From contig NZ_BJVA01000011.1 of NCBI RefSeq assembly GCF_007988905.1, positions 1 through 64,000 on the forward strand: DNA of 64,000 bases, written 5' to 3'. The notes under the pieces were generated by a model. That model ran no database searches, was not told the origin of the DNA, and saw nothing but the letters and a program-made list of their open reading frames with translations. The position numbers and the translations under genes are program-made. The DNA is from Gluconobacter kanchanaburiensis NBRC 103587 (GTDB lineage: Bacteria; Pseudomonadota; Alphaproteobacteria; Acetobacterales; Acetobacteraceae). The stretch's first letter is position 1; every line of letters starts with the position of its first letter. Of this stretch, positions 1 through 64,000 are shown in pieces.

Positions 1-314
1 GGCTCGGGCGGCTCGCGGCGCAGCAGCGGCTGAAGCAGTTCGGTCATGCTGCCGAGATGGCGCAGGGTCGTCGCCGCCAGCCTGTGGGCGGAGGCACGGT
101 CCCGCGGGTCCAGCCCCTGCCCGGCGCGATCCAGCGTCGTCTCCAGCATCCGGCGATGCTCGACCACCCCGCAGACGATATCGAACGCCAGATCGCGCGT
201 GGGATCCGGCACCGGTTTCCGCTCCTGCGTTCTGCCAGACGGACGGCGTGGACCGCCGCTTCGGTTCGCGGAGGCGGGATTGCGGGGGGGATTGCTGGAA
301 GGCTTCTGGGTCAT
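1..314 (-). CDS. rsmB: 16S rRNA (cytosine-967-C5) methyltransferase RsmB/Sun, N-terminal part (cut by window edge)
   Basis: Reading the reverse strand from ATG at 312-314 gives an open frame that runs off the left edge. After a basic, Pro-rich leader of about 35 residues comes a NusB-like helical segment (RDLAFDIVCGVVEHRRMLE, then DPRDRASAHRLAATTLRHLG). This is the N-terminal RNA-binding domain of the RsmB/Sun family. Family members methylate C967 of 16S rRNA with SAM. The catalytic domain lies outside the window. The gene diverges from yggS, and only about 57 bp separate the two starts. The family call rests on about 104 visible residues; a NusB-only protein is less likely given the long leader. 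Confidence 0.72.
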   Translation of the reverse strand, partial: MTQKPSSNPPRNPASANRSGGPRRPSGRTQERKPVPDPTRDLAFDIVCGVVEHRRMLETTLDRAGQGLDPRDRASAHRLAATTLRHLGSMTELLQPLLRREPPE

Positions 315-371
315 GACGGGCTATCAGTCTCTCGCATCCTGCCGAAATCGCATCTTGCGGCCACGGACGCA

Positions 372-1085
372 ATGGCGTCTTCTCCCGACATGTCCGATCC
401 TGTTGCCCAGAACCTGATTATCGAGCGCCTTGCCACCATCCGCCGCCGCATCGCTCAGGCGTGTCTGAAGGCGGGACGTGCGGAGACGGATGTCTCCCTT
501 GTCGCCGTCAGCAAGTTCCATCCGATCGAGAGCGTTGAGGCTGCCTTGAAAGCCGGTCAGCGCCTGTTCGGCGAAAACCGCGTGCAGGAAGCCGCGTCCA
601 AATTTCCTCAACTCCGCCAGAGCTTCCCCGACCTGCGGCTGCATATTATCGGCAGTCTTCAGACCAATAAGGCCTTCGAAGCCTGCGAGATCGCCGACAT
701 GATCGAGAGCCTGGACCGGCCCTCCCTCTCAGACGCCCTTGAAAAGGGGGCACAGAAGGCCGGTCGACTTCCCGAGCTTCTCATTCAGGTCAATACGGGT
801 GACGAGCCGCAGAAGTCCGGAGTGGCGTGTGAAAAGGCCGATGCTTTCATCGAAACCTCACTCGAACGCTTCGGTTCAAAGATTCGCGGTCTGATGTGCA
901 TTCCGCCCGAAGACCAGAACCCAGCGGCCCATTTCCGCCTCCTGCGCCAGATGAGCGAACGCCATGGATTGCCTGTGCTCTCAATGGGCATGTCTGCCGA
1001 TTTTGAGACAGCCATAGCCGAAAATGCAACGCTGGTCCGGTTGGGGACGGCCATTTTCGGAAGCCGTCCTGCCCCCCATCCGTAA
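372..1085 (+). CDS. yggS: YggS/PROSC-family PLP-binding homeostasis protein
   Basis: A 237-residue single-domain alanine-racemase-fold protein. The PLP-binding lysine is in the VAVSKFHP motif, followed by LFGENRVQEA and, later, IGSLQTNK, IQVNTGDEPQKSG, GLMCIPP and the phosphate-binding SMGMSADFETAI segment near the C terminus. The family has no known catalytic activity and controls free PLP and amino- and keto-acid balance in the cytosol. The frame is open upstream to position 57, but that part is antisense to rsmB. The start is therefore ATG 372 or ATG 390 (MSDPVAQ). Neither has a strong ribosome-binding site, and 390 would give the usual 231-residue length. Confidence 0.93.
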   Translation: MASSPDMSDPVAQNLIIERLATIRRRIAQACLKAGRAETDVSLVAVSKFHPIESVEAALKAGQRLFGENRVQEAASKFPQLRQSFPDLRLHIIGSLQTNKAFEACEIADMIESLDRPSLSDALEKGAQKAGRLPELLIQVNTGDEPQKSGVACEKADAFIETSLERFGSKIRGLMCIPPEDQNPAAHFRLLRQMSERHGLPVLSMGMSADFETAIAENATLVRLGTAIFGSRPAPHP

Positions 1086-1224
1086 CGCCGTTCATTGCCA
1101 CAATCCTGACACGCGGCTTGCGTCCGGGCCCGAAATCTTGTCATGAGGGACAAATGCCCTGATGCGGAGCCGCGCCCGGAAAGCGCTGTGACAGTAGACT
1201 GCGGCACGCTTCTGATGCCCGTAA

Positions 1225-3255
1225 ATGGAACCAGCAATGCCTGAACATGACGGTGACCACGCCTCGAACACATCTCACGGCGTAGGAATTCCCAACGACT
1301 CCGGCGAAATCATACAGACGATTGAGCAGGCCCGTTCGGAAGGACATACCCATGAGATTGGCGGTAGCGAGGATGACAGTTCCAGCCATCACCGTCCGGC
1401 AGGCATGGGCGCCCTGCTCGCGGTTCTGGGCGTCGTGTATGGCGATATCGGCACAAGCCCGCTCTACGCGCTGCAATCATCGGTCAGCATCGTCAGTTCC
1501 CCCAAATCTCCGGCCCAACCCTGGGAAATCATGGGGCTCGCCAGCCTGACCTTCTGGGCGCTGATGCTTATTGTTACCATCAAATACGTTATCCTCATCA
1601 TGAGGGCGGATCATGATGGCGAAGGCGGCATCATCGCGCTCATGTCGCTGGCCCAACGCGTATGCAAATCACAGCATTTCCGATGGATCTTCGGTCTCGT
1701 CGGTATTGCAGGCACCTGTCTGTTCTTCGGCGACAGCATCATTACTCCGGCCATTTCGGTGCTTTCGGCCGTGGAGGGCATCGAAACGTCCGTTCCCTCC
1801 GCCAGTCACATCATTATTCCGCTGGCCATGGTCGTCCTCATTGCCCTGTTCTCGGTTCAGGTTCTGGGCACAGGGAAGATCGGCAAGGCTTTCGGACCGA
1901 TCATGGTCTGCTGGTTCAGCGTACTCGCCATTCTCGGCATCAAGGGCATTTTCCTCTATCCCCATATCCTGCTCGCCCTGTCTCCGACCTTCGCGCTCGA
2001 ATTCATCGCCATGCACGGCTATCTATCGTTCATCGCACTCGGCTCGGTCGTACTGTCCGTCACAGGTGCCGAGGCTCTTTACGCCGATATGGGCCATTTC
2101 GGACGCGCCCCGATCCGCAAGGCCTGGCTGTTCTTCGTCCTGCCCTCGCTGACGCTGAACTATTTCGGACAGGCCGCCCTGCTGATCCATAACCCGCACG
2201 CCCTGTCCAATCCGTTTTATCTTCTGGTGCCGCACTGGGCGCAGATCCCCATGCTGATCCTCGCGACCTTCGCGACCGTGATCGCCTCACAGGCCGGTAT
2301 TTCGGGCAGCTTCTCACTGTGCCGCCAGCTTATCCAGCTCGGCTATCTGCCGCGTACCCGCATCATGCACACCAACGCATCCGAGGAAGCACAGATCTAT
2401 CTGCCCTCGCTGAACTGGATTCTGGCCTTTGGCGCGCTGGTTCTGGTCCTTTCCTTCCGCTCATCCTCGGCCCTCGCTGCGGCTTACGGCATTGCTGTAA
2501 CCGGCACGTTCCTGTGCACCTGCGTGCTGGCCATGGTGGTGTTCCGCCGCGTTTTCAAATGGAAGACCGCTACGGTCGCGATCGTCTTCGGCTTCTTCTT
2601 CATCGTGGACAGCATCTTCTTCTCCGCAAATGTGCTCAAGATCCCCGATGGCGGATGGGTCCCGCTCGCAATCGGCATCATCAGCACCATCATCATGACG
2701 ACTTGGAAGCGTGGGCGCAGCCTGATCTCCTCGCGCCAGCAGGCGGATTCCATGCCGATGGGCTCCTTCCTTGCGCGTCTACCGCAGTCCCGCACGATCC
2801 GTGTTCCCGGTCTGGCCGTCTTCCTGACCGCCAACCCCGACATTGTGCCGAATTCACTGCTGCATAACCTCAAGCACAACAAGGTCCTGCACGATCACAT
2901 CCTGTTCGTAACGGTCCAGAACCTCGACCAACCGGAAGCCGAGCGCGGTCACCGCGCCATCGTTCAGGAACTGGCTCCCAACATTCACCGCGTCATCGTC
3001 CGCTACGGCTTCATGGAGATGCCCAACCTGCCTCGCGCCCTGCTGGAACTGAATGCGCTCGGCGTGGCGTTTGACGCCATTCAGGCGTCCTATTTCACGT
3101 CCCATGAACTCGTCGTCCGCTCCCGCGTACCGAAGATGCAGCTCTGGCGCATGTGGATTTTCCTCCTGCTCCAGCGCAATGCGGCCTCCACGACCGAATT
3201 CCTGCGCATCCCGCCTGACCGTGTGGTGGAATTCGGCGTCCGGATTGCCATTTGA
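1225..3255 (+). CDS. kup: Kup-family potassium uptake transporter
   Basis: A 676-residue inner-membrane K+/H+ symporter of the KUP/HAK/KT family. A soluble N-terminal stretch of about 55 residues precedes the hallmark VVYGDIGTSPLYAL in the first membrane helix. About twelve hydrophobic helices follow, with conserved GEGGIIALMSL and FFGDSIITPAISVLSA. A soluble C-terminal domain of about 200 residues ends the protein. It brings in K+ as the main low-affinity route in many proteobacteria. ATG 1225 is used; ATG 1237 (MPEHD) is an alternative. The stop overlaps the TTG start of hemW (TTGA), which suggests coupling. Confidence 0.95.
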   Translation: MEPAMPEHDGDHASNTSHGVGIPNDSGEIIQTIEQARSEGHTHEIGGSEDDSSSHHRPAGMGALLAVLGVVYGDIGTSPLYALQSSVSIVSSPKSPAQPWEIMGLASLTFWALMLIVTIKYVILIMRADHDGEGGIIALMSLAQRVCKSQHFRWIFGLVGIAGTCLFFGDSIITPAISVLSAVEGIETSVPSASHIIIPLAMVVLIALFSVQVLGTGKIGKAFGPIMVCWFSVLAILGIKGIFLYPHILLALSPTFALEFIAMHGYLSFIALGSVVLSVTGAEALYADMGHFGRAPIRKAWLFFVLPSLTLNYFGQAALLIHNPHALSNPFYLLVPHWAQIPMLILATFATVIASQAGISGSFSLCRQLIQLGYLPRTRIMHTNASEEAQIYLPSLNWILAFGALVLVLSFRSSSALAAAYGIAVTGTFLCTCVLAMVVFRRVFKWKTATVAIVFGFFFIVDSIFFSANVLKIPDGGWVPLAIGIISTIIMTTWKRGRSLISSRQQADSMPMGSFLARLPQSRTIRVPGLAVFLTANPDIVPNSLLHNLKHNKVLHDHILFVTVQNLDQPEAERGHRAIVQELAPNIHRVIVRYGFMEMPNLPRALLELNALGVAFDAIQASYFTSHELVVRSRVPKMQLWRMWIFLLLQRNAASTTEFLRIPPDRVVEFGVRIAI

Positions 3256-4430
3256 CCACCCGTCCTTTGGCCGAGCCACTTTCCCTCTACATCCACTGGC
3301 CGTTCTGTCTGGCGAAGTGCCCCTACTGCGATTTCAACTCCCATGTCCGGGAGGTGATCCCGCAGCAACGCTTCGCCGCAGCCCTGCGCCATGAACTGGC
3401 CCATGACGCCGCCCGCCTGACCCGCGATGGCGTCAAGCGCCCCCTGCGTTCGATCTTTTTCGGCGGGGGCACGCCCTCGCTGATGGCTCCCGAAACCGTT
3501 GCGGCCCTGATTGAAGACGCACACCGCCTGTTCGACGCACAGGACGATCTGGAAATCACGCTCGAAGCCAACCCGACCAGCGTCGAGGCCGGAAAATTCG
3601 CAGCGTTCCGTCAGGCCGGAGTCAACCGTGTGTCGCTCGGCGTACAGAGCCTGAGGGACGATGCGCTCCACAAGCTTGGCCGCGAACACTCCGCTCTACA
3701 GGCCATCCGCGCGCTCGAAACCGCCCGAACCCTGTTCCCACGCATTTCTTTTGACCTGATCTACGCCCGCCCCGGCCAGAGCGACGCCGATTGGACGGAC
3801 GAGCTGACCACAGCGCTCGACCTCGTGGCCGACCACCTGTCACTGTATCAACTCACCATCGAACCGGGCACGAAGTTCGAAGCCATGCACCGGCGCGGCG
3901 AACTCAGCTTGCCCGACGAAGACACCGCCGCACGCCTCTATGACCTGACCGGCGACATCGCCGCCCGTCACGGCCTGCTGCCCTATGAAGTCTCGAACTA
4001 CGCCCGACCCGGCGCCGAAAGCCGCCATAACCTGACCTACTGGCGCTATGCGGATTACATCGGCATCGGCCCCGGCGCTCATGGGCGCCTGACGCTGGAC
4101 GGCGAATTATACGCCACCCGCCGCCACCGCGCGCCTGAACCCTGGGCCGAACGGGTTGAAAAGACCGGCTCCGGCAGCACTGAGGAAACCCTGCTCACGC
4201 CGGAAGAAAAAGGCCGCGAAGCCCTGCTGATGGGCCTGCGCCTGTCCGAAGGCATCGACGAGGCAGCCTTCGCCGCCCGCACGGGCCGCGCGCTTCTGAA
4301 CTGTGTGGACCCTGCCCTGCTCGAAGCCTGCATCGAGGAAAACTACCTCGAACGGAACAACGGTATCCTGCGCGCGACCGGCGAAGGACGGCTTCGTCTT
4401 GAAGCGATACTGGCGCGTCTCGTCACTTGA
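3252..4430 (+). CDS. hemW: Radical SAM protein HemW (heme chaperone, coproporphyrinogen III oxidase-like)
   Basis: A 392-residue radical SAM protein that starts with TTG inside the kup stop (TTGA overlap). YIHWPFCLAKCPYCDFNSH carries the CxxxCxxC [4Fe-4S]/SAM motif and the FNSH variant typical of HemW. FFGGGTPSL, LEANPTS and RVSLGVQSL follow, and a HemN_C-like domain closes the protein. The family was long annotated as oxygen-independent coproporphyrinogen oxidase (HemN). HemW differs by having Phe rather than a fourth Cys after the triad, and it acts as a heme-binding chaperone. The usual upstream partner rdgB/rph is replaced here by kup. Confidence 0.92.
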   Translation: MTTRPLAEPLSLYIHWPFCLAKCPYCDFNSHVREVIPQQRFAAALRHELAHDAARLTRDGVKRPLRSIFFGGGTPSLMAPETVAALIEDAHRLFDAQDDLEITLEANPTSVEAGKFAAFRQAGVNRVSLGVQSLRDDALHKLGREHSALQAIRALETARTLFPRISFDLIYARPGQSDADWTDELTTALDLVADHLSLYQLTIEPGTKFEAMHRRGELSLPDEDTAARLYDLTGDIAARHGLLPYEVSNYARPGAESRHNLTYWRYADYIGIGPGAHGRLTLDGELYATRRHRAPEPWAERVEKTGSGSTEETLLTPEEKGREALLMGLRLSEGIDEAAFAARTGRALLNCVDPALLEACIEENYLERNNGILRATGEGRLRLEAILARLVT

Positions 4431-4466
4431 GGGCATGATCCGGTCTTAATCCATCTGGAAGAGACC

Positions 4467-5555
4467 ATGCGCCGATCCATTCTTTCTGCCCTTCTGGCTG
4501 CCTGCACCGTACTCGCCCCGCTTTCCGTTGCGACGGCTGCTCCTGCTCCGAACTACGTCGTGCTCGACAACGACTTCCTCGGCCCGGGCGGCTCCAACAT
4601 CCAGTCCATTATCCCGTTGCTGAACCATCCAGGCGTCACGCTGCTGGGCCTGACCTCCGTCATCGGCGATGACTGGGAAAACGCAGGCACGGCGCACGCC
4701 CTGCGCTTTCTGGAAATCGCGCATCAGACGCAGATCCCCGTCGCCGATGGGGCTACCACGCCGCTGGTCAACACGGTTGCGGAGACGAAACTGCGCGAAC
4801 AGCAGTTCGGCATCATTCCCTGGAAGGGCGCATGGGGTGGCCTCGGCTCCATCGAGCACGTCCCGGCCACGCAGCCTCCCGTCGGCAAACTGCCCGAAGG
4901 CGCGCCGCATATTACAGCCGACGCGCTCCCGGCTGCCATGTTCCTGATCCGTGAAGTCCATGCCCACCCGCATCAGGTTACGGTCATCGCTGCTGGTCCG
5001 CTGACGAATCTTGCGCTCGCCATCCGCATCGACCCGACCTTTGCCGCAACTGCCAAACAGCTTGTTTTCATGGGTGGTCTGCTCGATGCCAGCATGATGT
5101 CCGTCACCGGAAATGCCGATTTCGCGTCCGACTTCAACCTGATTATGGACCCTGAAGCCGCCCGCATTGCCCTGACCGCGCCGTGGGCTTCCATCACCTG
5201 CGTCGGAAATGTTTCGAACGACATCATGATGACGCCCGAAATCGCCAGCCGCATCGACGAAAAGCACAATGCTGTCACGGACTATCTGAAAAAGTATCAA
5301 GCCCCCCTGCCGCTCTGGGATGAACTGACCTCCGCCATCGCCGTTGATCCCACACTGATCACGAAGTCCGTCACGGCCGTCATGGACGTCAATATCGAAC
5401 ACGGGATGGATTACGGTCACGCCCATATCTGGCCGGATTCCACAGCGCCGAAGGGCATAAAACTGCAAAAGGTGAAGATCATACAGTCCATCGACAAAGC
5501 GCGCTTCATCAACGAGTTCGTCTCGCAGTCCCAGAACGCCATAGGCACGCACTAA
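4467..5555 (+). CDS. Exported inosine/uridine-preferring nucleoside hydrolase-family protein
   Basis: A 362-residue protein with a clear Sec signal peptide (MRRSILSALLAACTVLAPL, cut near ATAAPA) followed by an IUNH domain. The first metal-binding segment is VVLDNDFLGPGGSNIQSI. It keeps two Asp but has GPGG in place of the canonical DTDPGxDD. Later family landmarks are AAGPLTNLALAIR, FMGG, DFNLIMDPEAARI and, near the C terminus, WDELTSAIAVDP. The protein would cleave the N-glycosidic bond of ribonucleosides, with Ca2+ bound by Asp residues, in the periplasm rather than the cytosol. An SD match (GGAAGAG) precedes the ATG. Substrate is unknown, and the altered metal motif leaves activity uncertain. 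Confidence 0.83.
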   Translation: MRRSILSALLAACTVLAPLSVATAAPAPNYVVLDNDFLGPGGSNIQSIIPLLNHPGVTLLGLTSVIGDDWENAGTAHALRFLEIAHQTQIPVADGATTPLVNTVAETKLREQQFGIIPWKGAWGGLGSIEHVPATQPPVGKLPEGAPHITADALPAAMFLIREVHAHPHQVTVIAAGPLTNLALAIRIDPTFAATAKQLVFMGGLLDASMMSVTGNADFASDFNLIMDPEAARIALTAPWASITCVGNVSNDIMMTPEIASRIDEKHNAVTDYLKKYQAPLPLWDELTSAIAVDPTLITKSVTAVMDVNIEHGMDYGHAHIWPDSTAPKGIKLQKVKIIQSIDKARFINEFVSQSQNAIGTH

Positions 5556-5582
5556 GAGCTTGCAGGAGGGCAACCGACACCT

Positions 5583-6002
5583 ATGCTGAACATCATCAAA
5601 CTGGCCGTCGGCTGCCCGAGTATCGAAGTCCTGCGCGAGCGGCTGAACCATTACCGTCTCAACGGCCATGCCACCGTCCAGACCCGTACCATGCCCAAAC
5701 GGGCCGAGGAGGTTCTGGACGGTGGTTCCCTGTATCGTGTGATGGATGGCATGATCCTGTGCCGCCAGCCCATCATCGGGTTGGAAAGCGCCCAGCGCGC
5801 GGATGGCAGCACGGGTACGCTGATCGTCGTTTCGGACGAAATCATCCCGGTCCAGCCACGCCCGATGCGTCCTTTTCAGGGCTGGCGTTATCTGGAGCCT
5901 AAAGATGCGCCCCCAGATCTGGGCAGCAGCCTGGGAGAAGACGGTATTGCCAATCTCCCACCACAGCTCCGTAGGGAACTTGCTGAACTTGCGCTGATTT
6001 GA
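5583..6002 (+). CDS. DUF1489-family protein
   Basis: A 139-residue soluble protein with the N terminus MLNIIKLAVGC and the conserved body of the alphaproteobacterial DUF1489 family (Y/TRxMPKRAEEVLDGGSLYRVMDGMI, then C-terminal FQGWRYLEP and LPPQLRRELAEL). Its function is unknown. It lies 27 bp downstream of the nucleoside hydrolase with a good SD (AGGAGGG) and may be co-transcribed with it. There is no signal peptide or membrane segment, so it is expected in the cytosol. Confidence 0.85.
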   Translation: MLNIIKLAVGCPSIEVLRERLNHYRLNGHATVQTRTMPKRAEEVLDGGSLYRVMDGMILCRQPIIGLESAQRADGSTGTLIVVSDEIIPVQPRPMRPFQGWRYLEPKDAPPDLGSSLGEDGIANLPPQLRRELAELALI

Positions 6003-6075
6003 GGAGGAGCATTTCTGGCCACTCTGAAGTCTGCCCTGTTTTTGCCATAAAGCGGGAACGGTATGGGAGCTGACA

Positions 6076-6108
6076 CGTCATACTCCTGCATACGAAGACT
6101 GTATGACG
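6076..6108. promoter_or_regulatory. 8-bp inverted repeat upstream of the VOC gene (possible operator)
   Basis: CGTCATAC at 6076-6083 is repeated as its exact reverse complement GTATGACG at 6101-6108, with a 17-nt spacer. The dyad lies about 65 bp before the proposed TTG start of the VOC gene, in the 169-bp gap after the DUF1489 gene. A second small dyad (CCGCC/GGCGG) sits at 6133-6147. It could be an operator or an mRNA hairpin. No T-tract follows, so it is not a simple terminator. Confidence 0.35.
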
Positions 6109-6171
6109 ATCCCGCCCTACAGGGTCTTTGAGCCGCCTTACGGGCGGAATATGAATAGAAGGAGTGCCACT

Positions 6172-7134
6172 TTGCCCCCCTCTCACCGTCCCTCCCGTAC
6201 CGGCGCGGCCGCAGTCACACTTTCGGCGGCACTGTGCCTCAGCCTGACAACGGCTCTTCCCAGCGCCTGCGCCCAGAGCGCCGTGCCGTCATCGCCGGAA
6301 ACCGCGGGCACCCCGCCTACCCCGGCTCTGGCCAGCGTACCTCTGCCCGGCAAGGTAGTGTATGCACAGCTCACGACACCGGACCTGGCAAAAGCGAAAA
6401 CGTTTTATGGCGGTCTTCTCGGATGGACATTCCAGGATCGGCCCGTCTCGGGGGGACATTACGCGGAGGCGCTCGTGAATGGCCATGTTGTCGCGGGCCT
6501 CGTCGAGCGACGGCTTCCCGAAGGCAGCAATCCGCCCCGTCCGATCTGGCTGCCCTTCATTTCAGCGACGGACGTTCCAGCACTGGCGAAATCCTCCCGC
6601 CAGTGGGGCGCGAAAATCATTTTCCGTCCGACCGACATTCCGGGTCGCGGTGAACAGGCCATCATTGCCGATCCGCAGGGCGCACTTTTTGCACCGTTAC
6701 GCAGGCCTCACGGAGACCCGCAGGATACGGACGCAACCGTTCAGGGCGACTGGATCTGGAATGCCCTTCTAACGCCTGCTCCGTCCGCAAGCGCCGGCTT
6801 CTACCAGAAGCTCTTCGGTTATCGGGTGGAAGCGGCTCCGGCGCCTGATTCCGCCCAGCGCTACATTCTCGAATCACAGTCCACGGCCCGCGCGACCGTC
6901 AATCCGCTTCCTGCCCGTCTTCCCGCGAACGCCCGTGCCCGCTGGCTCAGCTTCGTACAGGTCGACAGCGTCGGGAGCGCGGCTGAAAAAGCGGTGCAAC
7001 TGGGCGGGCGCGTTCTGGTCGAGCCCCATCCCGATCATCAGAACAGCATGATCGCGATCATCGCCGATCCGGCAGGCGCGGCGTTCGGCATTATGGAATG
7101 GCATGATCCGATTGCGACAGGAGATACGAAATGA
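6172..7134 (+). CDS. Exported tandem VOC (glyoxalase/bleomycin-resistance) domain protein
   Basis: About 320 residues: a signal peptide (hydrophobic AAAVTLSAALCLSLTTAL, cut near ACAQS), then two VOC modules. The first begins KVVYAQLTTPDLAKAKTFY and ends DPQGALFAPL. The second begins WIWNALLTPAPSASAGFYQ and ends IIADPAGAAFGIMEW. VOC proteins bind metals, small toxic compounds or aldehydes; the ligand here is unknown. I prefer TTG 6172 because AGAAGGAG lies 7 nt before it. ATG 6151 and ATG 6103 are in frame but have weak SD matches. The stop overlaps the next gene (ATGA), so the two are probably made together. Export of a VOC protein is uncommon. Confidence 0.8.
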   Translation: MPPSHRPSRTGAAAVTLSAALCLSLTTALPSACAQSAVPSSPETAGTPPTPALASVPLPGKVVYAQLTTPDLAKAKTFYGGLLGWTFQDRPVSGGHYAEALVNGHVVAGLVERRLPEGSNPPRPIWLPFISATDVPALAKSSRQWGAKIIFRPTDIPGRGEQAIIADPQGALFAPLRRPHGDPQDTDATVQGDWIWNALLTPAPSASAGFYQKLFGYRVEAAPAPDSAQRYILESQSTARATVNPLPARLPANARARWLSFVQVDSVGSAAEKAVQLGGRVLVEPHPDHQNSMIAIIADPAGAAFGIMEWHDPIATGDTK

Positions 7135-7562
7135 CCCGTCGTACAAGAGGAACCCTGATCCGTATCGGTGGCGCCCTGTGCCTGCTCGGCATGCTGTCAG
7201 GCTGCGCCGGCTATGACGGATATGGTTATAACGGCTACGGCAGTTATGGCGGAGGTGGATATTACAGCGCCTATGACACCGGCTGGGGCGGTGGCTGGGG
7301 AAGCGGCTGGGGACGTGGCTACGGTGTCGGCCCCTATTATGGACGCGGTCACGGCGGTCGCGGACCAGGGGGCTGGGCGCCAGGCGGACGCGGACCCGGA
7401 GGTCATGGGCCCGGTGGGCGCGGGCCGGGGGGCCCTGGCGGACGCGGCCCTGGTCCCGGAGGTCATGGAGGACCGGGTGGAGGCGGTCACGGTGGAGGTC
7501 CCGGCGGCGGCGGTGGGCCCGGCGGAGGTCATGGAGGCGGTGTCCATGGTGGTCGCCACTAA
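7131..7562 (+). CDS. Glycine-rich lipoprotein, unknown function
   Basis: A 143-residue protein with a lipoprotein signal (hydrophobic run, then LLGMLSGC, lipidated Cys near residue 25). The mature part is very low in complexity: a Gly/Tyr segment (GYDGYGYNGYGSYGGGG), then GW repeats, then long runs of PGGRGPGG and GGHGG type rich in Gly, Pro, Arg and His. Such tails are intrinsically disordered, and the His-rich part could bind metal. It overlaps the VOC gene by ATGA. No family is recognised. The same DNA has open frames on other frames because of its composition. Confidence 0.7.
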   Translation: MTRRTRGTLIRIGGALCLLGMLSGCAGYDGYGYNGYGSYGGGGYYSAYDTGWGGGWGSGWGRGYGVGPYYGRGHGGRGPGGWAPGGRGPGGHGPGGRGPGGPGGRGPGPGGHGGPGGGGHGGGPGGGGGPGGGHGGGVHGGRH

Positions 7563-7583
7563 ACACCTGCGATCCTGAAAACA

Positions 7584-7625
7584 CCGGACGTTTCCGACAT
7601 CCAATGTCGGTCTCGCCCGGTTTTT
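7584..7625. terminator. Rho-independent terminator between convergent genes
   Basis: CCGACA/TGTCGG forms an inner stem (7594-7609) inside a CCGG/CCGG outer stem, followed by TTTTT at 7621-7625. On the reverse strand the hairpin is followed by TGTTTTC, so it can serve both the lipoprotein gene (+) and the FUSC gene that ends at 7629 (-). Confidence 0.7.
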
Positions 7626-7628
7626 CGG

Positions 7629-9617
7629 CTAGCTGGAAGCGGACTGGCGCCCAGACCGTTCGAGAGCGGCGATTTCTGCCGTAACGTCTCCGCTCTCGAT
7701 CCGACGCATCACATCCGCCATTCCCTGTCCCGCCTCCAGTGCGGTAGCCGTATCGAGCCAGTATCGAGCCGCCTCAGGATCGCCATCGCACAAGCCCGCG
7801 GTCATATCGAACCGAAGCAGCGTCGCCTCTCCGCTCAGCCTACGCAAAGCCCGCAACAGGGCATGGGCCTGCGTGGCCTGCTCCCCAACAGCAGAGACGC
7901 CTCCCAGCACAGGCAACGACCCCCGGGCGAATTCAGCGCGCGTCGTATCGATCCCTGCCTGGCGCTGGATTCTGTCCGTAGCGAGAGGATCGGCTCGGTC
8001 TAACACAGAGGCCAGATAGCGCAGATTCCCGATAACGGCTGTCTGCAACAGGCCATCCATGTCCTGCCCCCGCCTTTGCGGGCACACCGTAAACGCGCAG
8101 AGTAGCCCGATGACACTTCCCAGCGTGTTGTCGAGCATCCGCATCCAGGCCACACCCTGCGAGGGCATGATCATTTCCGTCACGACGATGAACTGGGCAC
8201 TGATGAACACGACGAGCATGGTGTAATTCACCGCCCGCATGGCGATGGCACCAATCACGAAAACTGCCACGGCCGCCAGCATCTGTGCGTTGCCCGGCAG
8301 GAACGGCGTCAGAAGCAGCGCCAGAACACCACCGCCGACCGTGCCCAGAACCCGTTCCAGCGCGCGGACAAGGGTCGTCTGTCCGGACGGCTGCACCACC
8401 AGAAGCAAGGCCACCAGCGCCCAGAAACCGTAATCAAGGCCAAGCCACCAGCTTGTCATATATGTCGTCAGCAGGCCCACGACGAGCCGGAGCGTATGCT
8501 GCCAGATCGCGGGCGTAAGGCGCGCGACATGCCGGGGAAGTTCGGTATCAACGGGAAGGCGCGCTTTCTGCGCCAGCCCTTCCGCGAGTGTTCCCAGGGT
8601 CCGGGCACTCGTTGCAACCAGTTCACCAATCGGACCGGCCGTCGCGGGGATGCTTGCGGCTAGACCAAGCCCCTCCGTTGCCAGATGCCCCAGATCGGGC
8701 GCAGGTTCCAGCGCTGCGTCGCTGGCGTGCTGGCAGAGTGCGGAAAAGGCGGCAAGCGTGCCGCGGGCCTCAAAATCCAGACCGCGTGTTTCGACCAGAT
8801 GCTCCACGGCGAGCATCGCGGTAAACAGCCGTTCCGCTCCTGCAAGGGAGGCCATCAGCCTGCCGCGCATGCCATAACTGGCGTGGCCCGCATCGATCTG
8901 AAGCGCGAGCCCTCGCGCGCGCTCGATGGCAGTCCGCACATTCTGTCGATGGATCGTTTCCTGAAGACGCCCGGCCGCGATCTCCCCGGCCATGACCGAC
9001 AGGAGCCGATAGCAGCGCCCAACAGCCCGACGCGCAGGCGCGTAAGGGTGAAGCGGCCAGACGATGAGGCACAGAAGCATCGCCCAGAGCCCGCCGCCGC
9101 CAAACGACAGCGCGATAACGAGCGCCTCCCTGATATCATGGGCTGGAAAGCCGGTACCAGCCAGCATGACACAGCTCAATAACGTACAGAGCAACGCCAT
9201 CGACGGGGTCAGGGTGCGCGCAAGACCAGTCAGCAGAGCGGTTACAACAAGCCAGGGCAGCACCCCCCAGAGCGGAGAGACCGCAACCAGAGAAGTCACG
9301 CCCCCCAGAACGGTGCCACCGACCGTGAAAAGACCGAGGATACGAAACTGCTCGCGGGCCGTTCCGCCCGGCTCGATCAGACAGCTCCAGAACGTGGCAA
9401 AGGCCGCCCAGGCCAGCACGGCCTGCTGTTCATAAAGTGCCGGAAGCAACGCCACAACCGTCGCAACAGCCGCACGGCTTCCTTCAGCAGGCGCGATCTG
9501 CTCGGGGCTGACAGGAATGGAATGACGGGTCAGAAAATCCGTCAGGAAGTCAAACGGCCCACCCCTGTTCGGGGCAGGCCGTGATGACAGAACAAAAGGA
9601 CGCGGATCTCCGGCCAT
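7629..9617 (-). CDS. FUSC-family (AaeB-like) inner-membrane efflux protein
   Basis: A 662-residue protein with two membrane blocks. The N-terminal one (about residues 45-190) includes LLPALYEQQAVLAWAAFATF and several further helices. A soluble helical stretch of about 170 residues follows. The second block begins near TLRLVVGLLTTYMTSWWLGL and contains FWALVALLLVVQPS and a GTVGGGVLALLL glycine motif. A cytoplasmic tail ends the protein. This is the FUSC layout (aromatic carboxylic acid exporter AaeB, fusaric acid resistance). No AaeA or outer-membrane partner lies next to it. It lies 4 bp downstream of the NMO-like gene on the same strand and is probably co-transcribed. Substrate is unknown. 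Confidence 0.82.
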   Translation of the reverse strand: MAGDPRPFVLSSRPAPNRGGPFDFLTDFLTRHSIPVSPEQIAPAEGSRAAVATVVALLPALYEQQAVLAWAAFATFWSCLIEPGGTAREQFRILGLFTVGGTVLGGVTSLVAVSPLWGVLPWLVVTALLTGLARTLTPSMALLCTLLSCVMLAGTGFPAHDIREALVIALSFGGGGLWAMLLCLIVWPLHPYAPARRAVGRCYRLLSVMAGEIAAGRLQETIHRQNVRTAIERARGLALQIDAGHASYGMRGRLMASLAGAERLFTAMLAVEHLVETRGLDFEARGTLAAFSALCQHASDAALEPAPDLGHLATEGLGLAASIPATAGPIGELVATSARTLGTLAEGLAQKARLPVDTELPRHVARLTPAIWQHTLRLVVGLLTTYMTSWWLGLDYGFWALVALLLVVQPSGQTTLVRALERVLGTVGGGVLALLLTPFLPGNAQMLAAVAVFVIGAIAMRAVNYTMLVVFISAQFIVVTEMIMPSQGVAWMRMLDNTLGSVIGLLCAFTVCPQRRGQDMDGLLQTAVIGNLRYLASVLDRADPLATDRIQRQAGIDTTRAEFARGSLPVLGGVSAVGEQATQAHALLRALRRLSGEATLLRFDMTAGLCDGDPEAARYWLDTATALEAGQGMADVMRRIESGDVTAEIAALERSGRQSASS

Positions 9618-9621
9618 ACGC

Positions 9622-11040
9622 TCAGCGACCGGTCAGGATTCGCTCCACGAGCTGGCCGACCGTCGGAACGAACCCATTTGCATAGAAAGGGTCTGTTCCG
9701 AAACGCCACGCATTCGTGCCGCCGAACATGAGGTTGTGATCGACGATCGCCTCTTCATCTGCGCCGGCTGGGATGTGGGAAATCGTCTGAAGCGTCTTCT
9801 GGATACAGAAAGACCGCGGATCCGCCTTCTGGCCGTTGGTATAGGGCTCGCGCTGCATCCAGTTAGAGAAACGGCACTGTGACAGACAGCCCATGCAAGC
9901 CGTCTGCGCGGCAAGAATTTCGCGGCCACTTTCCGGCGTTACAAACACCAGCGTATCGTCCGGCGTGCGCAGCGCTTCCGTAAAGCCCGCAGCTTCCCAC
10001 TCTGCGATCCGCGGGCGGTCAGCAGCCGGAACAAAGACCTCACGTTTGCGGGCGCCCACGCCATAGGACGCTTCGTAGCCATCTCCGGCTTCCGCACTAT
10101 AGGGAACCTGACGCTCTGAACGGTCACGCAGATCCTGCAGGAAGCTGTTCTTGACCGCAGAGGAGTAGAACCCGGTCGGGGAGAAACGGTTCAGATACAC
10201 ATCCCCCTTCTTCAGGGTCAGCAGGCGCCGCTTCCAGGCATTGGGGATCGGGCTTTCCTGCGTCAGCAGCGGGCGCGTTCCGAACTGAAACGCGATCGGC
10301 CCCAGTTCCGGATTTCCGATCCAGTCCTGCCATTCCTCAAGATGCCACACGCCACCCGCCATAATGATCGGGGTATCACCCAGACCATAGTTACGCATGA
10401 CGCGGCGCAGTTCGAGAACGCGGGGATAGGGATCTTCCGGAGACAGCGGATTTTCCGTGTTGGACAGACCATTATGGCCACCCGCACGCCACGGATCTTC
10501 GTAAACCACGCCCCCCAGAAGTTCGGGTGCCTTGCTATACGCGCGACGCCAAAGCGCATTGAAAGCGCGACCGGAAGACACGATCGGATAATAGGGAATA
10601 CCAAACCGTACGGCGATTTCCGAGAGGCGGTACGGCATGCCAGCGCCACAGGTGACGCCATGCACCAATCCCGGAGCCCCTTCGAGGATCCCGATGATGA
10701 CCTCTTCGGCACCACCCATTTCCCAAAGGATATTGACGTTGATCCGGCCTCTTCCGCCCGAAATGTCGTGGGCGATCTTCGCCTGCGCGATGCCACCATC
10801 AATCGCGTAGCGGATCAGTTCCTGCTGGCGTTCGCGGCGCGTACGACCATGATAGATCTGCGGAACGGGGTGACCGTCCTGGTCATAACTGTCCGCATTG
10901 ACGGCAGAAATGGTCCCGATTCCACCTGCCGCAGCCCAGTGTCCGGCCGAGACGCCCGTGGAGACGGAAACACCTTTGCCCCCTTCGATCAGAGGCAGCA
11001 CATCCTGACCACCAAAACGGAGGGTATCAATAGATTTCAT
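9622..11040 (-). CDS. Nitronate monooxygenase/2-nitropropane dioxygenase-like flavoprotein with a Cys-rich C-terminal extension
   Basis: 472 residues from ATG 11040 (MKSIDTLRFG). The frame stays open to 11103 but that part overlaps the pnp terminator. The TIM-barrel has GGIGTISAVN (about 40), HGVTCGAGMPYRLSEIA (about 127), the AGGHNG motif whose His189 matches the NMO catalytic His, IIMAGGV (about 225) and FQFGTRPLLT (FMN phosphate site). Usual NMOs are 320-360 residues. Here about 130 residues follow, with CxxCxxxC (382, 385, 389) and Cys412, which could hold an Fe-S cluster or zinc. Expected role: FMN-dependent oxidoreductase; substrate unknown. Confidence 0.8.
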   Translation of the reverse strand: MKSIDTLRFGGQDVLPLIEGGKGVSVSTGVSAGHWAAAGGIGTISAVNADSYDQDGHPVPQIYHGRTRRERQQELIRYAIDGGIAQAKIAHDISGGRGRINVNILWEMGGAEEVIIGILEGAPGLVHGVTCGAGMPYRLSEIAVRFGIPYYPIVSSGRAFNALWRRAYSKAPELLGGVVYEDPWRAGGHNGLSNTENPLSPEDPYPRVLELRRVMRNYGLGDTPIIMAGGVWHLEEWQDWIGNPELGPIAFQFGTRPLLTQESPIPNAWKRRLLTLKKGDVYLNRFSPTGFYSSAVKNSFLQDLRDRSERQVPYSAEAGDGYEASYGVGARKREVFVPAADRPRIAEWEAAGFTEALRTPDDTLVFVTPESGREILAAQTACMGCLSQCRFSNWMQREPYTNGQKADPRSFCIQKTLQTISHIPAGADEEAIVDHNLMFGGTNAWRFGTDPFYANGFVPTVGQLVERILTGR

Positions 11041-11066
11041 GGGGACTGGCTGTCTCCGATACTCAG

Positions 11067-11096
11067 AAAAAAAGGCGGGGCCTTGTGAGCCCCGCC
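11067..11096 (-). terminator. Terminator of pnp
   Basis: On the reverse strand a 9-bp GC stem (GGCGGGGCT/GGCCCCGCC, one wobble pair) with a short loop is followed by seven T (11067-11073). It starts just 7 bp after the pnp stop and lies before the start of the NMO-like gene, so that gene needs its own promoter or readthrough. Confidence 0.88.
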
Positions 11097-11103
11097 CGAA
11101 CAC

Positions 11104-13254
11104 TCACTCGGCGTCGCGACGGGGCGGACGGCCGGGTCTGGCCCCCACACTCTCCGTGATATCGGCACCCGTAGCCTGATCGACAACCCTCATGGAGAGC
11201 TTGACCTTGCCGCGGTCATCGAACCCGATGACCTTGACCTTCACGGCATCACCCTGCTTGACGACATCGGACGTCTTTGCAACGCGGCCTTCGGCCAGTT
11301 CGGAAATGTGAACAAGGCCGTCACGCGGACCAAGGAAGTTCACGAACGCACCGAAATCAGCGGTCTTGACGACCTTGCCGTCATAGATGCGGCCAATTTC
11401 CGGCTCAGCAATAATGCCTTCGATCCGGGAGATGGCCTTCTGGGCCTGCTCGTCGTTCGCAGCGGCGATCGTCACGGTGCCATCATCACCGATATCGACC
11501 TTCGCACCCGAATATTCAACGATCTCGCGGATCACCTTGCCGCCGGAGCCGATCACGTCACGGATCTTTTCCTTCGGCACGGAGATCGTGGTGATCTTCG
11601 GAGCATTGCCCGAAACATCCGAACGACCTTCCGTCAGGGCCTTGGACATTTCGCCAAGGATGTGGATCCGGCCTTCGCGGGCCTGTTCCAGCGCAATCTT
11701 CATGATTTCCGGCGTGATGGACGTGATCTTGATGTCCATCTGAAGCGCGGTCACGCCGTCAGCCGTACCCGCCACCTTAAAGTCCATGTCACCCAGGTGA
11801 TCCTCGTCACCGAGGATGTCGGACAGCACAGCGTAGCCACGATCTTCCTTGATCAGGCCCATGGCAATGCCGGCAACCGGACGCGGCAGCGGAACGCCGG
11901 CATCCATCAGCGCAAGCGAAGAGCCACAGACGGTCGCCATAGAGGACGAACCATTGCTTTCCGTGATCTCGGAAACCACACGCATCGTGTACGGGAAGGC
12001 TTCCTTGGTCGGCAGCAGCGGGTGAATCGCGCGCCATGCCAGCTTGCCATGACCGATCTCACGACGGCCCGGGGAGCCCATGCGACCACACTCACCAACC
12101 GAATACGGTGGGAAATTGTAGTGCAGCATGAAGTTGGAACGGTACTCGCCTTCCAGCGCGTCGATGATCTGTTCGTCCTGCCCCGTACCAAGCGTCGCAA
12201 CCACGAGAGCCTGCGTCTCACCACGCGTGAACAGAGAGGAGCCATGGGAGCGGGGCAGAATGCCGACTTCCGCCAGGATCGGACGGACCGTCTTCAGGTC
12301 ACGACCATCGATGCGGATACCCGTCTTGAGGATGGAACCACGAACGACCTGTGCCTCAAGCTCCTTGAGCATGGGTTTGGCGAGCTCGACGTCCAGACCT
12401 TCCTCGGCCAGGATCTCGTTAATCCGGTCCTTGGCTTCGGCGACCTTTTTGTAGCGGGCCTGCTTCTGACGCTCCTTGTAGGCGTCCGCCATCAGCTTGT
12501 TGCCGACCTTCTCAACGCGCTTGCGAAGAGCGATCTCTTCCTTCGTCAGCGACGGCAGATCCCACGGAGCTTTCGCAGCGTGCTCGGCCAGCGCAATGAT
12601 GGCGTCGATAACCGGCTGGAAAGACGTGTGTCCCAGCGTGACGGCCTCAAGCATCGTTTCTTCCGAAAGCTCACTGGCTTCGGATTCAACCATCAGCACG
12701 CCCTCAGCCGTACCGGCAACCATCAGGTCGAGCGTGCTGTCCTTGAATTCATCATGAACCGGGTTCACGACCAGCTTGCCGTCGATGCGGCCGATACGGG
12801 CGCAGGCAACCGGGCCGAAGAAAGGAATCCCCGAAAGCGTCAGCGCAGCCGAGCAGCCGATCAGCGACACAAGTGCCGGATCGTTCTCGTTGTCGTAGCT
12901 CAGAACCGTTGCTGTGATCTGAACTTCGTTGCGGAAGTTTTCCGGGAACAGCGGACGGATCGGACGATCGATCAGACGGGCATTCAGGACTTCGGCTTCG
13001 GACGGACGACCTTCGCGCTTGAAGAACCCACCCGGGATCTTGCCGGCGGCATAAGCCTTTTCCTGATAGTTGACCGTCAGCGGGAAGAAGTCCTGTCCCG
13101 GCTTGACGCTCTTGGCGCCAACGGCGGTGCAGAGCACGACCGTATCGCCATAAGTGATCATGACGGCGCCGTCTGCCTGGCGTGCGACCTTACCGGTCTC
13201 CAGGATCAGGGGGCGTCCGGCCCATTCGATTTCCTTGCGGAAATAATCAAACAT
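11104..13254 (-). CDS. pnp: Polyribonucleotide nucleotidyltransferase (PNPase)
   Basis: A 716-residue, full-length PNPase. It has two RNase PH domains (first from about residue 10, [11 protein letters not shown]; second from about 315, [13 protein letters not shown] with [17 protein letters not shown]). A helical linker lies between them. The KH domain has [16 protein letters not shown] (about 567) and the S1 domain has [26 protein letters not shown] (about 625). It degrades RNA 3' to 5' with phosphate and is part of the degradosome. It is the last gene of the truB-rpsO-pnp block and ends at a strong terminator. Confidence 0.98.
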
Positions 13255-13420
13255 GCATGTTTTCCCAAATTAAGGGTGAAACCATCTCCGGGCGTCCGGC
13301 AGGTGGCGGAGCAGCGTTTCGGACGGCATGGCGGTGATGGCGGGAAGTCCCCGGCACGACACCATGTGGCCTGAAACGCCGGTCGCGCACCCGCACCGCC
13401 GGACAGGCGATGGCGGGGGT

Positions 13421-13442
13421 GTCCGGGAGCGAGCTCCCGGAC
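13421..13442 (-). promoter_or_regulatory. Hairpin in the rpsO-pnp spacer (processing or partial termination site)
   Basis: A perfect 9-bp stem (GTCCGGGAG/CTCCCGGAC) with a 4-nt loop lies 9 nt after the rpsO stop. No T-tract follows on the reverse strand, so it is more likely an RNase III or mRNA-stability element than a full terminator. In E. coli the rpsO-pnp spacer carries an RNase III hairpin through which PNPase controls its own level; this is a positional analogy only. The rest of the 196-bp spacer (13255-13450) is GC-rich with no gene. Confidence 0.5.
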
Positions 13443-13450
13443 AATTCAAC

Positions 13451-13720
13451 TCAGCGACGCAGGCCGAGACGCTCGATCAGGCTCTGGTAACGGGCCTGGT
13501 CCTTGCGCTTCAGATAGTCCAGCAGGCTGCGACGCTGGCCAACCATCATCAGGAGACCACGACGGGAGTGGAAGTCCTTCTTGTGGGTCTTCAGATGTTC
13601 GGTCAGGTTCGAGATACGCTCGGACAGGATGGCAACCTGCACTTCCGGCGACCCCGTATCCGTCTCGCTCTGCTTGTATTCAGCAATCAGTGCCGTGCGG
13701 CGTTCTGCGGTAATCGACAT
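13451..13720 (-). CDS. rpsO: 30S ribosomal protein S15
   Basis: 89 residues starting [12 protein letters not shown], the normal S15 length. The conserved body includes [34 protein letters not shown] and [13 protein letters not shown]15 binds the central domain of 16S rRNA early in 30S assembly. The frame is open upstream to 13786, but those 22 codons have no S15 character. The start overlaps the 3' end of truB by 41 nt. Confidence 0.98.
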
Positions 13721-14681
13721 CGTGTTCTCCAAAAAATTCGTGGTTTTCCAGCATCCGCGCTGCCCTGAGCCGCCCCTGACGGACATGACACAGACCCAGC
13801 ACGTGCTCTCCGACCATCGCGCGCCACAGGTGATCTTCCCCCTGCGACGATGCCGGCAGAGGATGCATGAGGTCCGAAGGGTCTATCGACTGCCCCCAGA
13901 CGAGCATCCTTCCCTCCGCATCGGTGACGGCCAGCGCCGGGATGTCGACCAGCGCGGTCGCCGCATCCAGCAGAGGAGCCGGAAGAGCATCGGCGTTGTC
14001 CACAGTTTGAGTCGATTTGTCCAGTGATATCTGATCGATCGTGAGTGCGTGACTCAGATCGAACGGCCCGCATTTCGTCCGGCGCAGGACTGAAATATGC
14101 CCCACCGTTCCACAGGCCAGCGCAATATCCCGCGCGAGCGAGCGCATATAAACGCCTTTACCGGACTGGACGTCGAACACAGCCGTATCCGCGTCAGGAC
14201 GTTCCACAAGCGTTATCGAATCGATCCGCGCCGGACGGGGCGGAAGCTCGGGCGGGCGGCCCGCGCGCGCCATGTCATAGGCCCGTTCCCCCCCGACCCT
14301 AAGCGCGGAAAACACGGGAGGGACCTGCATGACATTTCCCGTCAGCGCAGGCAGAACGGCACGAATCTGGTCATCGGTCGGACGGTTCGGCGACGTCGCC
14401 AGAACTTCGCCTTCAAGGTCGTCCGTCGTACGGCTTTCGCCGAAGGTCAGGGTAAAGCGGTAACGCTTTGTCGCATCCATGATGTAGGGAATGGTTCGCG
14501 TGGCCTTGCCGAACGCGATCGGCAGCACACCAGAGGCCAGTGGATCAAGCGTTCCGCCATGACCAGCCTTTTTCGCATCAAAAGCCCATCGCAGCTTGTT
14601 GACCATATCCGTGGAGGTCGGCCCCAGCGGCTTGTCGAGAATCAGCCACCCGTCGATATCGCGTCCACGTTTCCTGCCCAT
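13680..14681 (-). CDS. truB: tRNA pseudouridine-55 synthase TruB
   Basis: 333 residues from ATG 14681 ([20 protein letters not shown]). It makes pseudouridine 55 in the T-loop of tRNAs. Catalytic Asp is in [36 protein letters not shown] and [11 protein letters not shown] follow. The C-terminal part reads LEGR-like [12 protein letters not shown] and ends in a tail encoded inside rpsO (41-nt overlap, different frame). The frame is open to 14738 but that region follows the rbfA terminator. The gene follows rbfA with a terminator between, so a separate promoter or readthrough is expected. Confidence 0.96.
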
Positions 14682-14736
14682 AAATCCCGTCCTTGCCTGT
14701 GAAGGGCGCTGATAGACCAGCAGGGGCCCGGAATGC

Positions 14737-14770
14737 AAAAAAGCCCCTCACCAGAAGTGAAGGGCTTTTT
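14737..14770 (-). terminator. Terminator after rbfA
   Basis: A stem of GCCCTTCAC/GTGAGGGGC (reverse strand, one G-U pair) with a 5-nt loop is followed by six T (14737-14742). T and A runs on both sides make it look bidirectional. It begins about 6 nt after the rbfA stop and separates the rimP-to-rbfA transcript from truB. Confidence 0.85.
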
Positions 14771-14775
14771 AAAAG

Positions 14776-15204
14776 TTAGTCTGGTTTGGAGTTCAGATCC
14801 CGCTGGACTTCCGGAGACCGCATGATCTCGTCGAGTTCCATGGCGTTATCCAGCGCCGTATCAGGCTGGAAGTGGATCTCAGGCACCGTCCTGAGATTGA
14901 GCGCTTTGGACAGCCCTGTTCTCAGGAAGGGTGCTACCCGCTTCAGGGCAGGCAGCAAAACCTCCACGTCGCTCCGCCCCAGACGCGTCACGAAAGCCGT
15001 AGCGTGTCTGAAATCCGGGGAAATGCGAACTTCCGTAACCGTAATCCGCACATCCAGAAGTTCCGGATCGCGAAATTCCGTCCGGGCGAAAAGCTCCGCC
15101 AGAACACGGCGGACCTCTTCAGCCACCCGGAGCTGGCGGGTGCTGGGTCCCTGGGCAACAACACCCGAGGGACCCTTCAGGTCATGCTTCGAACGCGAAC
15201 TCAA
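14776..15204 (-). CDS. rbfA: 30S ribosome-binding factor A
   Basis: About 142 residues of the RbfA KH-like fold: [17 protein letters not shown], then [25 protein letters not shown] and a C-terminal PEIHFQPD. It helps mature the 5' end of 16S rRNA and acts in cold adaptation. I place the start at TTG 15204, which overlaps the infB stop as TTGA and has GGAAG about 9 nt upstream. ATG 15231 would add nine residues and a longer overlap with infB. Confidence 0.95.
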
Positions 15205-17960
15205 GCCGGGATCACTTCCATTTCGTAGCACTCGACCATGTCACCTTCGCGCAGGTCATTGTAACCCGCAAAGGACAGACCGCACTCGTAACCACGTGCC
15301 ACTTCCTTGACGTCATCCTTGAAGCGCTTGAGCTGGCTCAGCTCGCCTTCATGGATGACCACATTGTCACGCAGCAGACGCACGCCACAGCCGCGCTTGA
15401 CGAGGCCTTCGGTGACATAGCAGCCCGCGACCTTGCCGGTCTTGGTGATGTTGAAGACTTGACGGATCTCGGCATAGCCCAGGAACTTCTCGCGATGCTT
15501 CGGCGCGACCTTGCCCTTGACCAGCTGCTCCACATCATCCGCCACCTGATAGATGATCGAGTAGTAGCGGATATCCACACCATCACGCTGGGCCAGTTCA
15601 CGGGCCTGCGTAGTTGCACGGACGTTGAAGGCCACGATGATCGCATCGGATGCTTTGGCAAGCTGGATGTCGCTTTCCGTGATCTGACCGACACTGGCGT
15701 TCAGAACACGAACCGCAACTTCCTCATGGGCCAGCTTTTGCACAGTCGTGGAGATCGCCTCAGCCGAACCCTGCACGTCAGCCTTGATGAGAAGAGCGAC
15801 TTCCTTCTGCACGCCAGCCTGAATCCGGGCCAGCATCTGATCAAGGGTTCCGCGGGCCGCAACCTGCGATGCGGCGTCCTTCTCCTTGATCTTCCGCTGG
15901 CGGAATTCGCTGATTTCACGAGCCCGTGCATCGTTTTCAACGACCACGAAAGGCTCGCCCGCACCCGGAACACCTGTGAGACCCAGAATCTCGACGGGCA
16001 GCGACGGACCGGCATCCTTGACCTGACGACCGCGATCATCAAGCAGTGCACGCACACGCCCCCATTCAGAACCTGCCACCACGATATCGCCGCGATGCAG
16101 GGTTCCCTTCTGAACGAGGACCGCAGCGACCGGACCACGCCCGCGATCCAGACGACTCTCGATCACGACACCCTCGGCCACGCGCTCCGGGTTTGCCTTC
16201 AGATCCAGCAGTTCCGCCTGGAGCAGAATGCATTCCTCAAGCTTGTCCAGCCCGGTCCGCTTGAGAGCCGAAACCTCGACGTCCTGCGTGTCGCCACCCA
16301 TTTCCTCGACCACGATCTCGTGGCTCAGCAGCTCCTGACGAACCCGGTTCGGATTGGCACCCGGCTTGTCGATCTTGTTGATCGCCACGATGATTGGAGC
16401 GTTGGCCGCCTTGGCGTGCTTGATGGCTTCAATCGTCTGCGGCATCACGCCGTCATCGGCAGCCACCACCAGCACCACGATATCGGTGACAGAGGCACCA
16501 CGAGCCCGCATGGAGGTGAAGGCCTCATGACCCGGCGTATCGATGAAAGTGATCTTCTTTCCCGACGGCGCCGTGATCTGGTACGCGCCGATATGCTGCG
16601 TGATGCCACCAGCTTCAGTCGCCGCCACATCGGTGGTGCGCAGGGCATCGAGCAGGGAGGTCTTGCCGTGATCGACATGACCCATGACGGTCACGACCGG
16701 AGCACGCGGCTTCAGATCGGCTTCAACGTCTTCAACGCCTTCAATTCCGATTTCGACATCGCTTTCGGACACGCGCTTGATGCGATGACCGAATTCCTCA
16801 ACCACGAGCTCGGCAGTATCGCCATCAATGCTCTGGGCCGCAGTCGCCATAACGCCCATCTTCATGAGCGCCTTGATGACTTCACCCTGACGGGAGGCCA
16901 TACGGTTGGCCAGTTCGGCCACTGTGATGGTTTCCGGCACAATGACGTCACGGACAACGCGAACCTGGTCGGAACGCAGACGCTCCAGTTCGGCCTGGCG
17001 ACGCTCACGGTCGCGCTGACGACGGACCGACGCCAGCGAACGCGTCTTGTCATCATCACCTTCGATCGCCGCACGGACGTCGATGCGCCCGGAACGACGG
17101 TCACTACCACTCCCCTTGCGGGAAGGTGCAGAAGGGCGACGCTGCGGTACGGCAGCAGGACCGGGACCACTGCGACGGGGCGCCGGACGACGCTCATCTT
17201 CTCCCGCAGCGGGTCCACCGGTACGGAGATGAAGCGTTTCGTTGTTGCGGACCGAAGAGGATGCGGCGGGAGCAGGACGTGCGGGCTGAACCGGGCGCGG
17301 CGGCATGATCGCACGCTCGGCCAGCGGACGCAGGCGCTGCACGGGCGCTGCAAGCTGCACGCCACCTGTAGGCTGACTGCGGGGATCCAGAGGGGCCGTA
17401 CGTTCGGCTTCCTCGGCAGCCCGGGCAGCAGCCTCGGCGGCAGCCTGCTCGGCGGCACGTGCCGCAGCTTCAGCAGCGGCCTGTTCGCGGGCAGCCTGCT
17501 GCTCGCTTTCCTTCAGAGCAGCTATCTCAGCCGCTTTCTGTTCAGCGATCAGACGCTCTTCCTCGGCGGCGCGACGCGCAGCCTCGGCGGCGGACATGAT
17601 CTGGATCTTCTCTTCCTCACGCCGCGCAGCTTCTTCGGCCGCAGCCTGACGCTGCCCTTCGAGCGCGCGCTGACGGGCTGCGAGTTCCGCTGCCGTCAGA
17701 GCACGTCCACCTGCACGGCCGCCTCGAGCCGCCGCACCGGCACCCGGGCCAGCGGCATTGCGCTTGGGTTTACGCACCTCAACCTGCACGACCTTGGAGC
17801 GGCCATGGCTGAAGCTCTGACGCACGGAGCCGGCATCCACGGTACGCCCAACCTCCTGACGTCCAGCAGGGCGAAGCGACAGGCGGCTGCTTCTGGTCTG
17901 TTCGCCGCCCTGTGATGGGGTGTTGTTTCCGTCCTGGTTGCGCTCGTTGCCGTCGCTCAT
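15201..17960 (-). CDS. infB: Translation initiation factor IF-2
   Basis: A 919-residue full-length IF-2. The first 300 or so residues are basic, Ala/Glu/Arg-rich and partly coiled ([17 protein letters not shown] type), as in alphaproteobacterial IF-2. The IF2_N domain ([22 protein letters not shown]) follows. The G domain has [13 protein letters not shown] (G1), [10 protein letters not shown] (G2), DTPGHEAF (G3) and INKIDKP (G4). Domains II-IV end the protein with the fMet-tRNA-binding region ([12 protein letters not shown]). It overlaps ylxR by ATGA at its start and rbfA by TTGA at its end. Confidence 0.98.
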
Positions 17961-18646
17961 AGTTCCGCCTGTTCCTTACTGACCCCTGCGGGGTCTGGGA
18001 GCGGACGTCCTGCCACTCCCGAAAATCTCTCATGTTCGGCGATCAGGCGCTGTGCCAGCGCACCGGGCGCCATCACCGCATAGACCGCCCGGTCCCGGCT
18101 GAACGCCGATTCCAGGACCCGATCGGGAACTGTCACCACCGGCAGAAAACGCCGGCCCGACACCAGTCTGGAGAATTCGTCCGGACTTGCACTTTCCGAA
18201 CGGATCACCACCCCTACCCTGCCTGAAGTGAGCCACTCCCGGCATTTCTGAAATCCGCAGACCGTCTGTCCCGCACGTCGGGCCAGACTGACTGCATCCA
18301 GCATACGCTGCACCAGCGCGGTCGCGACCAGATCGGCCAGACCCTCCGGCACAGTCACCTGGGCTTTCGTTGCTCTGGCGAAAGCCTGTCGTGTGCGGGC
18401 GCTATCTAACACATCCCGGCTGGCACTCAACCACATTCCCCGTCCCGGAAGTTTTCCTGCGAGGTCGGGGACAACCCGGTTATCCGGACTGACCACGAAA
18501 CGGATCATGCCTTCAGGCGGCTTCTGCTCTCGCGTTACGATGCATCGCCGCTCCGAGCCGCGACGCCCCAGAGCACCCCCTGAAGCACCACGAACGGGAC
18601 CATTATCAGTATCAGAAATTTCAGACGTCGGTCGACTCCCCGTCAC
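17957..18646 (-). CDS. ylxR: YlxR-family RNA-binding protein (DUF448) fused to an L7Ae-like domain
   Basis: About 229 residues. The N-terminal DUF448 domain shows [19 protein letters not shown] and the [14 protein letters not shown] motif. The C-terminal half (residues about 115-200: [21 protein letters not shown], then [11 protein letters not shown]) looks like the L7Ae/L30e RNA-binding fold seen in alphaproteobacterial YlxR proteins. It lies between nusA and infB, the standard site. The start is GTG 18646, inside the nusA 3' end (26-nt overlap). ATG 18682 is possible. YlxR in Firmicutes modulates RNase P; its role here is not known. Confidence 0.88.
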
Positions 18647-20174
18647 CGTTTTCTGCCTTCGCCGAGTCGGAGCCTTCACCATCGAACCAGTGAGCACGGG
18701 CCGCCATGATGATTTCATTGGCCGCGTCCTCATCGAGAGCATCTTCGCCAAGAATTTCCACCAGTTCGTCACCGGCCAGATCCGCAAGGTCATCAAGCGT
18801 CTTCACGCCCTTTTCACCCAGCGTCACCAGCATCTGGTTGGTGAAGGTCCCCAGTTCGGCCACATCGTCCGTCACGCCCAGCGCCTTACGCTGATCGTCC
18901 AGAGCCTGTTCCTTGCTGGCCAGATAGTCATTGGCACGTGCCATGAGCTCGTCAGCCACGCTCTCGTCGAAGCCTTCGATATCATTCAGCTCCGTCGGGT
19001 CCGTATAGGCAAGCTCCTCGATTGTGTGGAAGCCTTCCGTCACCAGAAGCCCCGCGATCACGTCATCAACATCCAACGCTTCGACAAACTGCGAAGAGCG
19101 CTTGCGGAACTCTTCCTGGCGACGTTCCGATTCCTCGGCTTCCGTCAGGATATCGATATCCCAGCGGGTCAACTGGCTGGCAAGACGCACGTTCTGTCCA
19201 CGACGACCAATGGCGAGCGAAAGCTGCTCGTCGGGCACTACGACCTCGACGCGACCCGCTTCCTCATCCATCACCACCTTGCTGACTTCAGCCGGAGCCA
19301 GAGCATTGACGACGAAGGTCGCAGCCTGCGGGCTCCAGGGGATGATGTCGATTTTTTCGCCCTGCAGCTCAGCCACGACGGCCTGAACGCGGGAGCCGCG
19401 CATACCGACGCAGGCACCGACGGGGTCGATCGCCGCATCGCGCGAGATCACGGCCATCTTGGCGCGCGATCCCGGATCACGGGAAACGGCCTTGATCTCG
19501 ATGATCCCGTCATAGATTTCCGGCACTTCCTGTGCGAACAGCTTCGCGAGGAAGGCCGGATGCGTGCGGGACAGGAAGATCTGCGGGCCACGCGGCTCGT
19601 CACGCACATCATAGATGTAAGCGCGGACGCGATCGGAATTACGGAAAGACTCGCGAGGGATCAGCTCATCGCGACGCAGCAGGGCTTCCGTATGGCCGAT
19701 CTCAACCATGAGGTTGCCGTATTCAGTCCGCTTGACGGTCCCATTGACGATTTCGCCCACGCGGTCCTTGAACTCGTTGTACTGGCGCTTGCGCTCGTAT
19801 TCACGCACGCGCTGCACGATGACCTGCTTGGCCGTCTGCGCGGCAATGCGTCCGAAATCGATCGGAGGAAGCGGATCAACCAGATGCTCGCCAGCCTGGA
19901 TTTCAGGCTGGAACTTCCGTGCGATGTGCAGCGGGATCTGCGTGTCTTCGTTCTCGACCTGCTCGACCGCTTCGGTCCAGCGGCTCAGACGGACTTCGCC
20001 GCTCTTGCGGTCGATCGTCGCGCGGATGTCTTTTTCATGCCCGTACTTCGCACGGCCAGCCTTCTGGATGGCCTGCTCCATGGCTTCGAGCACTTCCTCG
20101 CGGTCGATATTCTTCTCGCGGGAAACTGCATCGGCAACCAGCAGCAGTTCGGGACGTGTAACAGACGTGTCCAT
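18621..20174 (-). CDS. nusA: Transcription termination/antitermination protein NusA
   Basis: A 517-residue protein with the N-terminal RNA-polymerase-binding domain ([20 protein letters not shown]), S1 domain (about 135-200, [21 protein letters not shown]), and two KH domains ([27 protein letters not shown]). The C-terminal region carries two acidic AR-type helical repeats ([39 protein letters not shown]). These usually contact the alpha subunit or lambda N. NusA governs pausing, termination and rRNA antitermination. It lies 34 bp after rimP. Confidence 0.98.
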
Positions 20175-20208
20175 CAGATCGGACCTCCAGCCAGCATGAA
20201 ACGGGTCA

Positions 20209-20820
20209 TCACTTCTTTCCCGGCTTCTTCGGATTCAGTTTGGGCGCCTGGCGCGCTTCTTCGCCATCTTCCCCTTCGGAACTCACCCCTGCAAGAGCGG
20301 CACTCGCTTCGATCAACGCATCGGTCAGGACCAAACGCGCCTTTCGGATGTCCACCAGCGGCAGGACGGCCTCGGTCCCATCGTCGAGACGAATGATGGC
20401 ATTCCCGTCACGCGCGCCCATCACCGTTCCAGAAAAACGGCGCCGGCCATTGAGAGGAACGTCCAGCTCGGCCTTGGCAAGATGACCGGCGAATCGCTCC
20501 CAGTCCTTGGCACGTGTCAGGGGGCGGTCGATCCCTGCGGACGACACCTCCAGCATCCACGCACCCGGGATCGGGTCGTCAACGTCCAGGATGGCGCCAG
20601 CAGCGTGGCTGATTTGCTCACAGTCTTCCACCGAGATCAGGGAACCGTTCGCACGGTCCGCCATGATCTGGATCGTGGGCGTGTCCCGACCCAGAACGGA
20701 CAGACGCACGAGCTCATAGCCCAGATCGGCCAGCGTCGGTGCGATCCGTTCCGCGATACGGGCTTCCAGCCCCGTAAGGTGGGGCAGTTCGATGTCGGAA
20801 GAGGCGTTCTGCTGAGACAA
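20209..20820 (-). CDS. rimP: Ribosome maturation factor RimP
   Basis: A 203-residue protein with the RimP N-domain ([24 protein letters not shown], then [15 protein letters not shown], and the signature [12 protein letters not shown]) and the SH3-like C-domain ([20 protein letters not shown]). A Lys/Pro-rich tail ends it. It is needed for 30S maturation. The start is TTG 20820; an in-frame TGA lies seven codons upstream, so nothing longer is possible. There is no SD before this TTG. The space is taken by a terminator-like hairpin, so control at this junction is likely. Confidence 0.93.
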
Positions 20821-20823
20821 GAC

Positions 20824-20849
20824 AAAAAAGGCGGCCCGTCAGGGCCACC
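20824..20849 (-). promoter_or_regulatory. Attenuator-like hairpin in the rimP operon leader
   Basis: On the reverse strand GGUGGCCC/GGGCCGCC (8 bp, one G-U) with a UGAC loop is followed directly by TTTTTT, three bases before the TTG start of rimP. It has the form of an intrinsic terminator at the head of the rimP-nusA-ylxR-infB-rbfA operon. Attenuator-type leaders have been predicted before rimP in other proteobacteria. Upstream, 20885-20935 holds another GC stem (GGAGC/GCTCC) and a GGGGAGGTGA SD-like block. Confidence 0.65.
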
Positions 20850-21036
20850 CCCCAAATGAGCGGAAGATGAATGGAATGAACCTTATGTAAGTCACCTCCC
20901 CTCAGGACGCAAGAGGAGCGCAAATTCCGTGCTCCCTAAAGCTCTTACCCATTGGGCGAGTCGAAAGATTTGTTTACATTCCCATACTGCGAAAGCCCTT
21001 GTCTTCGGACGCCTTCGGGAGTGAGATGGTTCTGAA

Positions 21037-21648
21037 ATGAATTCTCAGTACGAGCCCCGTCCAGAGCCGCGCGCCCAGCCACTGCCCTCCGAACCAGCAC
21101 CCCGCAGCCGAGCGCTGTGGGGCGGAGGCGGGCTGATCGCCGCTCTGACGGTCGGGGCCGGAGCCTTTTTCTACACGCACAATACATCGGCGCCACCCGT
21201 CTCTGCGGCCTCACCGCCGTCCCAAAGCACGCCAGCCGTACCGGCCGCCCAAACCGCCGCGGTCCAGCTTTCGATGCTTCCCCCCGCAAGGGCCCCGGCC
21301 GCTCTCGCAAAAAGCGGCTTCAGCCCTGCCGACCGCGCTCGCATTCTCGCAGCAGTGAAGGACGGCAAGATGCGGCTCGTGGAAATGCCGGTACTGGATG
21401 CGTCAGGAGCAGTAGGCCAGACCATTGACGTCACGGTCTCGGGCCTGACACAGCGCGTCGTCCTGACGGGCAAGTTCCAGCATCTGGTCATTCCCATCGT
21501 CGAAGCCGGTCAGATCCTCATCACACCTGTCAGCATGCCACATGCTCCCGCCCTGATTATCGGAGCACTGACAGCCCTCGGCCCAGAAGCCCTGCCCGCC
21601 CTGATGACGCTCGACCAGCGCGTCCTGCTCAACGTGATCGTCCAGTAA
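21037..21648 (+). CDS. Bitopic membrane protein of unknown family (cassette gene A)
   Basis: 203 residues. A proline-rich cytoplasmic start of about 27 residues is followed by one transmembrane helix (about 28-46, GGGGLIAALTVGAGAFFY). A Pro/Ala/Ser-rich linker (about 50-80) leads to a C-terminal domain of about 120 residues expected in the periplasm. That domain has SGFSPADRARILAAVKDGK, a beta-rich core (IDVTVSGLTQRVVLTGKF, then HLVIPIVEAGQILITPV) and a helical end. I recognise no family. The gene is 12 bp before the AAA+ gene and shares its strand and likely transcript. It diverges from rimP over a 216-bp gap. Confidence 0.72.
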   Translation: MNSQYEPRPEPRAQPLPSEPAPRSRALWGGGGLIAALTVGAGAFFYTHNTSAPPVSAASPPSQSTPAVPAAQTAAVQLSMLPPARAPAALAKSGFSPADRARILAAVKDGKMRLVEMPVLDASGAVGQTIDVTVSGLTQRVVLTGKFQHLVIPIVEAGQILITPVSMPHAPALIIGALTALGPEALPALMTLDQRVLLNVIVQ

Positions 21649-21660
21649 GGAACCGCCCCG

Positions 21661-22935
21661 GTGTTCAAGTCTCTCGTTCCCATGCTCAACCGGGCCATGC
21701 CGCTAATGATGGCGGCCTTCCTCATTCTGGCAGTGATTCAGGTAGCGGTCATGCTACACTTGTCGCTGAACGGGCTGTGGGCCGCCATCGAGTGGGGACG
21801 GCGTTTCTATCTTCCGCTGGCAGGCATCGGTGCCCTTCTGACTGTCACGGGACTGGCGTATGAAACGTCAGCCGAAAAACTGGCGCGGCGCGGACTGCGC
21901 CGCAGGAAAGGTCTCATCATGGATGTTCTCAGCCGTCTGACAAACCGCGGAGCCCTTGAAGAGCTCATGGCCCGCGAACAGCGCGAAACCGTCATCGACG
22001 CCGACGAACTGGCCGCCTCGCTGCGTGCCCGCGTCATCGGACAGGATCAGGTCTGCGAAGACATCGCCCAGCAGATGCGCCGCCGCCTGGCCCTTCAGGT
22101 CCGCGGCAAACCCGTCGGCATCTTCCTGCTCGCTGGCCCTCCAGGCACCGGAAAAACATATCTGGCCAAGCAGATGGCCAAGCAGATGGAACGCCCCCTG
22201 CTGCATTTCGACATGACGCAGATGTCGAGCGCCCATGCCGCAACCCAGCTTTTCGGCTCACCCAAGGGCTATGTGGGTTCAGACACCTTCGGCAAGCTGA
22301 CAGGCGGCCTCAAGGATCATCCGGATGCCGTGGTGCTGCTCGACGAGATCGAAAAAGCCCATCCGGACGTCTTCAAGAAGTTCCTCACAGCCTGGAACGA
22401 CGGCCATGTTACGGAAGCCTCCACGGGTGAACAGGTTTCGACCACCCGCGCAATCTTCATGCTGACATCCAACGTCGCAACCGAGGCTCTCACCGAAATC
22501 GCCGATCGCCTCGTCAACGAACCTGAGAAGATGCGTGCCGAATCGGTGGAGGCTCTACGCAAGTCCGGCTTCGCCCCCGAGGTGCTGAACCGTCTGGACC
22601 GTATTTTCATTTTCCGTGCACTGCGCGGATTGGATCTGGCCCGCGTCGCTGCACTCGAAATCGAAGCCATGATCGAAGGCTATGGCCTGCATGTGGAAAC
22701 CGGCGGCATCGATGCCGGAGTACTGTTCCAGGTCATGGTCAAGCAGAAGAATCTCGGTACCGGCGCGAGCGCACGCGATCTTGTCCGCTCCATCGAGGAT
22801 ATGGTCAGCGAAAGCCTTATCGTCGCCCGTCAGCAGGGCGCCAAGCGCGTCCGTCTCGTCACACAGGAGGACGGCACGGTCGTCACCGAGATTGCCAGCG
22901 ACACAGAAACCCAGCTTGGCCGGGTGAGCCACTGA
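21661..22935 (+). CDS. Membrane-anchored Clp/Hsp100 D2-type AAA+ ATPase (cassette gene B)
   Basis: 424 residues from GTG 21661, with AAGGA 9 nt upstream. Two transmembrane helices (about 13-36 and 49-70) anchor it. A single AAA+ module of the ClpA/ClpB second-domain type follows: RVIGQDQVCEDIAQQMRRRL, Walker A GPPGTGKT, pore-loop GYVGSD, Walker B VVLLDEIEKAHPDVF, sensor-1 FMLTSN, Arg-finger region EVLNRLDRIF and sensor-2 GASARDLVRSI. It lacks the Clp N-domain, D1, the M-domain and any clear ClpP-docking IGF loop. The intact pore Tyr suggests polypeptide threading. FtsH is excluded, as there is no M41 protease domain. Confidence 0.85.
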   Translation: MFKSLVPMLNRAMPLMMAAFLILAVIQVAVMLHLSLNGLWAAIEWGRRFYLPLAGIGALLTVTGLAYETSAEKLARRGLRRRKGLIMDVLSRLTNRGALEELMAREQRETVIDADELAASLRARVIGQDQVCEDIAQQMRRRLALQVRGKPVGIFLLAGPPGTGKTYLAKQMAKQMERPLLHFDMTQMSSAHAATQLFGSPKGYVGSDTFGKLTGGLKDHPDAVVLLDEIEKAHPDVFKKFLTAWNDGHVTEASTGEQVSTTRAIFMLTSNVATEALTEIADRLVNEPEKMRAESVEALRKSGFAPEVLNRLDRIFIFRALRGLDLARVAALEIEAMIEGYGLHVETGGIDAGVLFQVMVKQKNLGTGASARDLVRSIEDMVSESLIVARQQGAKRVRLVTQEDGTVVTEIASDTETQLGRVSH

Positions 22936-22938
22936 TCC

Positions 22939-23883
22939 ATGACGGCATTCGGACGGCTCTGGCGACGCGCGCCGCTCTGGCGCACAAGCGTAATCATAAC
23001 GGTAGGCGCGCTCGGCATGGCCGCCTTCTATCCCACGCCGGCGCTCAAAAAGGCCATGCCGTGGCTTCCAGGCCACCTGCCCGGGACGACACCATATAAT
23101 GCGGCGGGCGGCGCACCACAGCCGAGTGAACAACAAGGCGGCCAGCCCGGCGGCGCTCCGGGTCTGGGAGATCAGATCGGCGTGCCCGATCCCGGCATTG
23201 CCCAGCATGGCAGCATCACCATCGCCGGGCGCACCCTACCGCTTCCCGCCGGTGACTGGCATCCGATCCTGACAGCCCGGAGCGGAGCGCATGGTGAACT
23301 GTCCCAACAGGTTCTGGCCCGCACTGATCGCGGTGTCGTCTCCGGCGTCATCGTGGTCCGTGCCACGCAGCAGCCCGTCCCGGCCGATCTGGCAGAGCAG
23401 CTTGAAACGCCATGTCATGATGACCGGGACTATGCGTCCCATATTTCCGACAGGGCCGGCGTATCGCAGGAATGCAGCTACACCAGCAATGCCGTGCTCG
23501 AAAACCAGAGTGTGAGCACAGATCCGTTCATAACGGCGGCGTTTTCGCGGATGCGCACCCTGGGGTTCCCGATCCCGAGCCTGATGATCAATGTCGGCTG
23601 GTATTATGCGGCGGCGGCAGGCAAGGGCACCGCTCATATCGAAACGGTGGAAACGCTCGTCGCCCCGATCGAGCATGGATCACGCCAGCTTCTGGCGCCA
23701 CCGCAGTACTGGAACAAGGCTTCGGTTCACAAGAATCCTGATGCAGCTCAGTTCATCGATGCACTGGATCGATGGATGATTGGCTGGTCCCGGGTTCTGC
23801 GGCAGGGCTTCGATGGTACTTTGAATCCGGCCACACTGGTGCCGCCCCTCATCAACGACCCGTCCGCCCCCCGGCCGGCCTGA
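22939..23883 (+). CDS. Bitopic membrane protein of unknown family (cassette gene C)
   Basis: 314 residues starting 3 nt after the AAA+ stop. One N-terminal helix (about 15-32, TSVIITVGALGMAAFYP) is followed by a Pro/Gly/Gln-rich linker (about 50-80). A large presumed periplasmic domain follows, with GSITIAGRTLPLPAGDWHPI, VVSGVIVVRATQQPV and two Cys (CHDD and CSYTSN, about 29 apart) that could form a disulfide. The C-terminal half is aromatic-rich (LMINVGWYYAAAAGKG; WMIGWSRVLRQGF). No family is recognised. The tight spacing argues for one complex with the two preceding proteins. Confidence 0.72.
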   Translation: MTAFGRLWRRAPLWRTSVIITVGALGMAAFYPTPALKKAMPWLPGHLPGTTPYNAAGGAPQPSEQQGGQPGGAPGLGDQIGVPDPGIAQHGSITIAGRTLPLPAGDWHPILTARSGAHGELSQQVLARTDRGVVSGVIVVRATQQPVPADLAEQLETPCHDDRDYASHISDRAGVSQECSYTSNAVLENQSVSTDPFITAAFSRMRTLGFPIPSLMINVGWYYAAAAGKGTAHIETVETLVAPIEHGSRQLLAPPQYWNKASVHKNPDAAQFIDALDRWMIGWSRVLRQGFDGTLNPATLVPPLINDPSAPRPA

Positions 23884-23925
23884 ACGGGCCAAGCCGGAGT
23901 GGATCAGGCCGGGATCTCACGGATC

Positions 23926-25455
23926 TTAGTGGTGCCCGGTTCCTGAAAATCCCCGCCCCAGACGCCGCTCCGCCATCCGGGCCAGACGCACGAACGGCAG
24001 TCCGAGCAGGAGATACGCCAGCCCGACCATGATCCCCGTTCCGAAATAATCGTAATAAGTGGAAGACAGCCGCACATAGGTCTGGCTCAGTTCCGTCAGC
24101 GTGATGACGGAGACGAGCGAACTGTCCTTGAGCAGCGAAATGAAGTCGTTGGTCATGACCGGCACGACCGTGCGGAACGCCTGCGGCACAATCACGAGCC
24201 TCAGCGCCTGCCAGTGCGTCATATTCAGCGCAACCGCCGCTTCCATCTGCCCACGTGGTACCGAGAGAAGCCCGGCGCGGTAGTTCTCAGCTTCATACGC
24301 CGCATAGTTCAGGCCCAGCGACAGCACGCCCGCCATGAACGGCGACAGCCGAATTCCGAAAGCCGGCAGTCCATAGAAAATGAACAGCACCTGAATCAGG
24401 AGCGGGGTTCCGCGCACGACTTCGACATACACACCCGCCACGAAGCGGAGCGGCGCTGCACCGTAATGACGTGACAGGGCCAACAGCAAACCCAGCGCCA
24501 CAGCCAGAATCATGGCCAGCGCCGACACGGCCAGCGTCATCAGCGCCGCCTGTCCGATTAGGGGGAGAAAACTCACATAACGCCGTGCCAGAACATACCA
24601 GCCGCTGCCGGTCGTGTTTGCCATGGCCTGTCGATATCGGTCCCATTCCGTTGGCGCAATATCCGGCTGGCTGGTGTCGCCCGTGTAATTCGCCATAAGC
24701 GGCGTCCACAGGTTCCAACGCGCCAGAATGCGATGCAGCGTCCCGTCCTTAATGATCTCGCCGAGCGCCGCATCCACCTGATCGCGCAGTTCCCGGTTTT
24801 CAGGCGAGAACGCAATCCCGTATTCCATGCTCCCGATCGGCTCGCCCACGAGCTTCATGTCCGGCGAGATACTGCCATAATAAAGCGCAATCGGTGCATC
24901 GAGCAGGATCGCATCCAGCCGCCCGTTCCGCAGATCCGAGAACGCATTCGTCTCTTCTTCATAGGACCGGACGTTCGAGCCACCCTGCCGACGCAGCATC
25001 CGCTCGGCTGTGGTGTCCTTGATCGTCCCGACGGTATGGCCCTTGAGGGCCTCCATCGTATCCAACCCATTCTGGTCGTTTCGGACGATGATGCGCTCAC
25101 TCGTCACATAATAAGGACGCGAGAACAGGACGGCCGCCTTGTGCTCCGGCGTCATTTCGATGCCGTCCAGCACCATCCCGTACAGCCCGCGTGACAGGCC
25201 GGGGATCAGACCGTCCCAATCATTCTGAATGAACTTCGCCTTCCGGTGCAACCGTGCGGCGATCTCGTTAACCAGTTCGTACTCGAAGCCGGTCATTTGA
25301 GATTCATGGGCCGGATCGTGGAAGACGTAAGGCACATTCGCCTCACCATCCGATGCCCAAAGCAGCTCCTGCGATGCAACGGGCGCATCTGCCAGCGCGG
25401 TGGAAACAGGGCTGATGGCAAGCGCCAACAGAAGTGCAAGAATTGTCTTCATCAC
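23926..25455 (-). CDS. Polar amino-acid ABC importer: periplasmic binding protein fused to permease
   Basis: 509 residues. After a signal sequence, residues about 30-250 form an SBP_bac_3 domain (GFEYELVNEIAARL, GLIPGLSRGLYGMVLDGIEMT, VGTIKDTTAERML, GIAFSPENRELRDQVDAAL). Residues about 290-500 form a HisMQ-type permease with the EAA-like segment (YEAENYRAGLLSVPRGQMEAA) and PQAFRTVVPVMTNDFISLLKDSS. The likely substrates are glutamine, glutamate or similar polar amino acids. The fusion ties binding protein to permease. It starts inside the stop of the ATPase gene (ATGA), so the two are coupled. It converges with cassette gene C over a 42-bp gap. Confidence 0.93.
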   Translation of the reverse strand: MMKTILALLLALAISPVSTALADAPVASQELLWASDGEANVPYVFHDPAHESQMTGFEYELVNEIAARLHRKAKFIQNDWDGLIPGLSRGLYGMVLDGIEMTPEHKAAVLFSRPYYVTSERIIVRNDQNGLDTMEALKGHTVGTIKDTTAERMLRRQGGSNVRSYEEETNAFSDLRNGRLDAILLDAPIALYYGSISPDMKLVGEPIGSMEYGIAFSPENRELRDQVDAALGEIIKDGTLHRILARWNLWTPLMANYTGDTSQPDIAPTEWDRYRQAMANTTGSGWYVLARRYVSFLPLIGQAALMTLAVSALAMILAVALGLLLALSRHYGAAPLRFVAGVYVEVVRGTPLLIQVLFIFYGLPAFGIRLSPFMAGVLSLGLNYAAYEAENYRAGLLSVPRGQMEAAVALNMTHWQALRLVIVPQAFRTVVPVMTNDFISLLKDSSLVSVITLTELSQTYVRLSSTYYDYFGTGIMVGLAYLLLGLPFVRLARMAERRLGRGFSGTGHH

Positions 25456-26198
25456 AGAAGCGTCCGCAGGAATTGACGTGTCCGTCCCTCTTTAGGGTTG
25501 GCGAACATCAGGTCCGGATCACCGCTCTCGACGATTTCACCACCTTCGACAAACAGAACACGGTCTGAAGCCGCACGCGCGAACCGCATGTCATGCGTCA
25601 CGACAAGCTGCGTCATGCCTTCGTCATCCAAAGCCCGCATCACGGACAGGACTTCCTCCGACAGTTCAGGGTCCAGCGCGGATGTCGGTTCGTCATACAG
25701 CATCACGGACGGCTTCATCGCCAGAGCGCGCGCAATGGCTGCGCGCTGCTTCTGGCCGCCCGAAAGACTGTCCGGATACCGGTCCTTGGTCGCGGCAAGA
25801 CCGACTTTCTCCAGAAGTTCACAGGCGATGGACTGGGCTTCGTCCCGCGACATCTTCTTGACCTGGATCGGCGCCATCATAACGTTGTCCAGCACCGTGC
25901 GATGGGGAAACAGGTTGAAGGCCTGAAACACCATGCCGACATGGGCGCGCAATTTATGGGCATCGATCTCGTTGGTACGGCTCCAGTGTTTTCCCGTGGA
26001 CGCAACCGTCACATCCTCGATCCGGACAGAGCCCGCATCCGGATGCTCCAGAAAGTTGAGGCAGCGCAGGAATGTGGATTTTCCACATCCCGAAGGCCCG
26101 ATCATCGAGATCAGCTCGCCGCGCTCCACATCGAGCGACAGGCCTTTCAGAACCTCGTTCCCACCAAAGGACTTGGCGATATTCCTCGCCTGCAGCAC
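25452..26198 (-). CDS. Polar amino-acid ABC transporter ATP-binding protein (GlnQ/HisP-like)
   Basis: A 248-residue ATPase with Walker A GPSGCGKST, Q-loop VFQAFNLFPH, signature LSGGQKQRAAIARAL, Walker B VMLYDEPTSALDPE and His switch VVTHDMRFA. The pattern VERGELISMIGPSGCGKSTFLRCLNFLE is that of the polar amino-acid family. It partners with the fused binding-protein/permease encoded next, with an ATGA overlap. The 235 bp upstream, up to ccmA, hold no gene. Confidence 0.95.
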   Translation of the reverse strand: MLQARNIAKSFGGNEVLKGLSLDVERGELISMIGPSGCGKSTFLRCLNFLEHPDAGSVRIEDVTVASTGKHWSRTNEIDAHKLRAHVGMVFQAFNLFPHRTVLDNVMMAPIQVKKMSRDEAQSIACELLEKVGLAATKDRYPDSLSGGQKQRAAIARALAMKPSVMLYDEPTSALDPELSEEVLSVMRALDDEGMTQLVVTHDMRFARAASDRVLFVEGGEIVESGDPDLMFANPKEGRTRQFLRTLL

Positions 26199-26433
26199 CA
26201 GATCAGCCAGTTCCGGAAACCCTCGAAAAAAGACTTACGATCACATGATCGCGCAGCCCTCATAACGGACCTGCGCCAGCGTATCGAGACCTTAATACAG
26301 AAGGCGGCACAATTCATACGATCATCATATTCGTCCGGTCCTGAGCGCGCCCCTTGCGAAGGATGTCCGCAGGGTCTCTAAAACAGAAAGACACACACCG
26401 GGACCGAGCCAGAACCCCGTATGAGACCTTTCG

Positions 26434-27069
26434 ATGACCAGCCCATCTGACTTTCCCATGCCTCCCACACCCGAACGCCTGCTTGATGTCGAGGACGTCA
26501 CGGTGTTCCGCGGGGATCGGCTGGTGCTCGACGGCGTTTCCCTAACGCTGGATGCGGGGGACGCCATGATTCTGACCGGACCGAACGGCGCGGGAAAATC
26601 CACCCTTCTGCGCACGATTTCCGGTCTGCGCCGCCCCGATTCAGGTGAGGTCATCCGTTATGGCTCCCTCGCCTGGCTCGGACACCAGGATGCCCTCAAG
26701 CCGGGGCTGACGCTGGCGCAGAACCTCGCTCTGGCTGAAAAGCTCGGCACGAGCAGTCTGGCTGACGCACTCGACGCGCTCGACCTTACGCATTTGACGG
26801 ACCTTCCCGCCCGTCTCCTGTCCTCGGGCCAGAAACGCCGCGCGGCCTTCGCCCGCGTCATGCTGTCCGGCGCTCCACTCTGGCTGCTCGACGAACCGAC
26901 GGTCGGACTAGACGTCGCCAGTATCGAGCGTCTCGGCGCCGTCATGGCCGCCCATCGCGCAAAGGGCGGTGCTATGATCGTCACGACACATGTGCCGCTT
27001 CCCCTCGACAACACCCGCTCGCACGAACTGCCCTCGCTCGCGCATGTGGAATCTTTCTGGCTGTCATGA
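26434..27069 (+). CDS. ccmA: Heme exporter ATP-binding protein CcmA
   Basis: A 211-residue short ABC ATPase with Walker A GPNGAGKST, a degenerate signature (LSSGQKRRAAFARVML) as in CcmA, Walker B LWLLDEPTVGLD and TTHVPL. The LGHQDALKPGLTLAQNL segment is typical of CcmA. With CcmB and CcmC it releases heme-loaded CcmE for cytochrome c maturation, which is important in acetic acid bacteria that rely on c-type cytochrome dehydrogenases. It overlaps ccmB by ATGA. The other ccm genes are not in this window. Confidence 0.92.
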   Translation: MTSPSDFPMPPTPERLLDVEDVTVFRGDRLVLDGVSLTLDAGDAMILTGPNGAGKSTLLRTISGLRRPDSGEVIRYGSLAWLGHQDALKPGLTLAQNLALAEKLGTSSLADALDALDLTHLTDLPARLLSSGQKRRAAFARVMLSGAPLWLLDEPTVGLDVASIERLGAVMAAHRAKGGAMIVTTHVPLPLDNTRSHELPSLAHVESFWLS

Positions 27070-27731
27070 CCGCTTTCCTCGCCCTGATCGACCGTGACCT
27101 CCGTCTGGCGTTCCGCTTCGGCGCCGATACACTGGCCTCGCTACTCTTCTTTATATTATGTGGCAGCCTGTTCCCGCTCGCCCTCGGCCCTTCGCCCGAC
27201 CTTCTGCGACATATGGGACCGGGTATCATCTGGGTGTGCGCGCTGCTGGCCTGCCTCCTGCCGCTGGACCGTCTGTTCAGCGCAGAACTCGAAGATGGCT
27301 CTCTCGATCTTCTGATGCTAACCGGCCCGGCCCCCGCCGCCGTGGCCTTCGCCAAAATGGCCGCGCACTGGCTGACAACCGGCCTGCCCCTGTTGATAGC
27401 CAGCATCCCGCTCGGCATCATGCTGGGCGTAAAAGGCTCGGAACTGCCGCTCCTGCTGTTCGGCCTTGCAATGGGGACGATGTCTCTCTCTCTTCTGGGC
27501 GGCATGGCGGCCTCGATCGTCCTCGGTGCGCGGCGTGGCGGCGTTCTGCTTCCGCTGCTTGTTCTGCCACTGGCAACGCCCGTCCTGATCTTTGGCGCGG
27601 CCTCGTCTTATGCCGGGCAGCTCGCTACATCTCCCGCCGCCAGTCTGGATCTGCTGGGAGCGTGCCTCTTCGCCTGCCTTCCGCTCTGCCCCCTCGCCGC
27701 CGGACAAGGTCTCAAGGCTGCCGTAGGCTGA
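27066..27731 (+). CDS. ccmB: Heme exporter membrane protein CcmB
   Basis: A 221-residue protein with about six membrane helices. It starts FLALIDRDLRLAFRFGADTL, like CcmB, and has the family-typical GPGIIWVCALLACLLPLDRLF, followed by ELEDGSLDLLMLTG and LPLLVLPLATPVLIFGA. It is the membrane subunit of the CcmABC complex in the inner membrane. It overlaps ccmA (ATGA). No ccmC follows: the next gene, 104 bp on, is a protease. Confidence 0.93.
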   Translation: MTAFLALIDRDLRLAFRFGADTLASLLFFILCGSLFPLALGPSPDLLRHMGPGIIWVCALLACLLPLDRLFSAELEDGSLDLLMLTGPAPAAVAFAKMAAHWLTTGLPLLIASIPLGIMLGVKGSELPLLLFGLAMGTMSLSLLGGMAASIVLGARRGGVLLPLLVLPLATPVLIFGAASSYAGQLATSPAASLDLLGACLFACLPLCPLAAGQGLKAAVG

Positions 27732-27789
27732 GAGAAATGTTATATCTTAACAGGATGTCATCCGGGGGCCTTTGACGCGATGACACCTT

Positions 27790-27820
27790 TATGAAACGAC
27801 TGGATCATATTCGTTTCATA
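27790..27820. promoter_or_regulatory. 10-bp inverted repeat before the tricorn-like gene
   Basis: TATGAAACGA (27790-27799) and its exact reverse complement TCGTTTCATA (27811-27820) flank an 11-nt spacer and end 14 nt before the ATG of the tricorn-like protease. The position overlaps the expected ribosome-binding region, so it could be an operator or an mRNA hairpin. There is no T-tract. Confidence 0.45.
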
Positions 27821-27834
27821 TCGGGATCATCGCC

Positions 27835-30800
27835 ATGCCCCATCGCCCCTCCCTCAGAAGCTCCCTCCTGTCCTGCGCAGCCCTGATGGGGCTTGGCCTC
27901 GGTGTCGCGCAGGCCGAGCCGGGTTATCTGCGGGAACCTTCGATTTCCGGCCAGACGGTCCTGTTCAACGACGAACAGTCCGTCTGGAGTGTTCCCCTCG
28001 CGGGCGGGCAGGCCCAGCGCCTGACGACCGTGCCGCAGGGTGCGAACGCTATCGATCCATATCCCGTCATTTCCCCGGACGGCACCCAGGTCGCTTTCGC
28101 CGCCAATTTCGACGGCCCGACCGAAATCTATGTCATGCCCCGCAGCGGCGGCACGCCGCGCCGTCTGACGTTTGAGAACGTTGCGCGCCTGAAGATCATT
28201 GGCTGGGACGCGCATGCGGGCATTCTTTATGCAAGCCCGGCGGCAACCGGTCCCTATTACACCCAGACCGTCACCGCGATTGACCCCAAGACCGGCGCAC
28301 AGCACGTCTTCCCACTTTCTGGCGCGAATGATGCCGCGCTCAGCCCCGACGGACGCTGGCTTTATGCCGTCCGCTTCGGCCTCGCCACGACCGGCGATCA
28401 CATGCGCGCCTATCGTGGCGGTGCGCTGTCCCAGCTCTGGCGTTTCGATCTTCAGAACGGCAAGGAAGCCGAACGCATCGGCACGCATGATGCCAACCTG
28501 ATCCGCCCGATGCCCTGGCGCGACCGCCTGATCGTCATTTCCGACGAAAACGGCCGCTACAACCTCTGGAGCCTCGCCACCGACGGCACGGACGCGAAAC
28601 AACTTACCCATTTCACGGATTACAGCGTCCTCGAAGCCGCAATCTCCGGCGATCACATCGTCTTCCGCAAGGGCGCGGACCTGTTCGATTTCAATCTGGC
28701 GAGCGGTGAGACCGCGCCCATCAAGGTGGATCTGACCTCCGACAATCTTCCCCGCAGCCCATACTGGCTGGAAAAGCCGACCCGCTTCCTGACCTCCTCG
28801 ACGATTTCGCCCAAAGGAGAGACGGCGGCCTTCACAATGCGCGGCCATGTCGTGATCGCAGGCGCGTCCCCGCGTCGCGTCGTCGTGCTGGCAACTCCGG
28901 ACAATGTCCGTCTGCGTCTTGCCCAGATCACATCGGATGGCAAATCCGTCATTGCCTTCAGCGATGTGAAGGGCGATTCCGCCCTGTGGCGCTTTGCCGC
29001 CGACGGCAGTGGTCAGGGCGAGGCCATCACCCAACCCTCCCCCACCGAACCCGTCATCCTGTCTCTCTCGCCAGATGGAAAATATGCAGCCCATACGGAT
29101 CTGCTCGGTCGGCTGTGGCTGACGGACCTGTCCACGAAGGCCGACAAGCTCGTCGATAACGCAACGCTGGACGGGACCAACGTCTTCGACTCCCTGTCGT
29201 GGTCGGCGGACGGACATGTTCTGGCCTTCGTGCGCACACGCGGAACGAACCTGCGTCGTCAGATCGCGCTCTACGTTCCCGCGACCGGCCAGACGACATG
29301 GGCCACGGACGGGCGCTACGAATCCTATACGCCCAGCTTCTCCCCGGACGGCAAATGGCTGTGGTTCCTGTCGGACCGTACCTTCTCGCTCGCCAACGGC
29401 TCGCCCTGGGGAGACCGCAATATCGGACCGGCCTTCCCGAAACGGACCGGCATTTATGCCCTCGCCCTTCAGTCCGGCGAACGCTTCCCGTTCCTGCCCG
29501 CAACCGAACTGGACCCGACCGACAAGAAACCGGAGGCTGACAAGAAGAAGAGCGACGACAAGAAAAAATCTCTTCCCGCCATCGAATGGGCAGGCCTCGC
29601 AACGCGTCTCTATCAGGCTCCCGTTCCGGCTGGAGACTACGAAGGTCTCGGCGTTTCGGACGACTATCTCTTCACGATCGACAATTCCGGCTCAGGCGAC
29701 GGTCCGGGCGATCTGAAGTCGATCCATATCGACAATAACGAACACAAGATCGAAACCTACGCCGCCAAGATCTCGGGCTTCGACATCACTCCGGACGGCA
29801 AAACACTCCTGACGCTCAGCCGTCGCGGCAAAAACGCGCCGGAACTGCTTCTGACGCCGTCGGGTGAAAAACAGCCCAAGGAACTGGCCGGTAAGAAAAT
29901 CGAGCTTGATCGTCTGCGTCTGCGGATCGACCCCGGACAGGAATGGTCGGACGAATTCGTGGATGCCTGGCGCCTGCATCGCGATCATTATTATGACCGC
30001 GATCTGCATGGCGTGGACTGGAAAGCCGTACGTGCGCATTTCGCACCGTTCGTGGACCGTCTCGGCGACCGTGCGGATCTCGACGATCTGCTCGGCCAGA
30101 TGGTGGCGGAAATCGGCGCCATGCACTCGCAACTCCATGCCCCCATGACGTTCGATCAACCGGCCTCCAGCCTTATCGCCGGTCTGGGTGCACATCTGAC
30201 GCATGCGGATCGTGGCTTCCGCATCGATCATATCTATCAGGGCGACCGCGACCTTCCCGACCAGCAGTCTCCACTGGCCGCGCCGGGTGTGGATGCGCGT
30301 GACGGAGACCTTATTACAGCCGTCAACGGACAGCCCACAGCCGGACAGCCCGATCTGGGCGCGCTCCTTGCCGATCAGGCCGGGAAACAGGTTCTCCTGA
30401 CACTTTCCCGCGCCGGAAAGGAGCACAAAGTCATTGTGACGCCGGTCTCCTATATGAAGGAGCGTGAACTGCGGACACGCGACTGGGAGGTCAGCCGTGC
30501 TGATATTGTCGACCGGGCCAGCCATGGCCGCATCGGCTATCTGCACCTGCAATCCATGGTCGGCGACGACATGGAAGCGTTTGCCCGCGAGTTCTATGCC
30601 AATATCGACAAGGACGGTCTGATCGTGGACGTCCGCGGCAATACGGGTGGCAATATCGACAGCTGGGTTCTCACACAGCTCATGCGTCGCCCATGGATGT
30701 TCTGGGGCCGCTACGGCAACGCACCATCAGTGGACATGCAGCAGTCCTTCCAGGGTCGTCTGATCGTCCTGTCCGATGAGATGACCTATTCGGATGGCGA

Positions 30801-31143
30801 GACCTTCTCGCAGGGCATCAAGTCCCTGCACATCGCCCCGCTGCTGGGCGAGCGGACCGCAGGCGCGGGCGTCTGGCTCTCGGACGGAGACCGCCTGATC
30901 GACAACGGTAATGCCCGCACGGCCGAAAATCCCTATTTCGACCTGAACGGACAGTGGCTGGTCGAGAACAAGGGCGTCTCGCCGGACATCGAAGTCGAGA
31001 ACATGCCGGTCGCCACCTTCAACGGACAGGACCAGCAGCTCGACGCCGCCCTCACATGGCTGCGCAAGGATATGGCCGACCATCCGCGCCCGGTTCTCAA
31101 GCCCGAAGCCTTTCCAGCCCAGCAGCCCGCTGCGCCGAAATAA
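27835..31143 (+). CDS. Tricorn-like S41 family protease (exported)
   Basis: 1102 residues with a Sec signal (LLSCAALMGLGLGVAQA). The N-terminal 650 residues form WD40/TolB-type beta-propellers (repeated SPDGKWLWFLSDR-like and SPDGTQVAF motifs). A Lys-rich insert lies near residue 565-580. The C-terminal part has the tricorn C1 helix-rich domain, a PDZ domain (about 780-870) and the S41 core: His764 in GAMHSQL and Ser986 in EMTYSDGE match the Tricorn His and Ser. It probably degrades peptides in the periplasm. It ends at a strong bidirectional terminator. Confidence 0.92.
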   Translation: MPHRPSLRSSLLSCAALMGLGLGVAQAEPGYLREPSISGQTVLFNDEQSVWSVPLAGGQAQRLTTVPQGANAIDPYPVISPDGTQVAFAANFDGPTEIYVMPRSGGTPRRLTFENVARLKIIGWDAHAGILYASPAATGPYYTQTVTAIDPKTGAQHVFPLSGANDAALSPDGRWLYAVRFGLATTGDHMRAYRGGALSQLWRFDLQNGKEAERIGTHDANLIRPMPWRDRLIVISDENGRYNLWSLATDGTDAKQLTHFTDYSVLEAAISGDHIVFRKGADLFDFNLASGETAPIKVDLTSDNLPRSPYWLEKPTRFLTSSTISPKGETAAFTMRGHVVIAGASPRRVVVLATPDNVRLRLAQITSDGKSVIAFSDVKGDSALWRFAADGSGQGEAITQPSPTEPVILSLSPDGKYAAHTDLLGRLWLTDLSTKADKLVDNATLDGTNVFDSLSWSADGHVLAFVRTRGTNLRRQIALYVPATGQTTWATDGRYESYTPSFSPDGKWLWFLSDRTFSLANGSPWGDRNIGPAFPKRTGIYALALQSGERFPFLPATELDPTDKKPEADKKKSDDKKKSLPAIEWAGLATRLYQAPVPAGDYEGLGVSDDYLFTIDNSGSGDGPGDLKSIHIDNNEHKIETYAAKISGFDITPDGKTLLTLSRRGKNAPELLLTPSGEKQPKELAGKKIELDRLRLRIDPGQEWSDEFVDAWRLHRDHYYDRDLHGVDWKAVRAHFAPFVDRLGDRADLDDLLGQMVAEIGAMHSQLHAPMTFDQPASSLIAGLGAHLTHADRGFRIDHIYQGDRDLPDQQSPLAAPGVDARDGDLITAVNGQPTAGQPDLGALLADQAGKQVLLTLSRAGKEHKVIVTPVSYMKERELRTRDWEVSRADIVDRASHGRIGYLHLQSMVGDDMEAFAREFYANIDKDGLIVDVRGNTGGNIDSWVLTQLMRRPWMFWGRYGNAPSVDMQQSFQGRLIVLSDEMTYSDGETFSQGIKSLHIAPLLGERTAGAGVWLSDGDRLIDNGNARTAENPYFDLNGQWLVENKGVSPDIEVENMPVATFNGQDQQLDAALTWLRKDMADHPRPVLKPEAFPAQQPAAPK

Positions 31144-31161
31144 ACCGGAGCATCTCTCCAC

Positions 31162-31205
31162 AAAAAAAGGCCCCTGCCCGATCACCCGGGCAGGGGCCTT
31201 TTTCA
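31162..31205. terminator. Bidirectional rho-independent terminator
   Basis: AAAAAAAGGCCCCTGCCC and GGGCAGGGGCCTTTTT form a stem of at least 11 GC-rich pairs with A and T runs on either side. It ends the tricorn-like gene (+) and the cytochrome b561 gene (-), which converge here. Confidence 0.93.
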
Positions 31206-31218
31206 TGACATGCGGTTT

Positions 31219-31767
31219 TCAGAGCATCCGGTTCATAACCGTATCCCTGCGACCATAGCGATGCAGCAGCGCCGCAATGCCATGTCCGGCAATCAACACC
31301 CCCAAAATCCATGATGAAAACTGGTGCAACACATTTACCAGCGGCACGAACACAGGCGCCTTGTGGGCCAATGGCGGCAAATCGACGACCCACATCATCG
31401 GGATCGGCAGCCCATGGACCGAACTGCGCACCCACCCCGTCAGCGGGACGACCAGCATCATCGCATAAAGCGCAAAATGCCCGACCTGCACCGCCAGGCG
31501 CTCCTCTTCAGGAATATCCGAGAACATCGCGGGCGAACGATGAGTCGCCCGCCAGACAAGCCGCAGGACCGTGAGGACGATGATGAACGGTCCGATTTCC
31601 TTGTGAATCAGCAGCAGGAGCGTCTTCTGGGGCGTTGCCGCATGCGGCATGATCCGGCCCACATAAAAACCGAGCAGCCATAGCGGCACGATGATGGCCG
31701 CCATTCCCCAGTGAAATATCCTTGCGCCGAGGGAATAGCGTTCGAAAAGTGAAAGGCTCTTGTCCAT
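31219..31767 (-). CDS. cybB: Cytochrome b561-family protein
   Basis: 182 residues from ATG 31767 (MDKSLSLFERYS); the frame is open to 31914 but that part overlaps the start of the opposite gene. Four membrane helices carry the family His pattern: ARIFHWGMA (first helix), LIHKEIGPF (second), VGHFALYAMM (third) and VLHQFSSWILGVLIAGHG (fourth). These bind two b hemes. It would pass electrons between quinol and another carrier in the inner membrane. It shares a 145-bp divergent promoter region with the VTT-domain gene. Confidence 0.9.
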   Translation of the reverse strand: MDKSLSLFERYSLGARIFHWGMAAIIVPLWLLGFYVGRIMPHAATPQKTLLLLIHKEIGPFIIVLTVLRLVWRATHRSPAMFSDIPEEERLAVQVGHFALYAMMLVVPLTGWVRSSVHGLPIPMMWVVDLPPLAHKAPVFVPLVNVLHQFSSWILGVLIAGHGIAALLHRYGRRDTVMNRML

Positions 31768-31912
31768 ACGGCGGCGGCACTCCGGAAAAACGGTTTCGCT
31801 TCCTATAACCCGTTCCCCGACCGAAACACATCTTCCCTGGGCATATGGATTTTCAAGAGGGGACAGGACGGGTAGGACATCGAGCACGCTTTTACAGGGA
31901 TGTCCGATCGCC

Positions 31913-32491
31913 ATGCTGACACTGCTTTACAACCGCGTCACCGAACTGGCCGCTTCACCTCGGGCCATCTGGTGGCTGATTGTCGTTGCCATGGCAGAAG
32001 CCTCCGTTTTCCCACTTCCTGTCGATCTGATGCTTGTTCCCATGTTGCTCGCCAATCGCGAGCGTGCATGGCTCCTCGCCACCGTCTGTACGGCTGCCAG
32101 CGTCACAGGCGGACTGATCGGCTGGGTTCTGGGGGCTTTTCTGATGAAACATGTCGGGATGCCCATCGCCCATTTTTACCATGCGGACCAACGTATCCTG
32201 AATCTTGAAAGCATGTTCCGCCATTACGGCGTCTGGATCATTCTTGCCAAAGGTCTAACGCCACTTCCCTATAAGTTCGTGACGCTCGCTGCAGGCGCTG
32301 CCCATTTTTCCCTGCTGCCGTTCATTGGCGCCAGTATCGTGACCCGCGGCGCCCGCTTCTTTCTCGAAGCCGCGCTGCTGCGCACGTTTGGCGAACCCAT
32401 CCGCAACTTCATAGAAAAGCGTCTGGCGATTGTCCTGATGGCTGCCCTGCTTCTGATTGGCGCGGGAATCGCCTTGGTCGAGCTTATATAA
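31913..32491 (+). CDS. VTT-domain (DedA/YqaA-like) membrane protein
   Basis: 192 residues from ATG 31913 (MLTLLYNRVTELAASP); the longer upstream frame is antisense to cytochrome b561. Conserved features are AEASVFPLPVDLMLVPMLLANR, GGLIGWVLGAFL, ILAKGLTPLPYKFVTLAAGAA and a C-terminal helix. This is the YqaA/SNARE-associated (VTT) family. DedA-type members move lipid carriers or maintain membrane balance; the exact role here is not known. Downstream is an AT-rich gap. Confidence 0.85.
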   Translation: MLTLLYNRVTELAASPRAIWWLIVVAMAEASVFPLPVDLMLVPMLLANRERAWLLATVCTAASVTGGLIGWVLGAFLMKHVGMPIAHFYHADQRILNLESMFRHYGVWIILAKGLTPLPYKFVTLAAGAAHFSLLPFIGASIVTRGARFFLEAALLRTFGEPIRNFIEKRLAIVLMAALLLIGAGIALVELI

Positions 32492-32935
32492 AAATAATTT
32501 TATAAAACCCATCTGACCCATTTTTCAGGGCTTTTCCGGAAGGATTTCGAGTGCTGTTCAGCGATGCTCGTTATTCCGCGGATAAACATCGTTATCGCAA
32601 TCACAAAATTAGTTAATTTTTCGACAATTAGAATATGCCAGAAAAATTCTAAAAATCAGGCTTTTAGATGGCAGAAAAAAAACACAATAACCCCAAAAAT
32701 TTTCTCGTAGCATCCAAAAATTAATTAACAATATATCTGGAAATATTCTGTTTGTAGAAAACAATCGAAATTTTTCCGAAGCAAAAAAACATAAGCTCAC
32801 TTATATTTGAGTTAATTTTTTATTGATTAAAATCCCTGGCAAGCATGAAGTAACGACATCCCGCTTCAGAATGTCGAATGTAAGATCACTGGCCTGGGAT
32901 ATTGCATTAGATTAATCCTAACAAAAGGAACTGCC
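32492..32935. other. AT-rich intergenic region upstream of the Hint-domain gene
   Basis: These 444 bp are far richer in A and T than the surrounding genes, mostly from 32600 to 32830, with repeated A and T runs. An 8-nt SD region (AAAAGGAA) precedes ATG 32936. A 6-bp dyad (CGACAT/ATGTCG, 32854-32876) lies 60 bp before the start. Just after the VTT stop, TATAAAA and TTTTATA form a small dyad. I see no gene: the 63-codon reverse frame at 32609-32800 has no family character. The composition suggests curved DNA, a silenced promoter or transferred sequence. Confidence 0.7.
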
Positions 32936-34774
32936 ATGACTTCGTATAGCGATGCTAATGCTAATTATACCGTCACGCGGACTGGACTCCTTACAAGCAC
33001 TGTAGTCATTCAGGACAGTTCAGGCAGCACCCTTCAAACTCTTTCTGGTGTTTTCACTGGAAACATCATTACTGGATCCGATTCAGTAGATGTTCTCGCG
33101 AGCGTGCTTTATTCAACGTATGTCAGCGTTCCGGGATCAACAGGTGACTTCAATATTGGTATAAATGCCCTCAGCGCCCTTAATTTCTATATCGGAGGCG
33201 ACACGGCTGTCAGTATTGGGGTGAGTGCCCTCTCCGGGCTGACGTTGAATGTCATCGGCGGCCAACTGACCTTTTCCAGTGGAGTTCTTGCCAGTGCATT
33301 GCAGGGCTCAACCATCAATATCAGCGAGGGCGGCACCTATGTTTCCGGCTCCAACCTTGCCAGCATCCTGACAGGATCAACCATCAACTTCGGCGCCGGT
33401 GGCGGAACGCTGATCCTCAATGGCGGCGGAACGCTGATCAATCTGAGCGGGACAAGTATTACCAACTACAATCCCAATAGAGACACGATCGAGCTTCAGG
33501 ATACGGTCACCGCCATCAGCGGGTATACAATCTCCGGCACAGGATCATCACGTACCATCACCCTCTTTGGCGGCAATAACAATACAGAGATCGCAACCTA
33601 CACCGTGACGCTTTCCAGCGACGCGACACTCAATACCGGAACTTATAATGCCCTGAGTTCCAGCAATAACCCACTCCAGATTACCTATTCCAAAGGCAAT
33701 ACCTATATCGGGGTCTGCTTCCTTGCTGACTCCATGATCCGCACCCCCTCAGGCGAAACACCGATCCAGGATCTTCGTGCAGGTGACGAAATTCTGGCGT
33801 GGCACGAAGGCAAACCCGCCGTCCGCAAGGTGGTCTGGACAGGCAGGCGCCAGGCTACCACCGCCCCCTCCCTTCCGGACGATCAGGCCGGCTATCCCGT
33901 CCGCATTCTGGCCAATGCCATCTCGGACAACGTTCCTTACAAGGACATGCTGATTACGGCGGAACACTGCCTTTTCATGGATGGACGCTTCATCCCCGTG
34001 AGGATGCTCGTCAACGGCAGATCGATCTTCTATGACCGCTCCCTTACGTCCTATGAATACTTTCACGTCGAAACCAGGGATCATTCAGTCATCATGTCCG
34101 ACGGCATGCTAACTGAAAGCTATCTCGATACCGGCAACCGACACACCTTCCGGCAGGATGGAAAAATCCTTGCCATAGGCGGCCAGCACAAGAGCTGGGC
34201 AGATGCAGCAGCCCCTCTGGACGTCAGCCGGGCTTTTGTCGAGCCTCTCTATCGACAGATCGAAGCCCGCGCCCATACGCATACGGCCTGCCAGCAGCCT
34301 GCCGCAAAAACCGGTAACACCGTGATACCGCAGACAACGGATGACCCGGAACTGCATCTTGTCGCTTCGGACGGTCAGGTCATCTACCCGATGCGACAGA
34401 CGAAAGACCGGACGCTGTTCATGATTCCGCCAGGTATCGGTTCGGTAAGACTTGCCTCCCGGGCGTCACGTCCATGCGACACGATTGGACCGTTTGTCGA
34501 CGACCGCCGGACCCTTGGCGTGCTGGTTGGAGAAATCATTTTCTTTGATTCCGGCACGACCACCGACCTTGAAGCCCATCTGGAGCATCAGCCTCTGGAC
34601 GGATGGTCCACCCCTGAAAACTCGCTCTGCCGCTGGACAACGGGCAACGCCCTCATTCCACTCGGCGAGCGGGCGCCACTCCATTTCGGTGTGCTGTCCA
34701 TCACCATTCTGGCAACCGGCACCTATTCCACTGAGCCACTCAGACTCCAGGATCAGACGGCCCTGAGAGCCTGA
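32936..34774 (+). CDS. Hint_2-domain protein with N-terminal beta-repeat region
   Basis: 612 residues. Residues 1-250 are Ser/Thr/Gly-rich and made of loose beta-type repeats (LASALQGSTINISEGGTYVS; LASILTGSTINFGAGGGTL). There is no classical signal peptide. The Hint_2 domain starts at Cys261 (CFLADSMIRTPSGETPIQDL) and has RAGDEILAW and the B-block His344 (ITAEHCLF). HSVIMSDGMLTESYLDTGNR then follows. About 190 residues of unknown fold end the protein. Such Hint proteins may cleave themselves at the Cys, and many look exported without a Sec signal. Codon and base use in the first third is more AT-rich than neighbours. Confidence 0.85.
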   Translation: MTSYSDANANYTVTRTGLLTSTVVIQDSSGSTLQTLSGVFTGNIITGSDSVDVLASVLYSTYVSVPGSTGDFNIGINALSALNFYIGGDTAVSIGVSALSGLTLNVIGGQLTFSSGVLASALQGSTINISEGGTYVSGSNLASILTGSTINFGAGGGTLILNGGGTLINLSGTSITNYNPNRDTIELQDTVTAISGYTISGTGSSRTITLFGGNNNTEIATYTVTLSSDATLNTGTYNALSSSNNPLQITYSKGNTYIGVCFLADSMIRTPSGETPIQDLRAGDEILAWHEGKPAVRKVVWTGRRQATTAPSLPDDQAGYPVRILANAISDNVPYKDMLITAEHCLFMDGRFIPVRMLVNGRSIFYDRSLTSYEYFHVETRDHSVIMSDGMLTESYLDTGNRHTFRQDGKILAIGGQHKSWADAAAPLDVSRAFVEPLYRQIEARAHTHTACQQPAAKTGNTVIPQTTDDPELHLVASDGQVIYPMRQTKDRTLFMIPPGIGSVRLASRASRPCDTIGPFVDDRRTLGVLVGEIIFFDSGTTTDLEAHLEHQPLDGWSTPENSLCRWTTGNALIPLGERAPLHFGVLSITILATGTYSTEPLRLQDQTALRA

Positions 34775-34802
34775 AGTACTCCAGACCCTGCCGAACAAAA
34801 AA

Positions 34803-34834
34803 CAGCCCCGATTTGAACCGGGGCTGTTTTTTTT
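34803..34834. terminator. Bidirectional rho-independent terminator
   Basis: CAGCCCCG/CGGGGCTG (34803-34810 and 34819-34826) with an 8-nt loop is followed by eight T; on the other strand an A-run (34796-34802) gives the T-tract for the lytic transglycosylase gene that ends at 34846. Confidence 0.93.
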
Positions 34835-34845
34835 ATTCGGGACTT

Positions 34846-36810
34846 TCAGTTCAGAGCCATTCGTTCATGCGCCATGGCCTGCTCGGCGCCAAAGGACGGC
34901 CATTCCGAGCGGGTGAGCGCTTTCAGGGAGGGCGAGGACAGGCCCATCCGCTGTGCATAAAGCCATGTATAAGTCAGAGCCCGATGAACATAATCCCGCG
35001 TCTCGCCGTTGGGGAGGGTTTCCATAAAGAACAACGGATCACGCATTTCAGCCTTCTGGGCCCCCTCCCAGCGCGCGATGGCTCCGGGACCCGCATTATA
35101 AGAAGCCAGAACCCGAACCAGATCTCCGCCTTCAGGGACCCGAACCGTGGCGACCCGGCTCGACTGACCGGCAAGGTACAGCACATAAAGCTGACCGATT
35201 TCGAGATTGGACGACGGATTGCGCAGACGGTTGATCATGTCCGGAGTCACCGGGATCACGGCAACGCCATGTGAATTGTAGGTAATGCGGGATGTCGTAA
35301 CAAAGCTCGCAGTGACAGGACGGATCTGCATCAGGCCTTGCGCCCCGGCACCAGACCGCGCAGCAGGATCGAAGTTGGATTCAACGCGCGTCAGAGCATA
35401 AACCAGCGCGGGATTCATCCGGAAACCGTGACTGGGCCTCAGTACCGGCAAAGGCAGCGGCGTCGGTTTCACCGTCTGCGATTCCTGATGCATGATCAGC
35501 GATGCAAGCTGTTCGGACAGATCCTCGTAACCTGCGGCCTGAGCGACAAGCTGAAGCGAACGAGAACAGGCGCTATCCGCCGCCACATCCATCCACATAC
35601 GACGGATCAGGGCCTCAGCCCTTGCCCTTTCACCAACCTGCAACAGCGCATAAAGCTGACGCCCCTGCGGCATCGCACCAACCGCTTCGACATCGATTTC
35701 GGCGAGAACGGGAACGGGATCATGCAACGTGACATCCGCATCACCGTCCGGCAGGCGCGCATGACCGTGTCGCCCAAGCTCGAGGGTCTGGGAGGCGAGA
35801 ATGCCATAGAATGTCTCGTGATGGATGGCGGCGCGATGCAGCCACTTCACATATCCCACCACATCATGACGCCGCCCTTCCGCACGCGCTGCCCAGAATG
35901 CCGCGGCAGCGCGAAGTTCGACAGCGGTTACAGGTGCGTTTGCGGCTGACTGGAAGAGATCATAAGCGGCCTCGATATGGCCTTCCCTCCAGGCGGCAAG
36001 GCCAGCCACGTAGGCAGGCAGACCTACCTGACTGTTACCGCGGCCAAAACCCGCACTGCCATGCCGCAGGGCTGGAAGGGTCTCCCCCTGCGACAGAAGT
36101 GCTAACGCCACCTCACCATAGAGTTGGGCTGCATAGGGAGGCGTCATCCCAGGGGTGATATCCACGAGGTGCAGCGCACTTTCCGCACCACGCAGGCCCG
36201 TCATGGCCCGCTCCTGAACCGTCCGGTCCAGTAGTGGATTGCGCACGAATGCATGCATCAGTGGATCGCCCGGAGCAGACGCTCCCTGAAGGCTGTCAGC
36301 CCGCACATCAGAGGGAAGAGGACGAACGTAGGGCTGAAGCTGCACCGTACCAGGAAGGGCAATCTTCAGGAGAAGTGCCTGTATTTTCTCGGCGTCGGGT
36401 TGCGTTGCATACTCATGCAGCCAGCTACGTAGTTGTTCGACCGAAGGATGCGCTCCAGAGGCCAGGTAACGTTCTGCCAGCACATCCGCCAGCAGGACAT
36501 GATCCGTCAAAAGACGCATCTGTTCCTGAAAAACAGGGCCATTTCCGTTTCGCTGGGCCTGAAAAATCTGCCGGTAGCGATTGGCCACGGCGGCCGTCAG
36601 AGGATGGGGAAGGGAGACAGCGCCGTCTCCCCCAAGGGATGGGCGCACCTCCGCAAATGCGGTCTCGTCCCCTGCCGGCTCGGGCTGGGGAGGAAGATTC
36701 CTGGTGCTCTCCGCACGCGCCGGTGACAGTGAACCACCGGCCAGAATCAGCACGCTGACGAGCATGGCCCGAGCGGTACTGCCTGAAATGAAAGGGGGTA
36801 TCCTTCGCAT
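34846..36810 (-). CDS. slt: Soluble lytic murein transglycosylase
   Basis: 654 residues with a signal peptide (MLVSVLILAGGSLSPARA). The middle 400 residues are helical repeats like the Slt70 U- and L-domains (AAYDLFQSAA, AAAAFWAARA and ETFYGILASQ). The catalytic domain has Glu477 in ALTRVESNFDPAARSGAGA, then GLMQIRPVTASFV, RNPSSNLEIGQLYVLYL, VLASYNAGPGAI and ETRDYVHRALTYTWLYA. It cleaves peptidoglycan glycan strands in the periplasm to give 1,6-anhydro ends. It follows the UDG-like gene on the same strand after 182 bp with no clear terminator. Confidence 0.95.
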   Translation of the reverse strand: MRRIPPFISGSTARAMLVSVLILAGGSLSPARAESTRNLPPQPEPAGDETAFAEVRPSLGGDGAVSLPHPLTAAVANRYRQIFQAQRNGNGPVFQEQMRLLTDHVLLADVLAERYLASGAHPSVEQLRSWLHEYATQPDAEKIQALLLKIALPGTVQLQPYVRPLPSDVRADSLQGASAPGDPLMHAFVRNPLLDRTVQERAMTGLRGAESALHLVDITPGMTPPYAAQLYGEVALALLSQGETLPALRHGSAGFGRGNSQVGLPAYVAGLAAWREGHIEAAYDLFQSAANAPVTAVELRAAAAFWAARAEGRRHDVVGYVKWLHRAAIHHETFYGILASQTLELGRHGHARLPDGDADVTLHDPVPVLAEIDVEAVGAMPQGRQLYALLQVGERARAEALIRRMWMDVAADSACSRSLQLVAQAAGYEDLSEQLASLIMHQESQTVKPTPLPLPVLRPSHGFRMNPALVYALTRVESNFDPAARSGAGAQGLMQIRPVTASFVTTSRITYNSHGVAVIPVTPDMINRLRNPSSNLEIGQLYVLYLAGQSSRVATVRVPEGGDLVRVLASYNAGPGAIARWEGAQKAEMRDPLFFMETLPNGETRDYVHRALTYTWLYAQRMGLSSPSLKALTRSEWPSFGAEQAMAHERMALN

Positions 36811-36992
36811 AGCAGCGGGTTGCTACCCGCTTTGCCTGCGCCTGGCAAGAAAATGTTAATCTTCCTACAGCCTTGGACTGGGCAATGATATAACCCAACC
36901 CCAAAACAATCCAGTGGCAAACACCTGTTCCAGCGCGTTTTTTTACGTTTTCCCAAAGTTTTTTGATAACAGAATCAGTATTCTTTTGGTCC

Positions 36993-37829
36993 TCATTCGT
37001 CTGAGGCAAGTTTATCCATCAAAACAAGCAGATCCTGCCATGCATTTCGCCGCGCAGCTGCGCTGGCCCGGAGCTGAAGCGGATGCCGCATCGGCAGTAG
37101 CGGCACTGGAGTCGCAAGCCCAGGCACAGAGACTTTTGTCCATTTTCCTCTCAGACGCCCCACAACCGCATCCGGTCCCAGAAGCATTCTCAAAGGCGTT
37201 CCCCCCATCGTGACCAGATAACGCGGACGTCCCAGTGCAATGGTGCGCAGCAGGAGCGGATGGCAGGCCTGCATTTCGGCCTCGCTGGGCGTGCGGCCGC
37301 CGGGGGGCCTCCAGGGAAGAGCAGGCGCCATGGAAATCTTTTCCCGCTCCAGCCCGACCGAGCGGAGCATTCTGTCCAGCAGCGCTCCTGCTTCACCCGC
37401 GAAAAGCGTTCCGGACCGGTCTTCGTCCGCGTCCGGCGCCTCCCCCACCAGCATAAAGGGCGCATCCGCAACGAGGAGCGGTTCCAGACGATGGGTTGCG
37501 GTGCGCGCAAGGAAAAGATCATCCGGCGCAGCCGTCAGCTTCATCAGCGTCGGCAGGTCGGGCGCGTCCGCGATCACGCGCAGGGACGCATTCCTGTCGG
37601 CCGTACCAACGGGCCCGGAGCGCTCACTCTCCGATTTCAGGACACGTCGCAGGTCCTCGTACGGCGATTTCGGCTCCGTCTCCGCAGACAGACGCGGCGG
37701 TAAACGCGGGGGAGCCTCTGAAAGGCGGTCCACCGGCATTTCACACAGAGCCTCGTCCGCCCCCCATTCGTACTGAAGCTGGAGCGCGGCCAGCAGTTCG
37801 GCCCGGCTCACGACTGGCTGGGGCGTCAT
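36993..37829 (-). CDS. UDG-superfamily (family 4-like) uracil-DNA glycosylase without the Fe-S cysteines
   Basis: 278 residues. An N-terminal part of about 90 residues is specific to this type (GADEALCEMPVDRL). The UDG fold has motif A VGEAPDADEDRSGTLFAGEAG, LLDRMLRSVGL, the PWRPPGGRTPSEAEMQACHP stretch, YLVTMGGTPLRMLLG and the C-terminal PMRHPLQL (His motif). Family 4 enzymes hold a [4Fe-4S] cluster with four Cys. Here the N-terminal CxxC is missing and the third Cys is Trp (PWRPP); only Cys in MQACHP remains. It may still excise uracil, or may be a non-catalytic relative. Confidence 0.82.
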   Translation of the reverse strand: MTPQPVVSRAELLAALQLQYEWGADEALCEMPVDRLSEAPPRLPPRLSAETEPKSPYEDLRRVLKSESERSGPVGTADRNASLRVIADAPDLPTLMKLTAAPDDLFLARTATHRLEPLLVADAPFMLVGEAPDADEDRSGTLFAGEAGALLDRMLRSVGLEREKISMAPALPWRPPGGRTPSEAEMQACHPLLLRTIALGRPRYLVTMGGTPLRMLLGPDAVVGRLRGKWTKVSVPGLATPVPLLPMRHPLQLRASAAARRNAWQDLLVLMDKLASDE

Positions 37830-37927
37830 GATCTATCCGTTCGCGTTACCTCATGGTCTCATGCCGCCAAGCGCCCGTTACAGGCCGGTTGGCGTGAGAC
37901 CCCAAGAGGGGTAGTGTTTCATCCATT

Positions 37928-39703
37928 ATGCAGATCATACGCGGCTGGCCCAGATCCCTCGACGATTTTTCCCGTCCGCTCCGTCTGGCGCTCCCCGTTC
38001 TCATGCTTGGAAGCAGCCTCACAGGAGTCTTCGCGGCCAGCATTCCTCCGGCACTCAAACCGGCCGTCAGCCCGCAAAACTCGCTGACAGGCTGGCTCAT
38101 GGCCGCGACGGTCATGATGCAACGCGGAGATGTACCCGCAGCGAATGTAGCCCTGTCCCATGCCCTGCAGCTGTCACCTCATGATCTTCGTCTGCAACAT
38201 GACGCCCTGCGCTATGCTGCGATGGGTGGACATCAGGCCCAGGCCGTCAGACTCGCCAATGCTCTGCCGAACCATGGCACTGGAAGCGATATCGGAACCC
38301 TGATCCTCGCTCAGGATGCCTTCTCCCGGCAAGACTGGACGGAAATGCGTCGCCTGCTGACGCGTACACCTCATCACGGCCCGCTCGTTACAGTCGCTGC
38401 ACCTGTTCTGATGGCCTGGAGTCTCGCTGCGGAAGGACAGACCGAGAAAGCGCTCAATCTGCTCGCGCAGGCCGCCGCCCAGCCCGCGACCCGCAGGCTG
38501 TATATCCTGCACGCCGCCATGATCGCTGAACGCCTCCCCTCCCCCCTGCTCGCAGGGCAGCTTTATCATCGGACAGGCAATGCTCCTGGTGACCCGCTGA
38601 CGCTCCAGATCCTTTATGCACAGCTTTATGGTGGCTGGCTCGAACGTCACGGTCGACACAAGGACGCCAACGATACCATCACGGCGCTCGGCGTCACCTC
38701 ACCTTTAGCCTCTCTCGTCATCGGGCCGCTGCAACAGGCGCTTCCCCGTTTCAAACTACCTACCCCGGCTCTGGGGGGAGGCATCGTCAATCTCCAGATC
38801 GCACTTATGGTCACGGACGTTATCCAGCACGACGGGATTCCGCGCGATCCTGCCATCATCGCCCTGCAACAGTCCCTTTTTCTTGACCCCGCCCTGACCA
38901 TGGCTCGCATTTTTCTTGCCGACACATTTCGCGAAGCCAATCAGATCTCCAGCGGTCTGTCTGAACTGAGCAGCATCTCCGCCGACGATCCGCTGGCTGC
39001 ACTGGCCGCACAGGAGCGTGTCAACCTCGCCATGCGGTCCGGCGTCCCCGAGCAGGAGGCGGACGCCCTTCATCGTGCTCTGGCACTCCGGCCCGACAAT
39101 CCCGAATTCCTGATCCAGCTTGCCGAAGTCGAGGACCAGCGCGGAAACCATACAACCGCCATTGATCTTTTTACGCGCGCGCTCAGTGCGTCCTCACCAC
39201 GCCGCGAGACCCTCTGGCCCATCCTGCTGGGACGCGCGATGGCTGCGGAGGAAAGTGGTAACTGGGCTATGGTGCAGGATGACATGAGGCGCGCGCTCGA
39301 ACTTGCTCCCGAACAGCCCGAGGTGCTCAATTTCGTCGGTTACGCCAATATCGAACATGATGTCGATCAGACACAGGCGTTGGCCATGCTGAAAAAGGCC
39401 GTCGACCTTCAGCCCACGGATGCCTCGATTCAGGACAGCTATGCCTGGGCCCTCCTCAAATCTCGTGCGGATCTCAAAACCGCCCTCCCCCTTCTTATTC
39501 AGGCAGCCGAACACTCTCCCAGTGACCCTGAAATCGGCTATCATCTTGGCGTTGCATACTGGTATCTGGGACGGCATACCGAAGCTCAGGACCAGTGGAA
39601 CCAGTCCCTGGACGATAGCCCGCAACCTCAGGATCGCACCCTTCTGATGCAGGCGCTCCAGAACGGCGGCCCCCATCTCGCAGCTTTTGAACAGAAACCA
39701 TGA
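37928..39703 (+). CDS. Exported TPR-repeat protein
   Basis: 591 residues with a hydrophobic signal ([19 protein letters not shown]). The body is tetratricopeptide repeats, clearest at residues about 40-110 ([20 protein letters not shown]), 375-420 and 430-560 ([61 protein letters not shown]). TPRs mediate protein contacts in envelope assembly or secretion; no partner can be named. Its stop overlaps ispE (ATGA), an arrangement seen in several alphaproteobacteria. Confidence 0.87.
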
Positions 39704-40653
39704 CTTTTTCAGACATGATATATCCAGAAACAGCGGCCGCTCTCCATCCCGCAGTCATCACGCAGGATTTTGCCCACGCCAAAATCAATCTGTTTCTTCA
39801 CATCACGGGTCGACGTCCTGACGGCTACCATCTGCTCGACAGTCTGGCCGTTTTTGCCGGCGCTGCTGATCGCGTCACGTTAACCGGCCCCACTGAATCG
39901 ATGTCTCTCACAATCCAGGGACATTTCGGGCAGGGTCTTGAGGCGGACAGCCAGAACCTCGTGCTCCGTGCTGCCCGCGCGCTTCAGGAAAAGGCAGGCA
40001 CAGCCTTCAATGGCGCAACTGAAAATTTCCGGCTTGAGCTGGAAAAAAATCTCCCGGTCTCTTCCGGCATCGGAGGGGGTTCGGCTGATGCGGCTGCGAC
40101 CCTTCGTCTGTTGGCACAGGAATGGGATGTCGATCAGGCCGAACTCTTTCCGATAGCCGCAAAGCTGGGAGCGGACGTCCCTGTCTGCATAGCCCAGCGC
40201 CCTGCGCGGATGCTGGGCATCGGGGAAATTCTTGCTCCTGCGCCGATCCTGCCCGATGCCGGTCTTCTACTTGTCAATCCGGGGGTTGGTGTCTCAACAC
40301 CAGACGTCTTCCGCGCTTTTGCTTCAGGTGGTGGCATTGTCGAGCGGCCGGAAGCCTGTCTTCCATCCCGATGGGACGACGCTCGGGACATGGTGTCGGA
40401 TCTCAAGGCCACAACAAACGATCTCCAGGCTCCAGCCATGTCGCAATGTCCTGTTATCGGGACAGTTCTGGCATCAATCGACAGCCTCCCCGATTGCCTC
40501 CTCAGCAGGATGAGCGGTTCGGGAGCAACATGTTTTGGAATTTTCCCCGACCCGGAAAGCGCATGTCAGGCAGCGATGCTGCTGAACACTCAGGCCGCAC
40601 GTCTAGGTTGGTGGACATGGGCAGGAGGTTTCCATCACACTACTGCATCCTGA
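39700..40653 (+). CDS. ispE: 4-diphosphocytidyl-2-C-methyl-D-erythritol kinase
   Basis: 317 residues of the GHMP kinase family: [20 protein letters not shown] at the start, the ATP loop [18 protein letters not shown] (about 128), and the C-terminal [13 protein letters not shown]. It phosphorylates CDP-ME in the MEP isoprenoid pathway, which supplies hopanoids and ubiquinone. The start may be ATG 39700 or ATG 39715 (MIYPE). It overlaps the TPR gene, so translation is likely coupled. Confidence 0.96.
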
Positions 40654-40685
40654 TTACAACGAATTACGGCAGGGGGTCCCATATC

Positions 40686-41081
40686 ATGACAGCTCCACGC
40701 ATGCAGGTAGCGCGCGAGGAAGACAGCGAAACCGTTACACTGTCTTTCCTTGAAGGCAGCGGTGTCACGGGCAGCATCTCCCTTGACGAAGCCCAACTCT
40801 CACAACTGATAACAAGCCTTGGCCTCGCCCATGCCAATCTGATCGAAAAGCGACCTCCTCCTCCGATTGCAGGAGCGCGCTTTACACCAGTCTATACGAC
40901 AAACTGGGCACTCCAGATCGATGCCCTGACCGAAGGATCGATGCTGGCTTTTCAGCATCCCGCCTACGGTCCGGTAGGTGTCGTCTTTGGCCCGCATGAT
41001 GTTGAAAAAATCATTGGCGGTCTTCAGAAACAGCGCACCATGATCCGTTCAACACCGCAGGACGCCAGTCAGCCCAGCTGA
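40686..41081 (+). CDS. Conserved-looking small protein of unknown function
   Basis: 131 residues from ATG 40686, with a GCAGGGGG block upstream; the open frame goes back to 40122 but that is inside ispE in another frame. The protein has DSETVTLSFLEGSGVTGSIS, LSQLITSLGLAHANLIEKR and LQIDALTEGSMLAFQHPAYG, with two candidate beta-rich modules. No signal peptide or membrane helix. I recognise no family. It converges with the che operon, 14 bp apart. Confidence 0.68.
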   Translation: MTAPRMQVAREEDSETVTLSFLEGSGVTGSISLDEAQLSQLITSLGLAHANLIEKRPPPPIAGARFTPVYTTNWALQIDALTEGSMLAFQHPAYGPVGVVFGPHDVEKIIGGLQKQRTMIRSTPQDASQPS

Positions 41082-41095
41082 GCGGGGGCATCTCT

Positions 41096-41434
41096 TCAGA
41101 ACAGCTCCATGTTTCCAGCTATGCTGCTGGCACTGGAGGGTTGTGACAGCAGCCATTCGCGCAGTTCTCCCAGGGTAATGCGGTTCACGATCTCAGGTCC
41201 AACCATGACATTTTTCAGACCGGGCTCAGCGCAAAGTTGTCCACAACATATCGCCAGTTGCTCAATGATCTGCTCAAGTCTGTCGAAACCCTGCAACGCA
41301 GGTGCCACCTCGTGTGGCACCGCATCAAAACACACCTGTTCCAGGCCGCGTAGATCTTGAAGCACCCCACCCAACTGCCCCGCCAAACCTTCAATGAGCT
41401 GGCTGGCTGGCAGGACTTTCGCTTCCTCATGCAC
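41096..41434 (-). CDS. Last gene of the che operon, unknown protein
   Basis: 112 residues from GTG 41434, which overlaps the cheY stop by 8 nt; a TTG at 41461 is possible. It is mostly helical: SQLIEGLAGQLGGVLQDLRG, then GFDRLEQIIEQLAICCGQL, then a polar Ser-rich stretch before the end GNMELF. It lies where other alphaproteobacterial che operons keep accessory genes such as cheD, cheU or cheE, but I see no CheD or CheZ signature motif. A short hydrophobic C terminus after a flexible stretch recalls the CheY-binding tail of CheZ; this is a guess from shape only. Confidence 0.62.
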   Translation of the reverse strand: MHEEAKVLPASQLIEGLAGQLGGVLQDLRGLEQVCFDAVPHEVAPALQGFDRLEQIIEQLAICCGQLCAEPGLKNVMVGPEIVNRITLGELREWLLSQPSSASSIAGNMELF

Positions 41435-41822
41435 TGCAAATTGGCCCAAATACAGCTTCAATGCGGGACTTCAATGAACTGGCCGTAAAAGGCTTTGCCA
41501 GAAAATTATTAACACCCTCCGCTACTGCCTGCTGCACGAGATCTTTGTTGGCCTGGCCGGTCAACATGATGAAACCGGTTTTGGCCGTGCGCGGGTTGCT
41601 TCTGATTGCCTTGAGCAATTCAAGCCCGTCCATATCCGGCATATTAAAGTCAGAAATGATCAGATGAGCTGAATTATTCTTAAGATGCTCAAGCGCTTCG
41701 ACCCCATTCCGGACCCCGGCAATCTGAACGAACCCGATCTGCGCAAGCGTGTTACGCAAGATGGAACGAATGGAGGTCTGGTCATCGACGAGAAGAACAG
41801 ACATGGAAGATGCAGAAATCAT
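41427..41822 (-). CDS. cheY: Chemotaxis response regulator CheY (second copy)
   Basis: A 131-residue single-domain receiver: acidic pair in LLVDDQTSI, phospho-Asp in LIISDFNMPDMDG, Thr in FIMLTGQA and Lys in NNFLAKPF. ATG 41822 overlaps the cheB stop (ATGA); ATG 41804 (MSVLLVDD) would give a tighter receiver. With two CheY proteins in the operon, one may drive the motor while the other acts as a phosphate sink, as in other alphaproteobacteria. Which is which cannot be told here. Confidence 0.93.
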   Translation of the reverse strand: MISASSMSVLLVDDQTSIRSILRNTLAQIGFVQIAGVRNGVEALEHLKNNSAHLIISDFNMPDMDGLELLKAIRSNPRTAKTGFIMLTGQANKDLVQQAVAEGVNNFLAKPFTASSLKSRIEAVFGPICSA

Positions 41823-42868
41823 GGGTACGTCTCCAGAGAGCGGCGCTCACAACGATTGAGAATGGCTTGACCAATCTCGGTAAGGGGAAGCTGCTGTTCG
41901 ACCGCACCCAGTTCAAAAGCAGCTCGCGGCATTCCATAAATAACCGAGCTTGCCCGGTCTTGCCCGATCGTGAGGGCCCCAGCGTGCCGCATTGCGAGCA
42001 AACCCTGTGCTCCGTCACATTCCATTCCGGTCAGAATTACGCCAACGGCATGTTTCCCGACGGTTTTGGCAAGAGAATAAAAAAGTTCGTCCACAGAGGG
42101 ACGGTGTCCATTAACTGGCGGCCCGGCAACCAGTTGGCAGACATATTCTCCCTGCCGTGCTCCAGCTCGGACACGCAGATGGCGTTCTCCACCAGAAGCA
42201 ACATATACTGTACCTGGCCTGAGAATATCCCCTTCCTCCGCCAACCGGACCTCAGGCCTGACAATTCGGTTCAAACGGCGAGCAAAACTTTCCGAAAACT
42301 GCTTGGGCATATGCTGGACAATAACAGTCGCGGGACAACTCTCAGAAAAATGCTCAAGCACATCCGTAAGAGCTTCCACTCCTCCAGTTGACGCTCCAAT
42401 CCCGATCACTACCCCTTCCTTCGAACCTGGGATATCGATGTTGTGAGAAGTGGCAACAACAGACAACGGCGTTTCTGCAGCCCGGACAATTGCGTCTCCC
42501 AACCCGGAAAACGGCTCTACTCCTCCTTCTGGCGTAATTTTAGAATACCAATCCGCCGCTCCCATTCTAAGGGCCTGTTCAACGAGACCTTTGTGACTGG
42601 CAAGATGACCTGAAACCATTACGACAGGCATCGGTCGCAAGCGCATGATTTTTTCGAGAAATTGTAAGCCATTCATAGACGGCATTTCGAAATCAAGCGT
42701 CAGAACATCAGGATTTAATTGTACGATCAGATCCCGCGCTTCAAGAGGTGTTGCAGCCGTTCCAATGACACGCACTCTGGCATCTCGCTTTAGCGAAGCC
42801 GCAATCAAGGCGCGCGTCGTAAGCGAATCATCAACGACAAGCACATTCAACGGTTTCAGAACAGTCAA
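41819..42868 (-). CDS. cheB: Chemotaxis protein-glutamate methylesterase CheB
   Basis: 349 residues from TTG 42868, which lies on the cheR stop (TTGA). The receiver has VVDDSLTTRAL and the phospho-Asp in LTLDFEMPSMNG. The CheB domain has Ser in IGIGASTGGVEAL, His in VQHMPKQFSESFARRLN and Asp in LTGMECDGAQGL, the catalytic triad. It removes methyl groups from (and deamidates) the MCP. A longer frame back to 42898 lies inside cheR. The receiver domain lets CheA control it by phosphorylation. Confidence 0.95.
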   Translation of the reverse strand: MTVLKPLNVLVVDDSLTTRALIAASLKRDARVRVIGTAATPLEARDLIVQLNPDVLTLDFEMPSMNGLQFLEKIMRLRPMPVVMVSGHLASHKGLVEQALRMGAADWYSKITPEGGVEPFSGLGDAIVRAAETPLSVVATSHNIDIPGSKEGVVIGIGASTGGVEALTDVLEHFSESCPATVIVQHMPKQFSESFARRLNRIVRPEVRLAEEGDILRPGTVYVASGGERHLRVRAGARQGEYVCQLVAGPPVNGHRPSVDELFYSLAKTVGKHAVGVILTGMECDGAQGLLAMRHAGALTIGQDRASSVIYGMPRAAFELGAVEQQLPLTEIGQAILNRCERRSLETYP

Positions 42869-43722
42869 GAGCGCGACTCCGTGAGCGCAACCTTGCAATA
42901 GGCATTAGGGCCAATTCCCTCCAGTCCATACCTTTCGGGATGCGCGATACGTTCAGAGTGCCCCAAATAAAGTTCTCCTCCCGGAAAAATTCTTTTGGAG
43001 AGATTTTTCCAAAGAAGATCTTGCGTTTCTCTATCGAAATAAATAGCAACATTTCGGCAAAAAACCGCATGGAATCGAGATGAAAACGGCCACGGTTCAA
43101 CCAGATTCAGGCGACGAAAACGAATTATGTCGCGTAATGTCTGGGACATAGAAATTCTGTCGCCATCTTGATGGAAAAACCTTTGTCCCCCGTCTTCCAA
43201 TACGTTTCCAGCCTCCGAAGCATCGTAATATCCAGCTTTTGCACGAAGCAGGATATCCGCATCGATATCAGTCGCCAAAATTTTGACTTTCAATTCCGTA
43301 ATCGCTGAAAGACACTTCATAACTGTCATTGCGATTGAATAGGCTTCTTCACCACTGGAGCAAGCCGCTGACCAGATCCTGAGCTCTTCTCCACGTGCAA
43401 GGCGATTATAAAGTCTCTGACGCAGCAAATGTTCCAAATAGACGAAATGATGTCTTTCACGAAAAAAGCTGGTAACATTGGTTGTTAAGGCTGAAACCAG
43501 ATACTGGCGCTCGATTACTCCATCAATTCCAGAAATGAAGTCACAATAATCATCAATAGACCCAAACCCTTCCCGACGGACCCTGCGCGATATTCTTGAA
43601 TAGACAAGATTTTTCTTCGTTAAAGATAGGGAAATTCCTGAACAATCTTTAGCAATCCTAGAGATAATTTCAAAATTTCGATCTGAAATATTATTTTCAT
43701 AATCAAAATCATTTTCAGTCAT
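42865..43722 (-). CDS. cheR: Chemotaxis protein methyltransferase CheR
   Basis: 285 residues: N-terminal helical domain (about 15-85, DRNFEIISRIAKDCSGISLS), then the SAM-binding domain with FFRERHHF, RIWSAACSSGEEAYSIAMTV, LATDIDADIL, FRRLNL and IAIYFDRE-like VAIYFDRETQDLLWK, and FPGGELYLGHSE. It methylates receptor glutamates. ATG 43722 overlaps the cheW stop (ATGA). The gene, like cheW and cheA, is noticeably more AT-rich than the flanking chromosome. Confidence 0.95.
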   Translation of the reverse strand: MTENDFDYENNISDRNFEIISRIAKDCSGISLSLTKKNLVYSRISRRVRREGFGSIDDYCDFISGIDGVIERQYLVSALTTNVTSFFRERHHFVYLEHLLRQRLYNRLARGEELRIWSAACSSGEEAYSIAMTVMKCLSAITELKVKILATDIDADILLRAKAGYYDASEAGNVLEDGGQRFFHQDGDRISMSQTLRDIIRFRRLNLVEPWPFSSRFHAVFCRNVAIYFDRETQDLLWKNLSKRIFPGGELYLGHSERIAHPERYGLEGIGPNAYCKVALTESRS

Positions 43723-44141
43723 TGAAGACTGCCCTCGAACAGTGATGAAACATTCACCGAAAAGATCATTCTTTCTCCGAGAGACTGAATACCATTCGAA
43801 AAATATTTGAGATTTTCACTTGATAACTCTGGAAGATCTCTGAAATGGGTATCGTCCATATCAGAGATATCAGTAACATTCGTTACAGAAAATCCAATAA
43901 CCTTTGTTTCGTTTCTAAGGAAAATAATCGCTTTCTTCTCGTTATTATCTGACGAAACCCCTATCATCTGGCCCATGTCGACCAGCGGAATCACCGCTCC
44001 ACGGACATTCACTACACCTTCGACAAATGATGGTGCAGCAGGAAAGGCAGTCGCTTTAGACCATTCTTTTATCTCTTTAACCGCGGAAATCTGAACAGAA
44101 AATTCCTGCAGACCCAGAGAAAAAACGAGAGATTTACCCAT
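43719..44141 (-). CDS. cheW: Chemotaxis coupling protein CheW
   Basis: A 140-residue single CheW domain: LVFSLGLQEFSVQISAVKEI, then VEGVVNVRGAVIPLVDM (the signature), and VTDISDMD. It joins CheA to receptors at the inner membrane. It begins 16 bp after the cheA stop and overlaps cheR (ATGA). The DNA is AT-rich. Confidence 0.95.
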   Translation of the reverse strand: MGKSLVFSLGLQEFSVQISAVKEIKEWSKATAFPAAPSFVEGVVNVRGAVIPLVDMGQMIGVSSDNNEKKAIIFLRNETKVIGFSVTNVTDISDMDDTHFRDLPELSSENLKYFSNGIQSLGERMIFSVNVSSLFEGSLQ

Positions 44142-44157
44142 GATTATACTTCCTCCT

Positions 44158-46182
44158 CTAGCAAGGACTCTCTTTTTTCAAAATTTCACCAAAAAGGAAT
44201 TCCACGTCTAAAATGAATGCAACATTTCCATCCCCAAGTATTGTCGCCGTAGAAAAGCATTTTATCTTTCGATAATTATCTTCAAGGTTTTTCACAACAA
44301 ATCTTGAGTGATCTATAATCTTATCAACAACAAAAGCAATTTTGTCTTCGTTTTCATTTTCTATCACGAAGCATATTTTCTGATTTTTACCATCTGGCCG
44401 ATATCCAAGAATTTCAGCCGCGTATATGACGGAAAGATAACCATCTCTATACGGATAACCGTATTTCCCATCACCAATATGGAATGCTTTAGCTGGATCA
44501 AAAATAACTGTTTCCGAAACATTATTGACAGGAATCACAAAATCCTGGCGTTCGGCTTTAAAAATAATTCCTTCGATTACGGACAGGGTAAACGGAAGAG
44601 AGATCGAAAAGGTCGTACCTTTTCCTTTGGTCGAATTAATGAAAATACGCCCATTAATCTGCTGGAGGCTCTTTTTAACAACATCCATTCCTACCCCCCT
44701 TCCAGAGACATCGGTGACTTTTGCCACGGTTGAAAATCCTGGCTCGAAAATCAGAGAGAAAATCTCGTCACGATCAAGCTTTTCCCCTTTTTCAATAATT
44801 TTCTTTTCAACCGCTTTGTCATAAATTCTTTCTGGATCAAGGCCTGCCCCATCATCCTGAATCTCGACAATAATCCGGCCGGAACGTTGAAAAGCCCTAA
44901 GCCTAAGAAGACCTTCCGCTTCTTTTCCGACTTTCAGCCTTTCAGCAGAGTCTTCAATACCGTGATCTATGGCGTTACGGACCATATGGGTGAGCGGATC
45001 AGAGATTTTTTCGAGGATAGACCGGTCAACTTCAGTGTCTTCACCTTCAAGAATTAGCTTTACCTGCTTGTCCGTGAACCTTGCTGTCTCCCGCACAACA
45101 CGCCCGAGTTTCTGGAAAACCGTCTTAATGGGATAAGCCCGCATCATGATGACGTTTTCCTGCAACTCATGAATGAGTTGTTCCTGAGCTGCTACGACAT
45201 TCCCCAGAAAAGAATCGCCTGAAATTTTGTTCCGACGCATCTGTGACTGGATGGCACCTTGATTAATCACCAACTCGCCGATCAGGTCGACAAGCTTATC
45301 AATTCTCTGAATATCCACTCTAACAGTCGCAATTCCTTTCCTATCAACTGTTTTTTTTATTTGTAGCTCCTCATGCTTATCATCAAAGATAGGTAAATAC
45401 GTTTCAGTTTTTATAATTTTGTCAGTTAATAAAATAATTTCTGCATGAATATCATCACCAGACCACTCAAAAACCTCCTCGATTTCTTGACGAGCAATGT
45501 CGGTCACAAGAAGGACTTTCCAAATCAGATAGCTCTGATCTGGTTGTATTGTGTTCAGCAACGGGACGTTCGCGACATCAAGATCGACCGTCATCTGGCC
45601 AAGCTCGCTCAATGTCGCCAGAATATTCCGAATGTCATCCCCACGCTTATAGAATTGAGAGGAAACATTTATAATTATTGAATATTTCTGGTCCGTAGGC
45701 GGATCAATTTCAATTTTTACTGGGGCAAATGACAGTCCGAAAACATCTTCCATCTCGATATTTTCAGACCGGGACCCAGCCCCTGAATTAAGATAAACAT
45801 CTAATTCGGCAACATTTTCTGGCGCAACAATGTAGCTCTGGCCTCCATCCTTGAAAGCGCCTACAATATCAAAGAGCGTATCCTTACATTTGAGAAAAGT
45901 CTTAACAGCTTCCATATCTACTGGAATGTAACCGGATCGAAAGCGATCGAGAACGCTCTCAAAGAGATGCGAAAATTTTACCAGATCTTCCATGCCAAAT
46001 GCTGCAGCGCCGCCTTTGATGGAATGAACACAGCGAAAAATCGTGTTGATCTTTTCCGCGTCTCCTGTGTTCTCTGTCAGAGAGGTCAACTGTTCCTCTA
46101 AAAGAGCAAGCTGTTCGTCGCATTCGTCAAAGAAAATCTGCCGGATCTCATCCATATCATCTGTAAAATCGTCAGCACTCAT
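44158..46182 (-). CDS. cheA: Chemotaxis histidine kinase CheA
   Basis: 674 residues from ATG 46182 (MSADDFTDDMDEIRQ), overlapping the cheY stop (ATGA). Hpt domain: phospho-His53 in FRCVHSIKGGAAAFG. The middle region (about 140-280) is the variable P2-like part. The dimerization domain has IDKLVDLIGELVINQGAIQS. The ATPase has PLTHMVRNAIDHGIE (N box), DDGAGLDPERIY (G1) and GRGVGMDVVK (G2). The CheW-like regulatory domain is at about 525-660. The gene is AT-rich for this genome, with many AAA and ATT codons. Confidence 0.96.
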   Translation of the reverse strand: MSADDFTDDMDEIRQIFFDECDEQLALLEEQLTSLTENTGDAEKINTIFRCVHSIKGGAAAFGMEDLVKFSHLFESVLDRFRSGYIPVDMEAVKTFLKCKDTLFDIVGAFKDGGQSYIVAPENVAELDVYLNSGAGSRSENIEMEDVFGLSFAPVKIEIDPPTDQKYSIIINVSSQFYKRGDDIRNILATLSELGQMTVDLDVANVPLLNTIQPDQSYLIWKVLLVTDIARQEIEEVFEWSGDDIHAEIILLTDKIIKTETYLPIFDDKHEELQIKKTVDRKGIATVRVDIQRIDKLVDLIGELVINQGAIQSQMRRNKISGDSFLGNVVAAQEQLIHELQENVIMMRAYPIKTVFQKLGRVVRETARFTDKQVKLILEGEDTEVDRSILEKISDPLTHMVRNAIDHGIEDSAERLKVGKEAEGLLRLRAFQRSGRIIVEIQDDGAGLDPERIYDKAVEKKIIEKGEKLDRDEIFSLIFEPGFSTVAKVTDVSGRGVGMDVVKKSLQQINGRIFINSTKGKGTTFSISLPFTLSVIEGIIFKAERQDFVIPVNNVSETVIFDPAKAFHIGDGKYGYPYRDGYLSVIYAAEILGYRPDGKNQKICFVIENENEDKIAFVVDKIIDHSRFVVKNLEDNYRKIKCFSTATILGDGNVAFILDVEFLFGEILKKESPC

Positions 46183-46538
46183 GAGCTTACCCGCCGCACA
46201 GCGGCACAAAGCTTTGGGCCATCAAATGGTTTGACAATCCATCCGGTAGCCCCAGCTTCGCGAGCAGCTTGACGTAGTTCACCCCCTGATTCTGTCGTCA
46301 GAAAAATGATCGGTATATACCTTGTCTCAGGGCGTGCCCTCAGCGCTTTCGTGAGCTGAAGCCCGTCCATCCGGGGCATATTCAGATCTGTTATGACAAC
46401 TTTCGGCTGGAAACCGCTGACTTTTTTCAGAGCATCAACGCCATCTTCTGCCGTTTCCACGTCGTAGCCTTCTTTGCAGAGCTCCCGGGTTACAAGGTCC
46501 CGCATGGTTCGGGAATCATCAACGACCAGAACATTCAT
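46179..46538 (-). CDS. cheY: Chemotaxis response regulator CheY (first copy)
   Basis: A 119-residue receiver: VLVVDDSRTMRDL, phospho-Asp in VVITDLNMPRMDGLQL, Thr in IIFLTTESG, Lys in GWIVKPFDG. The pattern DLNMPRMDG is close to CheYI of other alphaproteobacterial che operons. It sits between STAS and cheA with ATGA overlaps on both sides. Confidence 0.93.
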   Translation of the reverse strand: MNVLVVDDSRTMRDLVTRELCKEGYDVETAEDGVDALKKVSGFQPKVVITDLNMPRMDGLQLTKALRARPETRYIPIIFLTTESGGELRQAAREAGATGWIVKPFDGPKLCAAVRRVSS

Positions 46539-46804
46539 GCCTTTGCTTCCTCACAGAGAAGAAACTCTCCCCCCATCAGCCGAAGGCTCTCCTTCAACGC
46601 CTCAGAAGGATTATTGATTTTAAAATGCATATTCCGCGCCCGCGCTGTACTGCGGGCTGAAATCATCAACTGAAGACAGAGTCCTCCAACGCGCTCAACA
46701 TGACGTCCATCCAGGGAAAAATCTTTCTCTTGGGCGCAGAGGCATTCCAGAAATGACTGAACATAACTGGTATCCATAATTTTCGGCAGTATAAGGACGT
46801 CCAT
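46535..46804 (-). CDS. STAS-domain protein of the che operon (CheX-like position)
   Basis: 89 residues from ATG 46804, which overlaps the MCP stop (TAATG). Small alpha/beta STAS-like protein: MDVLILPKIMDTSYVQSF, DGRHVERVGGLCLQLMISA, then ALKESLRLMGGEFL. A Ser is seen where anti-sigma antagonists have one only loosely (ISARST). STAS proteins lie between the MCP and cheY in Caulobacter and rhizobial che operons; their role is unclear. Confidence 0.82.
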   Translation of the reverse strand: MDVLILPKIMDTSYVQSFLECLCAQEKDFSLDGRHVERVGGLCLQLMISARSTARARNMHFKINNPSEALKESLRLMGGEFLLCEEAKA

Positions 46805-48279
46805 TATCGAAACTCCTCCCAACCTTCGTCCGAAGTCTGAAAAGAGTTGTTTCCCCATTTTTCGGATTGAACGAGCGGAGATGATGAGGCGCTTTCATAA
46901 TACTCATCAATGTAACGATTATCCGGCCGCAGATGAAAGCGTTGCAGACTTCCAACTAGTTCTTTGGCTTCAGCACTAAGATTATGACTTGCAGCCGTTG
47001 CTTCTTCGACCATGGCAGCATTTTGCTGTGTATTCTGGTCCATCTGACTGACTGCCACGCTGATCTCTGAAAGGTCATTGGCCTGACTACGAGCGGCTGT
47101 CGCAATTTCACCGATCAGAACACTGATTTCACTGACATTTTCTACGATCGATTTCATCGCAATACCTGTTTCTTCAACAAGTGTAGTTCCACGACTGACC
47201 TGTTGGGTACTCGATGTAATCAGACCTTTGATTTCCTTTGCTGCGTCCGCAGAACGCTGCGCAAGAGCACGAACTTCGGCCGCAACAACTGCAAAGCCTT
47301 TACCAGCGTCTCCTGCCCTGGCGGCTTCCACGCCAGCGTTTAGCGCCAAAAGATTGGTCTGAAAGGCAATATCATCAATAAGCCCAAGGATCTGAGCAAT
47401 ATGGATTGAAGATTGCTGAATATCCTGCATGGCAGCCGTAGCAGCAGCCATGACTTCTCCGGAACGCTCTGCCCGGTCTCGAGTCTGGCTTGCAACATCA
47501 CTTGCATGCACAGAGGCGGCAGCAGTCTTCCGAACCGTTTCCGTAACATTTCCGACTGAGATTGTTGTTTCCTCGAGCCGAGAAACCTGAAGTTCAGTCC
47601 GGCGAGCAAGATCGTCAGCAGCAGACGCAATCTCGGCTGAGCCGGAAGAAATTGTGGAGATGCTGTCATTCAAGGACATCATAACCTTCTCCAAGGCTGA
47701 TGCCGTGTCATTGAAATCCTGCTTCAAACGTTCGTATCTGGCAGGAAGTGCTTCTTCAAGACGAAAACTCAACTCGCCGTCCCGTAGATTTTCCATCGCG
47801 TTCCCTACGAGCCGAATGACCCGCTCATGTTCCGCAGCTTCTTCCTGCGCAGACTGCCGCGCTTCCTCAGCTTCTATCCTGGCAGCAGCAAGAGCAGATT
47901 GTGCCTGAGACGCCATCACCTCATTACGCTCGGAGTTGGTTCGCGCCTCTCCCAGCACGACCTGAAGTCGAATGAGATCTGCCTCGTTCATGCCATGGGG
48001 CAATGTCCCATCCCGGACGAGTTCCTTTACAGCGTTGGCAAGAGCATCGCCGCGGCTGGCAACTCGAATAAATGCAAAGAATCCCGAGAAAGAGAACAGG
48101 CAAATAATCAGAACTTCAGGGAAAACGGACTGCCTGATAGCTGCAACAGAGGGACTTGCAACCGTAATCTCCCATCCCACTCCGCCAATGCAAAGCAGGA
48201 GGGGCACTGAAAAGGCCATAAGCTGTCGCCTGCGCAGAAGAAAACTTTTTTGCACAGGAACAGAGCGTATGTCGGACAT
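46804..48279 (-). CDS. Methyl-accepting chemotaxis protein
   Basis: 491 residues from ATG 48279, with GGAGG 10 nt upstream; the frame is open to 48342 without an SD. Two membrane helices (about 20-37 and 53-72) leave only about 15 residues outside, so there is no periplasmic ligand domain. Coiled coil, HAMP-like region (about 155-210) and the signalling tip (FQTNLLALNAGVEAARAGDA, then GFAVVAAEVRALAQRS) follow. The C terminus ends in GWEEFR, close to the NWETF-type pentapeptide that tethers CheR. It heads the che operon. Confidence 0.94.
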   Translation of the reverse strand: MSDIRSVPVQKSFLLRRRQLMAFSVPLLLCIGGVGWEITVASPSVAAIRQSVFPEVLIICLFSFSGFFAFIRVASRGDALANAVKELVRDGTLPHGMNEADLIRLQVVLGEARTNSERNEVMASQAQSALAAARIEAEEARQSAQEEAAEHERVIRLVGNAMENLRDGELSFRLEEALPARYERLKQDFNDTASALEKVMMSLNDSISTISSGSAEIASAADDLARRTELQVSRLEETTISVGNVTETVRKTAAASVHASDVASQTRDRAERSGEVMAAATAAMQDIQQSSIHIAQILGLIDDIAFQTNLLALNAGVEAARAGDAGKGFAVVAAEVRALAQRSADAAKEIKGLITSSTQQVSRGTTLVEETGIAMKSIVENVSEISVLIGEIATAARSQANDLSEISVAVSQMDQNTQQNAAMVEEATAASHNLSAEAKELVGSLQRFHLRPDNRYIDEYYESASSSPLVQSEKWGNNSFQTSDEGWEEFR

Positions 48280-48394
48280 GCCAGACTGCCTCCAGAAATA
48301 CAGATCACACCCTGGCAGCCAAACCGAACTGTCCAGATGCACTCTTTCCTAAAGGCCTGTTCATTTAAACTCCGTTAATACCCCGCAGACAGTT

Positions 48395-49321
48395 TCAGGG
48401 CATGACAGGCGAAATATCCATATCATGCTGAATGAACATTTTGCTGCCATCCCTAGGAATCCATATCCGATAGTGCCTCAGAACGTCCGCGCCTACCAAA
48501 CCTTCCGTGTCAGGCAGGTCATCTGCAATTTTCAGCTCGACATTCCGAAACGTAAGATCGCCCAGTTGAAATGTTTCAAAATGATGACGGTAGTTTTTGA
48601 CTGGATCGCGTATCAGCCCATATCCTGTCGTGACAGGATCCTTTTCCAACATCGCACGGGTAACGCCTGCAGCGCGTGCAGCATCTCGGCTGATGAGCGT
48701 GGTCGCTGCTCCTGTATCCAGCATGGCGTCCGTTAGATGGCCGTTCAGGCGAATGGAGACGGATGTCTGATGACCGCCATCATAGAGATGGGAAATGGGC
48801 ACTGTATGAACGCGACCTGCCCAACCTGGCGTCGGCGTATCGCAGCCTTCGGTTTCAACAAGTTTGACGCGGTGATTCGGCATATCCACGACTGTGTCGT
48901 ACCGACCAAGAAAGTCACGTCCGAACAATCCCACGACCGGAAGTCCGGCGACATGCCCCGTGAACTTTCCCACGCCGGCAACAGCAACATTCAGCGCCTT
49001 GGAACTTCCCATGTCGAGTGTATCGATCATCACGACACGCCCGTAATCGTCACCTCCGACCCCACGAACCCTAAAAGTACCGCCTGCATCCCTGAGGCCG
49101 AGCGGTTCAATAAAGCGCTGTCCGATCGTGGTGGAGAACGCCCCCGTATCAACGATCAGTGCAACAGGGTGTCCATTGATCGTGGCACGCACCACAGGGC
49201 TGCCCCGGTCATTAAGAACCGGCATATCCCCACTGACATACAATTTGCACTGACGAGGCCCGCTCTGACAGCTTGCGAGCAACAGTCCCATGAGTAGTAT
49301 CCCCCAGCGTCCGCGTCTCAT
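48395..49321 (-). CDS. Retropepsin-like aspartic protease, predicted lipoprotein
   Basis: 308 residues from ATG 49321 (MRRGRWGILLMGLLLASC): a lipoprotein signal with Cys at 18. Two pepsin-like half-sites are present, ALIVDTGAFSTTI and DAMLDTGAATTLIS, each with the Asp-Thr-Gly-Ala core, followed by VGLFGRDFLGRYD and EGLVGADVLRHYRIWI. This implies a bilobal aspartic protease in one chain, attached to a membrane and facing the periplasm. The frame runs on to 49630, but that part is antisense to tRNA-Asp and is not coding. Confidence 0.83.
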   Translation of the reverse strand: MRRGRWGILLMGLLLASCQSGPRQCKLYVSGDMPVLNDRGSPVVRATINGHPVALIVDTGAFSTTIGQRFIEPLGLRDAGGTFRVRGVGGDDYGRVVMIDTLDMGSSKALNVAVAGVGKFTGHVAGLPVVGLFGRDFLGRYDTVVDMPNHRVKLVETEGCDTPTPGWAGRVHTVPISHLYDGGHQTSVSIRLNGHLTDAMLDTGAATTLISRDAARAAGVTRAMLEKDPVTTGYGLIRDPVKNYRHHFETFQLGDLTFRNVELKIADDLPDTEGLVGADVLRHYRIWIPRDGSKMFIQHDMDISPVMP

Positions 49322-49522
49322 ATCAGCCTTTCTGTATCGTTTCGTTACAGAGGGCACGCTTCGGCATATCGAAACAAGAAGGATTTTTTTGGCTCCCGAT
49401 GCTTTTTTTTGGGCTCCCCCTATTGCCACCTCCTGAGGAGGCTGATACATCACCGCCACCGACCGAGAGGAAGCCAAACAGCCTCCAAACGGAAGGGCCT
49501 CAGGGTGCTGAAAAGCAGCCTT

Positions 49523-49599
<77 letters not shown>

Positions 49600-49669
49600 C
49601 TCTTTTTATAGAGTTGGCCACATTCTCCAAAAAAACCTGAAGTAGCCCCTCCCGTTTTTAGGGAAGACT

Positions 49670-50020
49670 ATGCTGTTCTTCATTCTGAAATGCCTGATTT
49701 CAGGGCTCTTGATCGCCGCCGCCTCCAGCATTGCGCGGCGCTATCCCGGTTTTGGTGCGCTGATTGCGTCCCTGCCGCTCGTATCTGTTCTGGGCATGAT
49801 CTGGCTATGGCTGGAAAAGCCGGACCGCATCGTTATGAGCCATCATGCGGAAGCGACATTCTGGTATGTGCTTCCCTCGCTGCCCATGTTTCTGCTGATC
49901 CCGCGACTGCTCCGGGCAGGGCTGCCGTTCTGGTTTGCCCTATTGGCAGGATGCGCGCTGACGATCGTTCTGTATCTCTGCACAACATGGGCGCTCGCCC
50001 GTTTCGGTACAGGTGGCTGA
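49670..50020 (+). CDS. DUF3147-family membrane protein
   Basis: 116 residues with four membrane helices: LFFILKCLISGLLIAAASSI, GALIASLPLVSVLGMIWLWL, WYVLPSLPMFLLIPRLL and FWFALLAGCALTIVLYL. The pattern matches the small DUF3147 inner-membrane family of unknown function. It stands 70 bp after tRNA-Asp and converges with the wzt-like gene 9 bp away. Confidence 0.8.
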   Translation: MLFFILKCLISGLLIAAASSIARRYPGFGALIASLPLVSVLGMIWLWLEKPDRIVMSHHAEATFWYVLPSLPMFLLIPRLLRAGLPFWFALLAGCALTIVLYLCTTWALARFGTGG

Positions 50021-50029
50021 GAAGGGCCC

Positions 50030-50800
50030 TCAGCCCGCCTCGTCCAGATAAACGTCCAGAACCTCGTCTGGCGTGCCATCCATGCGGATATGTCCGTTCT
50101 CAAGCCAGATGACGCGCGTACACCATTGCCGCATGATCTTAGGCTGATGCGTGGACAACACAAGAATTTCCGCCTGCTGGACGAGTTCCTCAAGGCGCAC
50201 TTTGGCCTTATTCATGAACACCCCGTCCCCCGCGAGAAACCATTCATCCATCAGCAGGATCTGAGGAGAAGACGCTGTTGCCAGACCAAAGGCCAGCCGA
50301 ACACTCATGCCCGCACTGTAAACCTTCATCGGCATGTCCATATAAGGGCCGAGTTCGGCAAAATCCTGCACGTCCTGCTCGATCCGTTCAATCTGCTGGC
50401 GTGAGAGGCCCTCATAGCGTCCCTTGAGGCGAATGTTTTCGCGCCCCGTCAGTTCGGGATTCATGCCCAGACTGCTGTCCAGCAGCGTCCGCATCGTTCC
50501 ATCAAGTCGCACGCGTCCCGCAACAGGCTCGTAAATACCCGCAAGCGCACGCAACAATGTGGTTTTTCCAGCACCGTTACTGCCGATCAATCCCAGCCGT
50601 TCGCCGGAATTCAGCGTGAAACTGATCTCCCGCAGCACGCTTACGATCGTGCGCTCCCGCAGATCATGCATCAGATGCGCCGAAGGCGCTGATGGCGCAA
50701 ACCGGGCCAGCGTTTTGCCGACCTGCCGTTTCAGGGAGCGGCTCTGCCCATGATACAGCGGAAAATCGATACAGAGGCGATCAACAACAATCCCGGGCAT
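50030..50800 (-). CDS. Polysaccharide/O-antigen ABC exporter ATP-binding protein (Wzt-like, no carbohydrate-binding domain)
   Basis: 256 residues: Walker A GSNGAGKTTLL, LTGRENIRLKG, signature VYSAGMSVRLAFGLAT, Walker B ILLMDEWFLAGD and His switch LSTHQPKIMRQWC. These are marks of the Wzt/TagH/KpsT group. It ends right after the ATPase domain. It therefore lacks the C-terminal carbohydrate-binding domain found in some Wzt proteins, and so is more like KpsT or RfbE. It is 4 bp after the permease gene. It exports a lipid-linked glycan across the inner membrane. Confidence 0.9.
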   Translation of the reverse strand: MPGIVVDRLCIDFPLYHGQSRSLKRQVGKTLARFAPSAPSAHLMHDLRERTIVSVLREISFTLNSGERLGLIGSNGAGKTTLLRALAGIYEPVAGRVRLDGTMRTLLDSSLGMNPELTGRENIRLKGRYEGLSRQQIERIEQDVQDFAELGPYMDMPMKVYSAGMSVRLAFGLATASSPQILLMDEWFLAGDGVFMNKAKVRLEELVQQAEILVLSTHQPKIMRQWCTRVIWLENGHIRMDGTPDEVLDVYLDEAG

Positions 50801-50804
50801 CAGA

Positions 50805-51644
50805 TCAGATCCAGTAAGGAATGCGCGACCGCATCCGGCAGAACAGGATGGCCGCTAGAAGCCACAGAAGCACACTGTGCCCAAGAGCCGCTTCCCAGAC
50901 GATGGACTCCACCCTCTGGCCCAGAAGCGGCGCACGCACGATTTCAAGCAGCGGATAAAACGGATCAAGCAACAGATAGTGCCGTCCGGTCGTGATCAGT
51001 TCCGGCTTCCAGATCACCGGAGTCACGAAAAAGAAAATCTGCATCAGAGACGCCACGATGGGCGCAATGTCCCGAAACCGCGCGCCCAACATCCCGATCA
51101 GCAGAATGACGCAGAAACTGTCCACGATCCAAAGCGGCAGACTAAACAGCAGGCTCCAGATCTGCTGCGGCAAGACATGGAAGACCGCAAATACGACGAC
51201 AACGACAACCATGTTATGCAGCAGAATCAGCAGATTCCTGACGATCACCTGCGTGACCGGCAGACTGACCGGAATCCGCATCGCATGGAACAGGGACGTG
51301 CTCTGCGTAAAGACTGTTCCCGCATCGTTGATGACGGTCCCGCCATATCCCCACAACACGATCGAAAGTGACAGGAACGGCAGATAGGCTTTCAGATCCA
51401 TGTGGAAGAGATAGCCGTACACCACCCCCATCGCGCCGATCATGACAGCCGTGGACAACGTCAGCCACAGTGGCCCCAGAATGGAGCCGCGATATCGCAT
51501 CTTGATATCCAGCCAGCCGAGCGTCACGGCCAGCGGCAAGAGCCGCAGGCCCGCCTGCAGATCGCTCCACGCGGCGCGGACGAGCCCCCAGCCGCGCAGA
51601 GGCTCAAGGGTCAGAACAGGAGAACGGGCATTCATGTCTTCCAT
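50805..51644 (-). CDS. Polysaccharide/O-antigen ABC exporter permease (Wzm-like)
   Basis: A 279-residue ABC-2-type permease with an amphipathic N terminus (AVTLGWLDIKMRYRGSILGP) and about six membrane helices; PLWLTLSTAVMIGAMGVVYGY and ASLMQIFFFVTPVIWKPEL are typical of the Wzm/KpsM group. ATG 51644 or 51635. It pairs with the ATPase just after it. No glycosyltransferase genes are near. It diverges from queE. Confidence 0.9.
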   Translation of the reverse strand: MEDMNARSPVLTLEPLRGWGLVRAAWSDLQAGLRLLPLAVTLGWLDIKMRYRGSILGPLWLTLSTAVMIGAMGVVYGYLFHMDLKAYLPFLSLSIVLWGYGGTVINDAGTVFTQSTSLFHAMRIPVSLPVTQVIVRNLLILLHNMVVVVVVFAVFHVLPQQIWSLLFSLPLWIVDSFCVILLIGMLGARFRDIAPIVASLMQIFFFVTPVIWKPELITTGRHYLLLDPFYPLLEIVRAPLLGQRVESIVWEAALGHSVLLWLLAAILFCRMRSRIPYWI

Positions 51645-51778
51645 GCGCCTTCCCTACCATGAAAGCAGGCGCTGCCCATCCCCCTTGCCCGCGAAACATC
51701 CCACTTCGCAGAACACATTCAGCCCGACATGATGATTTCCCTTGCATCCTGCGCCATCCTCGCCGACATGCTGCGGTC

Positions 51779-52420
51779 ATGTCTTATGCTGTGAAGGAAA
51801 TGTTCGTGACCCTCCAGGGCGAGGGTGCACAGACAGGCCGTGCGTCGGTGTTCTGCCGGTTCGCGGGCTGCAACCTGTGGTCGGGCCGGGAACAGGATCG
51901 CGCCACGGCCGCCTGTACGTTCTGCGATACCGATTTCATTGGCACGAATGGCGAAGGCGGTGGCCGCTTCGACACCGCGGAAGCGCTGGCCCATACCATC
52001 GCGGCCTGCTGGACTGACACCGCCGATGAGAGCGGTCGGCGGTATGTGGTCTTCACGGGCGGTGAACCCCTCCTCCAGCTTGATGATGCGCTGATTGCGG
52101 CTGTAAAAGCGCAGGGCTTTGAAATCGCTGTGGAAACCAACGGTACGATCGCAGCGCCTGCCGGAATCGACTGGGTCTGCGTCAGCCCCAAACCCAACAG
52201 CACGCTCGTCCAGACCGAAGGCGCGGAACTCAAGCTGGTTTACCCCCAGCCCGAACTGCCACCCGAACTGTTCGAACAATTCTCCTTCCGTCATTTCTGG
52301 CTTCAGCCGATGGACGGCCCCGACCGCATCGCCAACACGCAGGCCGCCGTCGCCTACTGCCTGCGCCATCCGCGCTGGCGCCTATCGCTCCAGACGCACA
52401 AGCTGATCGGAATCCCCTGA
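51779..52420 (+). CDS. queE: 7-carboxy-7-deazaguanine synthase
   Basis: 213 residues from ATG 51779 ([16 protein letters not shown]); the frame is open to 51659 in the divergent gap. The radical SAM motif is expanded: CRFAGCNLW, then about 14 residues to CTFCDTDF. This C-x14-C-x2-C spacing marks one QueE class. [11 protein letters not shown] and AVETNGT follow. It turns CPH4 into CDG in preQ0/queuosine synthesis. No preQ1 riboswitch was seen upstream. It is 2 bp from queC. Confidence 0.95.
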
Positions 52421-52422
52421 CC

Positions 52423-53157
52423 ATGAGCACGAACACGGCCATCAGCAGCAACACCGCGCTCGTCCTGTTCTCCGGCGGTCAAGATTCCGCAACCTGCCTT
52501 GCCTGGGCGCTCTCCCGCTTTGATCGCGTCGAGACGGTCGGGTATGCCTACGGACAGCGCCACGCCATCGAGCTCGAATGCCGCGACACCCTGCGCGAAC
52601 AGATGGCCGCGTTTTCCCCAGAGTGGACAGCGCGCCTCGGCGACGATCATACGATCGACCTTGCCTCCCTCGGTGCGCTGTCCGAAACGGCCCTGACCCG
52701 CGAGGCCGAAATCGGGCTGAGCGAAAGCGGCCTGCCCAACACGTTTGTACCGGGCCGCAATATCATTTTCCTGACTTTCGCCGCCGCCCTCGCCGTGCGC
52801 CGCAATGCGCGCCACATCGTCACCGGGGTCTGTGAAACCGACTATTCCGGCTACCCGGATTGCCGCGACGACACGATCAAGGCCCTTCAGGTCGCCCTGA
52901 ACCTCGGCATGGACCAGCGTTTCGTTTTACACACGCCCCTGATGTGGATCGACAAGGCCCAGACCTGGGACCTGACCGAACAACTCGGCGGCCAGAAACT
53001 CGTGGACGTCATCAACCGGGACAGCCATTCCTGCTACATGGGCGATCGTACGCATCAGCATGACTGGGGCTATGGCTGTGGGACCTGCCCGGCCTGTGAC
53101 CTGCGGGCAGACGGATGGCGCCGCTACCAGCAGAGCCGCCACGGAGGAGCCTTATGA
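52423..53157 (+). CDS. queC: 7-cyano-7-deazaguanine synthase
   Basis: 244 residues: PP-loop [13 protein letters not shown] (about 13-25), [38 protein letters not shown] and the C-terminal zinc Cys cluster ([18 protein letters not shown]). It makes preQ0 from CDG with ATP and ammonia. It overlaps queD by ATGA. Confidence 0.97.
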
Positions 53158-53681
53158 CCGCCGAACTCGTCTTCACCCGACGTTTCTGCATGGGGCACCG
53201 GCTCATTACCGGGTCAAGCGAACGCTGCGCCATTCCGCATGGCCATAACGAATATGTCCGCGTCACGCTCCGTCCGGCCAAACAGACCCGTCTGGACGGT
53301 CATGCGAACATGATTCTGCCTTTTGCCGAAGCCAAGACACGCTGGCACCATTTCGTGGATAACAGCCTTGATCACGCGCTTCAGCTTTCGGAAACGGACC
53401 CGCTGCTCGCATGGTTCCGCGCCAACGAGCCCGAACGCGCCAGCCGGATCGTCGTCACGCCCGGCGACCCTACAACCGAACTGATGGCGGCCCTCATGCT
53501 CGCCAAACTAACGGCCATTCTCGCGGATCAGGGCGATATCCTGCGCGTTCATGAGATTGAGCTGGAAGAGACACCCACCAACACCGTGCGCCTCGGCGGC
53601 AATCCGCAGCATTACCTGCCCGCCGTTTCGCAACCACCAGAACAGTGCTGGTGGAACCGGCCGGATGACAGCATCTCCTGA
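53154..53681 (+). CDS. queD: 6-carboxy-5,6,7,8-tetrahydropterin synthase (QueD/PTPS family)
   Basis: 175 residues from ATG 53154: zinc-binding His in FCMGHRLI and PHGHNEY, with the catalytic Cys in CAIPHGH, then late [22 protein letters not shown] and the C-terminal [13 protein letters not shown] with the conserved Glu. It converts dihydroneopterin triphosphate to CPH4 and so draws on the same FolE product as folate synthesis. Length is longer than the usual 120-140. Its stop lies 19 bp from the convergent aldolase gene; no clear terminator was seen between them. Confidence 0.92.
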
Positions 53682-53700
53682 CGTCCGGCCGACAGGGATT

Positions 53701-54600
53701 TCAGACCTTGTTCACCGAAGCATCATAGATCTGCTCGATGGCCTCTCCGAGCGTCGCATCGAACTGCGCCTCATCCATCTGGTGCCGCAGATCGCCGATC
53801 AGGGCACGGGAGAAGCTCGCAATCATCCGGTGATTATGCTGTAGCTTCTCGCAGGCCTGATCCAGGGAATAGCCGCCGGAAAGCGCCACGACCCGAACCA
53901 TGCGGGGATCACGGGCAATGTCATCATACAGGTCCGCGACCTCGGGAATCGTCACCTTCAACATGATCCGCGCGTCTTGCGGGAGCTTTTGTAGCTCTTC
54001 GAGGACATAATCGTGCAGAAGCTGCTCGCATGCTGCCTTATCCGGGCTCTTGATCAGCACTTCCGGTTCCAGAATCGGCACCAGCCCATGTTTGCGGACC
54101 TGCTCGGCCACAGCGAACTGCTGCCGCACGATGGCGCGAATTCCACTTTCGGACGGCAGACGGATCGTGGAGCGTTCCTTCGTTCCATAAACGCCAAGTG
54201 TTGCCGCACGCGCCAGCAGGGTATCCAGATCGGGCATCGGCTTCATGAGCTGAACGCCGTCCGCTTCCGTCTCCAGACCCTTGTCGATTTTCACGAACGG
54301 CACAACACCCCGCTCACGCCACAGATAGGCCGGAACGGGTTCGCCCTCGACCTCGCCATCCATGGTCCGCTCGAACAGAATGGCGCCGATCACCTTTTCA
54401 CCAGAAAATGCAGGCGCAGTCATAATCCGCACCCGCATTTCATGCATCAGGGCAAACATCTCGGCATCGCTGGAATACGCATCTTCAGGAATACCATATT
54501 GCCTGAGCGCACCAGGTGTGGAGCCCCCACTCTGATCCAGAGCAGCAATAAATCCGCCCTTGTCTGCCATTTGCGACATCATCGTTTCCGCGGTGCTCAT
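53701..54600 (-). CDS. Class I fructose-bisphosphate aldolase
   Basis: 299 residues from ATG 54600, with AGGGGA close upstream. FIAALDQSGGSTPGALRQYG starts the barrel; ERTMDGEVEGEP, VPFVKIDKGLE, LEPEVLIKSPD, IMLKVTIPE (Schiff-base Lys region) and VALSGGYSLDQAC follow. This is the class I bacterial group, not the class II zinc enzyme. It splits or forms fructose 1,6-bisphosphate. In Gluconobacter, which lacks phosphofructokinase, such an aldolase would serve gluconeogenesis or pentose-phosphate links; this role is inferred. Confidence 0.93.
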   Translation of the reverse strand: MSTAETMMSQMADKGGFIAALDQSGGSTPGALRQYGIPEDAYSSDAEMFALMHEMRVRIMTAPAFSGEKVIGAILFERTMDGEVEGEPVPAYLWRERGVVPFVKIDKGLETEADGVQLMKPMPDLDTLLARAATLGVYGTKERSTIRLPSESGIRAIVRQQFAVAEQVRKHGLVPILEPEVLIKSPDKAACEQLLHDYVLEELQKLPQDARIMLKVTIPEVADLYDDIARDPRMVRVVALSGGYSLDQACEKLQHNHRMIASFSRALIGDLRHQMDEAQFDATLGEAIEQIYDASVNKV

Positions 54601-54755
54601 CAAGATCCCCTTCGTTACAGGGAAACCGTCATCACTAACGAAGGGCTAGACCGATCACCCATGCCGCGACACGTTTCCCGACCTGGTCCAATCGCGTCAG
54701 TCCCCCGAAAAGTTCCCCCGAGCGTCTTTCACCCAAGGGTGTACGGGCCCTCTGT

Positions 54756-55361
54756 TCAGGCCTTCTTATGATCCTCAGGACGTGCCTCGTAAAGCGTTAG
54801 AAACGCTTCGATGTCATCACTCATCAGGGAGGCGGAGCGTTCTTCCACCACATTTTCCGGCCACTCCCACCACTTCAGGGCAAGCAGGCGCTCGATGACC
54901 TGGGGCGAAAATCGGTGGCGGATCACTTTTGCAGGATTTCCCCCTGCAATGGCGTAGGGAGGCACCGATCGGGTCACGAGAGATCCGGCAGCGATAACGG
55001 CGCCGTCCCCGATCGTTATCCCGGAGAGAATGGTTACGTTCGCACCAAACCAGACGTCATTGCCGATGATCACGTCCCCTTTCGAGGTATGATCTTCGAG
55101 CCCATCCGCCGCGGAGGGCCAGAAATGCGAAAGTGTTCTGAACGGGTAGGTGCTGACCAGATCAGCCCGATGGTTCCCCAGAATGATCGTGACGTTCGGC
55201 CCGATAGAACAATAGTCGCCAATAATGAGACCGGCTTCTTCCGGCTCCAGAACCTTGGGGCAGCCATAGGTGTGAGCGCCGATCCGCCAACCCCACTCGT
55301 CGATCTCGCAAGCCAGCGCGTACCGTGTCAGCGCTAGAAAGACGTTCTTTCCAAATGCCAA
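54756..55361 (-). CDS. CatB-like left-handed beta-helix (hexapeptide) O-acetyltransferase
   Basis: 201 residues from TTG 55361, which has GGGGAG 8 nt upstream; GTG 55448 would add 29 residues of low-quality sequence. The hexapeptide coils include GAHTYGCPKVL, IGDYCSIGPNVTIILGNHR, VIIGNDVWFGANVTILSG and AVIAAGSLVTRSVPPYAI, with the His in GNHRAD as the probable base. Family members acetylate antibiotics or sugars. Substrate unknown; it is near the folate cluster on the same strand, 161 bp after folE. Confidence 0.85.
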   Translation of the reverse strand: MAFGKNVFLALTRYALACEIDEWGWRIGAHTYGCPKVLEPEEAGLIIGDYCSIGPNVTIILGNHRADLVSTYPFRTLSHFWPSAADGLEDHTSKGDVIIGNDVWFGANVTILSGITIGDGAVIAAGSLVTRSVPPYAIAGGNPAKVIRHRFSPQVIERLLALKWWEWPENVVEERSASLMSDDIEAFLTLYEARPEDHKKA

Positions 55362-55522
55362 GGGCGTTACTCCCCGTCCAGGCCTTGCTTCCGGCCTCGC
55401 AGGCAGCGGAAACAGGCCGTTCTGGCCAGAGCCAGGAAGCTCCAGCACTTCAACAGGAGACTAGACCCATCAAACCCGGAAAGCCCAGCATTGAATCTGA
55501 AAAGGCAGACCCTTGCCCGAGA

Positions 55523-56194
55523 TTATCCCCGCAGGAGAGCCATGATTTCCATTCTGGCGGTGGAATCCCGCAACCAGGTTCCGCGTGCGATGGATGTCAC
55601 AGTGGTGGAGCCCGGCGAGCGGACACCCCGCATGCTCATGCACATATGCTCCGCTTCGATCACGACCAGAACGGCTTCCGGCGCCAGAATATCTTCCATA
55701 CCCTGAGCAATCTGGTCCGTAAGACGCTCCTGAAGCTGCGGGCGACGGGCGAATCCTTCCACCAGACGCGCAATCTTGCTCAACCCCGTCAGGCGTCCAC
55801 CGGCCGGGAGATAGGCGACATGTGCCTTGCCATAGACGGGAAGTAGATGATGCTCGCACATCGAATGAAAGCGGATATCCTTGACGATCACCGCTCCATG
55901 ATGGCGGTCTGCCGAAAACTGCGTCTTCAGATGATCCCGCGGATCCTGATGCAGGCCGCTGAACACCTCAAGATACATTTTCGCCACACGCTGCGGCGTA
56001 TCGAGGAGGCCTTCGCGCTCCGGATTTTCACCCAGTGCCTCAAGGATCTCCCGCACGGCCCCCGCAATCCGCACTTCCGCATCCTCGGGAAGCGGCAGGG
56101 CCTCCATCGGACGCAGTTCTTCGGACGAAAGGCTGTCCTGACTGTCCGACTGACGTGCCGTGGCTGTCAGGATCGTGGCGTTCAGGTTGTTCAT
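55523..56194 (-). CDS. folE: GTP cyclohydrolase I
   Basis: 223 residues: [17 protein letters not shown], the zinc and catalytic [45 protein letters not shown], and [16 protein letters not shown]. It turns GTP into dihydroneopterin triphosphate. The first 35 residues are a variable leader. It overlaps the folB-folK gene by ATGA. Its product serves both folate and the queuosine genes 2-4 kb away. Confidence 0.97.
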
Positions 56195-57090
56195 GCGGGT
56201 TCAGGCTCCTTTATGCCCCAACGGCCCGTGCCGTCAGGGGCGCGCCGGATCACATCTCCGGGGCTCCGCGGCAGGACTGCTAGCGCGTCCCGAACGCGAC
56301 GTCCACCAATGACGTGATCTGGATCAATTTCTGCAAGAGGCTCCAGCACGAAAGCCCGTTCGAACAGACAGACATGCGGCAGTGTCAGAACCCTATCCCG
56401 CACCTCCCGCGTTCCCTGATACAGCAGGTCAATGTCGATCGCCCGCGCGCCCCAGCGCACTCCCGGCATACGCCCCAGATCCGCTTCGATGGTCTTGCAT
56501 GCCCGCAAAACCGCATGAGGTTCCAGCGTCGTCCATCCGGTCACACAGATATTGACGAACGCCGGCTGCTCGACCCCACCCCACGGCGCGCTGTCATAGA
56601 GCGATGACACGTTTGCGATTTCCAGCCCGTCCATCAGAGAGAGACGATCCACCGCCGCCGCAAGAACAGCCTCCCGTTCGCCAAGATTGCTTCCCAGCGA
56701 AAATGCCACCTCTTGAACCCGGGCCTGTTCAACGGCCACCGCCGTTTCCGACACAACATACGGCACCGGTGCGGAAGGCTTGTGAACTGCCACCCGCACC
56801 CACATCACCCGTTCCAGCCGTTCCAGAATAGTGGCGGCGATCCGGCCCGCTACCGTCTCGATGAGCGCAAGCGGCTGTCCCGTCACGATTTCAGACGCGA
56901 TATCACACAGCGTTCCGTAACAGACCGCCTGTTCATAATCATCGGTCGCAATGGCACCGGAAAGATCCGCGCGGATCTCGATATCGACAACGAAACGTTG
57001 CCCGATGCGGGTTTCTTCCGAAAGAACACCATGATACCCGAACAGGCACAGATCCCGCACGAAAACAGATGTCAAAGCTGGCACGATCAT
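56191..57090 (-). CDS. Bifunctional dihydroneopterin aldolase / HPPK (FolB-FolK fusion)
   Basis: 299 residues with two enzymes. Residues 1-120 are FolB ([44 protein letters not shown] and VRVAVHKP). Residues about 128-299 are FolK ([40 protein letters not shown] and the signature [15 protein letters not shown]). Thus the aldolase and 6-hydroxymethyl pterin pyrophosphokinase steps are in one chain. The gene overlaps folP by ATGA upstream and folE by ATGA downstream. Confidence 0.95.
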
Positions 57091-57923
57091 GGGACACCCT
57101 TCAGAATCTGACGCATCGTCAGCGCGTCGACATGCTCGCGGACGTCATGCACTCTCAGCATCGTCGCCCCCTGCTCGACACCATACAGATGGGTCGCCAA
57201 CGTGCCCGCCAGTCGGTCGGAGGTCGGACGCCCCAAAAAATGCCCGAACATGGATTTGCGTGAAACCCCGAGCAGAACCGGCAGATCATACTCGGCCCGC
57301 AGCTCTCCCAACCGCGCCACGGCCTCCACATTCTGCAACTGCGTTTTGCCAAATCCCACGCCGGGATCCAGCACTACCCGATCGCGTGGCAGACCGGCAC
57401 GCTCAGCATGCTCCAGGGAAGTATCAAAAAACCGACGCCAGTCCGCTCTCAGATCCAGCGCTTCGTCCACAGCATGGCGATTATGCATCACGATAGCCAG
57501 CGCATCCGAATCCGCTACGACGGACGCCATGTCCGCATCAGCCTGAAAGCCCCATACATCGTTGATCACCATCGCACCCGCTTCAAGCGCCCGTCTGGCA
57601 ACGAAGGCTTTGGTCGTATCAATCGAAACCGTCACGCCTTCCGCAACGAGTTCTCCCACGACAGGAGAAAGTCGCGCCCACTCTTCCTCTGCCGGAACCG
57701 GCTCGAAACCCGGCCTCGTGGATTCCCCCCCCACGTCCAGAACGTCTGCCCCGTCGGCAACGAGTGCCCGCCCGTGTTCCAGCGCCGTCTCGGGGCGCAG
57801 AAAACGACCTCCATCAGAAAAAGAATCGGGCGTGACATTCACGATGCCCATCACCACGATATTTCCCTTTTCGGGCTTGCCATATCGCAGCAGATCGAGT
57901 GCTTTCACCACATCCTCTTTCAC
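57087..57923 (-). CDS. folP: Dihydropteroate synthase
   Basis: 278 residues from GTG 57923 with a GGGAGAG SD 7 nt upstream; the frame is open to 57998. It has VVMGIVNVTPDSFSDGGRF (PPi loop), DVLDVGGESTRPG, VSIDTTKAFVARRALEAGA, INDVWGF, VLDPGVGFGKT and LLGVSRKSMFG. It joins DHPP with p-aminobenzoate. This is the sulfonamide target. It follows the EAL protein gene 31 bp on and overlaps folBK by ATGA. Confidence 0.96.
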   Translation of the reverse strand: MKEDVVKALDLLRYGKPEKGNIVVMGIVNVTPDSFSDGGRFLRPETALEHGRALVADGADVLDVGGESTRPGFEPVPAEEEWARLSPVVGELVAEGVTVSIDTTKAFVARRALEAGAMVINDVWGFQADADMASVVADSDALAIVMHNRHAVDEALDLRADWRRFFDTSLEHAERAGLPRDRVVLDPGVGFGKTQLQNVEAVARLGELRAEYDLPVLLGVSRKSMFGHFLGRPTSDRLAGTLATHLYGVEQGATMLRVHDVREHVDALTMRQILKGVP

Positions 57924-57954
57924 TGGAACTCTCCCTGCTCCTTTCGACAATCTG

Positions 57955-60534
57955 TCACCAGCATAACGGAACATCTTCTTCCAATACCGGCCGCCCAAGA
58001 AAAAAACCTTGCGCTTCCGTGCAGCCCTGTTCCCGCAGATGACGGTAATGCTCGGGCGACGAGATGCCCTCCGCCGTCACGCCAATACCCAGATCCATGG
58101 CCAGTTCGATGACATTGCGCACCACGGCCGCACTCCGCGTATCCTGCAACATGTCCTGAATGAACGCCGCGTCCAGCTTGATCTTCGAAAAAGGAAACTG
58201 CCGAAGATACATCAGGCTGGAATATCCCTTTCCGAAATCATCCAGAGCAATCCGGATGCCCTTCCCCTCCAGTTTCCTGAAAGCCTGGCAGGTCTGTGAT
58301 CCTGCCTCGAGCGCACAGGTTTCCGTCAGTTCGAGCTGGAGCCGCATTGGCTCCAGCCCCGTCCTCTCCACAACGGCAAAAATTCGCTCGGCAATATCGG
58401 GGAGAGAGAAATGCGTTGCCGTCATGTTTACCGAAACCCAGAGATCCTCCCGCCAGCGCTGTGCCGTTCGACAGGCGGTTTCCAGCACCCAGAAATCGAA
58501 TTCCAGTCCGTGTCCCGTCTCCATGATCACGTCAATAACCTTCTCAATGGAGAGATGACCGTATGCCGCCCCTTTCCAGCGGCACAGCGCCTCAAATCCA
58601 ATAACCGCTCCGGTCCGGACGTTCACGATCGGCTGATAAACAAGCATAAAAGCTTTCAGACGCAGCGCCTCACGCACATCCCGAAACAGGCTTTTCCGAC
58701 GGATATCAGCCAGGTCATCGGAGGAATCAAAAATACTGTAACGGCCAACCCGCTCCCCACGTGCATCCCCAAGAGCAGTTTCCGCCGCTTCCACCAGGGC
58801 ATCGCCATCTTCTGAACAGGCCACCGCTATGCCAACAGCGGCCTCCAGAACAATCTCTGAACCACTCGGCAGAAAAATCGGCCTGTCCAGCTCCGACAGG
58901 ATGTTCAGGGCCATTGTTTCAAGGTCGGAGTACTTTCGTTCGGAAGGCACATCCACAGCGAATGCAAGATCCATGGGTCCATATCGGGCGATGAACGGCT
59001 CATCAGATACGATCCGCCCCACCAGCCCCCTCACCCGTGACACACTTTCCCACACCGCACAGGCCTGTTCCTCCGGAAGAAATTTACGGAACTCACCTGT
59101 TCTCGTGCCTTCCAACGAAACCAGAACCATTACAAAGACGCGGTGACCCTGCGTCATATCCAGCAAACGGTTCTGTAGCAGCTCCAGACACGCGAGGCGG
59201 TTCGGCAGACCCGTCAGGTCATCGATGCGCACGCGATGGAAATGCTGCTCGCTCAGCCCTTGCATGGCCGTAACGTCGGTCCCGACCCCCCGGTACCCGA
59301 GAAAAGCCCCATCTCTGAACAACGGCTGCCCCGTAAGCTTCCACCAACGGTCGCTCTTCGCCACCCTGACCGTGAGATCCCGGAAAGCGAGCTGGTGACC
59401 AAGAGAATGTCTCAGCCGATATGCCGGAGACAATCCACCTGATGAGGGAAGAGCGGTCTCTGGCGATAGATCTGACAATCCGACCAAAGCGTGGATTGTC
59501 CTGCCAGCAATCTGCGTCTCCTCCTGTCCCAGAGCCCGACAGAGTCCGATGGACGGATTGCGTAGAAGCCCGGTCTCATCCGTCTCCCACAACCATCCCC
59601 CTCCCTGCGGAACAGAGCAGCGCGTAAGAAGCGACAGAATATCCAACTTCTCCCTTTGCCGCAGACGAACGATCTGCGTGCGCCAGAGCAGCCCCTCCAC
59701 AAGCCGGCTGGCACCGACAACGAAAAGCCCGCATGCCATCACCTCAAAAATGAACGACATCGTAAGCAGCATAGACCGGTGGAAGCTCCCCTCGATCACA
59801 GCTCCGAACAGCCCTGCGACAACCGGAATCACCATGATCTCGACAGCTCCACGAACCGGTGCGCAGAGCAGAAGCGGCGCCATGAGGCCGACACATACAC
59901 CAATCGTCAGGAGATGGATCTCCTCCCGGTGCAGGCGGAACGCCATGATGACGAACACAAACCACACACTGCCCAAAATACCATTCAGTCCTCTCAGTGA
60001 TCGCCGCACAAAGCGCGACTCATCGTCTGAAGGAAGACGCAGCTTTCGAAACCGGGGCTGGACGACAACCGACCAGATGAAGATCGGCCCATCGATACCA
60101 AGAACCAGCACTGCCGCCAGCCAGCGATCAGAAGCCCAGACGCCCAGTGCGGCAACCGTCGCACTCAGCGCCTGGGTCAACAAATGCCACGGCAGAAGCA
60201 GGCCAAGCGTTCTGAGATGTCGCACCATGACTGTACGACTCAGATGTACGGGAAGCCGCGAGGCAGAAAACGCGCGTCTCCCGCGCCATTCAGAAACACC
60301 TTTACGGCTCAGGATACAGAAGGTGATCCATCGCAGACCAAGGGAGCGGCGAAACCATCGCCTCACGACGCCATATCGCCGGAGGCGGACATCGTTCCTG
60401 AAGTCTGCCAGTCCCTCCTGACACTCCTCACCACTGGCACTGCCCCCGGCACCAGAACGTCTGTCGTCTGTCATATACCGCCATACCAGTGGAGCATATC
60501 GGGCGCCTGGCTCGCCTGCCGGTCGCATCGGCAA
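57955..60534 (-). CDS. Membrane-bound GGDEF/EAL protein with degenerate GGDEF (predicted c-di-GMP phosphodiesterase)
   Basis: 859 residues (start ATG 60534 or ATG 60474). About six membrane helices lie between residues 105 and 285. A PAS-like domain follows (GWLWETDETGLLRNPS). The GGDEF domain (VRIDDLTGLPNRLACLELL) has YGPMDLAF in place of the GGDEF loop, so no cyclase activity is expected. The EAL domain is complete: FEALCRW, VNMTATHFS, LELTETCAL, IALDDFGKGYSSL, IKLDAAF, AEGISS and QGFFLGRP. It would degrade c-di-GMP. It sits upstream of folP on the same strand. Confidence 0.9.
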   Translation of the reverse strand: MPMRPAGEPGARYAPLVWRYMTDDRRSGAGGSASGEECQEGLADFRNDVRLRRYGVVRRWFRRSLGLRWITFCILSRKGVSEWRGRRAFSASRLPVHLSRTVMVRHLRTLGLLLPWHLLTQALSATVAALGVWASDRWLAAVLVLGIDGPIFIWSVVVQPRFRKLRLPSDDESRFVRRSLRGLNGILGSVWFVFVIMAFRLHREEIHLLTIGVCVGLMAPLLLCAPVRGAVEIMVIPVVAGLFGAVIEGSFHRSMLLTMSFIFEVMACGLFVVGASRLVEGLLWRTQIVRLRQREKLDILSLLTRCSVPQGGGWLWETDETGLLRNPSIGLCRALGQEETQIAGRTIHALVGLSDLSPETALPSSGGLSPAYRLRHSLGHQLAFRDLTVRVAKSDRWWKLTGQPLFRDGAFLGYRGVGTDVTAMQGLSEQHFHRVRIDDLTGLPNRLACLELLQNRLLDMTQGHRVFVMVLVSLEGTRTGEFRKFLPEEQACAVWESVSRVRGLVGRIVSDEPFIARYGPMDLAFAVDVPSERKYSDLETMALNILSELDRPIFLPSGSEIVLEAAVGIAVACSEDGDALVEAAETALGDARGERVGRYSIFDSSDDLADIRRKSLFRDVREALRLKAFMLVYQPIVNVRTGAVIGFEALCRWKGAAYGHLSIEKVIDVIMETGHGLEFDFWVLETACRTAQRWREDLWVSVNMTATHFSLPDIAERIFAVVERTGLEPMRLQLELTETCALEAGSQTCQAFRKLEGKGIRIALDDFGKGYSSLMYLRQFPFSKIKLDAAFIQDMLQDTRSAAVVRNVIELAMDLGIGVTAEGISSPEHYRHLREQGCTEAQGFFLGRPVLEEDVPLCW

Positions 60535-60648
60535 ACATCCTGAATCCTGTAGACCATAACCACAAAAGGCCTAGTACGGGAACCTCGGCATCATCGTCGT
60601 GTTCTCAGATCCCTGACGACTTCCGTTTCCATAAAGGGAAGAGAAACG

Positions 60649-60831
60649 ATGTCCGGTATTAACGACACATCTTTTGAAGGCGAGGACCACAAATACCGCG
60701 TGGCAACAGAACAGGCCCGAGCCGCGCTTCATGCACGCGATATCGGGGACGCTACTCTGGCAGAACATCTGCTAGACGAGGCCAGCCAAGGACCCGGACG
60801 CTGTGACCCATGTTCTGCAACTCAAAAATAA
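60649..60831 (+). CDS. Small protein, unknown function
   Basis: 60 residues with a good SD (GGGAAGAG, 5 nt before ATG). It is helical and charged (HKYRVATEQARAALHARDIGD, then ATLAEHLLDEASQ) and ends in a Cys pair (RCDPCSATQK). No family is recognised. It stands alone, divergent from the EAL gene. The SD and codon use support a real gene, but length makes this unsure. Confidence 0.48.
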   Translation: MSGINDTSFEGEDHKYRVATEQARAALHARDIGDATLAEHLLDEASQGPGRCDPCSATQK

Positions 60832-60904
60832 CATTGGCTTCAGCAGAGCTCATGACGTCGCCAGGCCCGCTTCGGACGAAGACGCCACACCCTTCAACCG
60901 GATT

Positions 60905-60971
60905 CTGCCGCTCCTTCACCTGCAGGCATCGTCGACGGGAATGGCGATGCCTGCAGGTGAAGGAGCGGCAG
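60905..60971. repeat. Perfect 26-bp inverted repeat (long hairpin)
   Basis: The arms at 60905-60930 and 60946-60971 are exact reverse complements over 26 bp (from CTGCCGCTCC to TGCAGGCATC and back), with a 15-nt spacer. No T-tract follows on either strand, so it is not a standard terminator. It lies in the 173-bp gap between the small gene and the DsbA-like gene, about 33 bp after the stop codon of the latter. It could be a dispersed palindromic element, a stability hairpin or a protein-binding site. Confidence 0.85.
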
Positions 60972-61004
60972 CAAAAAGCACTGACGCCCCGCCGGGACAA
61001 AACT

Positions 61005-61763
61005 CTATCCCCTGCGGGCCCGGTCCAGGAAGGCATCCATCTGATCGGGCTCGAGCGCTCCCGGGGCAACCGCAGCAGTTCCGAAAATGAAGGTTGGGGT
61101 GCCATCAAGACCAACACTTCGTCCCTGATCAAGATTGGTGTTGATCAGGGCAATGGTCTGAGGCGAATCCATGTCGGCCGTCAATTTTTTTGGATCAATG
61201 CCGTTGGCTCTGGCGAGCTCGACGATCCGTTCCATGCTTGGCTTGGTGGTATCTTCCATCAATACCTTGCGCATAACTTCGTATTTGCCCTGGGCACTGG
61301 CAGCAAAAATGGCCCGTGTATCAAGAACGCTGTTACTGCCCAGAACCGGCACAACCTTTTCCACAAGCCGAACATCAGGATGGCGGCTGAGGAAACTGTC
61401 CACTTCGCCCATCATCGACCGGCAGTATGAACAGCGCGGGTCATAGAACTCCACAACTGTCAGCTTCCCATGCGGGTTGCCCCGGATGGCGAAATCGGGA
61501 GCGGTCTGCAATTCCGTCTGATGAGCCCTCACAGCAGCCAGTGTCGAATCCTGTTTCTGTTCCTCCGCTTTTTCACGGATGGAGCGAATGGCATCAGTGA
61601 GAATGCTCGGATCATTCTGCAGAGCGTCGCGCATGATGCCGACAATTTCCGCCCGCTGGGCCGGTGTGAAGGAAGAAGCTGGCGCACCCACTGCCTGACC
61701 ACCTGTAAAAAAGGCCAGTCCGGCGACAGCGGCACAGGCTGTGGCAAGAAATTGATGTCTCAA
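61005..61763 (-). CDS. Exported DsbA-family thioredoxin-fold protein
   Basis: 252 residues from TTG 61763 with GGAG 8 nt upstream. Signal peptide (FLATACAAVAGLAFFTGGQA), an N-terminal helical stretch (about 30-80, RAEIVGIMRDALQNDPSIL), then the thioredoxin fold with CSYC in VEFYDPRCSYCRSMM, a helical insert and the cis-Pro in GLDGTPTFIFG. It resembles the Com1/DsbA-like oxidoreductases, probably making or reshuffling disulfides in the periplasm. It diverges from the GGT-like gene. Confidence 0.92.
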   Translation of the reverse strand: MRHQFLATACAAVAGLAFFTGGQAVGAPASSFTPAQRAEIVGIMRDALQNDPSILTDAIRSIREKAEEQKQDSTLAAVRAHQTELQTAPDFAIRGNPHGKLTVVEFYDPRCSYCRSMMGEVDSFLSRHPDVRLVEKVVPVLGSNSVLDTRAIFAASAQGKYEVMRKVLMEDTTKPSMERIVELARANGIDPKKLTADMDSPQTIALINTNLDQGRSVGLDGTPTFIFGTAAVAPGALEPDQMDAFLDRARRG

Positions 61764-61993
61764 CGACGTGGCTCCGGATCAGCTGATTGGGAAGTGGTCC
61801 CAGAGACGTACGTCATAAAGAACGTCTCCGGTAAAGAGAAGACACCAACTCGCCCCTCCCACAAACCTGAGATTACCGTTATGAGGGAACGATAGCCGGA
61901 TCGGATCCACGGCGCAGCGCTGTCTGCCCGAGCCCGTTACCCGCCAAGGCCACGAGGCCGGACAGTCGTGACCAGACATTGGAGAAACGCCAG

Positions 61994-63415
61994 GTGGCGC
62001 ATCGTCAGCACCAGATTTCCAGCCCGGACGCCCAGCAGGGCCGTCGCGCGTCTTCCCGCTTTCCGGCCTCGCTGATGGCCACGGCCGCTTGCAGCCTTCT
62101 GCTAGGGGCATGCTCCTGGATCCCGGGGTCACATTTTATCAGCAGCAATGAAACTGCGGCTCCGTCCGGCGGCAGTATCGGCACTGTGGTTGCTGATGAA
62201 CCCCAGGCTGCGCTGGTTGGGCATGACGTTCTGGCGCGCGGCGGCAACGCCGCCGATGCTGCCACGGCGACGGCTCTGGCGCTGGGCGTTACCCTGCCGT
62301 CCCGCGCATCTTTCGGTGGCGGTGGCGCCTGCCTGATCAGCCGCCCCGGAGAAACCGCACAGACGATCGCCTTTCTGCCTCGTGCCGGCACCAGCAAGGG
62401 CGGCGACCGTCCCGCAGGAACAGCGGCCAGCTTTCGCGGCCTGTATCTGATGCAGCTCCATTATGGCACCGTCGAGTTCAACGATCTGATTGCACCGGCC
62501 CTGAACCTCGCAAGCACCGGCATTACCGTCAGCCGTGCTCTGGCTTCCGATCTCGCCGCCGTTCGCCCGGCCCTGCTGGCAGATGAAAACGCCCGCGCCA
62601 TTTTTGGACGTGGTGAGAGCGGCATACTGGTTGCGGGCGACAGTCTGGCACAGCCCCGTCTTGCCGGCTTTCTCGAGCGGATCAGGGTCGCGGGCGTTGG
62701 CGATCTTTACAACGGCGCCCTCGCCGACGTTTACACCACTGCGGTGCAGAAAGCGGGGGGAGCCATCAATGACGATGATATGCGCCAGACCCTTCCCCTC
62801 CAGACGGATGCACTGGTCAGCCGGCAGGGTGGAATGGATGCCTCATTTGTCGCTCCGCCCGCGGATGGTGGTCTGGGAGCGGCTCTGCGCTACACCACCG
62901 GTACGTCCGGACAAGGCGCAGTCGCTGCTTGGCGGGCGTCGTCAGGCGACAAGACACTGGCTGCAGCCCAGGCTGCCCTCAATGGTGGCCGCGCAGGCAA
63001 TGGCAGCCTTCCAGCCCTCCCCGCTTCAACATCGTTTGTCGTGACAGACCATTCCGGAATGGCAGTCGCCTGCGCCCTAAGCGAGAACAATCTCTTTGGA
63101 ACAGGCCGCATTGCCGGTAGCACGGGTGTCGTCATCGGTGCATCCCCCGCCCGTACGCCACAGCCTCTCCTGACCGCAGCCGTCCTTCGTGATCAGCGCA
63201 GTCTACGGGCCGTCATCGCTGCCTCCGGGCAGAACGAAGCTGCCGATGCAGTTGGCGATGCCCTTCGCACTGCAGCACGTAACACTCCGGTTCCGCATGA
63301 AGGAACGGGACGGCTCAATGTCATCCTCTGCCATGGAAACGATTCCTGCCGCGGCTCCACGGATCCGCGCGCAGCAGGCCTCGCCGCCGGAACCACGAAC
63401 GACACCCACAACTGA
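61994..63415 (+). CDS. Divergent gamma-glutamyltransferase-family lipoprotein
   Basis: 473 residues from GTG 61994 with GGAG 9 nt upstream. After about 28 polar residues comes a lipobox (SLLLGAC). GGT marks: VLARGGNAADAATATALALG, then FGGGGACLISRP. The usual site of self-cleavage (TTH-x-S-V-V-D) reads STSFVVTD here, with Ser345 at the nucleophile place and Ser347 for His. Real GGTs are about 550-580 residues. It may be a proenzyme with Ser nucleophile or a non-processing relative. The 230-bp gap upstream holds its promoter and that of the DsbA-like gene. Confidence 0.85.
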   Translation: MAHRQHQISSPDAQQGRRASSRFPASLMATAACSLLLGACSWIPGSHFISSNETAAPSGGSIGTVVADEPQAALVGHDVLARGGNAADAATATALALGVTLPSRASFGGGGACLISRPGETAQTIAFLPRAGTSKGGDRPAGTAASFRGLYLMQLHYGTVEFNDLIAPALNLASTGITVSRALASDLAAVRPALLADENARAIFGRGESGILVAGDSLAQPRLAGFLERIRVAGVGDLYNGALADVYTTAVQKAGGAINDDDMRQTLPLQTDALVSRQGGMDASFVAPPADGGLGAALRYTTGTSGQGAVAAWRASSGDKTLAAAQAALNGGRAGNGSLPALPASTSFVVTDHSGMAVACALSENNLFGTGRIAGSTGVVIGASPARTPQPLLTAAVLRDQRSLRAVIAASGQNEAADAVGDALRTAARNTPVPHEGTGRLNVILCHGNDSCRGSTDPRAAGLAAGTTNDTHN

Positions 63416-63421
63416 TCAGAC

Positions 63422-63455
63422 AGACCCCGCAGTTTATTCCGGAAATGCGGGGTCT
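63422..63455 (+). terminator. Hairpin after the GGT-like gene
   Basis: AGACCCCGCA (63422-63431) and TGCGGGGTCT (63446-63455) form a perfect 10-bp stem with a 14-nt loop, 6 nt after the stop. The following CTCTTCT is only a weak T-tract. Probable terminator between convergent genes. Confidence 0.65.
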
Positions 63456-63474
63456 CTTCTGAAGCTCAATACAG

Positions 63475-64000
63475 CTACCCTGTAAAACTTCGCACCAGAC
63501 TCCCCGCCACCAGAGACCATCCGTCGACAACGACGAAAAAGATCAATTTGAACGGCAAAGATACGGTACTTGGTGGCAACATCATCATACCGAGGCTCAT
63601 CAAAACGCTGGATACAACCAGATCGATGACAAGAAACGGCAGATAAAGCAGGAACCCCATCTCAAAACCGCGCCGCAGTTCTCCAATCATGAACGCCGGA
63701 ACCAGAACGCGCCACGGCGTGTCGGTAATCTTCGCAGGCGGCTTCTCATGCGCGATATTCAGGAACGTCGCCACATCTGCTGGCCGGGCCGTCGCAGCCA
63801 TGAAGTCATGAAACGGCTGAGCCGCAGCCGTCAGGCCTTCCATTTCTCCGACACGGCCCGCCATCATTGGTTCGATGCCCGCATCCCACGACTTCTGGAG
63901 TGTGGGTTGCATCACGAAAAGTGTCAGAAACAGCGCTAGACCGATCAGAACCGTATTGGGAGGCGTTCCCTGGGCCCCAAGCGCACTGCGAAGCAGTGAC
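63475..64000 (-). CDS. fliP: Flagellar biosynthesis protein FliP, C-terminal part (cut by window edge)
   Basis: About 174 residues are visible; the frame enters from beyond the right edge. Visible motifs are LGAQGTPPNTVLIGLALFLT, then PFHDFMAATARPADVATFL, VLVPAFMIGELRRGFEMGF, LVIDLVVSSVLMSLGMMMLPP and VSLPFKLIFFVVVDGWSLVAG, all typical of FliP. It is part of the FliPQR export gate of the flagellar type III system. It shows that the che operon here works with a flagellum. FliP is normally about 245 residues, so the first 70 or so are missing. Confidence 0.95.
   Translation of the reverse strand, partial: SLLRSALGAQGTPPNTVLIGLALFLTLFVMQPTLQKSWDAGIEPMMAGRVGEMEGLTAAAQPFHDFMAATARPADVATFLNIAHEKPPAKITDTPWRVLVPAFMIGELRRGFEMGFLLYLPFLVIDLVVSSVLMSLGMMMLPPSTVSLPFKLIFFVVVDGWSLVAGSLVRSFTG

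Follow-up and report, generated by a model that had tools for sequence, protein, structure and literature searches.

The first 64,000 nt of contig NZ_BJVA01000011.1 from Gluconobacter kanchanaburiensis NBRC 103587 (the window) contain a unit of three plus-strand genes, which we call A, B and C, spanning positions 21037..23883. The three open reading frames were confirmed, with gaps of 12 bases between A and B and 3 bases between B and C, in line with the three-gene cassette described in the original prediction. The genes and their features are as follows.

21037..21648, + strand: gene A, 203 aa (ORF, hydropathy, AlphaFold model, orthologue alignments A3 and A6)
21247..21645, + strand: predicted periplasmic domain of A (AlphaFold model)
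21661..22935, + strand: gene B, 424 aa, GTG start; membrane hairpin and single ClpA/ClpB D2-type AAA+ module
21700..21861, + strand: two predicted membrane helices of B, residues 14-32 and 49-67 (hydropathy)
22135..22158, + strand: Walker A of B, GPPGTGKT, residues 159-166 (sequence, alignment)
22267..22278, + strand: pore loop of B, GYVG, residues 203-206 (sequence, alignment)
22336..22347, + strand: Walker B of B, LLDE, residues 226-229 (sequence, alignment)
22591..22593, + strand: R311 of B (alignment), which we take to be the Arg finger by analogy with ClpB D2
22774..22776, + strand: R372 of B (alignment), presumably the sensor-2 Arg, again by analogy with ClpB D2
22939..23883, + strand: gene C, 314 aa (ORF, alignments A2 and A7, AlphaFold model)
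22954..22983, + strand: tail motif RLWRRAPLWR of C, residues 6-15 (motif present in 80/80 named relatives)
23209..23817, + strand: predicted periplasmic domain of C, residues ~91-293 (alignments A2 and A7, AlphaFold model)

A, B and C are real genes under purifying selection, with dN/dS values, computed against 9 relatives, of 0.02-0.06 for B, 0.05-0.32 for A and 0.06-0.26 for C (computable for 8 of the 9). A promoter/terminator scan found a single promoter-like site, which lies on the minus strand (0.9 would be expected), and no terminator-like site on the plus strand.

Conservation and gene neighbourhood

The order A-B-C recurs in 80 named acetic-acid-bacterium loci (79 found by tblastn, one by frame reading), and in 79 of these the divergent gene rimP adjoins the unit. 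Five other Acetobacteraceae genomes carry A-B-C in five unrelated contexts that have no other gene in common, which argues that something about the three genes themselves keeps them together. A 4-base overlap of A and B is seen in 53/79 named loci as well as in every one of the five unrelated contexts. Conservation of order across the 80 loci and five unlinked contexts is well beyond chance, and the three genes do stay together across acetic acid bacteria, a check that the original prediction had asked for. Among 120 family genomes surveyed, 27 encode B; C adjoins B in 27/27, and a match to A was found in all 24 genomes with an intact B, in one of them in a broken frame. The interval between C and artM, which exceeds 1 kb in many relatives, was considered as the site of a fourth member gene; this was rejected, since 11 such loci were inspected and the majority have a convergent LysR-type gene there, on the opposite strand. 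Mirror-tree analysis (78 loci) gave a partial correlation of 0.71 between A and C; since this is hardly above the values for the unrelated neighbours ylxR and rimP (0.67 and 0.65 with C), it does not single out a complex.

Gene B and its two partners

Judged by its sequence, B consists of a two-helix membrane hairpin followed by a single AAA+ module of the Clp/Hsp100 D2 type, and in hydropathy and alignment it has the two N-terminal helices and all the core motifs originally attributed to it. Its best matches among PDB sequences are ClpE (E 5.6e-43), followed by ClpC and ClpB (about 1e-39), and its match to Pfam AAA_2 is above cut-off (E 3.9e-37). The core residues K165/T166 (Walker A), Y204 (pore), D228/E229 (Walker B), N271 (sensor-1), R311 and R372 are kept in 24/24 intact rows of a 27-row alignment, with the one exception of a Tyr-to-Phe change in the pore, so that the core motifs and pore aromatic of a Clp/Hsp100 D2-type module are present in every intact row. 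The protein measures 422-428 aa in the 80 named loci and its single module starts near residue 117, so that it is too short to accommodate an N-domain, a D1 ring or an M-domain as well. Among the 80 B proteins, none contains an HExxH protease motif and none an IG[FL]-like ClpP-docking loop between sensor 1 and the Arg finger. The domains and protease that B had been said to lack are absent by its length and these motif counts.

These features set B apart from the better-known members of its superfamily. With the D2 ring of the Hsp100 proteins ClpB, ClpA and ClpC it shares the AAA_2 module, Walker A and B, GYVG, Arg finger and sensor 2, but it lacks their N-domain, D1, M-domain and ClpP loop, has a membrane hairpin, and falls in a separate clade, split 100/100 from 23 ClpA/ClpB-type rows in a tree that carries a long-branch warning for the row of a Microvirga relative. 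We rejected assignment as a full ClpA, ClpB, ClpC or ClpV equivalog, given the single ring, the missing N-domain and NCBIfam scores far under cut-off (for ClpB, 169.8 against 1232 bits), and as a ClpP partner of the ClpA, ClpX or ClpC type, given the IG[FL] count of 0/80. ClpV of type VI secretion was further set aside because no TssB/TssC or other tss neighbours occur in the translated loci examined. FtsH is an inner-membrane AAA protein with two N-terminal helices, but it carries an M41 protease, whose HExxH is found in 0/80 B proteins. Msp1/ATAD1 belongs to the classical AAA family, not to Hsp100 D2; like B it is membrane-anchored and protease-free, but it is eukaryotic and has no partners of the A or C type. 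It is reported to pull proteins out of membranes without a protease (PMC7018516). Skd3, or human CLPB (its function is treated in PMC7343390 and PMC9934407), resembles B in having a single D2-like Hsp100 AAA+ module (PDB 8zrs, 7ttr and 7xbk were matched) but has ankyrin repeats in place of the hairpin, resides in the mitochondrial intermembrane space and has no A or C partners.

C is predicted to consist of a conserved cytosolic tail, one membrane helix, a Pro/Gly-rich linker and a periplasmic domain, and A of a short cytosolic tail, a helix at ~27-45, a Pro/Ala-rich linker and a periplasmic domain at ~71-203. The single helix expected in each is predicted by hydropathy, but both are weak. That of C (18-36, peak 1.59) is placed at 12-30 in the AlphaFold model (pLDDT 82.3, pTM 0.71), and at a hydropathy cut-off of 1.4 no helix is called in 2/80 C relatives. 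That of A (27-45) has a peak of 1.52, with further hydrophobic windows inside the C-terminal domain and no helix at the same cut-off in 7/79 relatives; it is not confirmed by the model of A because residues 11-68 have pLDDT under 50. In that model residues 71-203 form helices and a beta-sheet at pLDDT of about 72-90, the rest lying under 50. The last four residues of A read V-x-x-Q in 77/79 relatives. In C, residues L7, A11, W14 and R15 of the tail are invariant in 25/25 rows of alignment A2, including the genomes with a degenerate B, and a PLPAGxW motif together with C159 and C179 is invariant in both A2 (25/25) and A7 (46/46), the two cysteines being candidates for a disulfide.

A and C belong to no family that we could recognise, as had been claimed. 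Neither gave a significant match to Pfam, NCBIfam or PHROGs when the window proteins were searched; Pfam on 23 A relatives, and Pfam and NCBIfam on 25 C relatives, returned nothing beyond scattered hits under threshold, each confined to one member. Fold searches of the two models against the PDB gave nothing at E <= 0.001 (best 0.0093 for A and 0.012 for C). A SoxY-like domain in A was rejected (TIGR04487, E 0.079, 12.8 bits against a cut-off of 172). Weak resemblances of the A model to MmpS5 (E 0.013), SpyCatcher and SoxYZ, and of the C model to UTRA or START-like folds, serve as leads only.

Degenerate copies of B

In 3 of the 27 B-bearing family genomes, B has no pore loop; A is matched in 0/3 of these and C is kept in 3/3. 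In a fourth genome with a degenerate B (G1041), the interval from B to rimP is too short to hold A. In one degenerate copy (G116) the pore loop, T166 and D228 are all that is missing; K165, E229, N271, R311 and R372 remain, and to judge from these residues the protein may not be catalytically dead. The degenerate B has an open frame and 50% protein identity between two congeners; this open frame, saturated synonymous change and a pN of 0.32 suggest that the B-C remnant without A is maintained. In all three genomes of A2 that have a degenerate B the C tail motif is still present, and its invariance even there fits docking rather than threading. One genome (G101/L118) has a broken A frame beside an intact B, which argues against a strict tie between A and the ATPase unless the break is recent or a sequencing error. 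The degenerate cases are few, may represent two or three events only, and take long-branched positions in the tree.

The original prediction held that genomes with the ATPase alone would count against it, and such cases were found in part: the degenerate copies occur without A but keep C, and a plasmid of Microvirga encodes a B-like two-helix AAA+ protein with neither A nor C beside it. Its reading of a conserved unit built around a membrane D2-type AAA+ protein with two orphan partners otherwise stands. The two-helix N-terminal pattern of B recurs, by hydropathy, in the Microvirga relative and in the degenerate copies.

Possible functions of A-B-C

We consider there to be about an even chance that A-B-C is an inner-membrane, ATP-driven pulling machine in which B forms the ring, C is a structural partner and A is tied to the work of the ATPase. 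B hexamers would hang on the cytosolic face of the membrane by their two-helix hairpins, gripping a polypeptide by the GYVG loop and pulling it through the pore. C would dock to the membrane part of B through its RLWxRAPxWR tail and helix, with its cysteine-containing domain probably standing in the periplasm. A would be needed only when the ring works; it could be an adaptor or presenter of membrane or periplasmic clients, or the client that is pulled. Overall, the unit would use ATP to pull on proteins of the membrane or envelope, in extraction, remodelling or assembly, with no protease.

Alternatively, B alone might be a quality-control unfoldase for membrane proteins in the manner of Msp1/ATAD1, delivering clients to cytosolic proteases, with A and C as regulators or operon companions. 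This would fit the much stronger conservation of B (66-80% identity within the intact set, against 25-50% for A and C) and the Microvirga protein without A or C, but A, B and C remain adjacent through at least six genomic contexts and C is retained when B degenerates, and we think it unlikely. A different mode of action, in which B is a MoxR-like or switch-type AAA+ protein that threads no polypeptide but changes the conformation of A and C or how they assemble, would account for the pore-loop-less copies kept with C; it sits poorly with the pore aromatic and full D2 core kept in 24/24 intact rows and with best matches to Clp and Hsp100 proteins, not MoxR, and appears quite improbable.

An envelope assembly or secretion device, with B energising assembly or export as ClpV does in type VI secretion and HSP101 in the Plasmodium PTEX, is rather doubtful. 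Two partners predicted to reach into the periplasm, and an A domain weakly like beta-sandwich accessory domains such as MmpS5 (E 0.013), speak for it, as does the PTEX precedent of an Hsp100 with two orphan partners, of which one has just one membrane helix and a disulfide that is conserved (PMC7355975). PTEX (HSP101-PTEX150-EXP2) is like A-B-C in that an Hsp100 works at a membrane together with two proteins that fall in no other known family, but HSP101 is two-ring, soluble and tethered by its partners, and EXP2 forms a pore. Against such a device, the neighbourhoods that were read, compared by eye and with one another by blastp, show no recurrent secretion, pilus or T6SS gene next to the unit, no secretion or pilus family, which the original prediction had named as contrary evidence, matched A or C in profile searches, and no pore or channel candidate is evident. 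A bolder extension of the pulling machine is an Hsp100-powered translocon or force-transmitting machine, its ring built into the membrane and coupled to the periplasm, which in small-genome relatives would have become a pore-loop-less B-C scaffold once A was lost. This extension, too, we hold to be unlikely. As to a pore or channel subunit, A and C each have about one predicted membrane helix and no fold match.

The oxidations typical of acetic acid bacteria take place in the periplasm and inner membrane while the cells are stressed by acid and alcohol, and to our knowledge little is known of how these bacteria maintain their envelope proteins. If the pulling machine is real, a dedicated Hsp100 fixed in the membrane, with its two orphan partners in the envelope, would offer bacteria a new way to pull proteins in or across a membrane without SecA or FtsH. 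The bolder extension would make it the first case of an Hsp100 ring that is part of the membrane and has a mechanical link to domains in the periplasm. Natural copies without the pore loop and A offer a ready-made test of part-by-part roles, and both Gluconobacter and Komagataeibacter, which are used in the laboratory and in industry, are tractable. A-B-C is apparently undescribed so far: no paper on the unit was found among open-licence PMC papers, and under the terms used it is absent from the main text of Gluconobacter knockout-collection papers (PMC8602642, PMC12041372) and of an acidity transcriptome (PMC9557201); PMC3989265 concerns HslVU, not A-B-C. Among phage records, 132 match B at E <= 1e-20, each over less than 80% of its length, and one viral contig has 36% identity to part of the Microvirga B-like protein.

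The A–B–C genes and the ATPase at their centre

The predicted tandem three-gene cassette was confirmed as genes A, B and C on the plus strand, flanked in the window by divergent rimP-nusA-infB on one side and by two convergent genes of an amino-acid ABC transporter on the other (names read from translations). Protein identities of about 90-100% to named relatives put the window within Gluconobacter or close beside it.

21037-21648, plus strand: gene A, 203 aa
21661-22935, plus strand: gene B, 424 aa, GTG start
22939-23883, plus strand: gene C, 314 aa

Low dN/dS against nine relatives (0.02-0.06 for B, 0.05-0.32 for A and 0.06-0.26 for C, with eight values for C) shows that all three are real genes.

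B consists of two helices, a charged linker and then a single AAA+ module. The module matches Pfam AAA_2 (E 3.9e-37), and its matches to solved structures include the second rings of ClpE, ClpC, ClpB and ClpA (best E 5.6e-43). Counting charges in B gives a net +2 ahead of helix 1, +1 within the short loop and +4 beyond helix 2, a pattern that weakly fits a cytosolic AAA+ module. K165, T166, Y204, D228, E229, N271, R311 and R372 (numbered as in B of the window) are conserved in the 24 intact rows of an alignment of 27 B relatives, the exception being Phe at 204 in one row. The original prediction of a membrane-anchored single D2-type module is thus borne out, as is the predicted absence of a ClpP-docking loop and a protease domain, with IG[FL] and HExxH each found in 0/80 B proteins. 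B also scores far under the cut-offs of the NCBIfam equivalog models for ClpA, ClpB and ClpV. A tree built from 44 D2-type modules separates B, its degenerate copies (those without a pore loop) and a Microvirga relative from 23 ClpA/ClpB-type rows with support of 100/100, with the program's long-branch warning on the Microvirga and degenerate rows.

As a module, B is a member of Hsp100 D2, whereas the whole protein is without those features of ClpA, ClpB, ClpC, ClpV and FtsH that were tested. In its predicted mode B would work most like the membrane-fixed puller Msp1/ATAD1, and its engine resembles the Hsp100 D2 engine of Skd3. For an Hsp100 paired with orphan partners at a membrane, the closest precedent is PTEX (PMC7355975). 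Searches of open-licence papers gave no description of the A–B–C unit, and we regard it as a new form of a known kind of motor in an apparently undescribed layout.

The partner proteins A and C

Consistent with the claim that A and C belong to no known family, neither had a significant match in Pfam, NCBIfam or PHROG, and a PDB fold search with their models gave no match at E ≤ 0.001. AlphaFold confidently predicts a periplasmic domain in C (mean pLDDT 82.3, pTM 0.71; linker 46-76 disordered), and the model of the putative periplasmic domain of A, residues 71-203, is of fair quality (whole-protein mean pLDDT 69.1, pTM 0.55; residues 11-68 under 50). C starts with RLWxRAPxWR in 80/80 named relatives and has two cysteines that are invariant in two alignments (25/25 and 46/46 aligned rows); V-x-x-Q forms the C-terminal end of A in 77/79 relatives. 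A bears a very weak likeness to SoxY (sequence E 0.079; fold SoxYZ 2oxg E 0.099).

The periplasmic domain of C, which carries PLPxGxW, is an unnamed domain family. Exported proteins encoded at other places in Acetobacteraceae genomes carry it too, and in one genus a region may hold several of them; recurrences lie in four DNA stretches.

L195:8631-9686
L196:9125-10069
L197:8776-9768
L198:3578-4741
L198:16428-18419

A Pfam scan of five such exported proteins placed DUF2061 above its cut-off in one, and DUF2061 and SHOCT below theirs in another.

Cohesion of the unit and absence of A

By tblastn, the A–B–C order on one strand was found in 79/80 loci of named acetic acid bacteria, and in the 80th (L133) A was found in its expected place by reading its frame. 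Divergent rimP adjoins the unit in all 79 named loci whose contig reaches it, and a 4-base overlap joins A to B in 53/79. This synteny is weak evidence alone because rimP-nusA-infB keep their place there too. Stronger evidence comes from five other family genomes (G056, G071, G086, G092 and G554) that carry A–B–C in five different places: across these stretches of ~10-11 kb, blastp matches between loci comprise A, B and C only, and the 4-base A/B overlap is present in 5/5. Togetherness across Acetobacteraceae, a proposed check, therefore holds in 80 named loci and five unlinked contexts. A mirror-tree test gave no support, with neither A-C nor B-C above neighbouring genes. We conclude that A–B–C is a genuine, cohesive and lineage-restricted unit.

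In three genomes of 1.9-2.2 Mb (G116, G061 and G070), the gap from B to the adjoining rimP is no more than about 200-260 bases, C is present, and A was not found anywhere in the genome at E ≤ 0.001. B has lost the pore Tyr in 3/3, and gone with it are T166 and at least one of the two acidic residues of Walker B (N/E, Q/N, D/G). All three copies keep K165, and the G116 copy also retains N271, R311 and R372. A congener of G061 (G1041) likewise lacks an A between B and rimP, and the 50% identity of these two B proteins over their length, at saturated synonymous sites (pS 0.78, pN 0.32), indicates that the degenerate frame has been kept. A congener of G116 (G029) has A and an intact B. Thus, where the pore loop is missing A is missing in every case, with two or three origins, and C and its tail motif remain. 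These degenerate copies represent either gradual decay or a natural shift of B away from ATPase activity and towards a scaffold. A Saccharibacter genome (G101) speaks against a strict rule linking A to the pore loop: its B is intact, and the neighbouring A has a frame break close to the C-terminal part (L118:5149-5613). C is fragmented in G504, G539 and G579 (L237, L238, L239), and these broken frames of A and C are possibly small-genome decay or sequencing errors. Among small-genome relatives (L088-L090, L232-L234, L243), B is an open frame that lacks the pore loop and has changed Walker motifs, and A is absent.

Because its Hsp100 core and pore loop are intact, we infer that B could act as a cytosolic hexamer that pulls polypeptide and is held to the membrane by hairpins. 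C may dock onto the membrane part of B without itself being threaded, since its invariant cytosolic tail persists even without the B pore loop, and A would be tied to the ATPase work, as either adaptor or client, because it is absent where the pore loop is gone. Such pulling is plausible from sequence, and the likeliest role would be membrane-protein extraction or envelope assembly.

Distribution and a relative outside the family

At a limit of E ≤ 3.9e-53, a B orthologue is present in 27/120 Acetobacteraceae genomes, the next match (1.5e-44) lying within a 985-aa frame. C adjoins B in 27/27 of these and A is matched in 24/27. An extra C match in G049 lies at a contig start that cuts it, with no B seen there, a weak C match in G011 is a different exported protein, and weak A matches (1e-5 or worse) occur in five family genomes without B. 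Scanned with C only, 123/250 genomes of the order match its alignment, 116 at E ≤ 1.8e-27. In the genome collection 126 stretches encode a relative, and the best 80 of 126 are all in named acetic-acid-bacterium genera. Among 385 alphaproteobacterial genomes, B was found at E ≤ 1e-50 in two, both Acetobacteraceae, and in none outside that family. Across 398 genomes of the phylum, matches apart from those two B genes start at model position 81 at the earliest and lie in frames of at least 776 aa, which identifies them as two-ring Clp proteins.

Plasmid pMVF16-3 of Microvirga sp. VF16 encodes a 412-aa protein (L176:14971-16209) that shares 43% identity with B across 92% of it. Like B, this protein begins with two helices and has the Walker motifs; its pore loop reads GYSG. 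Used as a query, it matched 2/386 genomes, identical to the two found with B. The adjoining plasmid proteins are, by eye, unlike A or C, and tblastn of C against plasmid records gave no match in any. An ATPase of the B type thus need not have A and C as neighbours. Around the Microvirga gene lie many small genes without assigned function. An AAA+ gene on a 101.8-kb viral contig (L247) shares 36% identity with part of the Microvirga protein.
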